DNA of 64,000 nucleotides. It comes from Mesorhizobium sp. 131-2-1. GTDB taxonomy: Bacteria; Pseudomonadota; Alphaproteobacteria; Rhizobiales; Rhizobiaceae. The stretch spans positions 310,001-374,000 of the forward strand of contig NZ_AP023247.1 in the NCBI RefSeq assembly GCF_016756535.1. The letters are read 5' to 3'. A model generated the notes under the pieces. That model had not been told where the DNA came from. It did not search any database and saw nothing but the letters and a program-made list of their open reading frames with translations. Shown one piece after another: positions 1-64,000 of the stretch. A program made the translations under genes and the position numbers. Within the stretch, counting starts at the first letter, position 1. Every line of letters begins with the position of its first letter.

Positions 1-6
1 ACCAAA

Positions 7-1383
7 ATGAAAGATATCCCGGCCAGCAAGCAGACGGCTGTCTTGGGAGCTATGCATGCGGTGGAGGGCAACACCGGCGCCCTGGCGTACGACGCAAACG
101 GCAATCTGACCGATACGCTGGACACGGTTTCGCCACGGACGCCCAACACGGCACCGACACCATATGGCCGAAACAGCCAACAGGCTCTCGGCTCTGTTCG
201 TCCGGACAATTTCAGCTTTGGCGGCCCGAAGGGATTGTTTTCCGTCGATACTCAGGTGGCCTCGCCAATCGGCCATGTCTCGCGCTCGCCGCTTGGGCCG
301 GTTGCTCCGAGCCGAACCGCCTTTAGCGGATTGGGCACACCGCGCGGCATGAATACTGTCTCCGCGCCGTCAAGGCCGTCAGTCTCAGGCTTCACCAGCC
401 AGGACGAGAAGTCGAATACCGGAAGCTACAAGAACGCGCCGAACGCCGGCAATTTCACCAGCCAAGACGAACGGGCGAGCATCGCCGACCGTATGGGCAT
501 TCCGGGTGCCGTAGCGCCGTCTGCCTCGCCACCGTCTCCTACTCGGCCAGATAACTTCGCCTACAGCGGTCCGAAGGGAATCTTCAGCGTCGATCCTGCC
601 GCCAACGTGAAGATGGACATTGCCAAGCCTGCCGTGGCTCCTGCGCCATCCATCGGCATGCCGACTGCCCCGACACGTCCCGCAATCGCCCCTACGCTTC
701 CCGCTGCCGTTCCCGCATCGGTTCCAGCGGCTGTGCCAGCCCGCGTTGCCCCGCCCGCGCAGTCAGTAAGCCGCCAGAGCCTTGCGCCGGCCCGTCCGGC
801 ACTTTCTCCGGCCGATGTCTACGGTGGCGCTGTAGGAACGGCGCAGACCTCTACGCCCGGCACGACTGTTTCACGGGCAACATCGTTCGGGCCAACCTAC
901 ACGACCAACAAGTTTGGCGCTGTCACGGCGACGGCACCGGACGGCACGCAAATGGCAGCGCTCGGGGGTATCCCTTCGCAGCAGATCGCAGGACCGCTCA
1001 GTCAGCCGGGCATTGCAACCAATCCGTCAACTGGCGGTCTGTTCGGGCCAAAGGCGAAGTCTGCAACGGGAATGGTGACCGGCGCGGCTATCGGTGGCTA
1101 TGCGCTCGGGCCTCTCGGCGCAATGCTGGGCGGCCTGATCGGCAAGAACGTCGCACAGGGCAAGCCAGCTCTCACCGGGCTTCTTGGCGGCAACAACAGC
1201 TCTGTCGGAACGCACATTGTCGATACCTTCGATGGGCCAATGAGGGTGGCCAATGCGGTCAGCGGGGGAGGCTTCCCCAGCAAGCCTTCCGGTCCCGCTC
1301 CCGGTGGCGTTGCGGGGGGCATGCGCGGACTTTCTCCTGGTGCCGCCAATGCGATCGATACGGGCGTAGGTGGTTTGTACTAG
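7..1383 (+). CDS. Pro/Ala/Ser-rich protein with internal repeats, phage-like context (possibly 5'-truncated)
   Basis: I do not recognise the family. The frame is open to the left edge of the window, so the ATG at 7 may be internal. The 458-residue product is low in complexity and rich in Pro, Ala and Ser. It carries an approximate repeat, RPDNFSFGGPKGLFSVD at residues 65-81 and a near copy at 180-196, and a second short repeat (TSQDE at 130-134 and 151-155). A Gly/Ala-rich hydrophobic stretch near residues 352-388 resembles a glycine-zipper segment. It is followed at close spacing by three small genes on the same strand. The layout suits a phage structural or internal protein, but that is inference. 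Confidence 0.5.
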   Translation: MKDIPASKQTAVLGAMHAVEGNTGALAYDANGNLTDTLDTVSPRTPNTAPTPYGRNSQQALGSVRPDNFSFGGPKGLFSVDTQVASPIGHVSRSPLGPVAPSRTAFSGLGTPRGMNTVSAPSRPSVSGFTSQDEKSNTGSYKNAPNAGNFTSQDERASIADRMGIPGAVAPSASPPSPTRPDNFAYSGPKGIFSVDPAANVKMDIAKPAVAPAPSIGMPTAPTRPAIAPTLPAAVPASVPAAVPARVAPPAQSVSRQSLAPARPALSPADVYGGAVGTAQTSTPGTTVSRATSFGPTYTTNKFGAVTATAPDGTQMAALGGIPSQQIAGPLSQPGIATNPSTGGLFGPKAKSATGMVTGAAIGGYALGPLGAMLGGLIGKNVAQGKPALTGLLGGNNSSVGTHIVDTFDGPMRVANAVSGGGFPSKPSGPAPGGVAGGMRGLSPGAANAIDTGVGGLY

Positions 1384-1401
1384 AGACGAAAGGGCTTGCG
1401 C

Positions 1402-1761
1402 ATGACGCCAGTGTTCGAATGGCTCGACACCTTCTCCGAGGAGGTTGTGAATGGCTTTGCTCGCAGGCCGGATCCGGACAGTTCCATATCCAAGGCACTC
1501 TTCATGGATCGCATGGCGCAAGCCCGCAATGAGGACGAGGGACCAACACTAGAAACCATCTTCTGTTACCTCGCGGCCTCGCATGGACTACATGCAGCGG
1601 CAGAAAAGGCCCGCGGCTTGAATGACCACGAATGGGCTCAAGAACTTCACGAACTCGGCCAGATTTACGCCAACTATGCAGTCGGCGATCTAGGCAAGGT
1701 AGTGGACAAGAGCCTGGCTCTATCTGCTGCTGCCGAGGCTACAGACGGCACGGTGCACTGA
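1402..1761 (+). CDS. hypothetical protein, 119 aa
   Basis: I do not recognise this protein. The ATG at 1402 is preceded by AAGGG about 8 bases upstream, which favours it over the in-frame TTG at 1396. The product is mostly helical-looking and charged, with no signal peptide, membrane segment or metal motif. The stop codon TGA ends at 1761 and the next gene starts at 1762, so the two are probably cotranslated. It lies between the low-complexity protein and a conserved small-gene pair, within the accessory region. Confidence 0.5.
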   Translation: MTPVFEWLDTFSEEVVNGFARRPDPDSSISKALFMDRMAQARNEDEGPTLETIFCYLAASHGLHAAAEKARGLNDHEWAQELHELGQIYANYAVGDLGKVVDKSLALSAAAEATDGTVH

Positions 1762-2409
1762 ATGGCTGTAGTCCCGATGCCCAAAAAGCCGAACACCGAT
1801 GTCGCGAAGCCATACGAGCCCACTGAGCGAGAGCTAGCTGTTCAGAAGGCCTATCGAAAGCGTACCCATCAGGCGCGGCCGACACCGACAATGGCGATCG
1901 CTATGAGTAAGAGCGACGGCAAAACCGTTGCCTCCATTTCGATTAATCACCCAGATCCGAAATTGGGCTTTGAATTGCTGTCCGAGTCCCTTGCGGCAGA
2001 CAGCGAGGCATTTCTGACGGGCACCCTCGATGCTTTGGGCATGGTCACGCAGCGCGGGGGCACGGTCAGCGAGCAGAATATGAACTACGCCCTGTCGATG
2101 GTTGTCGGCATGAAACCGAGGGACCAGCTAGAGACAACCCTGGCTGTCCAGATGGCCGCGATTCACATCGCTACCGTCAACACGGCCGCAAGCATGGGTG
2201 GCGCCAAAACCGAGGTAGTGAAGGAAGGATACGAGAGGGCACTTAACCGGCTCACCCGGACATTTGTAGCCCAGGTTGAGGCCCTAAAGCGCTATCGGTC
2301 TAAAGGCGAACAGCGGGTGGTGGTCGAGCGCGTGACGGTCGAGAGAGGCGGCCAAGCTATCGTCGGAACTGTGGCCCAAGGGGGTGGGGGGCCGGGCGAA
2401 AATGGCTGA
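1762..2409 (+). CDS. hypothetical protein, 215 aa, partner of the downstream zinc-knuckle-like protein
   Basis: The start directly abuts the previous stop; a second Met lies at residue 6. Residues 1-50 are basic and probably disordered, the middle (about 60-175) is predicted helical, and the tail is Gly-rich. No catalytic motif is visible. Its last 8 bases overlap the start of the next gene (ATGGCTGA arrangement at 2402-2409), which indicates translational coupling. Such pairs of a helical protein and a Cys/His protein recur in prophage-like regions of rhizobia as I recall them; a role in DNA packaging or regulation is only a guess. Confidence 0.5.
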   Translation: MAVVPMPKKPNTDVAKPYEPTERELAVQKAYRKRTHQARPTPTMAIAMSKSDGKTVASISINHPDPKLGFELLSESLAADSEAFLTGTLDALGMVTQRGGTVSEQNMNYALSMVVGMKPRDQLETTLAVQMAAIHIATVNTAASMGGAKTEVVKEGYERALNRLTRTFVAQVEALKRYRSKGEQRVVVERVTVERGGQAIVGTVAQGGGGPGENG

Positions 2410-2659
2410 TAATCCCATGGACAGGGCGCACGCCGCTCCCCGATGCCAAGCCACGAGCAAGCGAACTGGTGTCAGGTGCAAAGCGCCGGCAGAGCGAGGC
2501 AAGCGGGTTTGCCGTTTTCATGGGGCCCGAGCTGGTGCGCCTAGAGGACCGGCGCACGGCCTCTACAAACATGGGCGGTTCACCTGTGAAGCCATCACGG
2601 CAAGGCGGACTCTGTCCCTACTGTTGGCGATGGCTAGGGAGACGATTGCGGATGTTTGA
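2402..2659 (+). CDS. small Cys/His-rich protein of the HGGxxxG-like group
   Basis: The 85-residue product has two C-x-A-x(n)-C type pairs and a CRFHGARAGAPRGPAHGLYKHG segment, which resembles small HGG-type zinc-binding proteins found in mobile regions of alphaproteobacteria. The ATG at 2402 overlaps the upstream stop and is preferred to an upstream in-frame GTG at 2384. The sequence ends in a helical tail. Function is unknown; DNA binding through a single zinc site is a reasonable inference from the spacing of Cys and His, not a demonstrated activity. Confidence 0.5.
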   Translation: MADNPMDRAHAAPRCQATSKRTGVRCKAPAERGKRVCRFHGARAGAPRGPAHGLYKHGRFTCEAITARRTLSLLLAMARETIADV

Positions 2660-2799
2660 GGTGCACTCGAAAGGGTTTTCCGCATGTCTAGCTGCAGAAA
2701 GTTTCTGGCTGCCTTCTTTCCTCTGCAAGAGCCGTCTCCGTCTGAAAACAGCCGGGAACAGACGCACTGGGGAACCTGGGCAGTGTCTCAGTTTGAAAT

Positions 2800-3429
2800 T
2801 CAGGGAGCGGCATAAACTGCGGGGAACCGCGAATGATGTGTGGCCCACGCGCAAGTGTCGGCGCACATCCAGCCTATAGCCTCCAAACACTCAGCATGCA
2901 GTAGATTAGCTGAAGAGAATATGGGCTCGTGGTGTGCTACGCGATTCCGGAATCGGCGCAGCGCGTTAAGCCGCCCGTTCACCCTCGTGCGTTTCTTACC
3001 GCCTTGGGCCCTAAAGGCTTTGTGGATGACTGTGCGCCAAAGGGTGGCATCGTAGCCGGGGCCAGTGAGGCCTACCCAAAATGAGAACTTCAATTCAGCA
3101 ACCAAATCGCTGATCGTATACCCAGCACCACACTCACTTATTGCATCTGCAATCATTTTCCGCGCGTTCGGCGCTAGGGGTGGCGTTCCGTTGGTTAACC
3201 AGTCTGCGCCATACGCAAGCCCCATTTCATGGCTAATGCAGTTCCTGATACATACCTCTAGGCTCTGCAATGGCGCGTACATCGCTTCTGACAGGCGCGT
3301 ATTTCGTTCGTACAAGGTCAGCGATGCGTCCAGATTGTTGCCTGTCGCAGCTAGGTACTTGGTCAGCCTGTCACGTGTGATCGTACGTTCGAGTGACGTG
3401 TTTATTGCGGGCGTTCGCAAATTGTTCAC
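2800..3429 (-). CDS. Abi-like (Abi_2-type) HEPN protein, putative abortive-infection RNase
   Basis: The 209-residue protein resembles the Abi-like family (Abi_2, PF07751). It begins with a conserved basic region around KYLAATG and YERNTRLSEA, and has a C-terminal RRFRNRVAHHEPIF segment. The latter contains R161-N162-x3-H166, the RX4-6H signature of HEPN ribonucleases. The GTG start at 3429 has AAGGA upstream at good spacing. The gene stands alone, with no antitoxin-like partner next to it, and its base composition is visibly more AT-rich than the core genes, which suggests acquisition. The defence role is inferred from the family. No active-site residue is missing. Confidence 0.72.
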   Translation of the reverse strand: MNNLRTPAINTSLERTITRDRLTKYLAATGNNLDASLTLYERNTRLSEAMYAPLQSLEVCIRNCISHEMGLAYGADWLTNGTPPLAPNARKMIADAISECGAGYTISDLVAELKFSFWVGLTGPGYDATLWRTVIHKAFRAQGGKKRTRVNGRLNALRRFRNRVAHHEPIFSSANLLHAECLEAIGWMCADTCAWATHHSRFPAVYAAP

Positions 3430-3516
3430 TTGTCCTTAACGTGAAGTTCTATATATGTACCAGCGTATACCCCGGGCCGGCCTCTGCTGCAAAGCATGCT
3501 CCCGGGGTCAGTCTTT

Positions 3517-3645
3517 TTAGGCCTGTGCCGCCTTCCTGTACGGCCCGCGCCTGCCGGGCTTCGGCGCAACGGCGTCCATCTTCTCGCACAGATCATCCAT
3601 TGACCAAAGCGTCTGCGACACGCCAGCGGCCATTGCCGGCGTCAT
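3517..3645 (-). pseudogene. C-terminal remnant of an insertion-sequence transposase
   Basis: A 42-codon reading frame beginning MTPAMAAGVSQTLWSMDDL and ending in a KPGRRGPYRK basic tail resembles the extreme C-terminus of IS transposases common in Bradyrhizobium and Mesorhizobium. The frame is closed by a stop just upstream, and no further transposase sequence is readable, so this is decayed debris. The identification rests on memory of the TPAMAAGV...LWSMDDL pattern and is moderate. Confidence 0.42.
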
Positions 3646-4036
3646 GCTCTGGTATCAAGCGGACAACCACAAAAGCAACCGCGCGCAATGAGAGATCGAT
3701 CCGCTAAATCTGGGGTGATTTGATGCGCGATCGCGAGCTTACAGAGCGGCCCAGCAGCCTGTTGGGGTATTGACCGCCGGGCCTGACCGGCTTGGGGCTT
3801 TGGGGGTGGGCAAGCCGGCTGGGACGACCGTAGTATTAGCAACTCTGCAACAGAACCCCGCGCGGACGTTTTCCCCCGGTAAGCGACGTTAGGCGACGCG
3901 ACGTCGTGATGCACCCGCATTCGAACCCCAGCGATTTGCGCATTTGCTAATTTAGTGAAACGGTGAAGCGGGAACTTTGGGCAAAGTGGCGCCGATTCTC
4001 GAACCCGGTGGTTTGAGATAGGCCGGGGAAAAGAGC
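3646..4036. other. intergenic accessory DNA without a recognisable gene
   Basis: No supported coding frame, RNA gene or repeat was found here. A short ATTCGAACCCC string near 3918 looks like a tRNA T-arm but no cloverleaf can be built around it. A purine-rich GGGGAAAAG at about 4025-4033 is the likely ribosome-binding site of the following exoX-like gene. Confidence 0.4.
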
Positions 4037-4276
4037 ATGTATTTTCCGCAATTTCTGGTCGGGATGTCTGCCACGACAATCGTCGTGGCGATCTGGGCCT
4101 ACATGGAAGCCGGTTCAATCTGGACGGCGTTCGGCTGGGCAGTCTTTGCCATGGTCGTCCTGCAGGTCGGCTACGTCGGCCTTGTCGTTCGCCTCATAGT
4201 CAGGCGATCGGAAGCCGAGGACGCGGGGACAGTGCCGGTTGACCGCACCTCACCGTTGATGTTCCGGGATCTCTAG
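4037..4276 (+). CDS. exoX: exopolysaccharide production repressor ExoX-like inner-membrane protein
   Basis: The 79-residue protein begins MYFPQFLVGM and has two hydrophobic segments (about residues 5-25 and 30-55) followed by a short basic and acidic cytoplasmic tail. This is the size, N-terminal signature and topology of rhizobial ExoX/SyrA-type proteins. These reduce exopolysaccharide synthesis post-translationally, probably at the initiating glycosyltransferase in the inner membrane. The gene is monocistronic; a candidate terminator lies at 4406-4440. No exo genes are nearby, so this is likely a stray or laterally moved copy acting on exo genes elsewhere. Confidence 0.68.
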   Translation: MYFPQFLVGMSATTIVVAIWAYMEAGSIWTAFGWAVFAMVVLQVGYVGLVVRLIVRRSEAEDAGTVPVDRTSPLMFRDL

Positions 4277-4405
4277 GATCACCCGCAAGAGTGCGCCGAG
4301 ACCATCGGCGACAACCTGCCCCACAATGGGTCATTTGCTGCTGGCACCGCAATTGCATGGCCAGCTACGCCGGGTGTTGGGACCGGCACTTGGGGCGCAG
4401 GGGGG

Positions 4406-4440
4406 CCTCGCCGCTCCGCGAATGGGGCGGCGAGGTTTTT
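4406..4440 (+). terminator. rho-independent terminator
   Basis: Arms CCTCGCCGC (4406-4414) and GCGGCGAGG (4427-4435) form a 9-bp stem with a 12-base loop, followed by TTTTT. It is oriented to end plus-strand transcription from the exoX-like gene. Confidence 0.6.
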
Positions 4441-4536
4441 CAATTCCAGGCTGATCGACGCGAAGATGACGGCCGGAGCCGGTTCTGGCAGCGGAGGTTC
4501 GATCCGCTGCCAGAGATGTTTCAACCAGTGGTCTGC

Positions 4537-4869
4537 CTATCTTGCTGGGGATCTGTAGGAGGAAGCGATTTTGCCCGCCTTCTCTTGGGCCGCCTTGAAT
4601 TCCGCGCTCGTGTATGCTCGCACGGTTTTGACATTCGTTACCGCTCCCGATGCGCCGACGACGAGAAGTGCGGGGAGCAGGTCAACACCGTCGTCGAATT
4701 CCGTAATTGCCAGCCAGTCAGTTTCGCCCGTCGTGACGTAGAAAGTATGTAGTTTCCCGCCTGCTGCTTCAAAGATGGCACGGGCTGCCTTTTCTCGGTT
4801 CGATGGATTGTCAATCATTCCCATCGCTGCCGTGGCTGAATAGCAGCCTGTGACTATGAACGTTGGCAT
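4537..4869 (-). CDS. GYD domain protein
   Basis: The 110-residue protein shows the GYD-family layout (PF08734): an N-terminal beta strand (MPTFIVTGCYS), NPSNREKAARAIFEAAGGKL, an FYVTTGETDWLAITEFDD core and a VRAYTSAEF strand. The fold is a dimeric ferredoxin-like alpha-beta sandwich; no enzymatic role is established. The ATG at 4869 has GGAGG at about 6 bases. There is no neighbour in the same operon. The family is common in rhizobia, often as a general-stress gene, which is background knowledge and not visible here. Confidence 0.75.
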   Translation of the reverse strand: MPTFIVTGCYSATAAMGMIDNPSNREKAARAIFEAAGGKLHTFYVTTGETDWLAITEFDDGVDLLPALLVVGASGAVTNVKTVRAYTSAEFKAAQEKAGKIASSYRSPAR

Positions 4870-5256
4870 ATGACATCCTCCCTCGATAAATCGGGCAGAT
4901 CGAATGATCTGCCGGCTGGCAAATCATAGGCCGTTCATTGGAATATTCAATTTTGCTAAAATGTCTCGGAACAAACACTCGCGCGTCCCGTTGGAAATGC
5001 CGACCGGATTGCATGGCCCCTCCATCCTTCCGGTCCCTTGTGAACGGCCCGCTGCCATGTCATTGGCGGCGGGTTTCGCATTCTAGCGATTGCTGAAACA
5101 AAAGCCGCGTCGAGCCGTTGATTATTCGCCAGATCGTACCTCTGGTGGCACAGTAGACCCTCCCGCCGGCTGCGGTCGGCGGGCTTTTTAGCAACCGCTA
5201 ACGGAACGCAAACGACCGTGCGATATTGAATCAAATTCGATGTTGCGGGGCGTTCC
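4870..5256. other. intergenic region with two orphan hairpins
   Basis: No supported gene is present. A 10-bp stem with one G-U pair (5048-5057 with 5064-5073) followed by TTT, and a second hairpin with T-run (5162-5189), both point rightward. No plus-strand gene precedes them within this gap. They may be leftovers of lost genes or may end an unannotated small transcript starting after 4870. Confidence 0.4.
5162..5189 (+). terminator. rho-independent terminator-like hairpin
   Basis: Arms CCCGCCG (5162-5168) and CGGCGGG (5177-5183) enclose an 8-base loop and are followed by CTTTTT. It lies upstream of the ligase gene and would shield it from read-through. Confidence 0.5.
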
Positions 5257-6135
5257 ATGCGTAAGCCTGCCGGCCGGGTCCGGTTGGAATTCATCGAGCC
5301 GCTTATGCCGACACTGGTGGACAAGCCGCCTGACGGCGATGGCTGGCTGCATGAGGTGAAGTTCGACGGCTACCGCTCCCAGATCGTCAGGGATGCCGAA
5401 GGAACGCGCATCTTCACAAGGCGCGGTCTCGACTGGACATCGAAATTCCGTGACCTCGCCAAAGCAGCAGCCGAGCTAGACGTTGAGAGCGCCATCATTG
5501 ACGGCGAGATCATCGTTCTGAACGATGCCGGCCTGTCCGACTTCAAGGCGCTGCGCAAGGCGATCACCAGTCGGCAACACGATCTGTATTTCGTCGCCTT
5601 CGACCTCCTGCACCTAAATGGCCACGACCTACGCGACATGACCCTGGAAGACCGTCGCGAGATCCTAGCCGAGATGATTCCGGAAGGTGGCCGCATCCAA
5701 TTCAGTCAGGCTTTGCCGGGCGATGCCAAAGCGATCTTTCATCTGGTCGATCAGGCTGGGCTCGAAGGCATGGTGTCGAAGCGGCGAGACAGCAAATACC
5801 GGAGTGGCAACTCGACGGCCTGGCTGAAGGCGAAGACGTTCACGATCGACGAGTACGAGCTTCTTGGCGTCGAACGTGAGGCCGGCAAGCCTGCCTTTGC
5901 CCTGATGGCCGAGCGAGGCACAGGGCGCTATGTCGGCTCGGCTTTCATCACGTTGAACAGGGAAATGCGCGAACGGCTCTGGCAGCGTGTCCAGGAGCAG
6001 CAGGGGACGGCGCCGAAGGGCATGAAGCGGCCGGCGACGCAGTGGGTCAAGCCGGGCCTGATCGGCCGTGTGAAGCACCTGCGGGGCGAGGATGACCTGC
6101 GCCACGCCTCGCTGCAGGATTTTCGAGAGGAGTGA
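5257..6135 (+). CDS. stand-alone ATP-dependent DNA ligase (LigD ligase-domain/LigC type)
   Basis: The 292-residue protein contains only the ligase module. Motif I is HEVKFDGYR with the AMP-accepting Lys at about residue 35. Motif III is VAFDLLHLNG, motif IV is LEGMVSKR and motif V is AWLKAK. A C-terminal OB-fold follows (about residues 205-292). It lacks the polymerase and phosphoesterase domains of full LigD. Such ligases seal nicks in the Ku-dependent end-joining pathways of rhizobia, which often carry several paralogues. No ku gene is visible in this window. It starts at ATG 5257 after a GGGG-rich leader and appears to be monocistronic. Confidence 0.85.
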   Translation: MRKPAGRVRLEFIEPLMPTLVDKPPDGDGWLHEVKFDGYRSQIVRDAEGTRIFTRRGLDWTSKFRDLAKAAAELDVESAIIDGEIIVLNDAGLSDFKALRKAITSRQHDLYFVAFDLLHLNGHDLRDMTLEDRREILAEMIPEGGRIQFSQALPGDAKAIFHLVDQAGLEGMVSKRRDSKYRSGNSTAWLKAKTFTIDEYELLGVEREAGKPAFALMAERGTGRYVGSAFITLNREMRERLWQRVQEQQGTAPKGMKRPATQWVKPGLIGRVKHLRGEDDLRHASLQDFREE

Positions 6136-6286
6136 CGGCTGCCTTATGTCGGTTGCGCCTTAACTGGCCGTGGCCGCCATAGCGAATCCTACCTGACCGG
6201 ACCCGTCCCGTTCCACCGGATGAACTCGCCTTCCTTCCCGGTGACCCCCGTTATTGGCTAGGCAGCCTCATAGGGCGTATGGTGTG

Positions 6287-6805
6287 ATGATTGCGGAAAA
6301 ATTTCGAAACGGTCCACATTGCTCGGCCATGTGCAGGTTGACCCTCGCTCTTGCCTTCATGCTCACCTGTGGCACCGTGTCCGCAGGAGAGCATTGGTTT
6401 GCTAATGACGGCGACACGCTGTGGCATAACAAGGAGCAAGTTCAGCTGGTCGGTATCGATGCCCCCGAACTTCTGCAGGGGTGTTTTGATGCCGCTGGCA
6501 AGATCTGGCCCTGCGGCAGGTATGCGCGTGACCACGTTCGTCATCTCATTGCCTCAGGAGATGTATCCTGCATCATCGAAGGCAAGGACCGCTACGACAA
6601 CGATGTCGGCGTCTGCTTCGTGGGAAGCATCGATCTCGGACGCGACCTGGTGAAACACGGATTGGCGGTCGCCGACAGACAAGCTCCTCGATACCTCGCC
6701 GAAGAGCGCGAAGCCCGCATTGCCAAACGGAACTTGTGGGCGGGGCAGTTTATCGATCCCCGCGAATATAGACGGGGTGGACTGTACAGCCAGCGGCGCA
6801 ACTAA
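6287..6805 (+). CDS. secreted thermonuclease-like (SNase-fold) protein
   Basis: An N-terminal signal sequence (MCRLTLALAFMLTCGTVSA region) precedes a compact SNase-like domain with DGDTLWHNKEQVQLVGIDAPE, RDHVRHLIASGDV, DRYDNDVGVCFVG and LVKHGLAVADRQ, the usual order in the staphylococcal-nuclease-like family. Asp of DGDT and the Arg/Asp of DRYDND correspond to calcium and phosphate contacts. The ATG at 6287 was chosen; a TTG at 6254 or ATG at 6329 are alternatives. Two Cys pairs suggest disulfides in the periplasm. It may degrade extracellular nucleic acid, but activity is not certain. Confidence 0.72.
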   Translation: MIAEKFRNGPHCSAMCRLTLALAFMLTCGTVSAGEHWFANDGDTLWHNKEQVQLVGIDAPELLQGCFDAAGKIWPCGRYARDHVRHLIASGDVSCIIEGKDRYDNDVGVCFVGSIDLGRDLVKHGLAVADRQAPRYLAEEREARIAKRNLWAGQFIDPREYRRGGLYSQRRN

Positions 6806-6992
6806 CCCGCCAGCGCCAATCCAACTGCTATTCCAAGGCCGATGGCAACGCCCGTGACGAGCTTTCCGGCAAGATCGAGGACAATGACGCGGACAGCGCT
6901 CCGAACAGGCGAAATCCATTATGCGCCTTGCCAATACCAGCTGGACAAGGAATATAATCCTCTGGTGCGGCGACCCCTCAACGGAGATCGCC

Positions 6993-7277
6993 ATGACCCA
7001 AAAGACCCTCGCCGATACCCTGGCCGCCCGTGAAACCATCTACGTCAATTGCGCGCATCCGATGTGCTGCCGTTCGACAAAGCTCGATATCCAAGCGCTG
7101 ATCGACAGGCTCGGCGCCGACCACGGCTCGATGCACGACGACCTGGTCAGGCTCTTCGGCTGCTCGAAATGCAAATCAGAGGGCCGCGACCGCCGCCCGG
7201 TGTTCTTCACGTGCATTCCCGACTACGCCGGCCAGCAGAGGGAACGGAACCGCGACTGGAAGCCGACTTTCGCTTAA
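6993..7277 (+). CDS. small Cys-rich zinc-ribbon-like protein
   Basis: The 94-residue protein has clustered Cys at CAHPMCC and at CSKC in LFGCSKCKSEGRD, consistent with a four-Cys zinc site. The ATG at 6993 has GGAG 6 bases upstream; the longer upstream frame lacks a site. I do not recognise a named family. Its 3' end overlaps the convergent gene at 7274 by 4 bp. Confidence 0.6.
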   Translation: MTQKTLADTLAARETIYVNCAHPMCCRSTKLDIQALIDRLGADHGSMHDDLVRLFGCSKCKSEGRDRRPVFFTCIPDYAGQQRERNRDWKPTFA

Positions 7278-7654
7278 ATCCGAACTCTATTCGCTATGGC
7301 TGGCCTGCCTCTTAGGTCTGACCCTGGCAAGCGATTGTCGCCTACAACGCGATCGGCGGCCGATGTCTTTGGCGGAGTGAAATGACCGGTAGCGCCGATC
7401 TCACCCAGCCAATCGTCATAGCCAGTGTTCATTTTGGACGTCAGTTCGTCGGGGTGATGTATCCCGGACTGGAATAGGCTCATGAGGCGCCGGCCGAAGT
7501 GTTGCCATGCCGGATGGCCTTCGGGAATTCCTGCCTCTGCGCAATAGGCGTTAAGAACCTTTGCCAGCGTTGCGAGTTGCTCAGAATCGAGATGTTCGTC
7601 GAATGAAATCGCTTTATCCCTTCGTGGGGGCGAAAGCGTGATCGACTCTTCCAA
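7274..7654 (-). CDS. hypothetical protein, 126 aa
   Basis: I do not recognise this family. The central part (about residues 20-90) is helical with conserved-looking Trp and His (PAWQHFGRRL, YDDWLGEIG). There is no signal peptide or membrane segment. The only upstream start is TTG at 7654, so the N-terminus is uncertain. It converges with the zinc-ribbon gene and shares 4 bp with it. Confidence 0.45.
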   Translation of the reverse strand: MEESITLSPPRRDKAISFDEHLDSEQLATLAKVLNAYCAEAGIPEGHPAWQHFGRRLMSLFQSGIHHPDELTSKMNTGYDDWLGEIGATGHFTPPKTSAADRVVGDNRLPGSDLRGRPAIANRVRI

Positions 7655-7941
7655 GCGCCAGGCGCCCGTTCAAATTGGCCAGCGACGTTCCTTCAGTACG
7701 CTTTAGTCAGGGAATAGCGAGTCAAATCGGCCGTGGAGCGGAGCCTAGGATATATCTTTCAGCCGACGGAACGTTTTGTACTCGCCCGGTGTTACCACCA
7801 TGATCCCCGCATAGGGATCATAAAGGGCCTTGCCCCCTCTTGGCCCTGGTTTGAGTCCGCTGTCTCCCGGAAAGTGTCCAGTTGCGCAACGTTTGCGCTT
7901 TGGAGCCGTCGACAGCGGACCCGACGCTTTCGGGCGAGCGG

Positions 7942-8085
7942 TCAATCGGGCAGCAGCATCACCCAGATCGCCAGTACCGCCATGAGCAGGCAAGCGATGG
8001 CGCCGATCATGTCGCGCTGGCGGTAACGCCAAACCGCGCTGGCGAGCATCAGGGCGGCGATTGCGGCGATGTACAAGGGGACCAC
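7942..8085 (-). CDS. 47-aa two-segment inner-membrane microprotein
   Basis: A GTG-started 47-codon frame encodes two hydrophobic helices (about residues 4-19 and 26-45) separated by a WRYRQRD turn, so both ends should face the same side of the membrane. It starts 5 bp after the stop of the AbiU2-like HEPN gene on the same strand, which argues for translational coupling. No ribosome-binding site stronger than the end of the upstream gene is present. The hydrophobic pattern and position support a real gene; the function is unknown. Confidence 0.5.
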   Translation of the reverse strand: MVPLYIAAIAALMLASAVWRYRQRDMIGAIACLLMAVLAIWVMLLPD

Positions 8086-8090
8086 CCGCG

Positions 8091-8777
8091 TCAGAGTCCG
8101 TGGGGATAATCGTCGATATTGAAGTCGCCAACCTCAAGTTTCTTACGCCGTTCATCCTGTGCCCTTACGCCGTCATGGATGACGTAGAGCAATCCCTCAG
8201 CGTCAGGATGCAAGGGCAGAATATGTTCAAAGGCTGTTTCGGAATCGAGGTAGTGCGAGGAGAGGGCGTTTAGCACATTGGAGATCGCGGCGAGCGCCTC
8301 GTCGACCTTGAGCCTGGTGGCATCCTTGAGCGGCTTCGCCGACGGGTTAAGCCGGTGCTCAAGGTTGTTGTGGCCGATCCTGTTGTTGCGCCAGTCGCGG
8401 CAGAATTCTTCGGCTTTCAAAGCCAGACCAACCTTCGCCCGGACAGTGTCGGCGAACGCTGCGTCGGGAATGAGACCGGCGATGCGCTGTACAGTAAGGG
8501 TCTGATGAGGTCCGATTGACGGTCGGTCGGTCATCCTCGAAATCGAGAGCAGGACCCGATCGAATAGGCTGTCCTGCACGATACGGAAGAAGCTACCGGA
8601 CGCTTGGTTCAGCAAATCGACGCGGGCTTCCGTGGTGCCAAACAGAATCCTGTACTGACCCCATACGAGGTAGATCGAACAGAGCTCCTGTACGAGTTCG
8701 GCATAGATCCCGCCAAGCTCGACGCCCATCACCTGTTCATAGTCCGCTCGCGATTCAGCAGCCGTTCTCGTGGTCAT
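8091..8777 (-). CDS. AbiU2-like HEPN-superfamily protein
   Basis: The protein (about 228 residues) resembles HEPN_AbiU2 (PF18734). It has an N-terminal helical bundle with an LVWGQYRILFG segment, DSLFDRVLLSISRMTD (about 71-86), and then RDWRNNRIGHNN with the RX4-6H signature of HEPN ribonucleases, R132 to H138 in the GTG-start numbering. The ATG at 8777 follows AGGT; a GTG at 8783 is an alternative. It is third in a likely minus-strand series after the XRE regulator and a secreted protein, and is followed by a membrane microprotein. A phage-defence or toxin role is inferred from the family. Confidence 0.68.
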   Translation of the reverse strand: MTTRTAAESRADYEQVMGVELGGIYAELVQELCSIYLVWGQYRILFGTTEARVDLLNQASGSFFRIVQDSLFDRVLLSISRMTDRPSIGPHQTLTVQRIAGLIPDAAFADTVRAKVGLALKAEEFCRDWRNNRIGHNNLEHRLNPSAKPLKDATRLKVDEALAAISNVLNALSSHYLDSETAFEHILPLHPDAEGLLYVIHDGVRAQDERRKKLEVGDFNIDDYPHGL

Positions 8778-8836
8778 GATCACCTAAATCCTTGAACGGC
8801 CGCGCTGGTGGCCGCCCGATTGTAGCAAAGCGGGAT

Positions 8837-9517
8837 CTAATTCGGCGGCGGTCCGCAGACATCCATGAAGGCGGTGGCGCCCCCAGGTGAATGGTCAGTG
8901 GTCGCAAGGGCGGATTTGGTCGCACCTGAGACTTCGTCGATGGCCTTTTGCACTCTGTCGGTAATGGGGCTGACGTCGTGTTCGCCACCAAGGTGCTGCA
9001 GCTGATAGTTCAAAGCAGCGAGGTCAAGCATGGCGAGTTGGGCTCGCTTCATCGCCTCTTGGTAGTTCTTGAGGTTCGTTGCGTCTCTGATCAATTGGGC
9101 GCGGACAAGCTCGCACTGCTCGCGCGAAATCTTCATAGCGTGTGCGCCGCTGACCTCGCCGGTCAGCAGGAAGTCGACGCCCTTCAATTGCGGACTATTC
9201 CCGATCAGCATCTTGCCGACTGTTCCTTCTACCCCGACGTCGCAGCGCTCGTCGGTGAGGAGGCTAGTGCAATGTTCGAAGAGCGGTCGCAGATCGGCAC
9301 GGTCGACCCATGGTGGGAAGAGCGTGACGTTTCCGCCCGGCAGGGACAGAAGCATCATCCCGTCGCTGGCGCCAACCACTCGACCCTTGGTGATTACGAC
9401 ATCGCGCCCGACCAGATCCGGCCAAGACACCATGAATTCAAGAGGGTCTATCGTCGCGATATCCTTGGCTACGGCAGTCGTGGCGACGAGCGCTAGTAAT
9501 AGGCCAGTATAGCGCAT
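8837..9517 (-). CDS. secreted protein of unknown function, 226 aa
   Basis: A clear signal peptide (MRYTGLLLALVATTAVAKD) is followed by a beta-rich domain of about 100 residues containing a GRDVVITKGRVVG strand, which looks like a small OB-like or SH3-like barrel. A helical second half follows (about residues 130-200). Four Cys in the mature protein (two around CTSLLTDERCDVG) could form disulfides. I do not recognise a named family. It lies 57 bp downstream of the XRE regulator and 59 bp upstream of the HEPN gene on the same strand. Confidence 0.6.
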   Translation of the reverse strand: MRYTGLLLALVATTAVAKDIATIDPLEFMVSWPDLVGRDVVITKGRVVGASDGMMLLSLPGGNVTLFPPWVDRADLRPLFEHCTSLLTDERCDVGVEGTVGKMLIGNSPQLKGVDFLLTGEVSGAHAMKISREQCELVRAQLIRDATNLKNYQEAMKRAQLAMLDLAALNYQLQHLGGEHDVSPITDRVQKAIDEVSGATKSALATTDHSPGGATAFMDVCGPPPN

Positions 9518-9574
9518 GTTGAAGCCCCCCCCAGGGGCAGCATCGCGCCGGTTGAGTACAAATGCAAGCAGCGC

Positions 9575-9826
9575 TCAGCCGGCACCGTCTTGGCCACCCT
9601 TCCGCAACCGCACTCCGGCGCCGCCGCCGTTCTCAGGAATGAGAATAACTCCAGCGTCCTCAATCGCCTTGACCATAGCGGCCAGGTTATTTGCTACTGG
9701 GACCGAGCGCCCTGCCTCGAAATTCCGGACAGTAGAAAGGCCAACCCGCGCCGCTTTGGCGAGTTCCTCCTGAGAGATATTGGCGAGACCGCGCGCCGCT
9801 CGACATTGATCCGGTGTCATAGGCAT
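9575..9826 (-). CDS. XRE-family helix-turn-helix regulator
   Basis: The 83-residue protein is a single Cro/CI-type HTH: CRAARGLANISQEELAKAA, then VGLSTVRNFEAGRSVPV as the recognition part, with a short Gly-rich C-terminal tail. The start (9826; next Met at 9820) is only 6 bases from an AACGAATTT half-site. Three full AACG-N5-CGTT palindromes lie in the shared promoter region with the divergent gene at 9933. Autoregulation and control of the divergent operon are likely from this arrangement. Confidence 0.85.
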   Translation of the reverse strand: MPMTPDQCRAARGLANISQEELAKAARVGLSTVRNFEAGRSVPVANNLAAMVKAIEDAGVILIPENGGGAGVRLRKGGQDGAG

Positions 9827-9832
9827 TTCCCC

Positions 9833-9912
9833 AACGAATTTGCGACACCATAACGAATTTCGTTTGACTTATCCATGGGCAACGATTATCGTTCGTGTTA
9901 ACGGTAAACGTT
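9833..9912. promoter_or_regulatory. operator array AACG-N5-CGTT in a divergent promoter
   Basis: Three 13-bp perfect-arm palindromes occur at 9852-9864, 9881-9893 and 9900-9912, all of form AACGnnnnnCGTT. A fourth site at 9833 shares the left half AACGAATTT. Start-to-start distances are 19, 29 and 19 bp. They fill the gap between the XRE gene and the divergent gene at 9933 and are the probable binding sites of that regulator. Confidence 0.7.
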
Positions 9913-9932
9913 GTCGATCGGAAGTATCCGAA

Positions 9933-10259
9933 ATGACCGCTCTACTTTCTTTGGACCTGACCCCGGCTATCGGTGCTTTCGATGCCCGTATCTCGGACGC
10001 TTGGCGCATTTCCAGCCAGGAAGTGGGCGAGGCGATCCGCTTCGTGAAGCAGTACCAGCGCGTCATCGCCGAGCGCGACGAGATGCTGACGCCGGCGTTC
10101 CGGCTGCACGACGCCGCCTATGTCGACGTTTGCGAAAAGCGCCTGCCGTGGGCTCTGTCGGTCTACCTCGGGCATGTGCGCCGCATCAGCGAAGCCGAAG
10201 CCGAAATGGAAGCTCGCGGCATGGCGTTCGCCAAGTCGTCTTACGCATGGGGCGAGTAG
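9933..10259 (+). CDS. hypothetical protein, 108 aa, XRE-controlled divergent gene
   Basis: I do not recognise the family. The product is helical and charged, with a SSQEVGEAIRFVKQYQRVIAERDE coiled-coil-like stretch and no signal peptide. The ATG at 9933 was chosen because translation from the upstream in-frame ATG at 9840 would run through the operator array. It starts 21 bp after the last operator. The next gene on the strand encodes a Tat-exported protein. Confidence 0.55.
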   Translation: MTALLSLDLTPAIGAFDARISDAWRISSQEVGEAIRFVKQYQRVIAERDEMLTPAFRLHDAAYVDVCEKRLPWALSVYLGHVRRISEAEAEMEARGMAFAKSSYAWGE

Positions 10260-10452
10260 GAGCGCCCTCACCGGACCTCTAACTCTTGGGAGACATACAA
10301 TGCCGAACACACCAGTTCAGGCAGCCGCCGAAGGCATATCCGAATATCCCCGCAATCCACATCGAATCGGCTTCGTACGTGAACTGCTGATGCGCTGGGG
10401 TTCGCGGGCGTCAAACGCGCCCGCCTCGCAAACGTCATTACAGGAGAGTTTC

Positions 10453-11175
10453 ATGAACCAGCATGTAGATCGCCGTGCCCTTCTTGCATCGTCAACGGCA
10501 GCCGCTGCCGCAGTGGCTGCCGTCGTAACCGCTACGCAAGATGCCCGCGCAAAGGACACGTCAGTCTCCCCCGAGTTGGAGAGGCTGATCGCTGCGAAGG
10601 GCAAAGCCTACAGCGATTTCGATTGCGCCCTAGCCAAGACGTCCGAATTCGAGGAGGCCTATTTCGCTAAGAACAAGAAGGAACTGGTTGTCGATCTGTC
10701 GATCGGCGGGGCGCAGTCGTTCAACGTCTCCGCGCACTTCGCGCACTTTGACGTGTTCGACCACTACCGCGATGTGCGGGCCGACATCATCCGGCGATAC
10801 GAAGAGCAGCACCGTAAGCTGGCGGCAATCGCCAAGATCGCCCCAGCGACTGCGGCGGAAGCCACCGCCGCGCTGCGCAAGGCAGAGGCCAACGACACGC
10901 GCGTTCTGCGTCAGGTTCTCCGCGACGAAGTTGACCGTCGCAAGGCCTTCGGTCTCTGGCAGGTCGAGGAGGCCCAGGAAGCGGCGTCCCAGGCGGATCT
11001 CGACACGTTCACCGCAATCTGCGCCTACCGCTGCCGGACGTTCGCCGACATCACCCGCAAGGCCGAGGTGCTGGCGCACTACACCGGACAGATGTTTGCC
11101 GAGATACAGGCAGAGGACTTTCAGGTCTTGCTCGCCTCGATGATGCCAGCGGACGAGGAAGGCGGCGCAGTATAA
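10453..11175 (+). CDS. Tat-exported hypothetical protein, 240 aa
   Basis: The ATG at 10453 has AGGAG 6 bases upstream and gives a twin-arginine leader (DRRALLASS followed by an Ala/Val-rich stretch and ARA cleavage region). The mature part is highly helical with alternating charged residues (about 40-225), so an extended coiled coil is plausible. An in-frame ATG at 10300, also with GGGAG upstream, would add 51 residues and bury the leader, so a separate short leader product is possible. The family is not recognised. It probably shares the XRE-controlled promoter. Confidence 0.6.
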   Translation: MNQHVDRRALLASSTAAAAAVAAVVTATQDARAKDTSVSPELERLIAAKGKAYSDFDCALAKTSEFEEAYFAKNKKELVVDLSIGGAQSFNVSAHFAHFDVFDHYRDVRADIIRRYEEQHRKLAAIAKIAPATAAEATAALRKAEANDTRVLRQVLRDEVDRRKAFGLWQVEEAQEAASQADLDTFTAICAYRCRTFADITRKAEVLAHYTGQMFAEIQAEDFQVLLASMMPADEEGGAV

Positions 11176-11395
11176 GCATCACGCGCCACCCTTCTTCCGC
11201 CAGTCAGCCGCGAGTGCGCTTGCGTCGACCGCCCGCCGCCTCACGCGGCAGACTTTCTCTATCTAGTGGCAGAAAAGTCACGCGGCTTGAATATGCAGAG
11301 CTTCAACCGGCGCGAGCTTATTATCCAGCTAAGCGAGGCGTACCGTTGTTTTGCGGGCACACAGGGGACTTGCCCGCCTCCTCCCGGAAACTAGC

Positions 11396-11424
11396 GCCCG
11401 CTGCCTCAAGGTGGCGGGCTTTTT
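11396..11424 (+). terminator. rho-independent terminator
   Basis: GCCCGC (11396-11401) pairs with GCGGGC (11414-11419), extended by wobble pairs to a small loop, and is followed by TTTTT. It ends plus-strand transcription from the 9933-11175 genes and converges with the next gene. Confidence 0.6.
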
Positions 11425-11425
11425 G

Positions 11426-11641
11426 TTAGCCCACCGCCCTCCGACTGGACAGCAGGCGCGTGGTCTCGATGTCATCACGGGAAATCCCAATGTCTCTGAG
11501 CAGGTCGTTCGGTGACTCGGTCAGCTCGTCCATTGCCTTCAATTGCGCCTTCTGTTCGGCTCGGCGACTGAGCCAGTCCACAAGGGGACCAACTGCGACA
11601 AGAGGAAGAAGGTTCACAATCGTAGGAAGGTTCACAAGCAT
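11426..11641 (-). CDS. DUF1127-like small protein
   Basis: The 71-residue product has a hydrophobic N-terminus (LVNLPTIVNLLPLVAVGPL) and a C-terminal AMDELTESPNDLLRDIGISRDDIE, which matches the L-x-D-I-G-I/L-x-R-x-D-I pattern of DUF1127 (YjiS-like) proteins. In other alphaproteobacteria such short proteins affect RNA turnover and phosphate responses; whether this divergent copy does so is unknown. The N-terminal half is less typical than usual for the family. Confidence 0.55.
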   Translation of the reverse strand: MLVNLPTIVNLLPLVAVGPLVDWLSRRAEQKAQLKAMDELTESPNDLLRDIGISRDDIETTRLLSSRRAVG

Positions 11642-11793
11642 CGGAGCACTCCCTTCACCGCTGGCGGAAAAACTGCACGCAAGCTAGACCGATGCGTCGA
11701 TGCGTCTGTGACAAACCTCACAGACCGTGCAGCAAAACTGCCCGGCTGTCTCTGGTGGCGGCCTTTCGCGTCCCGGCAAAAAGCAACCTCATC

Positions 11794-12687
11794 TCAATCC
11801 GCTTGCAGTTGTTTCATCCGCACATCCCATTCAAGGTCAGTGAGCACTTCTGCCTCTACGGTAATGTTGTCCGCGAACCTGTCGGCATGCTCGCGCAGGA
11901 GCTTCCTCGCCGCTTTAACAGCGGCTTCCCTTCCGACGCATTTCTCTTGGAACTGATCAACGCTCTCCCCTACGCGGTTGTCGTCCCACAGGGTGACGTC
12001 CACGACGGCATACCAAACACCTTTGCCGGTTCGGCGACGACGTTGCACTTCTAGATGCCAGTCGGACATCTCAGCGATTGCCCGGTATAGATGCGCATAC
12101 TCAGGATCTGCGCGGGAGCGCTCGCGAGCTTCAAATCCGAATGACTTTTGGCTGGGTTCCTTGAGCTGCTCTATCGCGTTTGAAATTTTCCAGAACTGCC
12201 CGGAGATTTCATCGATGGCATGCCTGGCATCAAAAGTGAGGGGAGGTTTGCGTGTCGTTGTCCCCTTGGCCGATTTCAATCGGTCGCCCGTCCTTTTCGG
12301 CCAGATGTCGGCGATAACCCGTTCGATTTCTGCGCCCCCCGGCTCCCACCGGTACTCCTTCTGCAACTTCGCCTGCTTGGCATGCGGGTGAAGTTGAACG
12401 ACCGTTGCGTTGGGCTGCGGAGTTGGCAGAGAGTCCATTGCTAACGCCAGAGCCTGGTGCAGACCTTCTCGAATGCCGCCATCTTTGTCGAACTGCCAGA
12501 CTGCGGCTTCCGTTCTGATGATCCGAACTGGTTTGCCCTCGTCGTGTTCCAGCATCGCAGAGAGCACGCGCTGCTTTGTGCCGGCGAATTGAGGAAGTGC
12601 GTCGGTCCCGAATGTCAAACCTTCAACCAATCGCTGAGATAGCCGTAGTGGGTCCTCACCCTCTGGGAACAAATAATAGCGAGACAT
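11794..12687 (-). CDS. hypothetical protein, 297 aa
   Basis: The ATG at 12687 has GGAGG 6 bases upstream and gives MSRYYLFPEG; an earlier in-frame start at 12732 lacks a site. Residues 1-85 look like a compact alpha-beta domain with a VRIIRTEAAVWQFD strand. The remainder contains a basic helical region and a C-terminal segment with LRAxxEM/LEVQRRRRTG. I see no catalytic motif, signal peptide or membrane segment. It is a single gene in the accessory region. Confidence 0.55.
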   Translation of the reverse strand: MSRYYLFPEGEDPLRLSQRLVEGLTFGTDALPQFAGTKQRVLSAMLEHDEGKPVRIIRTEAAVWQFDKDGGIREGLHQALALAMDSLPTPQPNATVVQLHPHAKQAKLQKEYRWEPGGAEIERVIADIWPKRTGDRLKSAKGTTTRKPPLTFDARHAIDEISGQFWKISNAIEQLKEPSQKSFGFEARERSRADPEYAHLYRAIAEMSDWHLEVQRRRRTGKGVWYAVVDVTLWDDNRVGESVDQFQEKCVGREAAVKAARKLLREHADRFADNITVEAEVLTDLEWDVRMKQLQAD

Positions 12688-12874
12688 CCCCGGTCCTCCC
12701 CTTTGCTTGTCGGCGTCAAGCCACCGTAGCAAACCATAGCCGAGGAGGCTTTTGAACCTTTTGAGTGTTCGCTGTAGGTGCCATTCTGAAATTTCGCCGC
12801 ATGTTTCTAGGGACTAACAGGCGAAGGGGCGATTATGTACTTTGCGAACACACAAGCCAAAGAGCGTCCCGGTG

Positions 12875-13174
12875 CTAGACCTTGCGGACTAGCATCGCTG
12901 CGAACTCATCCGGGTTTTTCGGCGTGATCGCTAGGAACCGGGGCCACCACCGCTTTTCAACCAAGACCATCTTCCGAGGCCAACGATTGACGATGCTGAC
13001 GGTATTCCAGGGATGCGAGCCCATATTCAAGAGAGCGGTGAAATTGAAAGGACCTTCGATGACATGGGCGGCGACGATGTTTGTCGCTTTCAACCGATAG
13101 ATTGGCAGCAACCGAAAGAGTCGAATCTCAAAGCATTCAGCCGTCGCATAGTACTCCCAGAGCAGACCCCACAT
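12875..13174 (-). CDS. small PH-like-domain protein, 99 aa
   Basis: The sequence is beta-rich and ends KRWWPRFLAITPKNPDEFAAML, which resembles the end of bacterial PH-like domains (strand, then ITPxxPxxFxxxL helix). There is no obvious membrane helix. It begins 13 bp after the stop of the upstream lipoprotein gene on the same strand, so the two probably form an operon at the island border. The domain call is by pattern only. Confidence 0.5.
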   Translation of the reverse strand: MWGLLWEYYATAECFEIRLFRLLPIYRLKATNIVAAHVIEGPFNFTALLNMGSHPWNTVSIVNRWPRKMVLVEKRWWPRFLAITPKNPDEFAAMLVRKV

Positions 13175-13187
13175 TCTCAGGTCCGCC

Positions 13188-13553
13188 TCAGAAAGTTGTG
13201 CAATTGACGGTATTGCCGAACCGGTTGCATGTTGTGGTTCTTGGGCGATTGGCAGCCGCCTGAGCGGCCATTGTAGCGTTAGCCTGCGCTATCCCGGCAT
13301 TGACGGAAGCTGATCTTATGGCTGCGGCCTGACGTGCGGAACCAGATTCATTCTGGATGCACTGAGCCATTTCGGGCGTGCCTGGCTTGAAGCCATAAGC
13401 TTGGCATCGTTGGGAAAAATACTGGACTTGGGTATCCATCGAGGCAGTTGCGAACCATGCTGGAGAGCCAGGCCTGCCAAGATATGTCTCGCCATCTACA
13501 CCAGTACACCCAGCGAGTATTATCAACGGAAGCAAGATTGATTTTTTGGACAT
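13188..13553 (-). CDS. small lipoprotein, 121 aa
   Basis: The leader MSKKSILLPLIILAGC ends in an LAGC lipobox with Cys at residue 16, so the mature protein should be lipid-anchored in the envelope. The remainder has four further Cys (SQRCQAYG, AQCIQNE, TTCNRFGNTVNCTTF), an Ala-rich helix, and a terminal NTVNCTTF that resembles small rhizobial lipoproteins. Function is unknown. It precedes the PH-like gene in a two-gene unit. Confidence 0.65.
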   Translation of the reverse strand: MSKKSILLPLIILAGCTGVDGETYLGRPGSPAWFATASMDTQVQYFSQRCQAYGFKPGTPEMAQCIQNESGSARQAAAIRSASVNAGIAQANATMAAQAAANRPRTTTCNRFGNTVNCTTF

Positions 13554-13884
13554 CTGCGCTCACCCCCCTTTGAGCACGACTTTTTTGCTGCCACGAAGAT
13601 GAGGGGAAAACGGCAGGAACGCAATCGGCCTCTCCGGCGGAAGCCCAGCCCGCTGAAAACAGTGGCAAAACAGTGGGGCTAGGCGCGCTCTGAATGAAGC
13701 ACGAAACAGACAGTCGCGCCGAGCATTTCTTATCCCCGCCCGGCGGCAGCGCCCGTGTTGGACAAAAGAACTATTTCGGGGCCGAAAATGCGTCTCGCGG
13801 TGCCCCGGCGGTGCCCCGGACGATTCTCGCGGCGGTGGCCGAAATCGGCCGCCCGCTAATTGATTGAAAACATTAGAGACTGTT
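13554..13884. other. intergenic DNA between accessory region and tRNA-Ala
   Basis: No gene is supported. This 331-bp stretch touches the 3' end of tRNA-Ala, the classical attachment position of tyrosine-recombinase islands, but no integrase gene or repeated copy of the tRNA end is visible here. A short tandem of GGTGCCCCGG near 13798-13817 is the only local repeat. Confidence 0.4.
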
Positions 13885-13960
<76 letters not shown>

Positions 13961-14136
13961 ACTCCCGGCAGTCAGCCGGCGCCGTTTCCGGCGAAGAGAT
14001 CCGGCGCGGGTTTTGAGGACCGCGCCGTCAAGTGCAGGCGGCTTCTAACCCCGCCTTCGGTCAAGATCAAGCCTTCAACGACCGCTTTTTCGTCACAGGC
14101 CAACAAAGGCCGGCAAACGATCGCGTCGGGGCCCGA

Positions 14137-16093
<1,957 letters not shown>

Positions 16094-16134
16094 CGGGCGA
16101 TGAGTTTGAGCCGACCTGAGACGCTGGCGGGACA

Positions 16135-16294
16135 GCGCCCCCCTCTGTCCTGCCGGACATCTCCCCCACAAGGAGGGAGATCAGCCGGCACCGCAGCTTT
16201 CGCCAATCGCCAGCGTCGCAGGATGGGGCGAAGCGCCAAAGCCACCAATCTCCCCCCTCGTGGGGGAGATGTCCGGCAGGACAGAGGGGGGCGC
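16135..16294. repeat. long inverted-repeat intergenic element
   Basis: Two 46-bp arms (16135-16180 and 16249-16294) are inverted copies differing at only about two positions; they begin GCGCCCCCCTCTGTCCTGCC. They enclose a 68-bp centre and would fold into a very stable hairpin in RNA or cruciform DNA. The element sits between aroA and cmk. Elements of this look recur in Mesorhizobium intergenic regions. Confidence 0.85.
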
Positions 16295-16338
16295 GAAGGA
16301 TCACGGCGCTTGCTCTTTTCGGCAAAGGCAGCCCGCCC

Positions 16339-16989
16339 ATGACCCCAACCTTCACCATCGCCATCGACGGCCCCGCCGGCGCCGGCAAGGGTACTCTCGC
16401 CCGCCGGCTTGCCGACCACTACCGGCTGAACCTGCTCGACACCGGCCTGACCTATCGCGCCGTGGCGCATGCGCTGCTTCGGCTCGGCCTGCCGCTCGAC
16501 AATGTCTCGGCGGCGGAAACCGCGGCGCGGCAGGTGGACCTTTCGAAACTCGACCGCGCGGTGCTGTCGGCGCATGCGGTAGGTGAGGCCGCTTCCAAGG
16601 TCGCCGTCTTCCCGACCGTGCGGCGCATCCTGGTGGAAAAGCAGCGCGACTTCGCCAAAACGCCGCCGGGCGCCGTGCTCGACGGGCGCGATATCGGCAC
16701 CGTCGTGTGCCCCGACGCCGACATCAAGCTCTACGTGACGGCGAGTGCCGAGGTGCGGGCGAAGCGCCGGCTGGCGGAGATCGAGAGCATCGGCGGCAGC
16801 GCCGATTTCGCCACCATCCTGGCCGACATCGAGCGTCGAGACGAGCGCGACATGGGCCGAGCCGACTCGCCGCTCAAGCCGGCCGCCGACGCGCACTTGC
16901 TTGATACGTCCGAAATGGCTATAGAGGCCGCGTTTCTGGCGGCCATGGCGATCATCGACGACGTCCTGGCCAAGAGAAACAGAGCCTGA
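16339..16989 (+). CDS. cmk: cytidylate kinase
   Basis: The 216-residue protein phosphorylates CMP and dCMP using ATP. The P-loop is [17 protein letters not shown] at residues 5-21, the CMP-binding region includes [10 protein letters not shown] and [14 protein letters not shown], and the lid region has [10 protein letters not shown]. Size is typical. The order aroA-cmk-rpsA is widely conserved in bacteria. The ATG at 16339 lies 44 bp after the long inverted repeat. Confidence 0.96.
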
Positions 16990-17193
16990 GCTGGGTTTTT
17001 CCTCGTGTTTCCGTTGCCGGAGGCGTAGAAAATACCCATATCGGGCACGAACCAGCCTGCCAGCATTCTTCATGCGCCGGACTTGCCGCTAAATGCGGCC
17101 AAGGGCTCTTCTGCCCGGAACGCCGGCAGGCTCACGCAACGCTAACCAACGGCGCCCACTCCGCGACAGACGCGGGGTATTCCAGGAGAAACA

Positions 17194-18891
17194 ATGTCAG
17201 CTGCTAATCCGTCTCGCGACGATTTCGCGAGCATGCTCGAAGAATCATTCACCGCCGGCCATTCCGGCGAGGGCCAGGTTGTCCGGGGCACGATCACCGC
17301 GATCGAAAAGGACATGGCCATCATCGACGTCGGCCTCAAGGTCGAAGGCCGCGTGCCGCTGAAGGAATTCGGCGCCAAGGGCAAGGAATCCTCCCTCAAG
17401 GTCGGCGACACCGTCGAAGTCTATGTCGAGCGCATCGAGAACGCGCTTGGCGAAGCCATGCTGTCGCGCGAGAAGGCTCGCCGCGAGGAGAGCTGGGTGC
17501 GCCTCGAGGAGAAGTTCACCAAGGGTGAGCGCGTCGAAGGCGTCATCTTCAACCAGGTCAAGGGCGGCTTCACCGTCGACCTCGACGGCGCCGTGGCGTT
17601 CCTGCCGCGCAGCCAGGTCGACATCCGCCCGATCCGCGACGTCTCGCCGCTGATGCACAACCCGCAGCCCTTCGAGATCCTCAAGATGGATCGCCGCCGC
17701 GGCAACATCGTGGTGTCGCGCCGCACCGTGCTCGAGGAAAGCCGTGCCGAACAGCGTTCGGAAATCGTGCAGAACCTCGAAGAGGGCCAGGTGGTCGAGG
17801 GCGTGGTCAAGAACATCACCGACTACGGTGCGTTCGTCGACCTCGGCGGCATCGACGGCCTGCTGCATGTCACCGACATGGCATGGCGCCGCGTCAACCA
17901 TCCGACCGAGATCCTCAACATCGGCCAGACGGTCAAGGTGCAGATCATCCGCATCAACCAGGAAACCCACCGCATCTCGCTCGGCATGAAGCAGCTCGAG
18001 AGCGATCCGTGGTCGGAGATCGGCACCAAGTTCCCGATCGGCAAGAAGATCAAGGGCACCGTGACCAACATCACCGACTACGGCGCGTTCGTCGAGCTGG
18101 AGCCGGGCATCGAGGGCCTCATCCACGTTTCGGAAATGTCGTGGACGAAGAAGAACGTGCACCCCGGCAAGATCCTGTCGACGACCCAGGAAGTCGACGT
18201 TGTGGTGCTCGAGGTCGATCCGGCCAAGCGCCGCATCTCGCTCGGCCTCAAGCAGACGCTGGAAAACCCGTGGGAGGCCTTCGCGCGCACCCATCCGGTC
18301 GGCAGCCAGGTCGAGGGCGAGGTCAAGAACAAGACCGAGTTCGGCCTGTTCATCGGCCTGGAAGGCGACGTCGACGGCATGGTCCACCTCTCCGACCTCG
18401 ACTGGACCCGTCCGGGCGAGCAGGTGATCGAGGAGTACAATCGCGGCGACGTGGTCAAGGCGCAGGTGCTCGACGTCGACATCGAGAAGGAGCGCATCTC
18501 GCTCGGCATCAAGCAGTTGGCCCGTGACACGGTCGGTGAAGCGGCGACTTCGGGCGAACTGCGCAAGAACGCCGTCGTCACTTGCGAGGTCATCGGCGTC
18601 AAGGATGGCGGTCTGGAAGTGCGGCTGGTCGACAGCGGCATCGAGACCTTCATCAAGCGCTCCGACCTTTCCCGCGACCGCGATGAACAGCGCCCCGAGC
18701 GCTTCACGGTCGGCCAGAAGGTCGACGCCCGCGTCATCGCCTTCGACAAGAAGACCCGCAAGCTGCAGGTCTCGATCAAGGCGCTGGAAATCGCCGAGGA
18801 GAAGGAAGCGGTTGCCCAGTACGGCTCGACCGACTCCGGCGCCTCGCTGGGCGATATCCTGGGCGCGGCGCTGAAGAAGCAGGGCAACTAA
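17194..18891 (+). CDS. rpsA: 30S ribosomal protein S1
   Basis: The 565-residue protein comprises six S1 repeats, recognisable by recurring VxGxVxxITxYGAFVxL and GLxHVxxM blocks from about residue 20 to 540. S1 recruits mRNA to the 30S subunit. The ATG at 17194 follows CCAGGAGAAACA with AGGAG at 8 bases. A 204-bp gap separates it from cmk and probably contains its own promoter. Two strong hairpins follow the stop. Confidence 0.97.
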
Positions 18892-18900
18892 AGCATTCCA

Positions 18901-18923
18901 GGAAAACCGCGTGGCGGTTTTCC
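18901..18923 (+). terminator. rpsA-proximal hairpin
   Basis: A perfect 10-bp stem GGAAAACCGC/GCGGTTTTCC with a 3-base loop begins 10 bases after the rpsA stop. Outer bases GCATTCC/GGAATTGC extend the pairing. It lacks a free T-run, so it may protect the 3' end or pause transcription before the next terminator. Confidence 0.55.
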
Positions 18924-18963
18924 CGTCGGAATTGCTTAGGCCTCTTCGCCAAGCCAAACAGAG

Positions 18964-19000
18964 AAAACCCCGCCGGAGCGATCCGGCGGGGTTTTTCTTT
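18964..19000. terminator. bidirectional rho-independent terminator
   Basis: A 14-bp stem (18964-18977 with 18982-18995) and GCGA loop has A4 on one side and TTTTTCTTT on the other. It can stop both rpsA transcription and the convergent SDR gene that ends at 19018. Confidence 0.85.
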
Positions 19001-19017
19001 GGTCGACCGGCTGAGCT

Positions 19018-19725
19018 CTATGCCCTGCCGTAGAGCGGCACCAGCGTGCCGCTCATCGCCAGATTGGTGGGCGAGGCGAGATAGGCGATCGCCTCGGCGG
19101 CGGCTTCGAGGCTCACCCATTTGGTGAAATCGGCCTCGGGCATGTCGGCCCGATTGGCCGGCGTGTCGAGCGTCGAGGGCGCCACCGCGTTGACCAGTAT
19201 GCCCTTGTGCTTCAGCTCCTCGGCCATCGCCACCGTCATCGCCGCGACGGCGGCCTTGCTGGCGGCATAGGCGACCATGCCGGAACCGCGCCTGGGATCG
19301 AGCCCGGCGCGCGCCGTGACGTTGACGATGCGGCCCGCTGTGCCCGAGGTCAGCATCGAGCGGATCGCGGCACGGCAACAGAGAAAGGTCGTGCGGGCGT
19401 TGGTGTCCATCATCTCGGCGAAGGAGGCCGATTCGATCTTCTCCACCGGCGCCATGGCAAAGCCGCCGGCGAGGTGGATCGACCCCCACAGGTCGGGAAG
19501 CTGGTGGTAGAACGCCTCGACCTTGGCGGAATCCGACAGGTCGACATTGTGCGCCAGCCTGACGCGGTCATGGGCGGCGAAGGGAAAGTGCGGAGGCGCC
19601 GCGGCATGGGCATTAGGGACATGGCAGATCGCGCCCTGCTCCAAGAGCTTGCCGACAACCGCGCCACCCAGCGCCCCCGTGCCGCCGGTCACCACGATAT
19701 GCCTGCCGTCCAGTGTTTCCGTCAT
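19018..19725 (-). CDS. short-chain dehydrogenase/reductase
   Basis: The 235-residue protein has the SDR cofactor motif TGGTGALGG (14-22), an HNVDLSD segment, a LAGGFAMAP equivalent of NNAG, an INV-type VNVTARAG, and the catalytic YAASK. Gly-Gly in place of NNAG and the short length make it a divergent classical SDR. The substrate is not evident. It follows the glycosyltransferase on the same strand after about 105 bp. Confidence 0.8.
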   Translation of the reverse strand: MTETLDGRHIVVTGGTGALGGAVVGKLLEQGAICHVPNAHAAAPPHFPFAAHDRVRLAHNVDLSDSAKVEAFYHQLPDLWGSIHLAGGFAMAPVEKIESASFAEMMDTNARTTFLCCRAAIRSMLTSGTAGRIVNVTARAGLDPRRGSGMVAYAASKAAVAAMTVAMAEELKHKGILVNAVAPSTLDTPANRADMPEADFTKWVSLEAAAEAIAYLASPTNLAMSGTLVPLYGRA

Positions 19726-19830
19726 ATTCGACTGCTCCAGTCCATTTCATTCTTGCGCCGCGCCGGCGCCGAACCTCGCGCCTTTCGCGCCGTCACTCAA
19801 CTGAAATTTCGTTCACGCTAAATCATCGTT

Positions 19831-20787
19831 TCAGCTCGCCGGCCAACCGTCGATGATCGCATCCCAGAGCAGGCGCTTGTCGGTCGCCGGACGCTCGGCC
19901 TTGTGCGTAAGCTTGTGCAACCAGAAGCGATCGTGAACGGCGCGATGCGCGGCCTCGTCGAACGGCTCGAAGAGCCGCCATTGCAGTTCGTGCGGCCGGT
20001 CGGCGCCGACCTGCGGCCTGGCCAGGAACTCGCGCCGAAGCCGCCGATGCAGGAGCAGCGAAGCCTCGAAATGGTAGGGGAACATGAAGTAGTCGTGAAG
20101 CCTGTCATGGGCCTTCCAGTAGTCGACGAGGCCGCAAAGCACGGTCTCGACCAGCGGGTGGCCCTTGCGGGCATGGATGAACCAGGTTTCGACGAGTCGG
20201 GGGTGGCGACCGGTCTCGCGCAGAATGTAGAAATCCTCGCATTCGATTTCGGGCGGAACCGGCTGCCGCAGCAGGATCGTGGCATCGAGCCATGTCCCGC
20301 CATGCCGGGCCAGCAGGTCCAGCCGGATGAAGTTGGAAAAATGCTGGCTGTTCATCAGCCCGCGCCGCCGCTTGTCCCAGACGTGGCCAGGAAGGTCGAT
20401 ATGGTTCTCGACGGTCCTGTCGTCGAGGACGATGAGCTCGCGCTCGCCCTTGTGGCGGGCCACGGAGCGCAGGCACGCCTGGACCACCGGCGGCGCCGCG
20501 TCGACGCCTTGCGCCCAATACTGCCAGATTGGGCCAAGGCCGCCAGGCGTGCCGGCGGAACACCACTGCGAATGATCGACGGCGATGTGCCGCACCCGAT
20601 GCAGCCTCTTGCGGGACAAGGTCATGCACAGCTTGGCGGCGCGCTTGCGCAGCGGCCAGGGCAAGATGCGCGAAGACGCCGCCCGGCGCAGCGGCGCAAG
20701 ATAGGGGAGCTTCAGCGGATCGCGGAACGGCGCTGGCTCGCTGAAGAACGAACCCGCCGCGCCATCGTCTGATATCACGGCGCTCAA
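19831..20787 (-). CDS. capsular polysaccharide synthesis-type glycosyltransferase
   Basis: The 318-residue protein fits the Caps_synth/GT32-like family: IWQYWAQGVDAAPPVVQACL at about 87-106, then SNFIRLDLLARHGGTWLDATI with the DxD-like sugar-nucleotide site, and a C-terminal region with WLHKLTHK. The substrate and acceptor are unknown. The start appears to be TTG at 20787, overlapping the stop of the decarboxylase gene as TTGA, so it is translationally coupled to an amino-acid operon, which is an odd setting for this family. Confidence 0.75.
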   Translation of the reverse strand: MSAVISDDGAAGSFFSEPAPFRDPLKLPYLAPLRRAASSRILPWPLRKRAAKLCMTLSRKRLHRVRHIAVDHSQWCSAGTPGGLGPIWQYWAQGVDAAPPVVQACLRSVARHKGERELIVLDDRTVENHIDLPGHVWDKRRRGLMNSQHFSNFIRLDLLARHGGTWLDATILLRQPVPPEIECEDFYILRETGRHPRLVETWFIHARKGHPLVETVLCGLVDYWKAHDRLHDYFMFPYHFEASLLLHRRLRREFLARPQVGADRPHELQWRLFEPFDEAAHRAVHDRFWLHKLTHKAERPATDKRLLWDAIIDGWPAS

Positions 20788-22364
20788 TCCACCGTGATTT
20801 CGATGACGCGCGGCTTGCCCGCCGCCCGGGCGCGCTTCAGCGCATCCGCGAGGCCGTCCGCTCCGGCAAGCCGCTCGGCGGCGATGCCATAGGCCTCGGC
20901 CAGCTTGCAGAAATCCGGCGGCGCCGGCGACACGCCGACCGGCTCGACGCCGACATCGAGCATAGAGGTCTCGATCTCGCGATAGCCGCGATTGTTCCAG
21001 ACGACGAAGATGACCGGGGCATCGGCATCGAGCGCCGCGCCCAGCTCCGGCAGGGTGAACTGGAAGCCGCCATCGCCGGTCAGGCAGACGACCGGCGCCT
21101 CGGGCACGGCGAGTGCGGCGCCGATCGCCGCCGGCGGACCGTAGCCCAGCGCGCCGAAGCCGGTCGCGGCGTTGAACCAGCCGCCCGGCCGGTCGTGATC
21201 ATAGTAGAGATTGGCGGCATAGACCGGCTGCGTCGAGTCGCCAACGATGATGGCGCCGGGCAGTGCATCGCGGATCGTCTCCACGGCGCGCATCTGCGCC
21301 ACATAGTCCGGCCTCAGCTCGGCGAACGCAGCCTTTCGTGCCGCGGCCGCCCGGGCATCGCCGTCTTTCGCGGCGAAGGGGGCTGAGCCGAGCTCCGCCA
21401 GCAGGGCACGCAGCGCCTCGGCGCAATCGGCCTGGATCCCGACCGTCACCGGACGGCGCGCGAGCTGGTCGGCGCCGATGTCGATGCGGATCAGATTGCT
21501 GGGCAGGACGAAACCGCCGTCGCCATAGCCATCATAGTCGGTCGGACCGAATTCGGTACCGGCGGCAATCACCAGATCGGCCTCCGCCATCAGCGCGCGC
21601 ACCGCCTTCAGGCTGGGGCTCGCCGGCACGCAGAGCGGATGGCCATGCAGAAGGCCGCGCGCGTTGGTCGTTTCGACGACCGGCGCGCCGAGCCTCTCGG
21701 CCAGAAGCCGCAACGGCGCCTCGGCCCATTTGGCGCCGCCGCCGGCCAGGATCAGCGGGCGGCTCGCGGTCTTGCAAAGCTTTGCTGCCTGCGCGATCGC
21801 GGCCGCTTCGGGAGCCGGAGGCGCCGCATTGCTCAATGAGGCGACAATGCCGTCGGCCGGCTTGACCATGACATCGGTCGGGATCTCGACATGGACCGGA
21901 CCGGGACGCGATGACGCTAGCAGCGCGAAGGCGCGGGCCAGCACGCCGGGGAGTTCCTCGGCCTCGGTGATCCGTTGCGAGAACAGCGCCACTTTCTCCA
22001 TCATGCCACGCTGGTCGGGCAATTCGTGCAGGAAACCGAGGCCCTTGCCCAGGGTCGGCGTGGCGTTGACGCCCGAGATCACCAGCATCGGCACCGAATC
22101 GGCGCGCGCCTGGCCCATGGCGGTGATGGTGTTGGTGAGCCCCGGACCGGTGATGACGAAAGCGACGCCCGGCCTGCCGCTGGCGCGGGCATAGCCGTCG
22201 GCCATGAAGCCGGCGCCCTGCTCATGGCGCGGCGTGATATGGCGGATCCTCGAACGCGCCAGGCCGCGATAGAGCTCGACGGTGTGGACACCCGGAATGC
22301 CGAAGACGGTGTCGACGCCATGCGCCTCGAGCAGGGTGATGAGGGCTTCGCCGATTGTCGTCAT
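20784..22364 (-). CDS. thiamine-diphosphate decarboxylase, probable 5-guanidino-2-oxopentanoate decarboxylase (AruI-like)
   Basis: The 526-residue protein has the three-domain acetolactate-synthase fold: catalytic Glu region PRHEQGAGFMADGYAR, the central ALAGGG-type domain, and the ThDP motif GDGGFQFTLPELGAAL ending in NNRG. Resemblance to AruI of the arginine transaminase pathway suggests decarboxylation of 2-ketoarginine to 4-guanidinobutyraldehyde. The gene overlaps the tetR stop by ATGA and sits beside an amidinohydrolase and a basic-amino-acid-type importer, which supports that reading. Other 2-keto-acid decarboxylase activities cannot be excluded. Confidence 0.75.
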   Translation of the reverse strand: MTTIGEALITLLEAHGVDTVFGIPGVHTVELYRGLARSRIRHITPRHEQGAGFMADGYARASGRPGVAFVITGPGLTNTITAMGQARADSVPMLVISGVNATPTLGKGLGFLHELPDQRGMMEKVALFSQRITEAEELPGVLARAFALLASSRPGPVHVEIPTDVMVKPADGIVASLSNAAPPAPEAAAIAQAAKLCKTASRPLILAGGGAKWAEAPLRLLAERLGAPVVETTNARGLLHGHPLCVPASPSLKAVRALMAEADLVIAAGTEFGPTDYDGYGDGGFVLPSNLIRIDIGADQLARRPVTVGIQADCAEALRALLAELGSAPFAAKDGDARAAAARKAAFAELRPDYVAQMRAVETIRDALPGAIIVGDSTQPVYAANLYYDHDRPGGWFNAATGFGALGYGPPAAIGAALAVPEAPVVCLTGDGGFQFTLPELGAALDADAPVIFVVWNNRGYREIETSMLDVGVEPVGVSPAPPDFCKLAEAYGIAAERLAGADGLADALKRARAAGKPRVIEITVD

Positions 22365-23008
22365 TGGTTTTCTCCGCTTTCCGGCGCGAGGCCGAGTTCG
22401 GCCTCGACAGTCTTGATGCCAATCGCCGCCAATTCGCCGGGCGAGAACATCTCGCTGGCCAGGCACCCTTCGATCCAGAGTCCGTCGATGATCGCATTGA
22501 TCGCGATGGCATGGTGGCGCAGCTGGCTTGCGTCCGGTTTGCGCTGTTCTGCGGCGAGCACTTCGGCCACAACCGCTTCCACCTCGTTGCGAAAGCCGAG
22601 ATAGCCTTCGCGGTGGGCACGGGCCAGGGTCGGATCCGCACTTGCGCGGCCGAGGAAGGTTGCCCAGAGCGAAAACACCCGCGCGTCGACGATCGGCGCG
22701 TTGAGGTTGGCGGTGACAAAAGCCGCAAGGCGTTGGCGCGGCGAAGCATCTTCCATCGCCAATGCTGCTTTGGCCTGCTCGGTCATGCGGCCGACCAGGG
22801 CTGTATAGGCTTCCTGCAGCAATTCTTCCTTGCCGGGGAAATAGTGCCGGATCAGCCCGGCGGTGACGTCGGCACGCAATGCGATGGTGCGTAAGGTGGC
22901 GCCCTGCAGGCCATATTCCGCGACGCTGTCCAGCGTCGCTTCGATCAGATCCTGCCGCCGCCGCTCCTCGCCCTCGCGACGGAACTTGCGGCGGGACGGC
23001 GCATTCAT
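22361..23008 (-). CDS. TetR-family regulator (BetI-like)
   Basis: The 215-residue protein has an N-terminal HTH (ATLRTIALRADVTAGLIRHYF at about 38-58) preceded by a basic RRKFRREGEERRRQ segment, and a helical ligand domain. The start was set at 23008 because it overlaps the preceding stop as ATGA; a longer frame from 23035 exists. It lies between the amidinohydrolase and decarboxylase genes and presumably senses an intermediate of this pathway. A 7-bp inverted repeat at 23933-23957 is a possible operator. Confidence 0.85.
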   Translation of the reverse strand: MNAPSRRKFRREGEERRRQDLIEATLDSVAEYGLQGATLRTIALRADVTAGLIRHYFPGKEELLQEAYTALVGRMTEQAKAALAMEDASPRQRLAAFVTANLNAPIVDARVFSLWATFLGRASADPTLARAHREGYLGFRNEVEAVVAEVLAAEQRKPDASQLRHHAIAINAIIDGLWIEGCLASEMFSPGELAAIGIKTVEAELGLAPESGENQ

Positions 23009-23877
23009 TGGCGCAGGATCGGCCGCGTCAGGCATGTCGGCCCGCCTTCACAGGCGATGCAGAGCGCATCCGCCTCGAAGGTTTCAACCGTGCAGCCCGC
23101 GGCCTCCATCGCGACTTTGGTCCTGGGAAAGCCTGCAACGGCAATGACCTTGAGCGGGCTGGTCGGCAGCACATTCAGGCTGAGGCCGTTGGAAGCGGCG
23201 AACTCTTCTGCGTCGCCTTCGACCAGCCGGATGCCTCGCGCCTTCAGCATCTGATAGAACGGGGCCGGCAAAAGCGGTGAATAGACCAGCGCGAGGTCGT
23301 CGGCCAGCGGGCTGATAACCGACATCAGATGCAGGCACGCCTCTTCGCCCTGCCACAGCGGCAAATCAAAGCCGTAGACGGAAATGCCCAGCGGCGTCAG
23401 CAGGTTGGAAACCTGCTGGATGCCTTCCTGGTTGGAGCGGACACCCCGCCCGATCGCCAGAGAGCGGGCATCCACCCATACACAGTCACCGCCTTCGACC
23501 TGGCCGGGAGCCTCGACGCGGCCGAGGATCGGAATGCCTAGCCTCCTGTAGGTTTCCTCATGCAGGGAAGGTTCCCCGGCGCGCAATGGCTTGCCCATGG
23601 ACAGGATCAGCGCGCCGCGTTCGGTCATCAGCGATGGGTCGTGCGTGAACACCGAATCCGAAAGGCCGTCGGCCTTGTCCTCGATCCATTCGATCTTGGC
23701 GCCGGAAGCCGCCACCAGTTCAGCAAGGACCGCGTGCTGCGATGCTGCTTTCACCGGGTTGAACCCCGGGCCATAGTGCCAGGCAGCTTTGTCGGCGTCC
23801 CGCATGGCGTTGGCCGCCGAACGCATCAAAACGCGCCGCAGCGGCGCTGCCATGGACTGTGATCCGAAAGCGCTCAT
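23005..23877 (-). CDS. amidinohydrolase, dimethylarginine dimethylaminohydrolase (DDAH)-like
   Basis: The 290-residue protein is of the guanidino-modifying pentein fold. It has FTHDPSLMTERG and EGGDCVW (acidic substrate contacts), CLHLMSVISPL with the catalytic His, and a terminal GGPTCLTRPI bearing the nucleophilic Cys. Family members hydrolyse methylated arginine, arginine or agmatine-like guanidines, releasing an amine or ammonia and leaving a ureido product. It is the first gene of the minus operon and is divergent from the ABC importer. Substrate assignment within the family is uncertain. Confidence 0.8.
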   Translation of the reverse strand: MSAFGSQSMAAPLRRVLMRSAANAMRDADKAAWHYGPGFNPVKAASQHAVLAELVAASGAKIEWIEDKADGLSDSVFTHDPSLMTERGALILSMGKPLRAGEPSLHEETYRRLGIPILGRVEAPGQVEGGDCVWVDARSLAIGRGVRSNQEGIQQVSNLLTPLGISVYGFDLPLWQGEEACLHLMSVISPLADDLALVYSPLLPAPFYQMLKARGIRLVEGDAEEFAASNGLSLNVLPTSPLKVIAVAGFPRTKVAMEAAGCTVETFEADALCIACEGGPTCLTRPILRQ

Positions 23878-23932
23878 CGATGCCCTTTTTAGCTGAAAAA
23901 AATCGGAAAAATTTCACGGGAGGCTATTTATA

Positions 23933-23957
23933 CACTTGCACAACAAGGCCGCAAGTG
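23933..23957. promoter_or_regulatory. candidate operator, inverted repeat CACTTGC-N11-GCAAGTG
   Basis: Perfect 7-bp arms (23933-23939, 23951-23957) lie in the 211-bp gap between the divergent amidinohydrolase and ABC operons, just upstream of the amidinohydrolase start. Spacing is long for a TetR site, so the assignment is tentative. Confidence 0.35.
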
Positions 23958-24088
23958 CCGTAATGAGCGGGATTGACGGGCTCGCGCTGTTGGGTCCATG
24001 CTGAGATCTGGAGCGGGGCAGTACAGCGTATGTTGATTAGCCGGATGGACGTTCGACGAACTGCCTTCGACCTAATAGAGATCACCCT

Positions 24089-24904
24089 GTGAGCGCGGTG
24101 GGCGTTGCCGCAGTCCGATCCGGCGAGGCGCAAAACGGCGCCGCCGAAGCCATCCATGTCGAAAACCTGCACAAGAAGTTCGGCCAGTTGCACGTGCTGA
24201 AGGGCGTGTCGCTGTCGGCGCGCGACGGCGAGGTGATCGCCATCATCGGCGGTTCGGGCTCCGGCAAATCAACCCTTTTGCGCTGCATCAATTGCCTGGA
24301 AAATCCGACCAGCGGCATCATCCGCGTCAACGGCGAAGAGATCAAGCTGAAGGCCGACAGCCACGGCCACACCATTCCCGCCGACCGCAAGCAGATCGAG
24401 CGCATCCGCTCCAAGCTCGGCATGGTGTTCCAGAACTTCAATCTGTGGAGCCACATGACGCTGATCGAGAACGTCATCGAGGTTCCGGTGCATGTGCTGG
24501 GCGTCAGGCGCGACGAGGCGATCGCCCAGGCCGAGAAGCTGCTGGCGCGTGTGGGGCTCGCCGAGAAGCGCGACGTCTATCCGGCCTATCTGTCTGGCGG
24601 CCAGCAGCAGCGCGCCGCGATCGCCCGGGCGCTGGCGATCAATCCGCGCGTCATGCTGTTCGACGAGCCGACCTCGGCGCTCGATCCGGAGCTGGTCGGC
24701 GAGGTGCTGAAGGTGATCGGCGACCTGGCGCGCGAGGGGCGCACCATGGTTCTGGTCACGCATGAGATGAAGTTTGCCCGCGAGGTCGCGACGCATGTCG
24801 TCTACCTCTACAACGGGCTGGTCGAGGAAGAAGGCCCGCCGGAACAGCTGTTCGGCGCGCCGAAATCCGAAAGGCTCAAGCAATTCCTCCGCAACGTCGG
24901 CTAG
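24089..24904 (+). CDS. ABC transporter ATP-binding protein, polar/basic amino acid type (HisP/ArtP-like)
   Basis: The 271-residue ATPase has Walker A GGSGSGKST, signature LSGGQQQRAAIARAL, Walker B VMLFDEPTSALDPE and the switch His in LVTHEMKFA. It powers import of a polar amino acid through the two permeases encoded downstream. The start is GTG 24089. It heads a plus operon with binding protein, two permeases and a dehydrogenase, divergent from the amidinohydrolase operon. Confidence 0.92.
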   Translation: MSAVGVAAVRSGEAQNGAAEAIHVENLHKKFGQLHVLKGVSLSARDGEVIAIIGGSGSGKSTLLRCINCLENPTSGIIRVNGEEIKLKADSHGHTIPADRKQIERIRSKLGMVFQNFNLWSHMTLIENVIEVPVHVLGVRRDEAIAQAEKLLARVGLAEKRDVYPAYLSGGQQQRAAIARALAINPRVMLFDEPTSALDPELVGEVLKVIGDLAREGRTMVLVTHEMKFAREVATHVVYLYNGLVEEEGPPEQLFGAPKSERLKQFLRNVG

Positions 24905-24958
24905 GGCCAGTGCGAAGCGGGCGAAAACCGGGAACAACAACAAACTGGGAGTCCTGAA

Positions 24959-25753
24959 ATGAAGACTGTACTCAAGACATTCGCCGCGGCGCTGCTTCTT
25001 GGCGTCGCCGCGATGGGCGTCGCCAAGGCCGATCCGGTCAAGATCGGCGTCGCCGCCGAGCCTTATCCGCCTTTCACCTCGCCGGATGCGTCGGGCAAAT
25101 GGGTCGGCTGGGAGATCGACTTCATCGACGCCGTCTGCGCCGAGGAGAAACTTGATTGCGTGATCACGCCTGTCGCCTGGGACGGCATCATTCCGGCGCT
25201 GACCACCAAGAAGATCGACCTGATCGTCTCCTCGATGTCGATCACCGACGAACGCAAGAAGACGATCGACTTTTCGAACAAGTACTACAATACGCTGCCG
25301 GCGATCATCGGCCCTAAGGACAAGAAATTCGGCGCCACGCCGGACGACCTCAAGGGCAAGGTGATCGGCGTCCAAGTGTCGACCACACACGCGGTGTACG
25401 CCAAGAAGCACTTCACCGGGGCGCAGGAAATCAAGGAATACCAGACCCAGGACGAAGCCAACCAGGATCTCGCCGCCGGTCGCCTCGATGCGGTGCAGGC
25501 CGATTCGATCGCGCTTGTGGAATACCTCAAGTCGGACCAGGGCAAGGCCTGCTGCGACCTGAAGGGCATGGTGGCTCCGGACGACGAAGTGCTGGGACCG
25601 GGCATCGGCGCCGGCGTGCGCAAGGAAGACACCGACCTGAAGGCAAAGATCAACGACGGCATCAAGGCGATCCGCGCGAACGGCAAGTATGACGAGATCA
25701 CGAAGAAGTACTTCGATTTCGACATCTACGGCGGCCCTGCGCAGTCGAACTGA
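24959..25753 (+). CDS. periplasmic amino-acid-binding protein (HisJ/ArtJ-like)
   Basis: A signal peptide (MKTVLKTFAAALLLGVAAMG) precedes a PF00497 domain with VKIGVAAEPYPPF at the mature N-terminus, WEIDFIDAVCAEEKLDCV (paired Cys as in HisJ/LAO) and SMSITDERKKTIDFSNKYY. Resemblance to lysine/arginine/ornithine- and octopine-type binders, with the neighbouring guanidino genes, suggests a basic or guanidino ligand. A stable hairpin follows the stop. Confidence 0.88.
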   Translation: MKTVLKTFAAALLLGVAAMGVAKADPVKIGVAAEPYPPFTSPDASGKWVGWEIDFIDAVCAEEKLDCVITPVAWDGIIPALTTKKIDLIVSSMSITDERKKTIDFSNKYYNTLPAIIGPKDKKFGATPDDLKGKVIGVQVSTTHAVYAKKHFTGAQEIKEYQTQDEANQDLAAGRLDAVQADSIALVEYLKSDQGKACCDLKGMVAPDDEVLGPGIGAGVRKEDTDLKAKINDGIKAIRANGKYDEITKKYFDFDIYGGPAQSN

Positions 25754-25767
25754 CGACCCTCGCATGA

Positions 25768-25804
25768 GCAAGAGGGCATTGGCGCCAGCGCCATGCCCTC
25801 TTGC
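25768..25804 (+). other. intra-operon hairpin after the binding-protein gene
   Basis: GCAAGAGGGCAT and ATGCCCTCTTGC arms pair with an inner GGCGC/GCGCC and one bulged T. No T-run follows. Such hairpins after binding-protein genes stabilise the upstream mRNA segment. The right arm covers the first candidate start codon of the next gene. Confidence 0.6.
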
Positions 25805-26626
25805 CCGACCTTTCCCACGCATGCTTGCCGCCGACCGCTGCCGGCGGTGGATGTAGCCAGCAATCCGGGGGCGAAGCTGATCGACGCGTTTCTTCCGGCC
25901 TCCGCGGCCGGTATCATCGAACTCCTGTCGCCCGCGCCGCCCGGCTGGGGCGGCACCTTGCTGGTCGGGCTGCTGCATTCGATCGAGATCGCCATCGGCG
26001 CCACCTGCCTCGGGCTGCTGATCGGCACCGGCGGCGCCTATGGCAAGCTCTATGGCGGTCCGGTGGTGCGCGATCTGCTCGCCGTCTACACGACCGTCGT
26101 GCGCGCCGTGCCTGAGCTGGTTCTGATCCTGTTGCTCTATTATGCCGGCACCGACCTGATCAACCAGGTGCTGGCGGCGATGGGCTACCAGCGCATCGAC
26201 ATCAGCGGACTGGCGGCCGGCATCTTCGTGCTCGGCTTCGTCCAGGGCGCCTATTCGACGGAAGTGATCCGCGGCGCCATCCTGTCTATCCCGCAGGGTC
26301 AAATTGAGGCCGCCCGCGCATATGGCATGCCGCCAAGCCTGCTGTTGCGGCGTATCACGCTGCCGGCGATGCTGCCTTTCGCCATTCCCGGACTTGCCAA
26401 TCTCTGGCTGATCGCCACCAAGGACACCGCGCTGCTGGCGGTCGTCGGCTTCTTCGAATTGACGCTTGCGACGCGGCAGGCCGCGGGCGTCACCAAGGCA
26501 TATCTCATTTTCTACATCGCGGCGGGCGCCCTCTACCTGCTGCTGTCGCTGTTCTCCAACCTGATCATCGGCCGCGTCGAAACCTGGTCCCGGCGCGGCA
26601 TGCCTTCGATCAAGGAGGCGCGCTGA
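25793..26626 (+). CDS. amino-acid ABC transporter permease (HisQ-like)
   Basis: A membrane protein of up to 277 residues with five to six hydrophobic segments and the EAA loop QIEAARAYGMPPSLLLRRITLP. The ATG at 25793 lies inside the stem of the preceding hairpin, so an in-frame GTG at 25847 may be the real start and would remove 18 unlikely N-terminal residues. Its TGA overlaps the ATG of the next permease by one base. It forms the heterodimeric pore with the next product. Confidence 0.88.
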   Translation: MPSCPTFPTHACRRPLPAVDVASNPGAKLIDAFLPASAAGIIELLSPAPPGWGGTLLVGLLHSIEIAIGATCLGLLIGTGGAYGKLYGGPVVRDLLAVYTTVVRAVPELVLILLLYYAGTDLINQVLAAMGYQRIDISGLAAGIFVLGFVQGAYSTEVIRGAILSIPQGQIEAARAYGMPPSLLLRRITLPAMLPFAIPGLANLWLIATKDTALLAVVGFFELTLATRQAAGVTKAYLIFYIAAGALYLLLSLFSNLIIGRVETWSRRGMPSIKEAR

Positions 26627-27435
26627 TGGCGAACGAAGCCGCCGTCGTCAATGCCGTTGCACGCGCCTCGCTGTGGCTGCACCCGCATCGCATCGTACTG
26701 ATCCTGATCGCGCTGGCGCTGGTCCTGAGCGCCGCCTTCTTCATGCGCTGGGACTGGCTGCCGCAATATTGGGAAATGGGTCTCATCGGCATCTGGCGGT
26801 CGCTGTGGATCCTGGCCGTCACCTGCGCGCTGGGCTTCCTGCTCGCGGTGCCGCTCGGGCTGGCGCAGGCCGGCGGCCCGTTCTGGTTCGCCGCGCCGGC
26901 TAAGGTGTTCTGCACCATCATCCGCGGTACGCCGCTGCTGTTGCAGCTCTGGCTGCTCTACTACGGACTGGGCTCGCTGTTTCCGCAGTATCCCTGGATA
27001 CGCGACTCCTGGATGTGGCCCTACCTCAGGCAGGCATGGCCCTATGGCGTGCTGGCACTGACCTTGTCCTTCGCCGGATACGAGGGCGAGGTAATGCGCG
27101 GCGCCTTTGCCGGCGTGCCCAAGGGGCAACTGGAAGCCGCCCGCGCCTTCGGCATGAGCCGCTGGAAAATCTTCCGCCGCATCTGGCTGCCCCAGGCCTT
27201 CTACCGGGCGCTGCCGACGCTGACCGGCGAGACCGTGCTGCAGCTGAAGTCGACGCCGCTGGTGGCGACGATCAGCGTCATCGACATCTTCGCCGTCTCG
27301 TCAAAGGTGCGGCAGGACACCTACCTTACTTACGAACCCTTGCTGCTGCTGGCGTTGATCTATATGGCCATCACCGGCATTCTGGTCTTCGCCTTCAGCC
27401 GGATCGAGGCGCGGATTCCGGTCAAGATCGGCTAG
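26626..27435 (+). CDS. amino-acid ABC transporter permease (HisM-like)
   Basis: The 269-residue membrane protein carries the conserved EAA loop QLEAARAFGMSRWKIFRRIWLPQAF and an N-terminal cytoplasmic stretch before the first helix (about 24-42). It shares one base with the upstream permease stop. The gene is followed by 141 bp and the dehydrogenase gene on the same strand. Confidence 0.9.
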   Translation: MANEAAVVNAVARASLWLHPHRIVLILIALALVLSAAFFMRWDWLPQYWEMGLIGIWRSLWILAVTCALGFLLAVPLGLAQAGGPFWFAAPAKVFCTIIRGTPLLLQLWLLYYGLGSLFPQYPWIRDSWMWPYLRQAWPYGVLALTLSFAGYEGEVMRGAFAGVPKGQLEAARAFGMSRWKIFRRIWLPQAFYRALPTLTGETVLQLKSTPLVATISVIDIFAVSSKVRQDTYLTYEPLLLLALIYMAITGILVFAFSRIEARIPVKIG

Positions 27436-27576
27436 GGATTCTTGGCGCGACGGCAAGGGCCGACGTGTCCGCCGCTTTTCTTGCAGTTGCGGACGGTTTT
27501 CATCACAAAAGCCGCCTCATCTGCTGCTAGGCACAGACCCACCAATGCAACCAGATACCCGCGATCCAGGACGGCC

Positions 27577-28584
27577 ATGATGCAACTCAGTCTCGACCAG
27601 GCAAAAGGACTGTGCCGGATGGCGGCGCTCGGCGCCGGCGCCAATGAGGAAAACGCACAGGCGCTCGCCGCTTCAATCGTCGCGGCCGAGGCGGAAGGGC
27701 TTGTCGCGGTCGGACTGGCGCATTTCATCGACTATCTGGAGGCGATCGAGGCCGGCCGCATCGATGGCAATGCCGATCCGGTCATCACCAGGCCGGCGCT
27801 GGCCGTCTATCTCTCCGATGCGCGCGGCGGCCTCGCCCATACCGGCTTCGACCGCACGATCGAGGATCTCGCCAAGGCGGCAAGGCTGTTCGGCGTCGCC
27901 ATCTTCTCGCAGAGGAACGCCTACACCTGCGGCGCGCTCGGCTATTTCACCGGACGGTTGGCCGAGCAGGGCCTGGTCTCCTTCGCCGCCACCAACGGGC
28001 CGGCGGTGCTGGCCGGCTCGGGCTCGGTCAAGCCGGTCTACTGCACCAATCCGATGTCGTTTGCCGCCCCGTCGGCCGAAGGGCCGCCGCTGGTCATCGA
28101 CCAGTCGTCGAGCGCCACCGCCTTCGTCAACATCCGCAAGGCTGCCGAGGATGGCAAAAAAATCCCTGAAGGTTGGGCATTGGATGCCAGCGGCAACCCG
28201 ACCACCGACCCGGCGGCCGCCATGAAAGGCGCCATGCTTGCCTTTGGCGGCCAGCGCGGCGCCAACATCGCGCTGATGGTGGAGGTACTGGCCGCGGGCC
28301 TTTCCGGCGCCAACTGGTCGCTCGACGCGCCCTGGTTCAGCGGCGGCCCGGACAGTCCGGGAACCGGCCTGTTCGTGCTCGCGGTCGAGCCGAAGCTGCT
28401 CGATCCGGACTTCGAGCAGCGCATGCGCGATCAGCTCGACCGGCTGCGCCGCCGCTACGGCGTGCATGTGCCGGGACGTGCCCGGGCCGAGGCGGCGGAG
28501 AAGGCCGTGGCGCGCGGCATCAACGCGCCCAAGGCGGTGATCCAGCGCATCTCCGAATTCGCCGAGCGCTATTCCTCCAGCTGA
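27577..28584 (+). CDS. LDH2/malate-dehydrogenase-family oxidoreductase (possible cyclic-imine reductase)
   Basis: The 335-residue protein belongs to the Ldh2 family: GLAHFIDYLEAIEAG, a catalytic-type His region replaced by the FSQRNAYTCGALGYF segment, TNPMSFAAPS, and a C-terminal PGTGLFVLAVEP. Members include malate/L-lactate dehydrogenases and the piperideine/pyrroline-2-carboxylate reductase DpkA. Being last in a basic-amino-acid import operon favours a keto-acid or cyclic-imine substrate. ATG 27577 follows AGGA; the next codon but zero is also ATG. Confidence 0.75.
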   Translation: MMQLSLDQAKGLCRMAALGAGANEENAQALAASIVAAEAEGLVAVGLAHFIDYLEAIEAGRIDGNADPVITRPALAVYLSDARGGLAHTGFDRTIEDLAKAARLFGVAIFSQRNAYTCGALGYFTGRLAEQGLVSFAATNGPAVLAGSGSVKPVYCTNPMSFAAPSAEGPPLVIDQSSSATAFVNIRKAAEDGKKIPEGWALDASGNPTTDPAAAMKGAMLAFGGQRGANIALMVEVLAAGLSGANWSLDAPWFSGGPDSPGTGLFVLAVEPKLLDPDFEQRMRDQLDRLRRRYGVHVPGRARAEAAEKAVARGINAPKAVIQRISEFAERYSSS

Positions 28585-28866
28585 TTTGGCAGCCCTGTCC
28601 CTTTCGCAGTGGCGCCTGCACCGGCCCGGAACCATGGCGGACGGGTAATTTTTCCGCACCAGTGCTGAACCTTTTCGCGCGCTGCCACGACCCACCATCG
28701 GCACCCAACATCGCGAGCCGCAGGGGTGGCTTCGTCGCGGCTTGCGGTTGGCGGCGCCGTGCCGGGCGTCCAGGGCTGAGGCGGAGCGTGTTTGCTTCAC
28801 GCCGCCTTGATGCCGTCTCAGGTCAGGCCGTCTCGTCAGACCCTGTTTCGGCGCGAGCGTCACCCG

Positions 28867-28892
28867 GAAAACCCCGCTTCGGCGGGGTTTTC
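28867..28892 (+). terminator. rho-independent terminator
   Basis: An 11-bp perfect stem GAAAACCCCGC/GCGGGGTTTTC around a TTCG tetraloop lies 282 bp after the LDH2-family gene, giving it or an intervening RNA a strong end. Confidence 0.75.
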
Positions 28893-28980
28893 TGTGTTTC
28901 CCTCTGGCAGCACGAAAACATTCCACCACTCAATCGGCGCCCGCATCGGCAGGGCGTTCTGACGAGGGCAGAAATTGGTC

Positions 28981-29003
28981 AAGGGCGACCTCCGGTCGCC
29001 CTT
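28981..29003 (+). terminator. hairpin, probable terminator
   Basis: AAGGGCGACC/GGTCGCCCTT, a perfect 10-bp stem with a 3-base loop, is followed by a weak T-containing stretch. It lies about 80 bp upstream of the NDUFA9-like gene. Confidence 0.45.
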
Positions 29004-29081
29004 TGCCTTTGACGCGAAACCGACTATGAAACGGCTTCAGCCAAGACCCAGTGCCATCTGGAAAGCGCGCCGGAGCCAGCC

Positions 29082-30056
29082 ATGACCGAAATCCTGCAGA
29101 TCCCAAAGCTCGTCGTCGTCTTCGGCGGGTCCGGTTTTGTCGGCCGCCATGTCGTGCGGGCGCTGGCCAAGCGCGGTTACCGCATCCGGGTGGCCTGCCG
29201 CCGCCCCGATCTCGCCGGCCATCTGCAGCCGCTCGGCAATGTCGGCCAGATCCAGCCTGTGCAGGCCAATGTGCGGGTGCGCTGGTCGGTCGACCGCGCC
29301 GTGCAGGACGCCGACCACGTCGTCAACCTAGTCGCCATCCTGCATGAGAGCGGGCGGCAGAAATTCGGCGCCGTGCACGACTTTGGCGCCCGCGCCGTGG
29401 CCGAGGCCGCGCGCTCGGTCGGCGCCGGCCTCACCCATGTCTCGGCGCTGGGCGCCGACCTCAATTCGCAGTCCGTCTACGCGCGCACCAAGGCGCTTGG
29501 CGAGAAGGCGGTGCTGGAGACGATCAGCGATGCCGTGATCTTCCGGCCCTCGATCAATTTCGGGCCGGAGGACGGTTTCTTCAACCGCTTTGCCAACATG
29601 GCGCGCTTCTCGCCGGTGCTGCCGCTGCTCGGCGGCGGCCAGACCAAATTCCAGCCGGTCTATGTCGGCGATGTCGCCGAAGCGATCGCCCAGTCCGTCG
29701 ACGGCAAGGTCGAAGGCGGCCGCGTCTACGAGCTCGGCGGACCGCAGGTGCTCACCTTCAAGGAGTGCATGGAAGAGCTGCTCACCGTGATCGACCGCAA
29801 GCGGATCCTGGCGCCGGTGCCGTGGTGGGTGGCGAACCTGCAGGCCTCGATCCTCGGCCTGCTGCCCAACCCGCTGCTGACCAAGGACCAGGTGCTGCAG
29901 CTGCGCGAGCACAACATCGTTTCCGACCAGGCCGCCCGGGAAAACAGGACGCTTGCCGGCCTCGCCATCCAGCCGCAGTCGATCGGAACCATCTTGCCAA
30001 GCTATCTCTGGCGCTTCCGCGCCGCCGGCCAGTTCCAGCGCAAACCCGCGGCCTGA
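29082..30056 (+). CDS. NDUFA9-like NAD(P)-binding protein (atypical SDR)
   Basis: The 324-residue protein has the Rossmann motif VVFGGSGFVGRHVVRALAKRGY at 12-33 and HVSALGAD, SQSVYARTKALGEKAV and GPEDGFFNRFANMARFSPVLPLLGGG, which are typical of the complex I NDUFA9 subfamily of extended SDRs. In alphaproteobacteria the relatives bind NADPH and may associate with or help assemble complex I; no nuo genes are adjacent. The ATG at 29082 lacks a strong site but fits family length. Confidence 0.85.
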   Translation: MTEILQIPKLVVVFGGSGFVGRHVVRALAKRGYRIRVACRRPDLAGHLQPLGNVGQIQPVQANVRVRWSVDRAVQDADHVVNLVAILHESGRQKFGAVHDFGARAVAEAARSVGAGLTHVSALGADLNSQSVYARTKALGEKAVLETISDAVIFRPSINFGPEDGFFNRFANMARFSPVLPLLGGGQTKFQPVYVGDVAEAIAQSVDGKVEGGRVYELGGPQVLTFKECMEELLTVIDRKRILAPVPWWVANLQASILGLLPNPLLTKDQVLQLREHNIVSDQAARENRTLAGLAIQPQSIGTILPSYLWRFRAAGQFQRKPAA

Positions 30057-30070
30057 CCGCAGCCAAGCGG

Positions 30071-31447
30071 CTATGACGCGCGCCTGGCGGTGACCTGCAT
30101 CGGCAGGCCGCCCTGAGGCTGTGTCGTCAGCTTCTGCACCGGCCATGGATGGGTTTCGGCGGTGCTGTCGAAGCGGAAGCGCGACAACAGGATGGCGAGC
30201 GCGATGATCGCCTCCTGCATGGCGAAGCTGGCGCCGATACAGACGCGCGGCCCGGCGCCGAAAGGCAGGTACTGGAAGCGGTCGATCCTATCGCGGTTTC
30301 CCGGATGGAAGCGTTCCGGCATGAAGGCGTCGGGCCTGTCCCATAGCTTGCGGTGACGGTGGACGACCCAGGGCATCACCAGCACGGCGGCGTATTTCGG
30401 TATATGCAGGTCGTTCCAGGTTTCCGGCTCGATCGGCTCGCGGTTGATGGACGGCGCCGGCGGATAGAGCCGCAGCGCCTCCTCGAAGGCGGCGCGGGTG
30501 AGCGGCATGGCGTCCAGCCATTTCGTCGGATCGGGCTCACGCGACAGCACGTCGTCGATCTCGCGCTCGATCTTGTCGCGCTCCCATGGCGCCTCGGCGA
30601 GGCAATAGAGCGTCCAGCCGAGCGCGCGGGCCGTCGTCTCGTGGCCGGCGCCGATGAAGGTGATGATGTTGTCCTCGACCTCGGCGCGCGTCAGCCCGTC
30701 CGGCCCCTCGGCCTTGAGCAGAAGCGTGAGGAAGTCCTGCGGCACGCCATCGGGATCGCGCTTCAGCCGCTCCTCGCGCATCCTCACGGTGCCGGCGACG
30801 ATGTCGCGGAAATAGGCCATGGTCTTGCGGCCGCGGATGCGGGTGAGCCGCGGCAACCACAGGGGAGCGCGCAAAAGGTCGAGCGGATCGACCCGGCCCA
30901 TGGTCTCGAACAGACGGTCGATCTCCCTGGCGAAGCTGCCTGGCTCGCCGGCGATCTCGCCGGAAAACAGCGTCTCGGCGAGGATGTCGTAGGTGAGCAG
31001 CGTCATGTCATGCGCAATGTCGGTGGTGCCGCCCGCCTCGTAGCGGGCGACGAAGTCCAGCGTGCGCTTCAGCATCGGCTGGGCGAAGCCGAAGATATGG
31101 CGCGGCGTGAACACCGGCGCCATCGCCTTGCGCGAGCGCTTCCAGACCTCGCCTTCCGCGGTGAGCAGGCCGTCGCGCAGAATCGGGCGCAGGATCATCT
31201 GGCGCACCGTCGCCATCTTGTAGTTCCTCGCATTGTCGACCAGCACGTGGCGGATGAGGCCGGGATCGTTGGCGACGACCAGTGGGCCGCCGACGCCGTT
31301 CACCGAAATCCAGGGTTCGTTGTAGGTCGGCTCGCCCCACAGTTCGAGCGGATTGCGGTAGACGATGCGCATCATCTCCAGCGTCGAAGGCGGCGAGGTG
31401 CGCGGCTTCGGCGCCGGCGGCACGAAGGGGGCCGGCTGGGTGTCCAT
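30071..31447 (-). CDS. cytochrome P450
   Basis: The 458-residue protein has the I-helix oxygen-activation motif GAGHETTARAL, the ExxR pair in FEEALRLYPPAP, and the heme-binding FGAGPRVCIGASFAM with its axial Cys. The ATG at 31447 has GGAG upstream; the longer frame to 31585 is not needed. The substrate is unknown. It converges with the NDUFA9-like gene and is divergent from the FMN reductase. No dedicated ferredoxin gene is adjacent. Confidence 0.93.
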   Translation of the reverse strand: MDTQPAPFVPPAPKPRTSPPSTLEMMRIVYRNPLELWGEPTYNEPWISVNGVGGPLVVANDPGLIRHVLVDNARNYKMATVRQMILRPILRDGLLTAEGEVWKRSRKAMAPVFTPRHIFGFAQPMLKRTLDFVARYEAGGTTDIAHDMTLLTYDILAETLFSGEIAGEPGSFAREIDRLFETMGRVDPLDLLRAPLWLPRLTRIRGRKTMAYFRDIVAGTVRMREERLKRDPDGVPQDFLTLLLKAEGPDGLTRAEVEDNIITFIGAGHETTARALGWTLYCLAEAPWERDKIEREIDDVLSREPDPTKWLDAMPLTRAAFEEALRLYPPAPSINREPIEPETWNDLHIPKYAAVLVMPWVVHRHRKLWDRPDAFMPERFHPGNRDRIDRFQYLPFGAGPRVCIGASFAMQEAIIALAILLSRFRFDSTAETHPWPVQKLTTQPQGGLPMQVTARRAS

Positions 31448-31634
31448 GGCTTGCTCCGCTTGTTCCCCTGAATGTAGTGCCTGCCCCGGCTGACGTCCAT
31501 GCGGCGGAACTGCAGCGCGCCGGGGGTCACTCTCCGGAATGTTACCGGCTTCGGAGCGCGCCTTTCTTGCAGCCTCTCGCGGCATGCCCTACTGGCAGTC
31601 ACCAATAGATACCGCGACCTGTAGGAGCCCCGCC

Positions 31635-32204
31635 TTGAAACACCGGCTGAACATCATCATCGGCAGCACGCGACCCGGCCGCGCCGGACCGGTCTTCGCT
31701 GAATGGCTGGACGGCTTCGCGCGCGAGCACGGGAAATTCGAGCCCGTGCTGACCGACATCGCCGCGTTCGAACTGCCGATGCTGGACGAGCCGCATCATC
31801 CGAGGCTCGCCAAATACGAGAAGGAGCACACGAAGGCCTGGTCGAAGGCGATCGACGCCGCCGACGCTTTCGTCTTCGTGGCGCCGGAGTACAATTATTT
31901 CGTGGCTCCCGCGATCGTCAACGCGATCGACTACCTGCTCAAGGAGTGGCGTTACAAGCCGGCCGCCATCTTCAGCTATGGCGGCGTCTCCGGTGGCCTG
32001 CGCGCCGCGCAAGCGCTCAAGCCTCTGCTGACCGCGGTCGGCGTGATGCCGATCCCCGAGGGTGTGGCGCTGGCGGCCTACAAGACGCTGCTCGACAAGG
32101 ACGGCGCTTTCCAGCCCGGCGAGCCGGTGCTCAACGGCGCCAGGACCATGCTGGACGAATTGTTCCGCTGGAGCGAGGCGCTGAAGCCGCTGCGCGCCGG
32201 CTAG
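31635..32204 (+). CDS. NADPH-dependent FMN reductase family protein
   Basis: The protein has the flavodoxin-like fold with IIIGSTRPGRAGPVFAEWL at the FMN phosphate loop and a VAPEYNYFVAPAIVNAIDYL flavin-ring loop. A TTG at 31635 with GGAG 7 bases upstream gives a 189-residue product and the best family fit; ATG 31584 is an alternative. Relatives reduce FMN, quinones or azo compounds. It is divergent from the P450 gene. Confidence 0.82.
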   Translation: MKHRLNIIIGSTRPGRAGPVFAEWLDGFAREHGKFEPVLTDIAAFELPMLDEPHHPRLAKYEKEHTKAWSKAIDAADAFVFVAPEYNYFVAPAIVNAIDYLLKEWRYKPAAIFSYGGVSGGLRAAQALKPLLTAVGVMPIPEGVALAAYKTLLDKDGAFQPGEPVLNGARTMLDELFRWSEALKPLRAG

Positions 32205-32251
32205 GCCGGCCGGCATACGCTCCCGGCTTGTTCGCGCCATAAAGAGATGAA

Positions 32252-37539
<5,288 letters not shown>

Positions 37540-37596
37540 AGCCGGCTTACATCGGCGCCTCGGCGAAGCAAATTGCTGGCCGAGATGCCGACCTAA

Positions 37597-37962
37597 CTAA
37601 CGGGTCGACTTCTCGATTGCGCTCAAGGAAGATAGCCCGCGCAGCGGCGGTTCGCCTGCCTGGCCATAGGCGTTGATCAACTTTTCATCGTCATCGCTTT
37701 TGTAAGTCGCCGGGATGCCTCTTATCTGCGCTGGCATATCCCAATCGGCTGGACGGTCCTTGGGCGAGAACCGTCGGCAGTGTTCGACTTCAACCCAGTG
37801 TCGCCGAAGCCGAAGACAATTCTGCAATCCATCGTCCCCATAGCCGAATTCGACGCCGCAACAATCGCAGATGTTGTATGAGGGCTGTCGACCGTCCTCA
37901 CCCCAAGGCAAGTCCGGAAATTGGCTCAGGCCGCAGACGCGGCACTTGAACTTATCCTCCAT
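37597..37962 (-). CDS. CPCC-like cysteine-rich small protein
   Basis: The 121-residue protein begins with KCRVCGL and continues with NICDCCGVEFGYGDD, a two-knuckle zinc arrangement like the Cys_rich_CPCC family (PF14206), here with CDCC. The start at 37962 overlaps the last 11 bases of the hydantoinase B gene, so it is likely cotranslated. Function is unknown; family members occur near toxin-immunity genes in other bacteria, which is not the case here. Confidence 0.65.
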   Translation of the reverse strand: MEDKFKCRVCGLSQFPDLPWGEDGRQPSYNICDCCGVEFGYGDDGLQNCLRLRRHWVEVEHCRRFSPKDRPADWDMPAQIRGIPATYKSDDDEKLINAYGQAGEPPLRGLSSLSAIEKSTR

Positions 37963-39643
37963 CGACGCCGAACATCTCCCTGGCCTGTTCGGCTGTATAG
38001 TAGCCGAGCCGGACATCCTCGGCGACCTGCTTCGGGTCGCGCTGGCGCGGGTCGCCGTACCCGCCGCCGCCCGGCGTGCCGACCCGCACGCGATCGCCGG
38101 CTTTCAGCGCGATGTCCTGCTCCTTCGACAGATGCGGCGGCACATGCGCCTCACCGCCGCGGAACACCGTCACCGTGTTGGGCGCGCCGTCCTTGCCGCC
38201 CAGCGCACCCTGCGGCCCGAAGCGGCCATGGTCCATAACGAAGGAGGCGCGGGCGTCGCCACGCAGGATCTCGACCTCATAGGCGAGGCCGAAACCGCCG
38301 CGATGCTTGCCGGCGCCGCCGGAGCCTTCGCGCAGGGCATAGTGGCGGTAGAGCACCGGAAAGGCCTGCTCCATGATCTCGACCGGCGGCGATTTAGAGA
38401 TGCCGATGGTGGAACAGCCATTGGTCAGGCCGTCATGGCCGGCATTGCCGCCATAGCCGCCGCCAGAGATCTGGTACATGACATAGTCGCGGCCGCGCGC
38501 GGGATCGTTGCCGCCAAGCGCGAAATTGCCGCTGGAGCCGGCGGGCGCCGCCGTCACCTTGTCCGGCAGCGCCTGTACCATGGCCGCGAACACGGCCTCG
38601 GCGATGCGCTGCGAGACCTCCGCGGCGCAGCCCGAGACCGGGCGCGGATAGCGGGCATCGAGGAAGGTGCCTTCCGGCCGCTTGACATTCAGCGGCTCGA
38701 AAGCCCCGGCGCTGATCGGCACATCCGGGAAGATATGGCGCATGGCGAGATAGACCGACGATAGCGTCGTCGCCAGCACGCTGTTCATCGGCCCGGCACA
38801 GGGTTTTGATGAGCCGGCAAAGTCGAAGGTCAGCGTGTCGCCCTGCTTTTCGACGGCAAGCGCAATGGTCAGCGGCTCGTTCACCACGCCGTCGGAATCG
38901 ACGAAAGCCTTGGAACGGTAGGTGCCGTCGGGAATGGCCGAAATGTTGGCGCGCATCTGGTCGGCAGCGCGCCGGCGCAGCTCGGCGATCGCCTCGACGA
39001 CCGTTTCGTCACCGTAACGATCGAGGATTCCGTTGAGCCGGTCCTGCCCGATCAGCAGCGCGGCGGCCTGCGCGCGGATGTCGCCGATGCGCTGGTCGGC
39101 GACGCGGATGTTCGAGCAGATGATGGCGTAGATCTCGGGATCGAGCTCGCCCTTCTTGAACAGTTTCACCGGCGGCAGCCTGAGGCCTTCCTGCTCGACG
39201 GCGGTCGCCGAGGCGGAAAATCCGCCCGGCACAGAGCCGCCAATATCCGGCCAGTGGCCGGTGTTGGACAGCCAGCAGAATATCCTTCCGCCCCGGTAGA
39301 CCGGCATGACGAAACGCACATCCATCAGATGGGTGCCGCCGAGATAGGGGTCGTTGACGATGTAGATATCGCCGGGCTCCGGCGGCAGGCAGCGCCCGTC
39401 GGCGATCATCTCGATCACCGTCTTCGTCGAATATTGCATGACGCCGACGAACACCGGCAGGCCCTGGCTGCCCTGCGCGATCAGCGAGCCATCGACCGCC
39501 GAATAGATGCCGTCGGAACGGTCATTGGCCTCGGCGATCACCGGCGAGAAGGCCGCGCGGGAAAACGTCAAATCCATCTCGTCGCAGACCTGCTGCAACG
39601 CGGCCTGCAGCACCGAAAGCGTGATCGTGTCGAGCGTGCTCAT
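37952..39643 (-). CDS. hydantoinase/oxoprolinase subunit B family protein
   Basis: The 563-residue protein has HyuB hallmarks: MDLTFSRAAFSPVIAEANDRSDGIY, GDIYIVNDPYLGGTHLMDV and GQGGxxG-like GDPRQRDP at the end. With the A subunit it forms ATP-dependent hydantoin or oxoproline hydrolases or related carboxylases. The ATG at 39643 lies one base after the HyuA stop; the long upstream frame is a shadow of HyuA. The natural substrate cannot be told from sequence. Confidence 0.9.
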   Translation of the reverse strand: MSTLDTITLSVLQAALQQVCDEMDLTFSRAAFSPVIAEANDRSDGIYSAVDGSLIAQGSQGLPVFVGVMQYSTKTVIEMIADGRCLPPEPGDIYIVNDPYLGGTHLMDVRFVMPVYRGGRIFCWLSNTGHWPDIGGSVPGGFSASATAVEQEGLRLPPVKLFKKGELDPEIYAIICSNIRVADQRIGDIRAQAAALLIGQDRLNGILDRYGDETVVEAIAELRRRAADQMRANISAIPDGTYRSKAFVDSDGVVNEPLTIALAVEKQGDTLTFDFAGSSKPCAGPMNSVLATTLSSVYLAMRHIFPDVPISAGAFEPLNVKRPEGTFLDARYPRPVSGCAAEVSQRIAEAVFAAMVQALPDKVTAAPAGSSGNFALGGNDPARGRDYVMYQISGGGYGGNAGHDGLTNGCSTIGISKSPPVEIMEQAFPVLYRHYALREGSGGAGKHRGGFGLAYEVEILRGDARASFVMDHGRFGPQGALGGKDGAPNTVTVFRGGEAHVPPHLSKEQDIALKAGDRVRVGTPGGGGYGDPRQRDPKQVAEDVRLGYYTAEQAREMFGVDGG

Positions 39644-39644
39644 A

Positions 39645-41729
39645 TCAGGCCTCGCCGATGTCGATGATGATGTTGCCGTCGGCATCCGAGCGCGCGCGGT
39701 CGCCGGGCTCGAGCACCGTGGTGGCGTCCATCTGTTCCAGGATCGCCGGCCCTTCGATGACGGCATCGATCGGCAGCTTCTCGCGGCTGTAGACAGGCGT
39801 CTCGTGCCAGGACCCATGATACCAAACCGGCCGGGTCTCGCGCCGCGCCTCCTCAAGCGTCGCCGCGCGCCCTCCGGGATCGATCAGCCGCGACAGGTCG
39901 ATGGCCGGCCGCACGCCGGTGACCGATGTGTTGAGGTTGACGAGGTTGGCGCGGATCTCCGGCAGCTCGACCTTGAAGCGGGCGAAATATGCCTTTTCGA
40001 ACAGGTTCTGCAGCGTCGCGCGTGTCACCGAGGACGATGGCAGCGGCACGTTGATGATGTGCGTCTGGCCGACGAACTGCATGTCGGCGGAGTGCGTGAC
40101 GCGGATCGTCTCCGGCTTCACCGCTTCCTTGGCGATCAGCTCATCGCCTTCGTTCCGGTGTCGTTCCAATAACGCGTGAAGCGAAGCTTCATCGAGCAGC
40201 GCGACCGGCTGGTTGACCGTGTTGACGAAGTCATGCCGCAGATCCGCGACGACGCAGCCAAGCGCGTTGGTGATGCCCGGCCGCGCCGGCACCAGCACTT
40301 TTGGCAGGCCAAGCTCGCGCGCCAGCGCCGTCGCATGCAGCGGCCCAGCGCCGCCGAAGGCGAACAGGGCGAAATCGCGCGGGTCATGGCCGCGCGACAC
40401 CGACACCATGCGGATGGCGCCCGCCATCTTCATGTTGCCGAGCCGCAAGATTGCGCCAGCCGCCTCGACGCCGGAAAGGCCGGTGCGCTTGCCGATCCTG
40501 TCCTCGAATATGCCGGTGACGCACTCGACCGTGACCGGATTGTCGACCGCGAGCAGCTTCTTCGGCGCCAGCCGCCCCAGCACCAGGTTCGCGTCGGTGA
40601 TGGTCGGTTCCGTGCCACCGCGTCCGTAGCAGATCGGGCCGGGATCGGCGCCTGCGCTTTCCGGGCCGATCTGGATCAGGCCGGCCGCGTCGACACGGGC
40701 GATCGAGCCGCCGCCGGCGCCGACGGTGTGCACCGCCACCATCGGCACGTGGATCGGCATCGCATATTCGATCTCGATCTCGTTGGACACCGCAGGCTCG
40801 GCGTTGCGGATCAGTGCCACGTCGGTCGAGGTGCCGCCCATGTCGTAGGTGACGAGGTTCTCGAAGCCGGCACGCTTGCCCGTATAGGCTGCGGCGATGA
40901 CTCCGGAGGCCGGGCCCGACATCACCGTCTTTGCCGATTCCCGGGTGACGAAGCGGGCCGAGATCATGCCGCCATTGCCGTTCATGATGAGGAAGTCGCG
41001 GGCATAGCCCTTCGCCGCCAGTTCCTTGCGCAGCCGCTCGACATAGCGCTCGAGGATCGGCTGCACCGAGGCGTTGACCGAGGCGGTTACGCCGCGCTCG
41101 AATTCACGCGCTTCCGACAGCAGCGCATGGCCCGTCGTGATGTATCCGTTCGGCCAGATCTCCCTGGCGATCGCAGCCGCGCGCCGCTCATGCGCCGGAT
41201 TGGCGTAGGAGTGCAGGAAGTGGATGACGAGCGACTCGCAGCCAGCGTCCAGCAGCCTCTGCACCGCGTCGCGCATGCCGGCCTCGTCGAGCGGGATGCG
41301 CACCGCTCCCGATGCCTCAACGCGCTCCGACACCTCGAGCCTGAGATCGCGCGGAATGACCGGCACGAACGTCCCCGTCATGCCGTAGGGCTGCGGCCTG
41401 GTGCGCCGGCCAAGCTCGATCACGTCGCGAAAGCCCAGCGTGGTGATCATGCCGGTCCTGGCCAGCCGGCGCTCCAGCACCGCGTTGGTGGTGGTCGTCG
41501 TGCCGTGCACGATGAGGTCGATGCCGTCGACTGCAAAGCCGGTGGCGCCGAGCGCCGAAACCACGCCAAAAGCCTGGTTTTCGACCGTCGTCGGCGTCTT
41601 GGCGATGTGCACCCTGCCGCCGTCCTTGCCGTCGATCAGGATGAGGTCGGTGAAGGTGCCGCCGACATCGATGCCGGCGACGACGCTGCCCAGGGAATCC
41701 CGCGGTTGCGCCGAAAAATTCTCTTTCAT
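39645..41729 (-). CDS. hydantoinase/oxoprolinase subunit A family protein
   Basis: The 694-residue protein has the ASKHA nucleotide-binding motif GIDVGGTFTDLILID at 19-33, HGTTTTTNAVLERR, MSGPASGVIAAAYTG, TYDMGGTSTDVALI and FAFGGAGPLHA, all typical of HyuA. It is the first gene of a three-gene minus unit (A subunit, B subunit, CPCC-like protein). The 220-bp gap to the divergent fpr gene should contain the promoter; GTATAC at 41815-41820 is the only notable palindrome. Confidence 0.92.
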   Translation of the reverse strand: MKENFSAQPRDSLGSVVAGIDVGGTFTDLILIDGKDGGRVHIAKTPTTVENQAFGVVSALGATGFAVDGIDLIVHGTTTTTNAVLERRLARTGMITTLGFRDVIELGRRTRPQPYGMTGTFVPVIPRDLRLEVSERVEASGAVRIPLDEAGMRDAVQRLLDAGCESLVIHFLHSYANPAHERRAAAIAREIWPNGYITTGHALLSEAREFERGVTASVNASVQPILERYVERLRKELAAKGYARDFLIMNGNGGMISARFVTRESAKTVMSGPASGVIAAAYTGKRAGFENLVTYDMGGTSTDVALIRNAEPAVSNEIEIEYAMPIHVPMVAVHTVGAGGGSIARVDAAGLIQIGPESAGADPGPICYGRGGTEPTITDANLVLGRLAPKKLLAVDNPVTVECVTGIFEDRIGKRTGLSGVEAAGAILRLGNMKMAGAIRMVSVSRGHDPRDFALFAFGGAGPLHATALARELGLPKVLVPARPGITNALGCVVADLRHDFVNTVNQPVALLDEASLHALLERHRNEGDELIAKEAVKPETIRVTHSADMQFVGQTHIINVPLPSSSVTRATLQNLFEKAYFARFKVELPEIRANLVNLNTSVTGVRPAIDLSRLIDPGGRAATLEEARRETRPVWYHGSWHETPVYSREKLPIDAVIEGPAILEQMDATTVLEPGDRARSDADGNIIIDIGEA

Positions 41730-41949
41730 TGTCGAAACCCGAAATGCGCGGACTACGGATATGCCTCGGTTTGGAAAGGCGTTTTACGCTACCATCTTGA
41801 CGCAAATATCATTTGTATACTAATAAATTCCGGACACAAGAGCTTACCGCTTGGCAGTGTGCGAGGAGCACGCCGGAACCTGACCGTTCGGGCGTGCAGG
41901 AGAAGGTTTGGCGCCAGCGCCTTAAGCTTGGGCCAGAAGGTTGGGTTTG

Positions 41950-42777
41950 ATGAACACCACATCCGCGTTGAACGCCGCCGGCGCCAAGCCGCTGCAGTTC
42001 CCTATCCCGGCCAATGTCTATGCCGAAACCGTCGTCTCGGTGAAGCATTACACCGACCGGCTGTTCTCGTTCCGCATCACCCGGCCGCAGTCGCTGCGCT
42101 TCCGCTCCGGCGAGTTCGTCATGATCGGCCTGCCCAATGCCGAGAAGCCGATCTTTCGCGCCTATTCGGTCGCCAGCCCGGCCTGGGACGACGAGCTGGA
42201 ATTCTTCTCGATCAAGGTGCCGGACGGTCCGCTGACCTCGGAACTGCAGAAGATACAAGTCGGCGACACCGTCATCATGCGCCAGAAGTCGACGGGCACG
42301 CTGGTGCTCGACGCGCTGACGCCAGCCAAGCGCGTGTTCATGATCTCGACCGGCACCGGCATCGCGCCCTTCGCCAGCCTGCTGCGCGATCCCGACACCT
42401 ATGAGAAGTTCGACCAGGTCATCCTGACCCATACCTGCCGCGACAATGCCGAGCTCACCTACGGCCAGGAGCTGGTGGCAGCGCTCGAGAACGACCCGCT
42501 GATCGGCGAGCTGACCGGCGGCCGCGTCACCCTCTACAACTCGACCACGCGCGAGGACTCGGCACGCATGGGCCGCATCACCGCGCTGATCGGCTCCGGC
42601 AAGTTCTACACCGACCTCGGCATCGACAAGCTCAATCCCGAGACCGACCGCATCATGATCTGCGGCTCGATGCACATGCTGAAGGACGTCAAGGAACTGG
42701 CCGAAAGCCTCGGCTTCCAGGAAGGTTCGCTCAGCCATCCTGCCAGCTTCGTCGTCGAGCGCGCCTTCGTCGGCTGA
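41950..42777 (+). CDS. fpr: ferredoxin-NADP(+) reductase
   Basis: The 275-residue flavoprotein has the FAD motif RAYSVASP, the ISTGTGIAPFASLLRDP pyrophosphate-binding loop of the NADP domain, MICGSMHMLKD, and a C-terminal VERAFVG end, as in bacterial subclass-I FPRs. It moves electrons between NADPH and ferredoxin or flavodoxin. The ATG at 41950 is preferred to the TTG at 41941. It is a single gene; its electron donor could serve the P450 encoded 10 kb away, but there is no linkage evidence. Confidence 0.93.
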   Translation: MNTTSALNAAGAKPLQFPIPANVYAETVVSVKHYTDRLFSFRITRPQSLRFRSGEFVMIGLPNAEKPIFRAYSVASPAWDDELEFFSIKVPDGPLTSELQKIQVGDTVIMRQKSTGTLVLDALTPAKRVFMISTGTGIAPFASLLRDPDTYEKFDQVILTHTCRDNAELTYGQELVAALENDPLIGELTGGRVTLYNSTTREDSARMGRITALIGSGKFYTDLGIDKLNPETDRIMICGSMHMLKDVKELAESLGFQEGSLSHPASFVVERAFVG

Positions 42778-42813
42778 GTGATAGCCGGCGCCCCAGCGTC
42801 CGCCAAATCGAGG

Positions 42814-42833
42814 TTTTGACCATACGGTCAAAA
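42814..42833. promoter_or_regulatory. RutR-like operator upstream of deoC
   Basis: A perfect palindrome TTTTGACC-ATAC-GGTCAAAA lies in the fpr-deoC gap. It matches the RutR consensus TTGACCAnnTGGTCAA at all but one position. RutR senses pyrimidines, which fits control of deoxynucleoside catabolism. Confidence 0.55.
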
Positions 42834-42997
42834 ATCAGCTGCTTTCGCGGCCTTTTTCCGCTATGAACCGTTTGAGGACTCGTGGAGCACTGCTTCACGG
42901 GCTATCTTCGTGTGCGTCGCCCAACAGCGCCGAGCGGTTTGGGCATACGACAGGCACCAAGGCATAGAGCGCAAGCCGCTGAATGGAAGGGCAGGAG

Positions 42998-44044
42998 ATG
43001 AGCAGCACAATCCGCGACGCCGACCTCGGCGCGTCCAAGGTCACCTCGCTGCCGGCGCGCGCCGCCGCGAACACCCCTGTGCCGCAAGGCCATATTGCGC
43101 GCAATCCCGGCATGCGGCTCGATCTCGGCTTCCTGGAATCGGTTCGCAGCGTCAACCGTTCGGCACTGGAGCGCCGCGTCGCCACGCTGACCAAGCGGCG
43201 TTCGATCAAAGCCGACAACCAGGCGGCATGGCTGCTGCGCGCCGTCGCCTGCATGGATCTCACCACGCTGAACTCCAATGACACGGACGAGCGCGTGCGC
43301 CGGCTCTGCGCCAAGGCGATCAACCCGTTCCGCCGTGACATCGTCGAGGGGCTGGGCATTGCCGGCGAAACCATCCGGCCGGCCGCGGTCTGCGTCTACC
43401 ATCCTTTCGTCGCCACCGCCGTCGATGCGGTGCGCGGCACCGGCATCCATGTCGCCGCCGTGTCCACCGCTTTTCCGCACGGTCTGGCGCCGCTGTCGAC
43501 GCGGCTGCAGGAGATCGAGGCCTCGGTCCGCGACGGCGCCGATGAGATCGACGTCGTCATTCCGCGCGGCCTGGTCTACGGCGCAAAATGGCAGGAGCTG
43601 TTCAACGAGATCGTCGCCATGCGCGAGGCCTGCGGCGAGGCGCATCTCAAGGTCATCCTCGGCACCGGCGACCTCGCCACGCTGCGCAACGTCATGCTGG
43701 CCTCGATGGTGGCGATGATGGCGGGCGCCGACTTCATCAAGACCTCGACCGGCAAGGAGAGCGTCAACGCCACGCTTCCGGTCGGCCTCGCCATGGTGCG
43801 CGCCATCCGCGCCTATTTCGAGGAGACAGGCTACCTCATCGGCTTCAAGCCGGCCGGCGGTATTTCTACGGCCAAGGTCTCGCTCGACTGGCTGGTGCTG
43901 ATGAAGGAAGAACTCGGACGGCCGTGGCTTGAGCCGGAGCTGTTTCGCTTCGGCGCATCCAGCCTGCTCACCGACATCGAGCGCCAGCTCGAGCATCACC
44001 TGACCGGGCATTATTCGGCCAATCATCGCCACGCGATGGCTTAG
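42998..44044 (+). CDS. deoC: deoxyribose-phosphate aldolase
   Basis: The enzyme splits 2-deoxyribose-5-phosphate into acetaldehyde and glyceraldehyde-3-phosphate. The Schiff-base Lys lies in FIKTSTGK, with VYHPF and DEIDVVIPRG upstream and GFKPAGGI downstream. At 348 residues it is longer than E. coli DeoC, with an N-terminal extension usual in this clade. ATG 42998 has GGAAGG 7 bases upstream; ATG 42983 is possible. It precedes an aldehyde dehydrogenase gene that can remove the acetaldehyde. Confidence 0.94.
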   Translation: MSSTIRDADLGASKVTSLPARAAANTPVPQGHIARNPGMRLDLGFLESVRSVNRSALERRVATLTKRRSIKADNQAAWLLRAVACMDLTTLNSNDTDERVRRLCAKAINPFRRDIVEGLGIAGETIRPAAVCVYHPFVATAVDAVRGTGIHVAAVSTAFPHGLAPLSTRLQEIEASVRDGADEIDVVIPRGLVYGAKWQELFNEIVAMREACGEAHLKVILGTGDLATLRNVMLASMVAMMAGADFIKTSTGKESVNATLPVGLAMVRAIRAYFEETGYLIGFKPAGGISTAKVSLDWLVLMKEELGRPWLEPELFRFGASSLLTDIERQLEHHLTGHYSANHRHAMA

Positions 44045-44095
44045 CCCGCGAAGTCGCCCGCCAAGAACGAAAACCTCCTGCGGTAGGAGCGCCCC

Positions 44096-46471
<2,376 letters not shown>

Positions 46472-46662
46472 CGCAAGGCCGATTGCCGCGTTTGCCGCAG
46501 GCCTTCAGGCTTGACGGGTCCAAAAATGTTCTTTAACGAGAAAAAACAATTGGCCTGTGAGCGACCACCCGCGCAGGCGGCACGGTAGGTGCCGTCTGGC
46601 ACATTGCGCCTGGGCCGGATGCGCCTAAAAACCGGGCGGCCCAGACAGCGAGGAGAGTGAGA

Positions 46663-47394
46663 ATGGCGGATCTGGCAGGCAAGGTGGTTGTCGTCACCGC
46701 GGCGGCGCAGGGCATTGGCAAGGCGAGCGCGCTGGCCTTCGCCAAGGCAGGCGCGACAGTCTATGCAACCGACATCAATGAAGCGCTGCTGGCCGAACTC
46801 GCCAAGACAACAGGAATAAAGGCCCGCAAACTCGACGTGCTCGACGATGCAGCCGTGTCCGCGACCTTCGCGGACATCGGCCGGGTCGACGTGCTGTTCA
46901 ACTGCGCCGGCTTCGTCCATGCGGGTTCGATCCTCGAGATGAAGGACGCCGATCTCGACTTCGCCTTCAACCTGAATGTGCGCGCGATGATCCGCACCAT
47001 CCGCGCCGTGCTGCCGGGAATGCTGGAGCGTGGCGACGGATCGATCATCAACATGTCTTCGGTCGCCGGCGCCGGCAAAGGTGTGCCCAACCGCTTCGCT
47101 TACGGTGTCACCAAGGCCGCCGTCATCGGCCTGACCAAGGCGATCGCCGCCGATTATGTCGCCAAGGGCATACGCTGCAACGCCATCTGCCCCGGCACCG
47201 TCGAGAGCCCGTCGCTGCAGGACCGCATGCATGCGCAGGGGGATTACGAAGCCGCCCGCGCCGCCTTCATCGCCCGCCAGCCGATGGGCCGGCTGGGCAC
47301 GCCGGAAGAAATCGCCGATCTCGCCGTCTATCTGGCCGGCGCCACCTATACGTCGGGGCAGGCCTACAATATCGACGGCGGCTGGTCGATCTGA
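46663..47394 (+). CDS. SDR oxidoreductase, probable 2-keto-3-deoxy-L-sugar-acid dehydrogenase
   Basis: The 243-residue classical SDR has VVVTAAAQGIGKASAL, NCAGFVHAG, NMSSVAGAGKG, YGVTK and a terminal YNIDGGWSI, closest in my judgement to the DHRS6/2-keto-3-deoxy-L-fuconate dehydrogenase group. The ATG at 46663 has AGGAG at 7 bases. The next gene encodes an FAH-family hydrolase; in the nonphosphorylative L-fucose and L-rhamnose pathways these two act in sequence, giving a diketo acid and then pyruvate plus lactate. Confidence 0.8.
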   Translation: MADLAGKVVVVTAAAQGIGKASALAFAKAGATVYATDINEALLAELAKTTGIKARKLDVLDDAAVSATFADIGRVDVLFNCAGFVHAGSILEMKDADLDFAFNLNVRAMIRTIRAVLPGMLERGDGSIINMSSVAGAGKGVPNRFAYGVTKAAVIGLTKAIAADYVAKGIRCNAICPGTVESPSLQDRMHAQGDYEAARAAFIARQPMGRLGTPEEIADLAVYLAGATYTSGQAYNIDGGWSI

Positions 47395-47588
47395 CTTCGT
47401 TCCGGAACAGTTCGGGCGGTCCGGATCGAGAAGTCTGAAAATCCTGCATGCCGGTCGCCTGAAGCGGTCACCGCGCTTGCCCGGGATCAGCTCGATAGGT
47501 ACGGTCCGGCCGGTTTCCGCCAGGGGAGCAATCGCCTCGGCGGAGAGTTTGCAACGGCTGCGAGGCCGCAAGTAGGAGAAAGAAATAG

Positions 47589-48434
47589 ATGAAACTGCTG
47601 CGCTATGGCGAGGTGGGGAGCGAACGTCCCGGCCTGCTCGATCAGGATGGGACAATCCGCGATCTCTCGGCCTATGTCGCCGACATCGGCGGCACGGCGC
47701 TTCATCCGGTCTCGCTCGACATGCTGTCCAAGCTCGATGCGAAATCGCTGCCGGCGGTTTCCGGCAATCCACGCATCGGCGCCTGCGTCGCCGGCACCGG
47801 CAAGTTCATCTGCATCGGCCTCAACTATTCCGACCATGCCGCCGAGACCGGCGCCACCGTGCCGCCGGAGCCGATCATCTTCATGAAGGCAAGCTCGGCC
47901 ATCGTCGGGCCGGATGACGACGTGCTGATCCCGCGCGGCTCGGTCAAGACCGACTGGGAGGTCGAGCTCGGCGTGGTCATCGGCAAGACCGCCAAGTATG
48001 TCTCGGAGGCCGAGGCGCTGGATTACGTCGCCGGCTACTGCGTCTCGCACGACGTGTCGGAGCGCGCCTTCCAGGCCGAACGCCAGGGCCAGTGGACCAA
48101 GGGCAAGAGCTGCGACACGTTCGGCCCGATCGGCCCGTGGCTGGTCACCAAGGACGAGGTGGCCGACCCGCAGAACATCAAGATGTGGCTGACCGTCAAC
48201 GGCAAGACGATGCAGAACGGCTCGACCAAGACCATGGTCTATGGCGTCGCCTATCTGGTTTCCTACCTCAGCCAGTTCATGTCGCTGCATCCGGGCGACA
48301 TCATCTCCACCGGCACGCCGCCCGGCGTTGGGCTGGGCATGAAGCCGCCGGTGTTCCTGAAGGCTGGCGACGTCGTCGAGCTCGGCATCGAAGGCCTGGG
48401 CCAGCAGAAGCAGACGTTCAAGGCGGACGCGTAA
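47589..48434 (+). CDS. fumarylacetoacetate-hydrolase-family protein, probable 2,4-diketo-3-deoxy-sugar-acid hydrolase
   Basis: The 281-residue protein has the FAH core: CIGLNYSDHAAETG, PIIFMKASSAIVGPDD, the metal-binding DWEVELGVVIGK (Glu, Glu, Asp ligands), KSCDTFGPIGPWLVT and ISTGTPPGVGLGMKPP. Pairing with the SDR upstream supports a role in L-fucuronate/L-rhamnonate-type catabolism; ureidoglycolate lyase is a frequent alternative name for the family. A palindromic repeat separates it from the convergent ABC ATPase gene. Confidence 0.85.
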   Translation: MKLLRYGEVGSERPGLLDQDGTIRDLSAYVADIGGTALHPVSLDMLSKLDAKSLPAVSGNPRIGACVAGTGKFICIGLNYSDHAAETGATVPPEPIIFMKASSAIVGPDDDVLIPRGSVKTDWEVELGVVIGKTAKYVSEAEALDYVAGYCVSHDVSERAFQAERQGQWTKGKSCDTFGPIGPWLVTKDEVADPQNIKMWLTVNGKTMQNGSTKTMVYGVAYLVSYLSQFMSLHPGDIISTGTPPGVGLGMKPPVFLKAGDVVELGIEGLGQQKQTFKADA

Positions 48435-48441
48435 GGCGCGA

Positions 48442-48630
48442 CTCCCCTTCTCCCCCTGTGGGAGAAGGTGGATCGGCGCGCAGCGCCGAGACGGATGAGG
48501 GGTGCTGGAAGAAATGAGGCGCTGAAAATACGGTGCTTGGAAGCGCCAAATTGCTCGACGCGGTGATCCTTCCAACACCCCTCATCCGTCGCCTTCGGCG
48601 ACACCTTCTCCCACAGGGGGAGAAGGAGAG
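48442..48630. repeat. long inverted-repeat intergenic element (second family)
   Basis: Outer arms at 48442-48510 and 48570-48630 begin CTCCCCTTCTCCCCCTGTGG and are near-perfect inverted copies, except that each carries a different short inner hairpin. The element separates convergent genes and could serve as a two-way terminator. It differs in sequence from the repeat at 16135-16294. Confidence 0.85.
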
Positions 48631-48638
48631 GCTGGCGC

Positions 48639-49637
<999 letters not shown>

Positions 49638-49653
49638 AATATCGTTCCTAGCT

Positions 49654-50715
49654 TTAGAGTTTGACGGCGGCGCCGCTGCGCACGCTCTCGTCGGCGGCAA
49701 GGCAGACGGCGAGCGACTTGACCGCGTCGTCCATGTGCCGGGTGAGGTCGATGTCCTCGCGGATGGCCTTGAGCAGGAAGGCCTGTTCGAGGTCGCAAAG
49801 CTCCTGGTGGCCGGGCTCGCCTGCCATCGACAGAAGCTCGTCCTGTTTGGCGAATCTGCCGTCAGGCCCGGTCGCGGCACTGTGCAAGCGGATGGTCGAG
49901 GTCTTGGTGTGGGTATCGATGTCGTCGGACCTGATGCCTTCCTTCATGACGATCGACACGCAGCCTTTCGGCGAGATGACGTCCTTCACGAAGAAGGCGG
50001 TCTCCGAGATCATCGGACCCCAGCCGGCCTCGTACCAGCCGACCGAGCCATCCTCGAACAGCACCTGAAGGTGGCCGTAATTGTACATCGATGGCGCGAC
50101 CTCGTCGGTCAGCCTGACCCCCATGCCGCGCACCTCGACCGGGTTGGCATCGGTGATCTGCAGCATCACGTCGAGATAATGCACGCCGCAGTCGACGATC
50201 GGCGACGTCGTCTGCATCAGCTGCTTGTGCGTGCCCCAGGTATGGCCCGAGGATTGCTGGTTAAGATTCATGCGGAACACGTAGGGGCCGCCGAGCTTGC
50301 GTGCTTCGGCGATCAGCCGCACCCAGGATGGGTGGTGGCGCAGGATATAGCCGATCACCAGTTTCCTGCCGTTGGCCTTGGCGGCGGCGACGACGCGCTT
50401 GGCGTCGGCCACCGTCGTTGCCAGCGGCTTCTCGACGAAGACGTGGCAGCCGGCCTCGAACGCCCTTACCGCATAATCGGCATGGCTATCCGAATAGGTG
50501 GCGATCGAGGCGACGTCGGGCTTCTCCTCGCGCAGCACATCCTCGAAGGAGCGCCTGATGCCATAGCCACCAAGCCCTTCCGGCAGCGGCACGTCGGAGC
50601 GGTTGACGAGTGCGGCGATCTCGAAGCCCGGGTTGTTGTGGTAGGCCAGCGCATGGCTGCGGCCCATATTGCCGAGGCCGGCGACGACGACGCGAAGTGG
50701 TCTTTCTGCACTCAC
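49654..50715 (-). CDS. Gfo/Idh/MocA-family oxidoreductase
   Basis: The 353-residue protein has the Rossmann motif [18 protein letters not shown], the family EKP motif in [12 protein letters not shown], and a C-terminal beta-sheet domain with [11 protein letters not shown]. The GTG start overlaps the permease stop as GTGA, tying it into the ABC operon. It probably acts on the imported sugar with NAD(P); a dehydrogenase or an NAD-dependent glycosidase (as in GH109-type members of the fold) are both possible. It has no counterpart in standard MurNAc or GlcNAc pathways. Confidence 0.88.
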
Positions 50716-51551
50716 TTGACGGCTCCAGACGTGATGCCGCGGATCAGCTGCCGCGAGAAGATGACGTAGAGGATCAGCACCGGCAGGATCGCCAGCGACA
50801 GCGCCGCCAGGATCGCGTTCCAGTTGGTGACGAACTGGCCGAGGAAGAGCTGGGCGCCGAGCGTCACCGTCTTGGTCTCCTCCGATGGCGCCAGGATCAG
50901 CGGGAACCATAGATCGTTCCAGATCGGGATCATGGTGAAGACGGCGACGGTCGCCATCGACGGGCGCACCAGCGGCAGCACCAGCCGGAAGAAGATCGTG
51001 TATTCCGACAGCCCGTCGATCCTGCCCGCATTCTTCAGGTCGTCGGAGACCTGCTTCATGAATTCCGACAGGATGAAGATGGCGAGCGGCAGGCCCTGCG
51101 CGGTGTAGACCAGGATCAGCGCCGTCAGCGTGTTGACCAGCCCGCTCGCCACCATCAGCTGCAGGATGGCGACGGTGCCGAGACGGATCGGGATCATGAT
51201 GCCGAGCGCCAGGTAGAGGCCCATCATCGTGTTGCCGCGGAAGCGGTATTCCGACAGCGCGAAGGCGGCCATGGCGCCGAACAGCAGCACGAAGAACAGC
51301 GAGGCGACGGTGACGACGAGGCTGTTCTGGAAATAATGGATGAAATCGCCCTGGCCGATCACCGTGGTATAGCCGATCAGGTCGAAAGTCCCGGGCGTCG
51401 GCGGCGTCAGCGGCGCGCCGAAGATCGCGGCGCGCGACTTGAACGAGTTGACGATGACCAGGATCACCGGAAACAGCGCGATCGCCGTATAGGTCAACAG
51501 GATCGCGTGGGCGCCGATGGTGCGGGGAAGCGAATGGGTTGCGGTGCTCAT
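50712..51551 (-). CDS. sugar ABC transporter permease (MalG/UgpE-like)
   Basis: The 279-residue membrane protein has six hydrophobic segments and the EAA loop DDLKNAGRIDGLSEYTIFFR ahead of LVLPLVRPSMATVAV. It starts 12 bp after the partner permease stop and overlaps the oxidoreductase start by four bases. Confidence 0.92.
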   Translation of the reverse strand: MSTATHSLPRTIGAHAILLTYTAIALFPVILVIVNSFKSRAAIFGAPLTPPTPGTFDLIGYTTVIGQGDFIHYFQNSLVVTVASLFFVLLFGAMAAFALSEYRFRGNTMMGLYLALGIMIPIRLGTVAILQLMVASGLVNTLTALILVYTAQGLPLAIFILSEFMKQVSDDLKNAGRIDGLSEYTIFFRLVLPLVRPSMATVAVFTMIPIWNDLWFPLILAPSEETKTVTLGAQLFLGQFVTNWNAILAALSLAILPVLILYVIFSRQLIRGITSGAVK

Positions 51552-51562
51552 CTGTCGCCCCC

Positions 51563-52492
51563 TCAGAATTGATAGCGACGCAGGCGCGTCTGGATGAGGA
51601 ACAGGTAGACGCAGACGCCGCCGAGGATGATCAGGAACATCATCGTGGCGATCGCCGCGCCCATGTTGGGATCGCCGACCTGCAGCTGGAAGCCGAAGAA
51701 GGCGCGGTAGAGGAAGGTGCCGAGGATGTCAGTGGAATAGTTCGGCCCAGCGAGCGCGCCTTGTGCGGTGTAGATCAGGTCGAAGGCGTTGAAATTGCCG
51801 ACGAAGGTCAGGATCGAGATGATGCCGATCGACGGCAGGATCAGCGGCAGCTTGATCTTCCAGAACTGCGCCATGCCGGTGACGCCGTCGCATTCGGCCG
51901 CCTCGATCACCTCGTCCGGGATCGACAGCAGCGCCGCGTAGATCAGCATCATCGGGATGCCGACGAACTGCCAGACCGAGATCAGGCTGAGCGCCGTCAG
52001 CGCATACTGCTCCTTGCCGAGCCAGGGCGTGAACAGGCTCTTCAGGCCGACGAAGTCGAGCAAATGCGGCGCCACGCCCCACAGCGGCGACAGGATCAGC
52101 TTCCAGGCGAAACCGACAATGACGAAGGACAGGATCGTCGGCACGAAGATCGCCGTGCGGTAGAAGGCGGCGAACCGCAGTCGCGGACTGGAGAGCAGTG
52201 CGGCAAGCAGCACGCCGATCGGATTCTGCACCAGCATGTGGATGATGAAGAACCAGACATTGTTCCTCAGCGCGTTCCAGAAGTTCACCGACCAGTTGGG
52301 GTCGCCGAACAGCGTGCGGAAATTGTCGAACCCGACGAACACCTGTGCCTGCTCGATGTTGCGAAACAGCGAGAGCTGCAGCGTGCCGGCGAGCGGCAGG
52401 ATCATGATTGCCGTGTAGACAAGCACGGCCGGCGCCAGGAAGACGCCGATGTGCCAGCGGGTCGGTCTTTTCGGTCGTGTTTCTGCGGCCAT
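51563..52492 (-). CDS. sugar ABC transporter permease (MalF/UgpA-like)
   Basis: The 309-residue membrane protein has a cytoplasmic N-terminus (RPKRPTRWHIGVFLAPAVLV) and the EAA-like loop IEAAECDGVTGMAQFWKIKL ahead of PLILPSIGI. It forms the pore with the next product. A strong hairpin separates it from the binding-protein gene, a common device for lowering permease expression. Confidence 0.92.
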   Translation of the reverse strand: MAAETRPKRPTRWHIGVFLAPAVLVYTAIMILPLAGTLQLSLFRNIEQAQVFVGFDNFRTLFGDPNWSVNFWNALRNNVWFFIIHMLVQNPIGVLLAALLSSPRLRFAAFYRTAIFVPTILSFVIVGFAWKLILSPLWGVAPHLLDFVGLKSLFTPWLGKEQYALTALSLISVWQFVGIPMMLIYAALLSIPDEVIEAAECDGVTGMAQFWKIKLPLILPSIGIISILTFVGNFNAFDLIYTAQGALAGPNYSTDILGTFLYRAFFGFQLQVGDPNMGAAIATMMFLIILGGVCVYLFLIQTRLRRYQF

Positions 52493-52676
52493 GAGTTCGG
52501 TCCCCGCCGTCTCTCGGTTCCAAATCGTATGATGCTAGATGATGCCTCTATGCACGGCCTGATCGTCCCCTTCGGAGAGGACAAGGCCCGCGACTGCGCG
52601 GCTTCGTCTTCCCCGCAAGGTGAGGGTAAGACCGAGAGGCGGCGCCGACAATCGCTATCTAGAAACTGTCCGAATG

Positions 52677-52700
52677 CCGGCCGGGCAGATGCCCGGCCGG
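52677..52700 (-). other. intra-operon stem-loop after the binding-protein gene
   Basis: A perfect 10-bp stem CCGGCCGGGC/GCCCGGCCGG with a 4-base loop lies 17 bases beyond the binding-protein stop. No T-run follows, so it is more likely an mRNA-stabilising element than a terminator. Confidence 0.65.
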
Positions 52701-52716
52701 TCTGCTGCCTGAGCTC

Positions 52717-53976
52717 TTACTTCGCCGGCTTGTACCAGCTGTCGAGGCCGGCCTGCAGCTTCTTGGCCGCGGCCTCCGGCGTGTCGGTGCCGTTGATGAC
52801 GTTGGCCGATTCAACCCAGGTCTCGTTCTCGAGGTTCGGCGTACCGCGCGACAGGATCTGGTAGGTCGAGCGGATGGTCGACTTGCACTTGCCGCGCCAG
52901 GAGACGAATTCCTGCGCCAGGGGGTCTTCCATCTTCACCGGCGTGTTGTTCAGGCTGAAGAAGCCCGGCAGCGCGTTGGCGTATATGGTGGCGAAGTCCG
53001 GCGAGGCGACCCAGGACAGGAATGTCTTGGCCGCATCGGCGTTCTTCGACGCCGCGTTGAGACCCATGCCGATGTCGGTATGGTCGGAGATGTAGCAGGT
53101 GTCGCCGGCCTTCTGCACCGGCGGCGGGAAGGCGCCCATCTTGAACTGCGCCTGGGTGTTGAACAGGCCGATCTCCCACGAGCCGGCCGGGTAGATGGCG
53201 GCGCGGCCGAGCGTGAACAGGTTCTGGCTGTCCGGATAGGTCTGCGCCTCGAAGCCGTCGCCGAGATAAGGCTTCCACTTGGCCAGCTCCTTGTAGGGCT
53301 CGACCCAGTCGGCATCGGTCAGCTTCTGGTCGCCCTTGATCAGCGCCAGACGGCCATCCTCGCCCTTCCAGTAGTTCGGGCCGATGTTCTGGTAGCCCAT
53401 GGTCGCGGCTTCCCAGAGATCCTTGGTGCCCATCGCCATCGGGATGTAGGTGCCGTCGGCCTTGATCTTGTCGAGGGCGGCGTAGAACTCCTCATTGGTG
53501 GTCGGCACCTTGATGCCGAGCTTGTCGAAGGCGTCCTTGTTGTAGATGAAGCCGTGGATGACCGAGGCCATCGGCACGCAGAAGCTCGCCTTGCCGTCGT
53601 CGGTCTGCCAGGCGGCCTTGGCCACCGGCGAGAAGTTCTCCATGCCGGGCAGCGCCGAGAGGTCGGCGAGGTTGCCCTTCTTGAACAGCTCCAGCGACTT
53701 GTCGAAGGGGCGGCAGGTGATCAGGTCGCCCGCCGAGCCGGCGGCGAGCTTGGCGCCGAGTGCTGCGTCATACTCGGTCGGCGCCGACGGCGCGAACACC
53801 ACCTTGATGCCCGGGTTCTTGGCTTCGAAGGCCGGGATCAGCTTGTCCTTCCAGATGGTCAGGTCGTCGCCGCGCCAGCTTTCGATGTTGAGGGTAACGT
53901 CATCGGCATAAGCCACCCCGGCGGTGCCGAGAATGCTGGTGCCGAGCAGAAGGGCCGTCAGTAGTTTGGTCGTCAT
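52717..53976 (-). CDS. periplasmic sugar-binding protein of an ABC importer
   Basis: A signal peptide (MTTKLLTALLLGTSILGTAG, cleavage near AYA-DD) precedes a family-1 solute-binding fold with NIESWRGDDLTIWKDKLIPA and GRAAIYPAGSWEIGLF. Mature length is about 395, usual for oligosaccharide or amino-sugar binders. It lies directly downstream of murQ (52-bp gap), which suggests a MurNAc- or GlcNAc-containing ligand. Confidence 0.9.
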   Translation of the reverse strand: MTTKLLTALLLGTSILGTAGVAYADDVTLNIESWRGDDLTIWKDKLIPAFEAKNPGIKVVFAPSAPTEYDAALGAKLAAGSAGDLITCRPFDKSLELFKKGNLADLSALPGMENFSPVAKAAWQTDDGKASFCVPMASVIHGFIYNKDAFDKLGIKVPTTNEEFYAALDKIKADGTYIPMAMGTKDLWEAATMGYQNIGPNYWKGEDGRLALIKGDQKLTDADWVEPYKELAKWKPYLGDGFEAQTYPDSQNLFTLGRAAIYPAGSWEIGLFNTQAQFKMGAFPPPVQKAGDTCYISDHTDIGMGLNAASKNADAAKTFLSWVASPDFATIYANALPGFFSLNNTPVKMEDPLAQEFVSWRGKCKSTIRSTYQILSRGTPNLENETWVESANVINGTDTPEAAAKKLQAGLDSWYKPAK

Positions 53977-54028
53977 GTTCAGTCTCCCTGTTGACCTTTT
54001 TCAGGTTCGGTTTGGTGAGAACAGAGGC

Positions 54029-54937
54029 TCAGTGCCCCTTGCTCCCCTCGATCGCGGAAAGGGCCGGCCGAAGCTTGTGGCCGGTCCCTTCCAGTATCTT
54101 CTCGGCCGTGTCGGCGTTGGCAGCGCCGGCGGCGAGCAGAATGGCGGTCTTGACGACGCCGCCGCTCTTTTCGAGCAGGCGCGCCGCATCCTCGCGGCTG
54201 CAGCCGCTGATGGCGGCAACGATGCGGGCCGCGCGGTCGCGCAGCTTGATGTTGTCGGCGGTGAGATTGACCATGTAGCCGTCATGGACATGGCCAAGAT
54301 GGACGGCGGCGAGCGTCGACAGCATGTTGAGCGCTATCTTCTGCGCGGTGCCGGCGCCCATGCGCGTCGAGCCGGCGATCAGTTCCGGCGGCGTCTCGAG
54401 CAGGACGGCGACATCGGCCTGTCTGAACAGCGGCGCATCCTTGTTGTTGGCGACGGCGATGGTCGCCGCGCCCCGGCTCCGCGCATCCTCCAGCGCCCGG
54501 ACGGCATAGGGCGTCGAGCCGCTGGCCGAAATCGCGATCAGGCAGTCGCCCTTGCCGATGCCGGCGGCGGCAACCGCGGCCGATGCCTCTTCGGTGTCGT
54601 CCTCGGGTCCGCCGGCAAGCGTGTGGAAGGCCTCGTCACCACCGGCGATCAGGATGGCGATGCGGTCGCGCCCGATCCCGAAGGTGCCGGGCAGTTCCAG
54701 CGCGTCGGCCACCGCCATCAGGCCCGAGCTGCCGGCCGCCGCATAGGCAAGCCTGCCGCCGCCCTTCAGACGGTCGGCGATGATTTCAGCGGCTGCCGCT
54801 ATGGAAGGAATGGCGCCGCGCACGGCCTTGGCGGCCTCGATCTGCGCATCGGCGAGAAAGGAAAGGATGGCGTCCGGGGCCTGGATATCCAGCCCCTCGG
54901 CATTCTGGTGACGCGCTTCGGTGCGCTTCTCGGCCAT
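54029..54937 (-). CDS. murQ: N-acetylmuramic acid 6-phosphate etherase
   Basis: The 302-residue SIS-domain enzyme cleaves the lactyl ether of MurNAc-6-phosphate to GlcNAc-6-phosphate and D-lactate. Family signatures include LAYAAAGSSGLMAVADALELPGTFG, ISASGSTPYAVRALEDAR, GSTRMGAGTAQKIALNM and a C-terminal UBA-like segment with AAISGCSREDAARLLE. The ATG at 54937 gives typical length. It is first in the minus operon and faces the kinase operon across a 199-bp promoter region. Confidence 0.94.
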   Translation of the reverse strand: MAEKRTEARHQNAEGLDIQAPDAILSFLADAQIEAAKAVRGAIPSIAAAAEIIADRLKGGGRLAYAAAGSSGLMAVADALELPGTFGIGRDRIAILIAGGDEAFHTLAGGPEDDTEEASAAVAAAGIGKGDCLIAISASGSTPYAVRALEDARSRGAATIAVANNKDAPLFRQADVAVLLETPPELIAGSTRMGAGTAQKIALNMLSTLAAVHLGHVHDGYMVNLTADNIKLRDRAARIVAAISGCSREDAARLLEKSGGVVKTAILLAAGAANADTAEKILEGTGHKLRPALSAIEGSKGH

Positions 54938-54962
54938 CCAACGTCCTCCAACTGACGAAACA

Positions 54963-54979
54963 ATACCAAAAAAATACCA
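54963..54979. promoter_or_regulatory. paired ATACCA boxes upstream of murQ
   Basis: ATACCA occurs at 54963-54968 and 54974-54979, an 11-bp direct repeat 26 bases before murQ. It is the exact mirror of the pair at 55097-55113. These are the likely operator sites of the GntR/UTRA regulator encoded at 56015. Confidence 0.6.
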
Positions 54980-55096
54980 CTTGTCCACATCGATTAACGA
55001 ATTCGTCGCTCCAAAATCGCCTTGCCGGCAAAATATCCTGATTTTTCAATAAAATACGCCTTAATCTTTTTGAAAGCGAAATTAACTCTTGGCTAT

Positions 55097-55113
55097 TGGT
55101 ATTTTATTGGTAT
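55097..55113. promoter_or_regulatory. paired TGGTAT boxes upstream of the kinase operon
   Basis: TGGTAT occurs at 55097-55102 and 55108-55113, again an 11-bp direct repeat, 24 bases before the kinase start. Identity and spacing match the reverse complement of the murQ-side pair. Confidence 0.6.
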
Positions 55114-55136
55114 TATCCGCCCGGAGGAGAAATCAC

Positions 55137-56018
55137 GTGAATTTCGTTCTTGGCATCGATGGCGGCGGCACCAGCTGCAGGGCGGCCCTTGCGACCGCTG
55201 ACGGCGCTGTGCTCGGCCGCGCCAAAAGCGGCGCAGCCAACATCCGCACCGACCTCACCGGCGCGAGGACCAACATCGTCGAGGCGGCAAGGCAGGCCTT
55301 CGTCGCCGCCGGCAAGGATCCGCAGCTCATCCCGCAAACGCCCGCAGTTCTCGGCCTCGCCGGCGCCAATGTCGGCACTTACCGTCAGCAGCTCGAAGCT
55401 ATCCTGCCGTTCAGCAAAAGCCGCGTCGAGACCGACGCCGAGATCGCGCTTGAGGGTGCTGTCGGCGCCGGCGACGGCGCCATGGCCATCCTTGGCACCG
55501 GCACCGCCTATATGGCGCGCAAGCACGGCAAGTCGCGCGCCATCGGCGGCTGGGGCTTCCAGGTCGGCGACCAGGGCAGCGGCGCCCGCATCGGCCGCGA
55601 CCTGCTCGAACAGACGCTGCTCGCCCATGACGGCATCCGTCCGGGCTCGCCGCTGACCGACGCCATGCTTGGCGTCTTCCGCAACAATCCGGAGGATGTC
55701 GTCGAGTTCACCACCAATGCCAAGCCCGGCGACTTCGGCGGCTTTGCGCCAAAGGTGTTCGACCATGCCGAAAAGGGCGACCTGGTCGCCAACTGGATCC
55801 TCGACAAGGCGGTTGCCGATGTCGAAGCCTCGCTCGGGGCGCTCGATCTTGCCGACGATGCGCCGCTCTGCCTGCTCGGCGGCCTGGCGCCGCTCTACGC
55901 GCCGCGGCTTTCGGCGCGTTACCAGGCGCTGCTCAGGCCGGCGCTCGACGATGCGCTGGGCGGCGCGGTGCAGATGGCGGTGCGCATCTTCGCCCTTGGT
56001 TCGGAGGCCGCCCGATGA
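55137..56018 (+). CDS. BadF/BadG-type amino-sugar kinase (GlcNAc or MurNAc kinase)
   Basis: The 293-residue ASKHA kinase has the phosphate-1 motif VLGIDGGGTSCRAALA at 4-19, AILGTGTAYMARK and GGWGFQVGDQGSGARIGRDLL. The GTG start at 55137 has GGAGGA at 8 bases. Beside murQ and nagA it most likely phosphorylates imported GlcNAc and perhaps MurNAc, as MurK does in clostridia. Its stop overlaps the regulator start as ATGA. Confidence 0.85.
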   Translation: MNFVLGIDGGGTSCRAALATADGAVLGRAKSGAANIRTDLTGARTNIVEAARQAFVAAGKDPQLIPQTPAVLGLAGANVGTYRQQLEAILPFSKSRVETDAEIALEGAVGAGDGAMAILGTGTAYMARKHGKSRAIGGWGFQVGDQGSGARIGRDLLEQTLLAHDGIRPGSPLTDAMLGVFRNNPEDVVEFTTNAKPGDFGGFAPKVFDHAEKGDLVANWILDKAVADVEASLGALDLADDAPLCLLGGLAPLYAPRLSARYQALLRPALDDALGGAVQMAVRIFALGSEAAR

Positions 56019-56794
56019 GCGCCGCCGACCAGATTTTTGCTATGCTGAAGGAATCGTCGCAAAGCGGCGCGCCGCTCTATCTGCAGCTCCGCAAGAGCAT
56101 CGAGGAAGCGGTCAATCGCGGCCTGATCGGGCCGGGCGACGCGCTGCCGTCGGAGCGCGACATCGCCAGCAAGGCCGATATCTCGCGCGTCACCGTGCGC
56201 AAGGCGGTGCAGGACCTGGTCAAGGGCGGCATCCTCGTCCAGCGCCACGGCTCCGGCACGTTCGTGGCGCCGCGCATGGAGCGCGTCGAGCAGTCGCTGT
56301 CGAGGCTCACCTCGTTCACCGAGGACATGGCGCGCCGCGGCATGGTGGTGCGCTCGGCCTGGCTCGACCGCGGCCTCTATGCGCCCTCGCCCGACGAGAT
56401 GATGGTGCTCGGCCTGTCGTCGAACGAGCTGGTGGCGCGGGTGGCACGCCTGCGCATCGCCAACGACACGCCGCTGGCGATCGAGCGCGCCGCACTCTCG
56501 GCCAGCGTGCTTCCCGATCCCGAGGCGATCGGCTCCTCGCTCTACGCAGCGCTGGAACTGACCGGCAACCGGCCGGTGCGGGCGGTGCAGCGCATCTCGG
56601 CCGCCAATCTCGGCGACGATGACGCGCGCCTGCTGGAAGTGCCGCCCGGGGTTGCCGGCCTGCATATCGAACGTATTTCCTATCTTGCGAGCGGCAAGGT
56701 GATCGAATTCACCCGCTCGATCTACAGGGGCGACGCCTATGATTTCGTCGCGGAACTCCGGCTGACCGGGCCGGGAGAGGAGAGCCGGCCATGA
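56015..56794 (+). CDS. GntR-family regulator with UTRA domain (NagR/DasR-like)
   Basis: The 259-residue protein has an N-terminal winged helix (DALPSERDIASKADISRVTV followed by RKAVQDLVKGGILVQRHGSGTFV) and a C-terminal UTRA ligand domain (about 100-250). HutC-type regulators of this class bind GlcNAc-6-P or GlcN-6-P. It is embedded in the operon with four-base overlaps on both sides and is the only regulator of the locus, so the TGGTAT pairs are its probable targets. Confidence 0.9.
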   Translation: MSAADQIFAMLKESSQSGAPLYLQLRKSIEEAVNRGLIGPGDALPSERDIASKADISRVTVRKAVQDLVKGGILVQRHGSGTFVAPRMERVEQSLSRLTSFTEDMARRGMVVRSAWLDRGLYAPSPDEMMVLGLSSNELVARVARLRIANDTPLAIERAALSASVLPDPEAIGSSLYAALELTGNRPVRAVQRISAANLGDDDARLLEVPPGVAGLHIERISYLASGKVIEFTRSIYRGDAYDFVAELRLTGPGEESRP

Positions 56795-57822
56795 GCGCGA
56801 CCATCACCCATATGCGGCGCGAGATCGAAGAGATCCCGGAAGCAACCGCCCGCTTGCTCGACGGTTCGGCTGCGGTGCTGACCGAGGCCGGGCGCGGCAT
56901 CCGCGAGCGCGATCCGAGCTTCGTCGTCACCGTGGCGCGCGGCTCGTCCGACCACGCCGCCACCTTCATGAAGTATGCCGTCGAGCTGACCGCCGGCCTT
57001 GCCGTCGCCTCGGTCGGCCCGTCAATCGCCTCGATCTATGGCGCCAGGCTCAGGCTCGCCGGCTCCGCCTGCCTGGCGATCTCGCAATCGGGCAAGAGCC
57101 CCGACATCGTCGCCATGGCGGAGGCGGCCCGGGCCGGCGGCGCGCTCACCGTCGCCATCACCAACACCGCCGATTCGCCGCTGGCGCGCGCCTCGGATTT
57201 TGCCATCGACATCCTGGCCGGGCCGGAACGCAGCGTCGCGGCGACCAAGACCTTCGTCAATTCGGCCGTCGCCGGCCTGGCGCTGATGGCGCATTGCACC
57301 GGCGACGAGGCGCTGCTGGCGGCATTGGCCCGATTGCCCGAACATTTCCGCAAGGCGATCGCCTGCGACTGGATGGCGCTGGCCGGCGCGCTGGAGACGC
57401 CGCGGTCGCTGTTCATCCTCGGCCGCGGTCCATCCGCGGCGATGGCCAACGAGGCGGCGCTGAAATTCAAGGAAACCTGCGGCATGCATGCCGAGGCCTA
57501 TAGCGCGGCGGAAGTCATGCATGGACCGCTGGCGCTGGTCGGGCCCGGCTTCCCGGTGTTGGCACTTGCCGCCCGCGACGCTTCCGAACCCTCGGTCGCC
57601 GAGGCCGCCGACAGTCTGGCCGGCAAGGGCGCAGCCGTGTTCGTGACATCCGACAAGGCGACGAAGGCACTGGCCCTGCCCCATGTGGCGACCGGCCATC
57701 CGCTCACCGATCCGCTGACTCTGATCGTGTCCTTCTATGGCTTCGTCGAGGCCTTTGCCCGGCACCGCGGGCTGGATCCCGATACGCCGCGCAATTTGCG
57801 CAAGGTGACGGAAACCGTATGA
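56791..57822 (+). CDS. SIS-domain glucosamine-6-phosphate deaminase (NagB-II type)
   Basis: The 343-residue protein has two SIS domains: VTVARGSSDHAATFMKYAVE and AISQSGKSPDIVAMAEAARA in the first, ILGRGPSAAMANEAALKFKE and HAEAYSAAEVMHGPLALV in the second. This is the GlmS isomerase half without the glutaminase. Such NagB-II enzymes convert GlcN-6-P to fructose-6-P and ammonia. It overlaps both neighbours by four bases. Confidence 0.88.
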   Translation: MSATITHMRREIEEIPEATARLLDGSAAVLTEAGRGIRERDPSFVVTVARGSSDHAATFMKYAVELTAGLAVASVGPSIASIYGARLRLAGSACLAISQSGKSPDIVAMAEAARAGGALTVAITNTADSPLARASDFAIDILAGPERSVAATKTFVNSAVAGLALMAHCTGDEALLAALARLPEHFRKAIACDWMALAGALETPRSLFILGRGPSAAMANEAALKFKETCGMHAEAYSAAEVMHGPLALVGPGFPVLALAARDASEPSVAEAADSLAGKGAAVFVTSDKATKALALPHVATGHPLTDPLTLIVSFYGFVEAFARHRGLDPDTPRNLRKVTETV

Positions 57823-58979
57823 GCGACCGTTTCGCCCTGACTGGCGCCCGCATCTTCGACGGCGCCGACTGGCACGACAATGCCGCCCTCGTCGTGAACG
57901 GCGGCCTTGTCGAGGCCATCCTCCCCGCCGGCGCCATTCCGTCCGGCGTCGAAAGCATCGAGACCGGCGGCGGCCTGCTTGCGCCGGGCTTCGTCGATCT
58001 GCAGGTCAATGGCGGCGGCGGCGTCATGCTCAACGATCATCCCGACGTCGCCTCGATCGAGACCATCTGCCGGGCGCATGCACCCTTCGGCACCACCGCG
58101 CTTTTGCCGACGCTGATCACCGACACGCCCGCGATCACGGCGGCGGCTGTCGCGGCCGGCGCCGCGGCGGCGCGGCAGAAGGTGCCGGGCTTCCTCGGCC
58201 TGCACCTAGAGGGTCCGCATCTGTCGGTTGCCCGCAAGGGCGCGCATGACCCGGCGCTGATCCGACCGATGACCGACACAGATCAAGCGGCGCTGATCGC
58301 CGCGCGCAAGGAGCTCCCGGTCCTGCTCACCACGATCGCGCCCGAATCCGTTGAGCCGGAGCGCGTCGCGGCGCTTGCCAAGGAGGGCCTCGTCATAAGC
58401 CTTGGCCATTCCGATACCGGCTATGCCACGGCAAACGCCTTTGCCGCCGCCGGCGCGACGGTGGTGACGCATCTGTTCAACGCCATGAGCCAGATCGGCA
58501 ACCGCGAGCCGGGGCTGGCCGGTGCCGCCATCGACATCGGCGGCCTGTCCGCCGGCATCATCGCCGACGGCATCCATGTCGATCCCGCTACCATGGCGAT
58601 CGCGCTGCGCGCCAAGAAGGGCCCAGGCAAGATCGTGCTGGTCACCGACGCCATGGCGACGATCGGCACCGACATGACGTCATTCACGCTGAACGGCCGC
58701 ACCATCTACCGCAAGGACGGCAGCCTCAGGCTTGCCGACGGCACGCTTGCAGGAGCCGACCTCGACATGATCTCCGCCGTTCGCTTCATGCACCGCGCCG
58801 TCGGTCTGGAGCTCGGCGAAGCGCTGCGCATGGCTTCGCTCTATCCGGCGCAAGCGATCGGACAGGCGCACAGGCTCGGCCGATTCGCCAACGGCACCGC
58901 GGCCGATATTGTTGGGCTATCGGACGATCTCGACGTCAAAGGTGTCTGGATCGGCGGCGAGAAGGTGTTTGCCGCCTGA
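57819..58979 (+). CDS. nagA: N-acetylglucosamine-6-phosphate deacetylase
   Basis: The 386-residue amidohydrolase has the metal and substrate motifs LHLEGPHLS, LGHSDTGYATANAF, THLFNAMSQI and VTDAMATIGTD (general-base Asp). It deacetylates GlcNAc-6-P for the upstream deaminase. It is last in the plus operon, and its stop is 11 bases before the palindromic repeat that holds the IS110 element. Confidence 0.94.
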   Translation: MSDRFALTGARIFDGADWHDNAALVVNGGLVEAILPAGAIPSGVESIETGGGLLAPGFVDLQVNGGGGVMLNDHPDVASIETICRAHAPFGTTALLPTLITDTPAITAAAVAAGAAAARQKVPGFLGLHLEGPHLSVARKGAHDPALIRPMTDTDQAALIAARKELPVLLTTIAPESVEPERVAALAKEGLVISLGHSDTGYATANAFAAAGATVVTHLFNAMSQIGNREPGLAGAAIDIGGLSAGIIADGIHVDPATMAIALRAKKGPGKIVLVTDAMATIGTDMTSFTLNGRTIYRKDGSLRLADGTLAGADLDMISAVRFMHRAVGLELGEALRMASLYPAQAIGQAHRLGRFANGTAADIVGLSDDLDVKGVWIGGEKVFAA

Positions 58980-59046
58980 GCCTATCCTTCGTCATTCTCG
59001 GGCTTGACCCGAGGATCCTGTGTGTTTGCTCAGTGCTATGGTTGAA

Positions 59047-59187
59047 GTGGGAAGGAGGCCGAGAGGATCCTGGTCGTCCCTTCGAGGACAGGCCGCGGCA
59101 TGGCTCGGTCCCTTCCCACCAATGAACCATCAACCTGAACAGTTGCACGGGGCTGTCTTCAGCAGACCCCGCACCACAGGAAGAGGC
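59047..59187 (+). ncRNA. predicted bridge RNA of the IS110 element
   Basis: The first stem pairs GTGGGAAGG (59047-59055) with CCTTCCCAC (59111-59119) and CCGAG (59059-59063) with CTCGG (59104-59108). The internal loop bears GAGGATCC (59063-59070), identical to the left target, and CGGCATGG (59096-59103), complementary to the right target plus core. The second domain has ACAGTTGC (59139-59146), identical to the right end of the element, a CGGGG/CCCCG stem, and CACAGG (59175-59180), complementary to core plus left end. This matches the target and donor loops known from IS621. The precise ends of the RNA are not known. Confidence 0.75.
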
Positions 59188-60120
59188 ATGGCCATGATAG
59201 TGCAGAACTATGTCGGCTGCGACATCTCCAAAGCGAGGCTCGACTTCTTTGATGAGGCAAGCGGCCGCTACCAGCGGATCGCCAACCAGGCTGAAGCGAT
59301 AGAAGCCTATGTGGCAGGCCTTTGCGCTGGTCGTGACTTCGTTGTCATGGAGGCGACCGGGGTCCATGACCGGCTGCTGCGCCATGCGCTGGGCAAGGCC
59401 GGCATTGCGTTCTCGCGGCACAATCCGGCGCACACCCACCACTACGCGAAGTCGGCGACCCAGCGCGCCAAGACCGATCGTCTCGATGCCCGGATGCTGA
59501 GCAGCTACGGTCGTCGCTACCAGCCTGCGGCCGAGGCGGCACCTTGCGAGAAAGGCGAACGCCTTCAGTCGCTTGCCCGCCACCGCGACCATCTTGTTGA
59601 GATCCGGGCAAGGTTGAAGAGATATCTCAGCGAGGCCTTCGATGAGGACGTCATAACCGAGACTGAAAGTCTGATCGCCGACTTCGACACACGCATCGAT
59701 GCACTCGAAAGCCGGATTGCCAAAGCCATTCGCGAAGCCGAGGACACCGCTCTCGACTACACGCTGATGGTCTCTGTACCAGGCGTCTCCACCATCACCG
59801 CGCTTTCGCTGCTGGCCCACATGCCCGAGCTCGGCCGGCGCTCGCCCAAGTCGATCGCGGCACTTGCAGGCCTTGCCCCGCTCGACAACGAGAGCGGCAA
59901 GGCCAAGCGCAAGAGCAAGATCAGCGGTGGCCGCCCGCGCGTGCGCCGCGCCCTCTACATGGCGGCGCTGGGCGCCATCCGCGCCAACGATCGCTTCAGA
60001 ACTTTCTACACTGCGCTCGCCGCGCGCTCCGGATCGAAGAAACTTGCCATCGTCGCTGTCGCAAGGAAGCTCCTAGTCACTCTCAATGCCATCATTCGAG
60101 ACAAAACGGCCTTCGCATGA
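59188..60120 (+). CDS. IS110-family transposase (bridge-RNA-guided recombinase)
   Basis: The 310-residue protein has an N-terminal RuvC-like domain with the DEDD set Asp12 (GCDISK), Glu55 (VMEATG), Asp97 and Asp100 (KTDRLDA), a coiled-coil linker (about 135-190), and a C-terminal Tnp_20 domain with VPGVSTITALSLLAHMPE and LAGLAPLDNESGK, in which Ser236 is the candidate nucleophile. All key residues are intact, so it should be active. ATG 59188 was chosen; the frame upstream is the RNA-coding left end. Confidence 0.92.
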   Translation: MAMIVQNYVGCDISKARLDFFDEASGRYQRIANQAEAIEAYVAGLCAGRDFVVMEATGVHDRLLRHALGKAGIAFSRHNPAHTHHYAKSATQRAKTDRLDARMLSSYGRRYQPAAEAAPCEKGERLQSLARHRDHLVEIRARLKRYLSEAFDEDVITETESLIADFDTRIDALESRIAKAIREAEDTALDYTLMVSVPGVSTITALSLLAHMPELGRRSPKSIAALAGLAPLDNESGKAKRKSKISGGRPRVRRALYMAALGAIRANDRFRTFYTALAARSGSKKLAIVAVARKLLVTLNAIIRDKTAFA

Positions 60121-60235
60121 ACACAGTTGCCATGCCGTGACGACTGCCGTAGAATGCAGCGGCGCAAATTCTGCAACCGTTACAACGCCTTAGCGTAACG
60201 GCATGGATCCTAGGGTCTGCGCGCGTCGCTTCGCC

Positions 60236-61780
60236 CTAGGATGACGACGCGGTGCGATTAGCCGACTTTGGGGCATAGATATCCTTGTAGGTCTCGCGCA
60301 GCAGGTTTTTTTGCACCTTGCCCATGGTGTTGCGCGGCAGTTCGTCGACGAAGATCACCTGCTTCGGGTGCTTGTATTTGGCCAGCCGCCCACTGATCGC
60401 CCCGACGATATCGGCAGCGCCGATGGCCGCGCCAGGCTTGCGCACCACGACCGCGGTGACGCCCTCGCCGAAATCCGGATGGGCGACGCCGATCACCGCG
60501 CTTTCGCTGACGCCGGCGAGCGCGTCGATCTCGCCTTCGATTTCCTTCGGATAGATGTTGTAGCCGCCGGAAATGATCAGGTCCTTGCCGCGCCCGACGA
60601 TATGCACATAGCCGTCCCGGTCGATGAGGCCGAGATCGCCGGTGATGAAGAAGCCGTCGCTCCGGAATTCGGCCTTGGTCTTTTCCGGCATCCGCCAATA
60701 GCCGGCAAAGACGTTCGGACCCTTCACCTCGATCATGCCGACCTCGCCTTGCGGGAGCGACCGGCCGCTGTCCGGATCGGCGATGCGCAGCGAAACGCCC
60801 GGCAAGGGAAAGCCGACGGTGCCGGCGCGCCGCTCGCCGTCATAGGGGTTGGACGTGTTCATGTTGGTCTCGGTCATGCCGTAGCGCTCGAGGATGGCGT
60901 GACCGGTGCGCTCGCGCCAGGCGGCATGCGTCTCGGCCAGCAACGGCGCCGATCCGGAAATGAACAGGCGGATGTTCCTGGCCGCCTGGCCGTCCAGGTC
61001 CTCCTGCTGCAGAAGCCTGACATAGAAGGTTGGCACGCCCATTAGTGTCGTGGCGCGCGGCAGCAGCGCGACGATGCGGGCCGGATCGAACTTTGCTTCG
61101 AACAGCATCGAGGCGCCGGCCATCAGGATGACGTTGGTGGCGACGAAGAGCCCGTGCGTGTGGAAGATTGGCAGCGCGTGGATCAGGACGTCATCGGGTG
61201 TGAAGCGCCAGTGCTCGACCAGCACACGCGCGTTCGAGGCGAGGTTCTCGTGGGTGAGCATGGCGCCCTTGGAGCGGCCCGTCGTCCCCGACGTGTAGAG
61301 GATCGCCGCCAGATCGTCCGGTCCGCGCGCCACAGCGCTGAATTCCGTCGATTGCCTTGAGGCGCTGTCGGTCAGCGAGCCATGTCCGTCGCTGCCGAGT
61401 GTCGCGACGCCGGCGCCCGATGCCTCCGCCAGCGGACCGATGTCGGCCACCCGGTCGGGATCGCAGACCACCAGCCGCGGTTCGGCATCGCCAAAGAAGT
61501 AACCGAGCTCCGGCAGCGTGTAGGCGGTGTTGAGCGGCAGGAAGACAGCACCGGCGCGCAGGCAGGCGAGATAGAGCAGCACCGCCTCCGGGCTCTTCTC
61601 GACCTGGACGGCGACGCGGTCGCTCGGTTTGACGCCAGATTGCACCAATGCATGCGCCAATTGCGCGGAGCGCGCCAGCATGTCGCCATAGGTCAGGGAA
61701 CGCCGGTCATCCGTCGCCATCAGCAGCCGCTGCGGTGCCGGCACGCGGCCACGGAAAGCGTCGAACAGGTGATTGCTCAT
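60236..61780 (-). CDS. matB: malonyl-CoA synthetase
   Basis: The 514-residue acyl-adenylate enzyme closely resembles rhizobial MatB, with LYTSGTTGRSKGAMLTHENL, HALPIFHTHGLFVATN, GHAILERYGMTETNMNTSNP, RGKDLIISGGYNIYPKE and the catalytic Lys in RNTMGKVQKN. It activates malonate to malonyl-CoA. It follows a GntR regulator gene by 90 bp; matA and matC are not adjacent. Its stop and last codons lie in the palindromic repeat, giving a SSS end. Confidence 0.95.
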   Translation of the reverse strand: MSNHLFDAFRGRVPAPQRLLMATDDRRSLTYGDMLARSAQLAHALVQSGVKPSDRVAVQVEKSPEAVLLYLACLRAGAVFLPLNTAYTLPELGYFFGDAEPRLVVCDPDRVADIGPLAEASGAGVATLGSDGHGSLTDSASRQSTEFSAVARGPDDLAAILYTSGTTGRSKGAMLTHENLASNARVLVEHWRFTPDDVLIHALPIFHTHGLFVATNVILMAGASMLFEAKFDPARIVALLPRATTLMGVPTFYVRLLQQEDLDGQAARNIRLFISGSAPLLAETHAAWRERTGHAILERYGMTETNMNTSNPYDGERRAGTVGFPLPGVSLRIADPDSGRSLPQGEVGMIEVKGPNVFAGYWRMPEKTKAEFRSDGFFITGDLGLIDRDGYVHIVGRGKDLIISGGYNIYPKEIEGEIDALAGVSESAVIGVAHPDFGEGVTAVVVRKPGAAIGAADIVGAISGRLAKYKHPKQVIFVDELPRNTMGKVQKNLLRETYKDIYAPKSANRTASSS

Positions 61781-61870
61781 TGTTGCTCCCGCGTAACGAA
61801 TGGCGCGGCGAATCCTGAATTCGCGTCGTTTCGGTCAGAGCGAATATCAGATTTGAGGCTGAACGAGCAG

Positions 61871-62617
61871 CTATTTGCGCCCGCGGTGCGCCTTGGTGGC
61901 ACTCACTTTCGGGTCGCCGTCCCGGCTGAAGCGCACCATGCACCTGGCCGCCGTCAGCCGGTAGTGGTTGAGCAGGGCCTCGACCGCGCCATCGGCATCG
62001 CCATCGAGCGTGCGTTCGGCGATCTGGCGGTGTTCGGCAAGATCGTCGCGCTCGTCTCCCAGGCCGTGCTGCGACATCAGCCGGTAGCGGGAAGCCTGGT
62101 CGGAAAGCTGGTCGCAGAAGCCAACCAGCCAGTGCGACCGGCAGCCCGCAATCAGCGCGCGATGGAAGGCGCGGTGCAGCTTCTCCCAGTCGGGATTGTT
62201 CGACGAGGGATCGTCCGGCATGCGGCGCTGGGCGCGCGCCAAGCGGTGCAGCGCCAGCACCAGCTGCTCTTCCCACTCGCCGGTGCGATGTTCGATCGAT
62301 TCGCGCAGCGCCCTTTCTTCCAGCCAGCAGCGGGTGCGCGTCAGTTCCTCCAGCTCCTCGGCGCTGACCGGCATGAGGAAGAAGCCGCGCTGGTCATGGC
62401 GGCCAAGCAGGCCTTCGGAGGCGAGACGGTTGAGAGCCTCGCGCACGGGCGATGCGCCGGCACCATATCGCGAAACCACCCATTCGACCCGAAGCTTGCT
62501 CTCGGTCTCCAGCACACCGCGGAGGAGATCGTCCCGAAGCTGATGATAGACCGTGCTGGCGAGGGTGCTCTTGGGTCCGGCACCTTCATCGCCCGGATCG
62601 GCGGTTCCGTAGGTCAA
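61871..62617 (-). CDS. GntR-family regulator, FadR/FCD subfamily
   Basis: The 248-residue protein has a winged-helix N-terminus (LRVEWVVSRYGAGASPVREALNRLASEGLL) and an all-helical FCD domain with metal-type His in HRAFHRALI and EHRQIAER. The TTG start at 62617 has AGGAG 5 bases upstream. It is upstream of matB on the same strand and likely controls malonate use; a palindrome at 62682-62699 is the candidate operator. Confidence 0.85.
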   Translation of the reverse strand: MTYGTADPGDEGAGPKSTLASTVYHQLRDDLLRGVLETESKLRVEWVVSRYGAGASPVREALNRLASEGLLGRHDQRGFFLMPVSAEELEELTRTRCWLEERALRESIEHRTGEWEEQLVLALHRLARAQRRMPDDPSSNNPDWEKLHRAFHRALIAGCRSHWLVGFCDQLSDQASRYRLMSQHGLGDERDDLAEHRQIAERTLDGDADGAVEALLNHYRLTAARCMVRFSRDGDPKVSATKAHRGRK

Positions 62618-62681
62618 TATGGCTCCTGTTGCCTGCTTTGGGCCTGTTGTTGGTCTTATTGCGAAGCAGTCTCAATCCCGT

Positions 62682-62699
62682 ACACGTACTATACCGTGT
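62682..62699. promoter_or_regulatory. candidate GntR operator ACACG-N8-CGTGT
   Basis: Five-base inverted arms (62682-62686, 62695-62699) lie 65 bp upstream of the gntR start in the gap before rpe. FCD regulators usually bind GT/AC-containing palindromes, so the fit is fair. Confidence 0.35.
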
Positions 62700-62891
62700 C
62701 CAGCTTCGTGGTCTCAAGCGGAAGATGATGGTATTGGACTTAAAGAGGATAGAGCGCGCTGTCTTGCCGAAGTAACGGCCGGCGCAAGAATCTTGAGCGT
62801 GCTGCGAAGCTTGAGGTGCTGAACAGCGAAGCTACTCGTTTCAGGTGTCGATCACACTGGGAATCCGGCGGCGATATGGCTCACAGCCAAA

Positions 62892-63569
62892 TCAGCGGGC
62901 GGCTTGATCCGCCGCGGTCCTGATCGCCTCGATGTTTGCCCGGTAGGCCTCGACGCTGCCACCCTTGAAGATGGCGGCGCCCGCCACCAGCACGTCGGCG
63001 CCCGCCGCCGTGACCAGCGGCGCCGTCTCCGGCGACACGCCGCCGTCGATCTCGATGCGGATCGGCCGGTTGCCGATCAGCGCCTTGACGCGCTTCACCT
63101 TGTCGACAATGGCTGGAATGAAAGCCTGGCCGCCGAACCCTGGGTTGACGGTCATGATCAGGATCAGGTCGAGCCGGTCGAGCACATACTCGACCGCACT
63201 TTCGGGCGTCGCCGGGTTGAGCGACACGCCGGCCTTCTTGCCGAGGTTCCTGATCGTCTGCAACGAGCGGTCGAGATGCGGTCCGGCCTCGGCATGCACG
63301 GTGATGCCGTCGCAGCCGGCCTCGGCGAAGGCGGCCAGATAGGGATCGGCCGGCGCGATCATCAGATGGCAATCGAAGAAGGCCTTGGTGCGGTTGCGGA
63401 TCGCCTTCACCACCGGGGGGCCGAAGGTGATGTTGGGGACGAAATGGCCGTCCATCACGTCGAGATGGATCCAGTCGGCGCCGGCTGCCGCGACGGCCTC
63501 GACCTCGTCGCCGAGTTTCGAGAAATCCGACGCCAGCACCGATGGCGCGATCAGGGTTTTTTTGGCCAT
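62892..63569 (-). CDS. rpe: ribulose-phosphate 3-epimerase
   Basis: The 225-residue TIM-barrel enzyme interconverts ribulose-5-P and xylulose-5-P. Motifs are [46 protein letters not shown] and IEIDGGV, covering the metal ligands and catalytic Asp pair. The ATG at 63569 gives the usual length; the long upstream extension is non-coding in this frame. Confidence 0.96.
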
Positions 63570-63617
63570 GTCCGCTTCCCGTTCTTCAAGTCCGCTCCGC
63601 CCTAGCGCATCGGCCGG

Positions 63618-63635
63618 AAAATCGGAACCGATTTT
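63618..63635. terminator. short bidirectional hairpin upstream of rpe
   Basis: AAAATCGG-AA-CCGATTTT is a perfect 8-bp palindrome with terminal T or A runs on both strands. It can end transcription from the gene at the right edge or act in the rpe leader. Confidence 0.45.
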
Positions 63636-63734
63636 TGGAAGGGCAGTGCGCTGATTGAGTGTTGGAGCGCTGCTTGCGCGCTCCAGCTCTGCTTGTTGAC
63701 GGGAATCCGGCGCCGGCGCGTCATCCGCGCAAAG

Positions 63735-63762
63735 GAGAGAGGCAGCGGCCGCCGCCTCTCTC
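63735..63762 (-). terminator. hairpin downstream of the right-edge gene
   Basis: GAGAGAGGC (63735-63743) pairs with GCCTCTCTC (63754-63762) around a 10-base loop. On the minus strand CTTTG follows. It lies 22 bases beyond the stop of the edge gene. Confidence 0.5.
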
Positions 63763-63783
63763 TCGTTTGCAGCAAGATTCAGT

Positions 63784-64000
63784 TCACCTGAAGCCGTGAC
63801 CTGGCCTGTCCCGGCAGAAACGGCTGGCCCCTGCCTTGCTTCAACTTCTGCAGCCCAAGCACCTTCGAAACCGGCCTGGGCACGCAATGTCCGCGCACCG
63901 TCATTTCGGTTGCCCGGCAGCCCGTGGTGATGATGGCATCCTTCACGCACGTCTTGCCGACCAGATGGTAGCCGCGTTTGCAGTCGATGATGATGGAGGG
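63784..64000 (-). CDS. small cysteine-rich protein, 3' part only
   Basis: The frame is open to the right edge, so the 5' end is outside the window. The visible 71 residues contain regularly spaced Cys ([29 protein letters not shown]) and a basic tail ending SRLQVN. The spacing suggests disulfide-bonded extracytoplasmic repeats. I do not recognise a family. Confidence 0.5.

What the first reader, a model, noticed from the sequence alone, without database searches (positions are those of the whole stretch)
59019..59187. IS110 bridge RNA whose four guide segments can all be read against its own target and donor
Seen in the sequence: the 5' non-coding end can form two stem-loops. In the first, GAGGATCC (59063-59070) copies the left flank (59011-59018), and CGGCATGG (59096-59103) is the reverse complement of CC-ATGCCG at the right flank (60130-60137). 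In the second, ACAGTTGC (59139-59146) copies the element's right end (60123-60130), and CACAGG (59175-59180) is the reverse complement of CC-TGTG at the left end (59017-59022). Known: IS621 of this family uses a bridge RNA with exactly this target-loop and donor-loop logic. Inferred: this is an intact, programmable recombinase from a rhizobium, with a CC rather than the CT core of IS621.
Basis: partly seen in the sequence, partly recalled or inferred. Interest (0 to 1): 0.95.

Follow-up and report, generated by a model that had tools for sequence, protein, structure and literature searches.

The report
Guide-RNA jumping gene with CC core
This is a bacterial jumping gene that carries its own small guide RNA to choose where it lands; it belongs to a known kind, but its lineage joins DNA at the letters CC instead of the usual CT, which could help show how such enzymes might be made more flexible.

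Summary
The element is an IS110-group insertion sequence, core CC at 59017-59018 and 60130-60131. The genome holds five full copies and one deleted copy, all six in one repeated palindromic target. Relatives with other targets carry other guides: over 18 elements guides match their own target at 9.44 of 11 positions, 4.96 when swapped, 0 of 20,000 permutations. The RNA fold covaries (13 of 31 pairs). So the bridge-RNA reading is well supported, though no RNA or transposition was observed. Bridge RNAs and REP targeting are known. Less expected: the second core base, 'almost invariant' T in IS621 and related orthologues (PMC11208158), is C in this lineage, in target and donor; the IS621-type 5' stem-loop is missing; and Asp at IS621 position 66 occurs in 29 of 29 CC-core and 1 of 54 CT-core proteins. 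That link rests on two or three changes on the tree, so it is a hypothesis.

The parts
58990..59018 (+). Left half of the target: repeated palindrome (CGTCATTCTCGGGCTTGACCCGAGGATCC) ending in the core CC
59017..59018 (+). Left core copy, CC
59019..59187 (+). Left non-coding end (LE)
59037..59042 (+). TATGGT, -10-like box; in the circular form it lies 17 nt from TTGCCT formed by 60127-60131 plus 59019
   Evidence: sequence only, no transcription data
59045..59187 (+). Bridge RNA (model R1 match 59045-59190); two stem-loops, no 5' stem-loop before them
59063..59070 (+). Left target guide GAGGATCC (last CC = core)
59096..59103 (+). Right target guide CGGCATGG (GG pairs with core)
59139..59146 (+). 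Left donor guide ACAGTTGC
59175..59180 (+). Right donor guide CACAGG
59188..60120 (+). IS110 recombinase, 310 aa
59368..59370 (+). Codon of Asp61 (IS621 position 66), which tracks the CC core among relatives
59893..59895 (+). Codon of Ser236, aligned with IS621 Ser241
60121..60129 (+). Right non-coding end (RE), ACACAGTTG, the left donor
60130..60131 (+). Right core copy, CC
60132..60140 (+). Right half of the target (ATGCCGTGA)
60199..60212 (-). Second, inverted copy of the target motif, unoccupied (TAGGATCCATGCCG)

Best explanation
An apparently intact IS110-group insertion sequence, 59019-60129 between CC core copies. Inferred cycle, by analogy with IS621: the recombinase excises the element as a circle; the joined ends create a promoter (TTGCCT, 17 nt, TATGGT) that drives a bridge RNA of about 140 nt; the first loop pairs with both strands of the host repeat AGGATCC/ATGCCG, the second with the joined ends, and strands are exchanged at CC. 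Shown by sequence: guides, fold covariation, guide-target covariation, repeat targeting, CC core in target and donor. Inferred: transcription, binding, catalysis, order of steps. The lineage differs from IS621 in its core (CC, not CT), in lacking the 5' stem-loop, and in Asp at IS621 position 66, which I propose (not shown) helps accept C at the second core position.
For: Boundary scan; six of six copies of this genome in the same repeat; target motif 176 times against 18 for the reversed control, and the targets of relatives in two other hosts are repeats in those hosts: 237 against 4, 106 against 5. 18 elements, the window's included, with varied targets: left guide 5.39 of 6 own against 2.99 swapped, right guide 4.06 of 5 against 1.97, 0 of 20,000 permutations each. 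Stems: 98.6% of cells paired, 13 of 31 pairs with change on both sides (shuffles 6.6 on average, 0 of 500 as high), slid controls at most 47.8% paired. A model built on these 18 finds the RNA upstream of the transposase in 37 of 44 further loci that I chose among those held, at E<0.01. In the RNA alignment all 18 rows have CC in the left target guide, GG in the right target guide and GG in the right donor guide. Clade of 24 rows, 20 labelled CC and 4 unlabelled, support 100/98. The circle-junction -10 position is the best of 50 offsets in 28 CC left ends.
Against: No RNA, circle or transposition was observed. The RNA model does not reach IS621's own bridge RNA (L164-L166 not found at E up to 1). 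Rfam shows nothing here (two hits far below their thresholds). Covariation sits mainly in the target-loop stems (11 of the 13 pairs); the two outer donor-loop helices have none, and the measure 'further pair types' is no higher than in shuffles (22 against 23.3). Some guide-target pairs are weak: L068 left guide 3 of 6, L076 3 of 6, L072 right guide 2 of 5. The -10 position is best by a small margin (3.29 against 3.11 for offset 2) and is not best in the CT set; the 28 CC left ends include three (L109, L148, L149) whose boundary I later judged wrong. Asp66: one exception (L085, Asp with CT) and too few independent events for a test.
Confidence: 0.93

Rival explanations
1. IS110 element whose protein alone recognises the repeat; guide look-alikes are by-products of insertion history or of shared repeats.
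For: All copies in this genome share one target, so within this genome alone guide and target cannot be separated.
Against: Across 18 elements guide and target change together (0 of 20,000 permutations) and the stems covary.
Confidence: 0.03
2. The element works by bridge RNA, but the core is CT-like or longer and CC is only the repeat's own sequence.
For: The target is GC-rich; in the poly-C lineage (CC2) the right target guide keeps AG and the right donor guide UG.
Against: CC is also in the joined ends of the element (donor), and in CC1 the RNA carries CC/GG/GG at core positions in 18 of 18 rows; of eight CT neighbours shown (three of them nearly alike) eight have AG in the right target guide and seven CT in the left.
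Confidence: 0.04
3. A relic: real bridge-RNA element, now inactive.
For: One copy in this genome has an internal deletion; no activity data.
Against: Four of five full copies identical over 1112 bp and the fifth with one difference seen; open frame with the catalytic residues.
Confidence: 0.1
4. CC and Asp66 are merely inherited together, with no functional link.
For: Core changes need only 2 steps and Asp66 3 on the tree; independent pairs too few; L085 has Asp66 with CT.
Against: Asp66 separates the groups best of all alignment columns, 29 of 29 against 1 of 54 (next best Arg82, 29 of 29 against 8 of 54); it lies three residues from G63, whose main chain contacts T9 in IS621 (PMC11208158, passages).
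Confidence: 0.55

Closest known systems
IS621 and ISCro4 (IS110 group, bridge recombinases; PMC11208160, PMC11208158, PDB 8WT6 and 9T56)
   Same: DEDD RuvC plus Tnp domain with conserved Ser; RNA in the left end; target loop then donor loop; guides in the same order and polarity; promoter across the joined ends (published for IS621, seen here as sequence only); REP target (IS621); left donor guide not matching the second core base.
   Different: Core CC instead of CT; no 5' stem-loop before the target loop; LE 169 bp and RE 9 bp (IS621 copy L164: LE about 191 bp, RE 105 bp); protein only distantly alike (profile E 4e-48); Asp at position 66 (Met in both).
ISEc21 and other IS110/IS1111 seekRNA elements (PMC11187229, passages)
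   Same: Target-matching RNA in a non-coding region, order of matches as in IS110 type; natural redirection of targets among relatives.
   Different: IS1111 members carry the non-coding region downstream of the gene and have longer sub-terminal inverted repeats.
ISRm19, ISPpu9, ISPpu10, ISPa11 (REP-targeting IS110 elements, PMC1525189, passages)
   Same: IS110 family inserted at a fixed point of extragenic palindromic repeats; ISRm19 is from a rhizobium.
   Different: Described in 2006, before bridge RNAs; the sequence of ISRm19 was not compared here.

Membership tests
IS110 family (IS110 group) | DEDD RuvC-like transposase domain and Transposase_20 domain | tested here: met
   PF01548 9.9e-17 and PF02371 8.2e-23; aligned with IS621/ISCro4 at D11 and at E60, D102, D105, S241
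IS110 family (IS110 group) | Long left non-coding end, short right end, no long terminal inverted repeats | tested here: met
   LE 169 bp, RE 9 bp; only a short ACACAG/CTGTGT match at the ends
Bridge RNA of the IS110 group | Two stem-loops whose inner loops match target and donor in the order LTG, RTG, LDG, RDG | tested here: met
Bridge RNA of the IS110 group | Guides covary with target among orthologues | tested here: met
   0 of 20,000 permutations
Bridge RNA of the IS110 group | 5' stem-loop before the target loop (consensus of 103 orthologues in PMC11208160) | tested here: not met
   only 20 nt, which include the outer stem of the target loop, lie between the -10-like box and the left target guide
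Bridge RNA of the IS110 group | CT core dinucleotide (usual, T nearly invariant; not strictly defining) | tested here: not met
   CC in both copies, in donor, target and RNA
Bridge RNA of the IS110 group | Promoter formed across the joined ends | tested here: inconclusive
   TTGCCT-17-TATGGT present; no transcription data
Bridge RNA of the IS110 group | Covariance-model relation to IS621 RNA | tested here: inconclusive
   R1 from this lineage does not find IS621-type loci L164-L166; the published IS621 model was not available
Bridge RNA of the IS110 group | RNA expressed, bound by the recombinase, directs recombination | not testable with these tools
   needs bench work
IS1111 group | RNA in the right end and sub-terminal inverted repeats of 7-17 bp | tested here: not met
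   RE is 9 bp

The most novel reading that the evidence does not exclude
A natural lineage of bridge recombinases has switched the second core base from T to C in target, donor and (in the main clade) RNA, and Asp at IS621 position 66 is part of the protein's reading of that base; in the side clade CC2 the DNA core is CC although the RNA still carries CT-type letters (AG in the right target guide), which would mean that protein, not RNA, sets the second core base.
Probability: 0.35. Interest if true: 0.75.

Novelty: new variant of a known kind. Interest (0 to 1): 0.55.

Why it matters
Bridge recombinases are being developed as genome-writing tools, and IS621 works best at a CT core, which limits its sites. 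A natural CC-core lineage with a compact RNA and a single protein position that tracks the core makes core specificity directly testable. It also shows these elements aimed at host-specific repeats, with guides that changed as the target changed: a clean natural record of guide reprogramming.

Tried and rejected
Rfam search of the region: two hits far below threshold, unrelated. Viral contigs with the single window protein: none; with alignment A1: 53 loci, 27-43% identity. Relatives of L103 in 385 genomes of the class: none at the cut-off. The element is rare: 4 of 297 genomes of the family (one of them the window's own) and 6 of 397 of the order (again with the window's own) have a match at 1e-60. 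A regular-expression extraction of fixed guide positions picked wrong positions in many rows and was replaced by alignment columns. Boundaries without target guides were accepted in 72 of 106 loci; that script looked only for cores CC or CT, so it could not have found others (the scan could). It misplaced L148 and L149 (a tie; the boundary nearer the gene is right) and L109 (left copy looks CT, right copy CC); for the boundaries of L148, L153 and L078 were set by hand; L109 was dropped. A permutation test with free guide search was also significant (0 of 5000) but weaker: the own target was best or tied for only 20 of 48. Core labels for the Asp66 count: the automatic reading of the right end was changed by hand for five rows (L063, L076 to CC; L093, L099, L124 to CT) and three rows dropped (L075 truncated, L102, L109); the labels of IS621 and ISCro4 were set to CT, the first from the papers, the second assumed; the 54 include a second IS621 row (L164); 14 rows without readable right end were not counted (2 Asp, 8 Glu, 4 His). 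Later loci (65 loci, looked at after the hypothesis): 7 Asp rows, all of one genome (G492) and near copies of rows already used, read CC; L259 and L262, Asp but broken genes, are called CC by the pattern and I do not count them; of 56 non-Asp rows 39 read CT, 9 AC, 8 unread, none CC. Phylogenetic test of Asp66 with core: too few independent pairs, no significance. I thought the left donor guide missing the second core base peculiar; IS621 has the same. The target patterns of G492 and G524 are also above their controls in the window's genome, less strongly (15 against 5, 35 against 8).

Papers: PMC11208160 abstract, outline, sections 6 and 12 and passages; PMC11208158, PMC11187229 and PMC1525189 passages; PMC13264000 one passage; others as search listings only. 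That a CC-core lineage is not in print was looked for only by searches in an open-access library and in the passages read; the two Science papers on ISCro4 and supplementary tables were not read, so a prior report is possible. PMC11208160 (passage) reports that 102 of 117 off-target insertions had CT, so 15 did not.

Full report
What was checked. The strings and coordinates of the finding are exact. The element runs from 59019 to 60129, with the dinucleotide CC at 59017-59018 and again at 60130-60131. It encodes one protein of 310 aa (59188-60120) with both Pfam domains of the IS110 transposases. The significant matches among solved structures are the ISCro4 and IS621 transposases. Residues aligned with IS621 D11, E60, D102, D105 and S241 are present.

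Is it more than chance? I scanned every pair of left and right boundaries that share a dinucleotide, and scored how well four ordered guides in the left end fit the flanks and ends. Random CC flanks from the window reach its target-guide score in 4 of 20,000 draws. On IS621, used as a control, the true boundary came joint first, so such a scan on one element is not decisive.

Copies in the same genome. There are five full copies of 1112 bp, four identical and one with a single difference seen, and one with an internal deletion. All six sit at the same point of the repeat..AGGATCC^ATGCCGT.. in four..AGAATCC^ATGCCGT.. in L005..AGGATCC^ATGCCAT.. in the deleted copy. The 14-mer GAGGATCCATGCCG with up to two mismatches occurs 176 times, its reversed control 18 times. 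Of the 30 best places, read with their flanks, 10 have the hairpin arm CGTCATCCTCGGGCTTGACCC directly on the left. I call these REP-like, after PMC1525189 (passages), which reports IS110 elements, among them ISRm19 of Sinorhizobium meliloti, at fixed points in REPs; that all places are extragenic was not tested.

Relatives. Boundaries set from the donor guides alone, with cores limited to CC or CT, were accepted in 72 of 106 loci, 41 CC and 31 CT, several copies per genome counted. In 18 distinct elements of the window's clade, the window's included, with guide positions fixed by the RNA alignment, the left target guide matches its own target at 5.39 of 6 non-core positions against 2.99 for swapped targets, and the right guide at 4.06 of 5 against 1.97; none of 20,000 permutations did as well. 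With 13 elements, leaving out those with targets like the window's and L148, the result is the same (9.92 of 11 against 5.35). Weak pairs exist (L068, L076, L072, L022). This is natural reprogramming: the loops changed with the target while the stems and the donor loop stayed recognisable. In two other hosts the targets are repeats too: 237 against 4 control matches in G492 and 106 against 5 in G524, one mismatch allowed.

The RNA. The 18 RNAs fold into two stem-loops; 13 of 31 pairs show changes on both sides, 98.6% of cells pair, and sliding the partners brings this to at most 47.8%. Eleven of the 13 pairs lie in the target-loop stems, two in the inner donor-loop stem; the number of further pair types does not exceed shuffles. 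A covariance model of these 18 finds the RNA upstream of the transposase in 37 of 44 other loci, chosen among those held, at E<0.01; in 2 more weakly; and not in 5: L106, L141 and the three IS621-type loci. Two minus-strand hits in the same search have E 0.013 and 0.22. In the window's genome it finds the six copies and nothing else at E up to 0.001. Before the target loop there is no room for the 5' stem-loop that PMC11208160 describes for the IS621 orthologues. In the joined ends TTGCCT and TATGGT lie 17 nt apart; in 28 CC left ends this -10 position is the best of 50 offsets, by a small margin, and in 26 CT left ends it is not.

The core. The passages of PMC11208158 say that in IS621 and related orthologues the second core base T is almost invariant and is contacted by the main chain of G63. 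The core-reprogramming experiments in the passages of PMC11208160 changed only the first base (AT, GT, TT). In the window's clade (24 rows, support 100/98; 20 labelled CC, 4 unlabelled) and in a second clade of five rows with poly-C targets (100/100), the second base is C in target and donor. In the main clade the RNA follows: CC, GG and GG at the core letters of the left target, right target and right donor guides in 18 of 18 rows; the eight CT neighbours shown have AG in the right target guide. In the poly-C clade the right target guide keeps AG and the right donor guide has UG in 6 of 6 rows, so RNA and DNA do not match at that base.

A protein correlate. Over all alignment columns, Asp at IS621 position 66 (window residue 61) separates the groups best: 29 of 29 CC and 1 of 54 CT rows, the exception being L085, Asp with CT. 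Five labels were changed by hand, three rows dropped, ISCro4's label assumed; 14 rows could not be read. In 65 later loci no non-Asp row read CC, but the 7 usable Asp rows were near copies of known ones. The tree needs only two core changes and three changes at position 66, and an independent-pairs test has no power. G63 itself is not the difference: in the rows shown it is Gly throughout CC1 and Ser in CC2. I therefore give the functional link as a hypothesis: an Asp side chain near the base could accept the amino group of cytosine. No structure was inspected.

Verdict. As a kind it is known; as a lineage it differs from the described type in its core, its shorter RNA and possibly in the protein position that goes with the core. 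I found no report of a CC-core lineage in the searches named, but key papers and supplements were not available to me.

Noticed in passing
G000:C1:958980-959634 (L006, L007): A sixth copy lacks the middle of the transposase gene but keeps both ends and the whole bridge RNA; it could perhaps still move if protein is supplied by another copy.
   Followed up: partly
L005 flank: One copy sits in a target with two mismatches to the left guide (TAGAATCC against GAGGATCC), a natural measure of guide tolerance.
   Followed up: partly
L072 (Shinella granuli): The residue aligned with catalytic Glu60 is Gly, so this relative may be inactive; its right target guide also fits poorly (2 of 5).
   Followed up: no
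L078 (Labrys okinawensis), upstream of the element: A partial second copy of the left end up to the left guide sequence lies directly before the element, as if an insertion or exchange happened at the guide's own DNA, which equals the target.
   Followed up: no
L109 (Marinobacter persicus): Left core copy looks CT while the right copy is CC: unequal core copies.
   Followed up: no
L167-L171, L182, L185, L188, L190 (viral contigs): IS110 relatives with His at position 66 whose right end reads CGGATAAC instead of CGGATACT; possibly another core variant (AC), in phage contigs.
   Followed up: no
L085 (Aurantimonas manganoxydans): Asp66 with a CT core, close to the CC clade in the tree: a possible intermediate.
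   Followed up: partly
window 60199-60212: Just downstream of the element an inverted copy of the target motif remains unoccupied; four of the six copies in this genome (L001, L002, L004, L005) have such an inverted partner on the right.
   Followed up: partly
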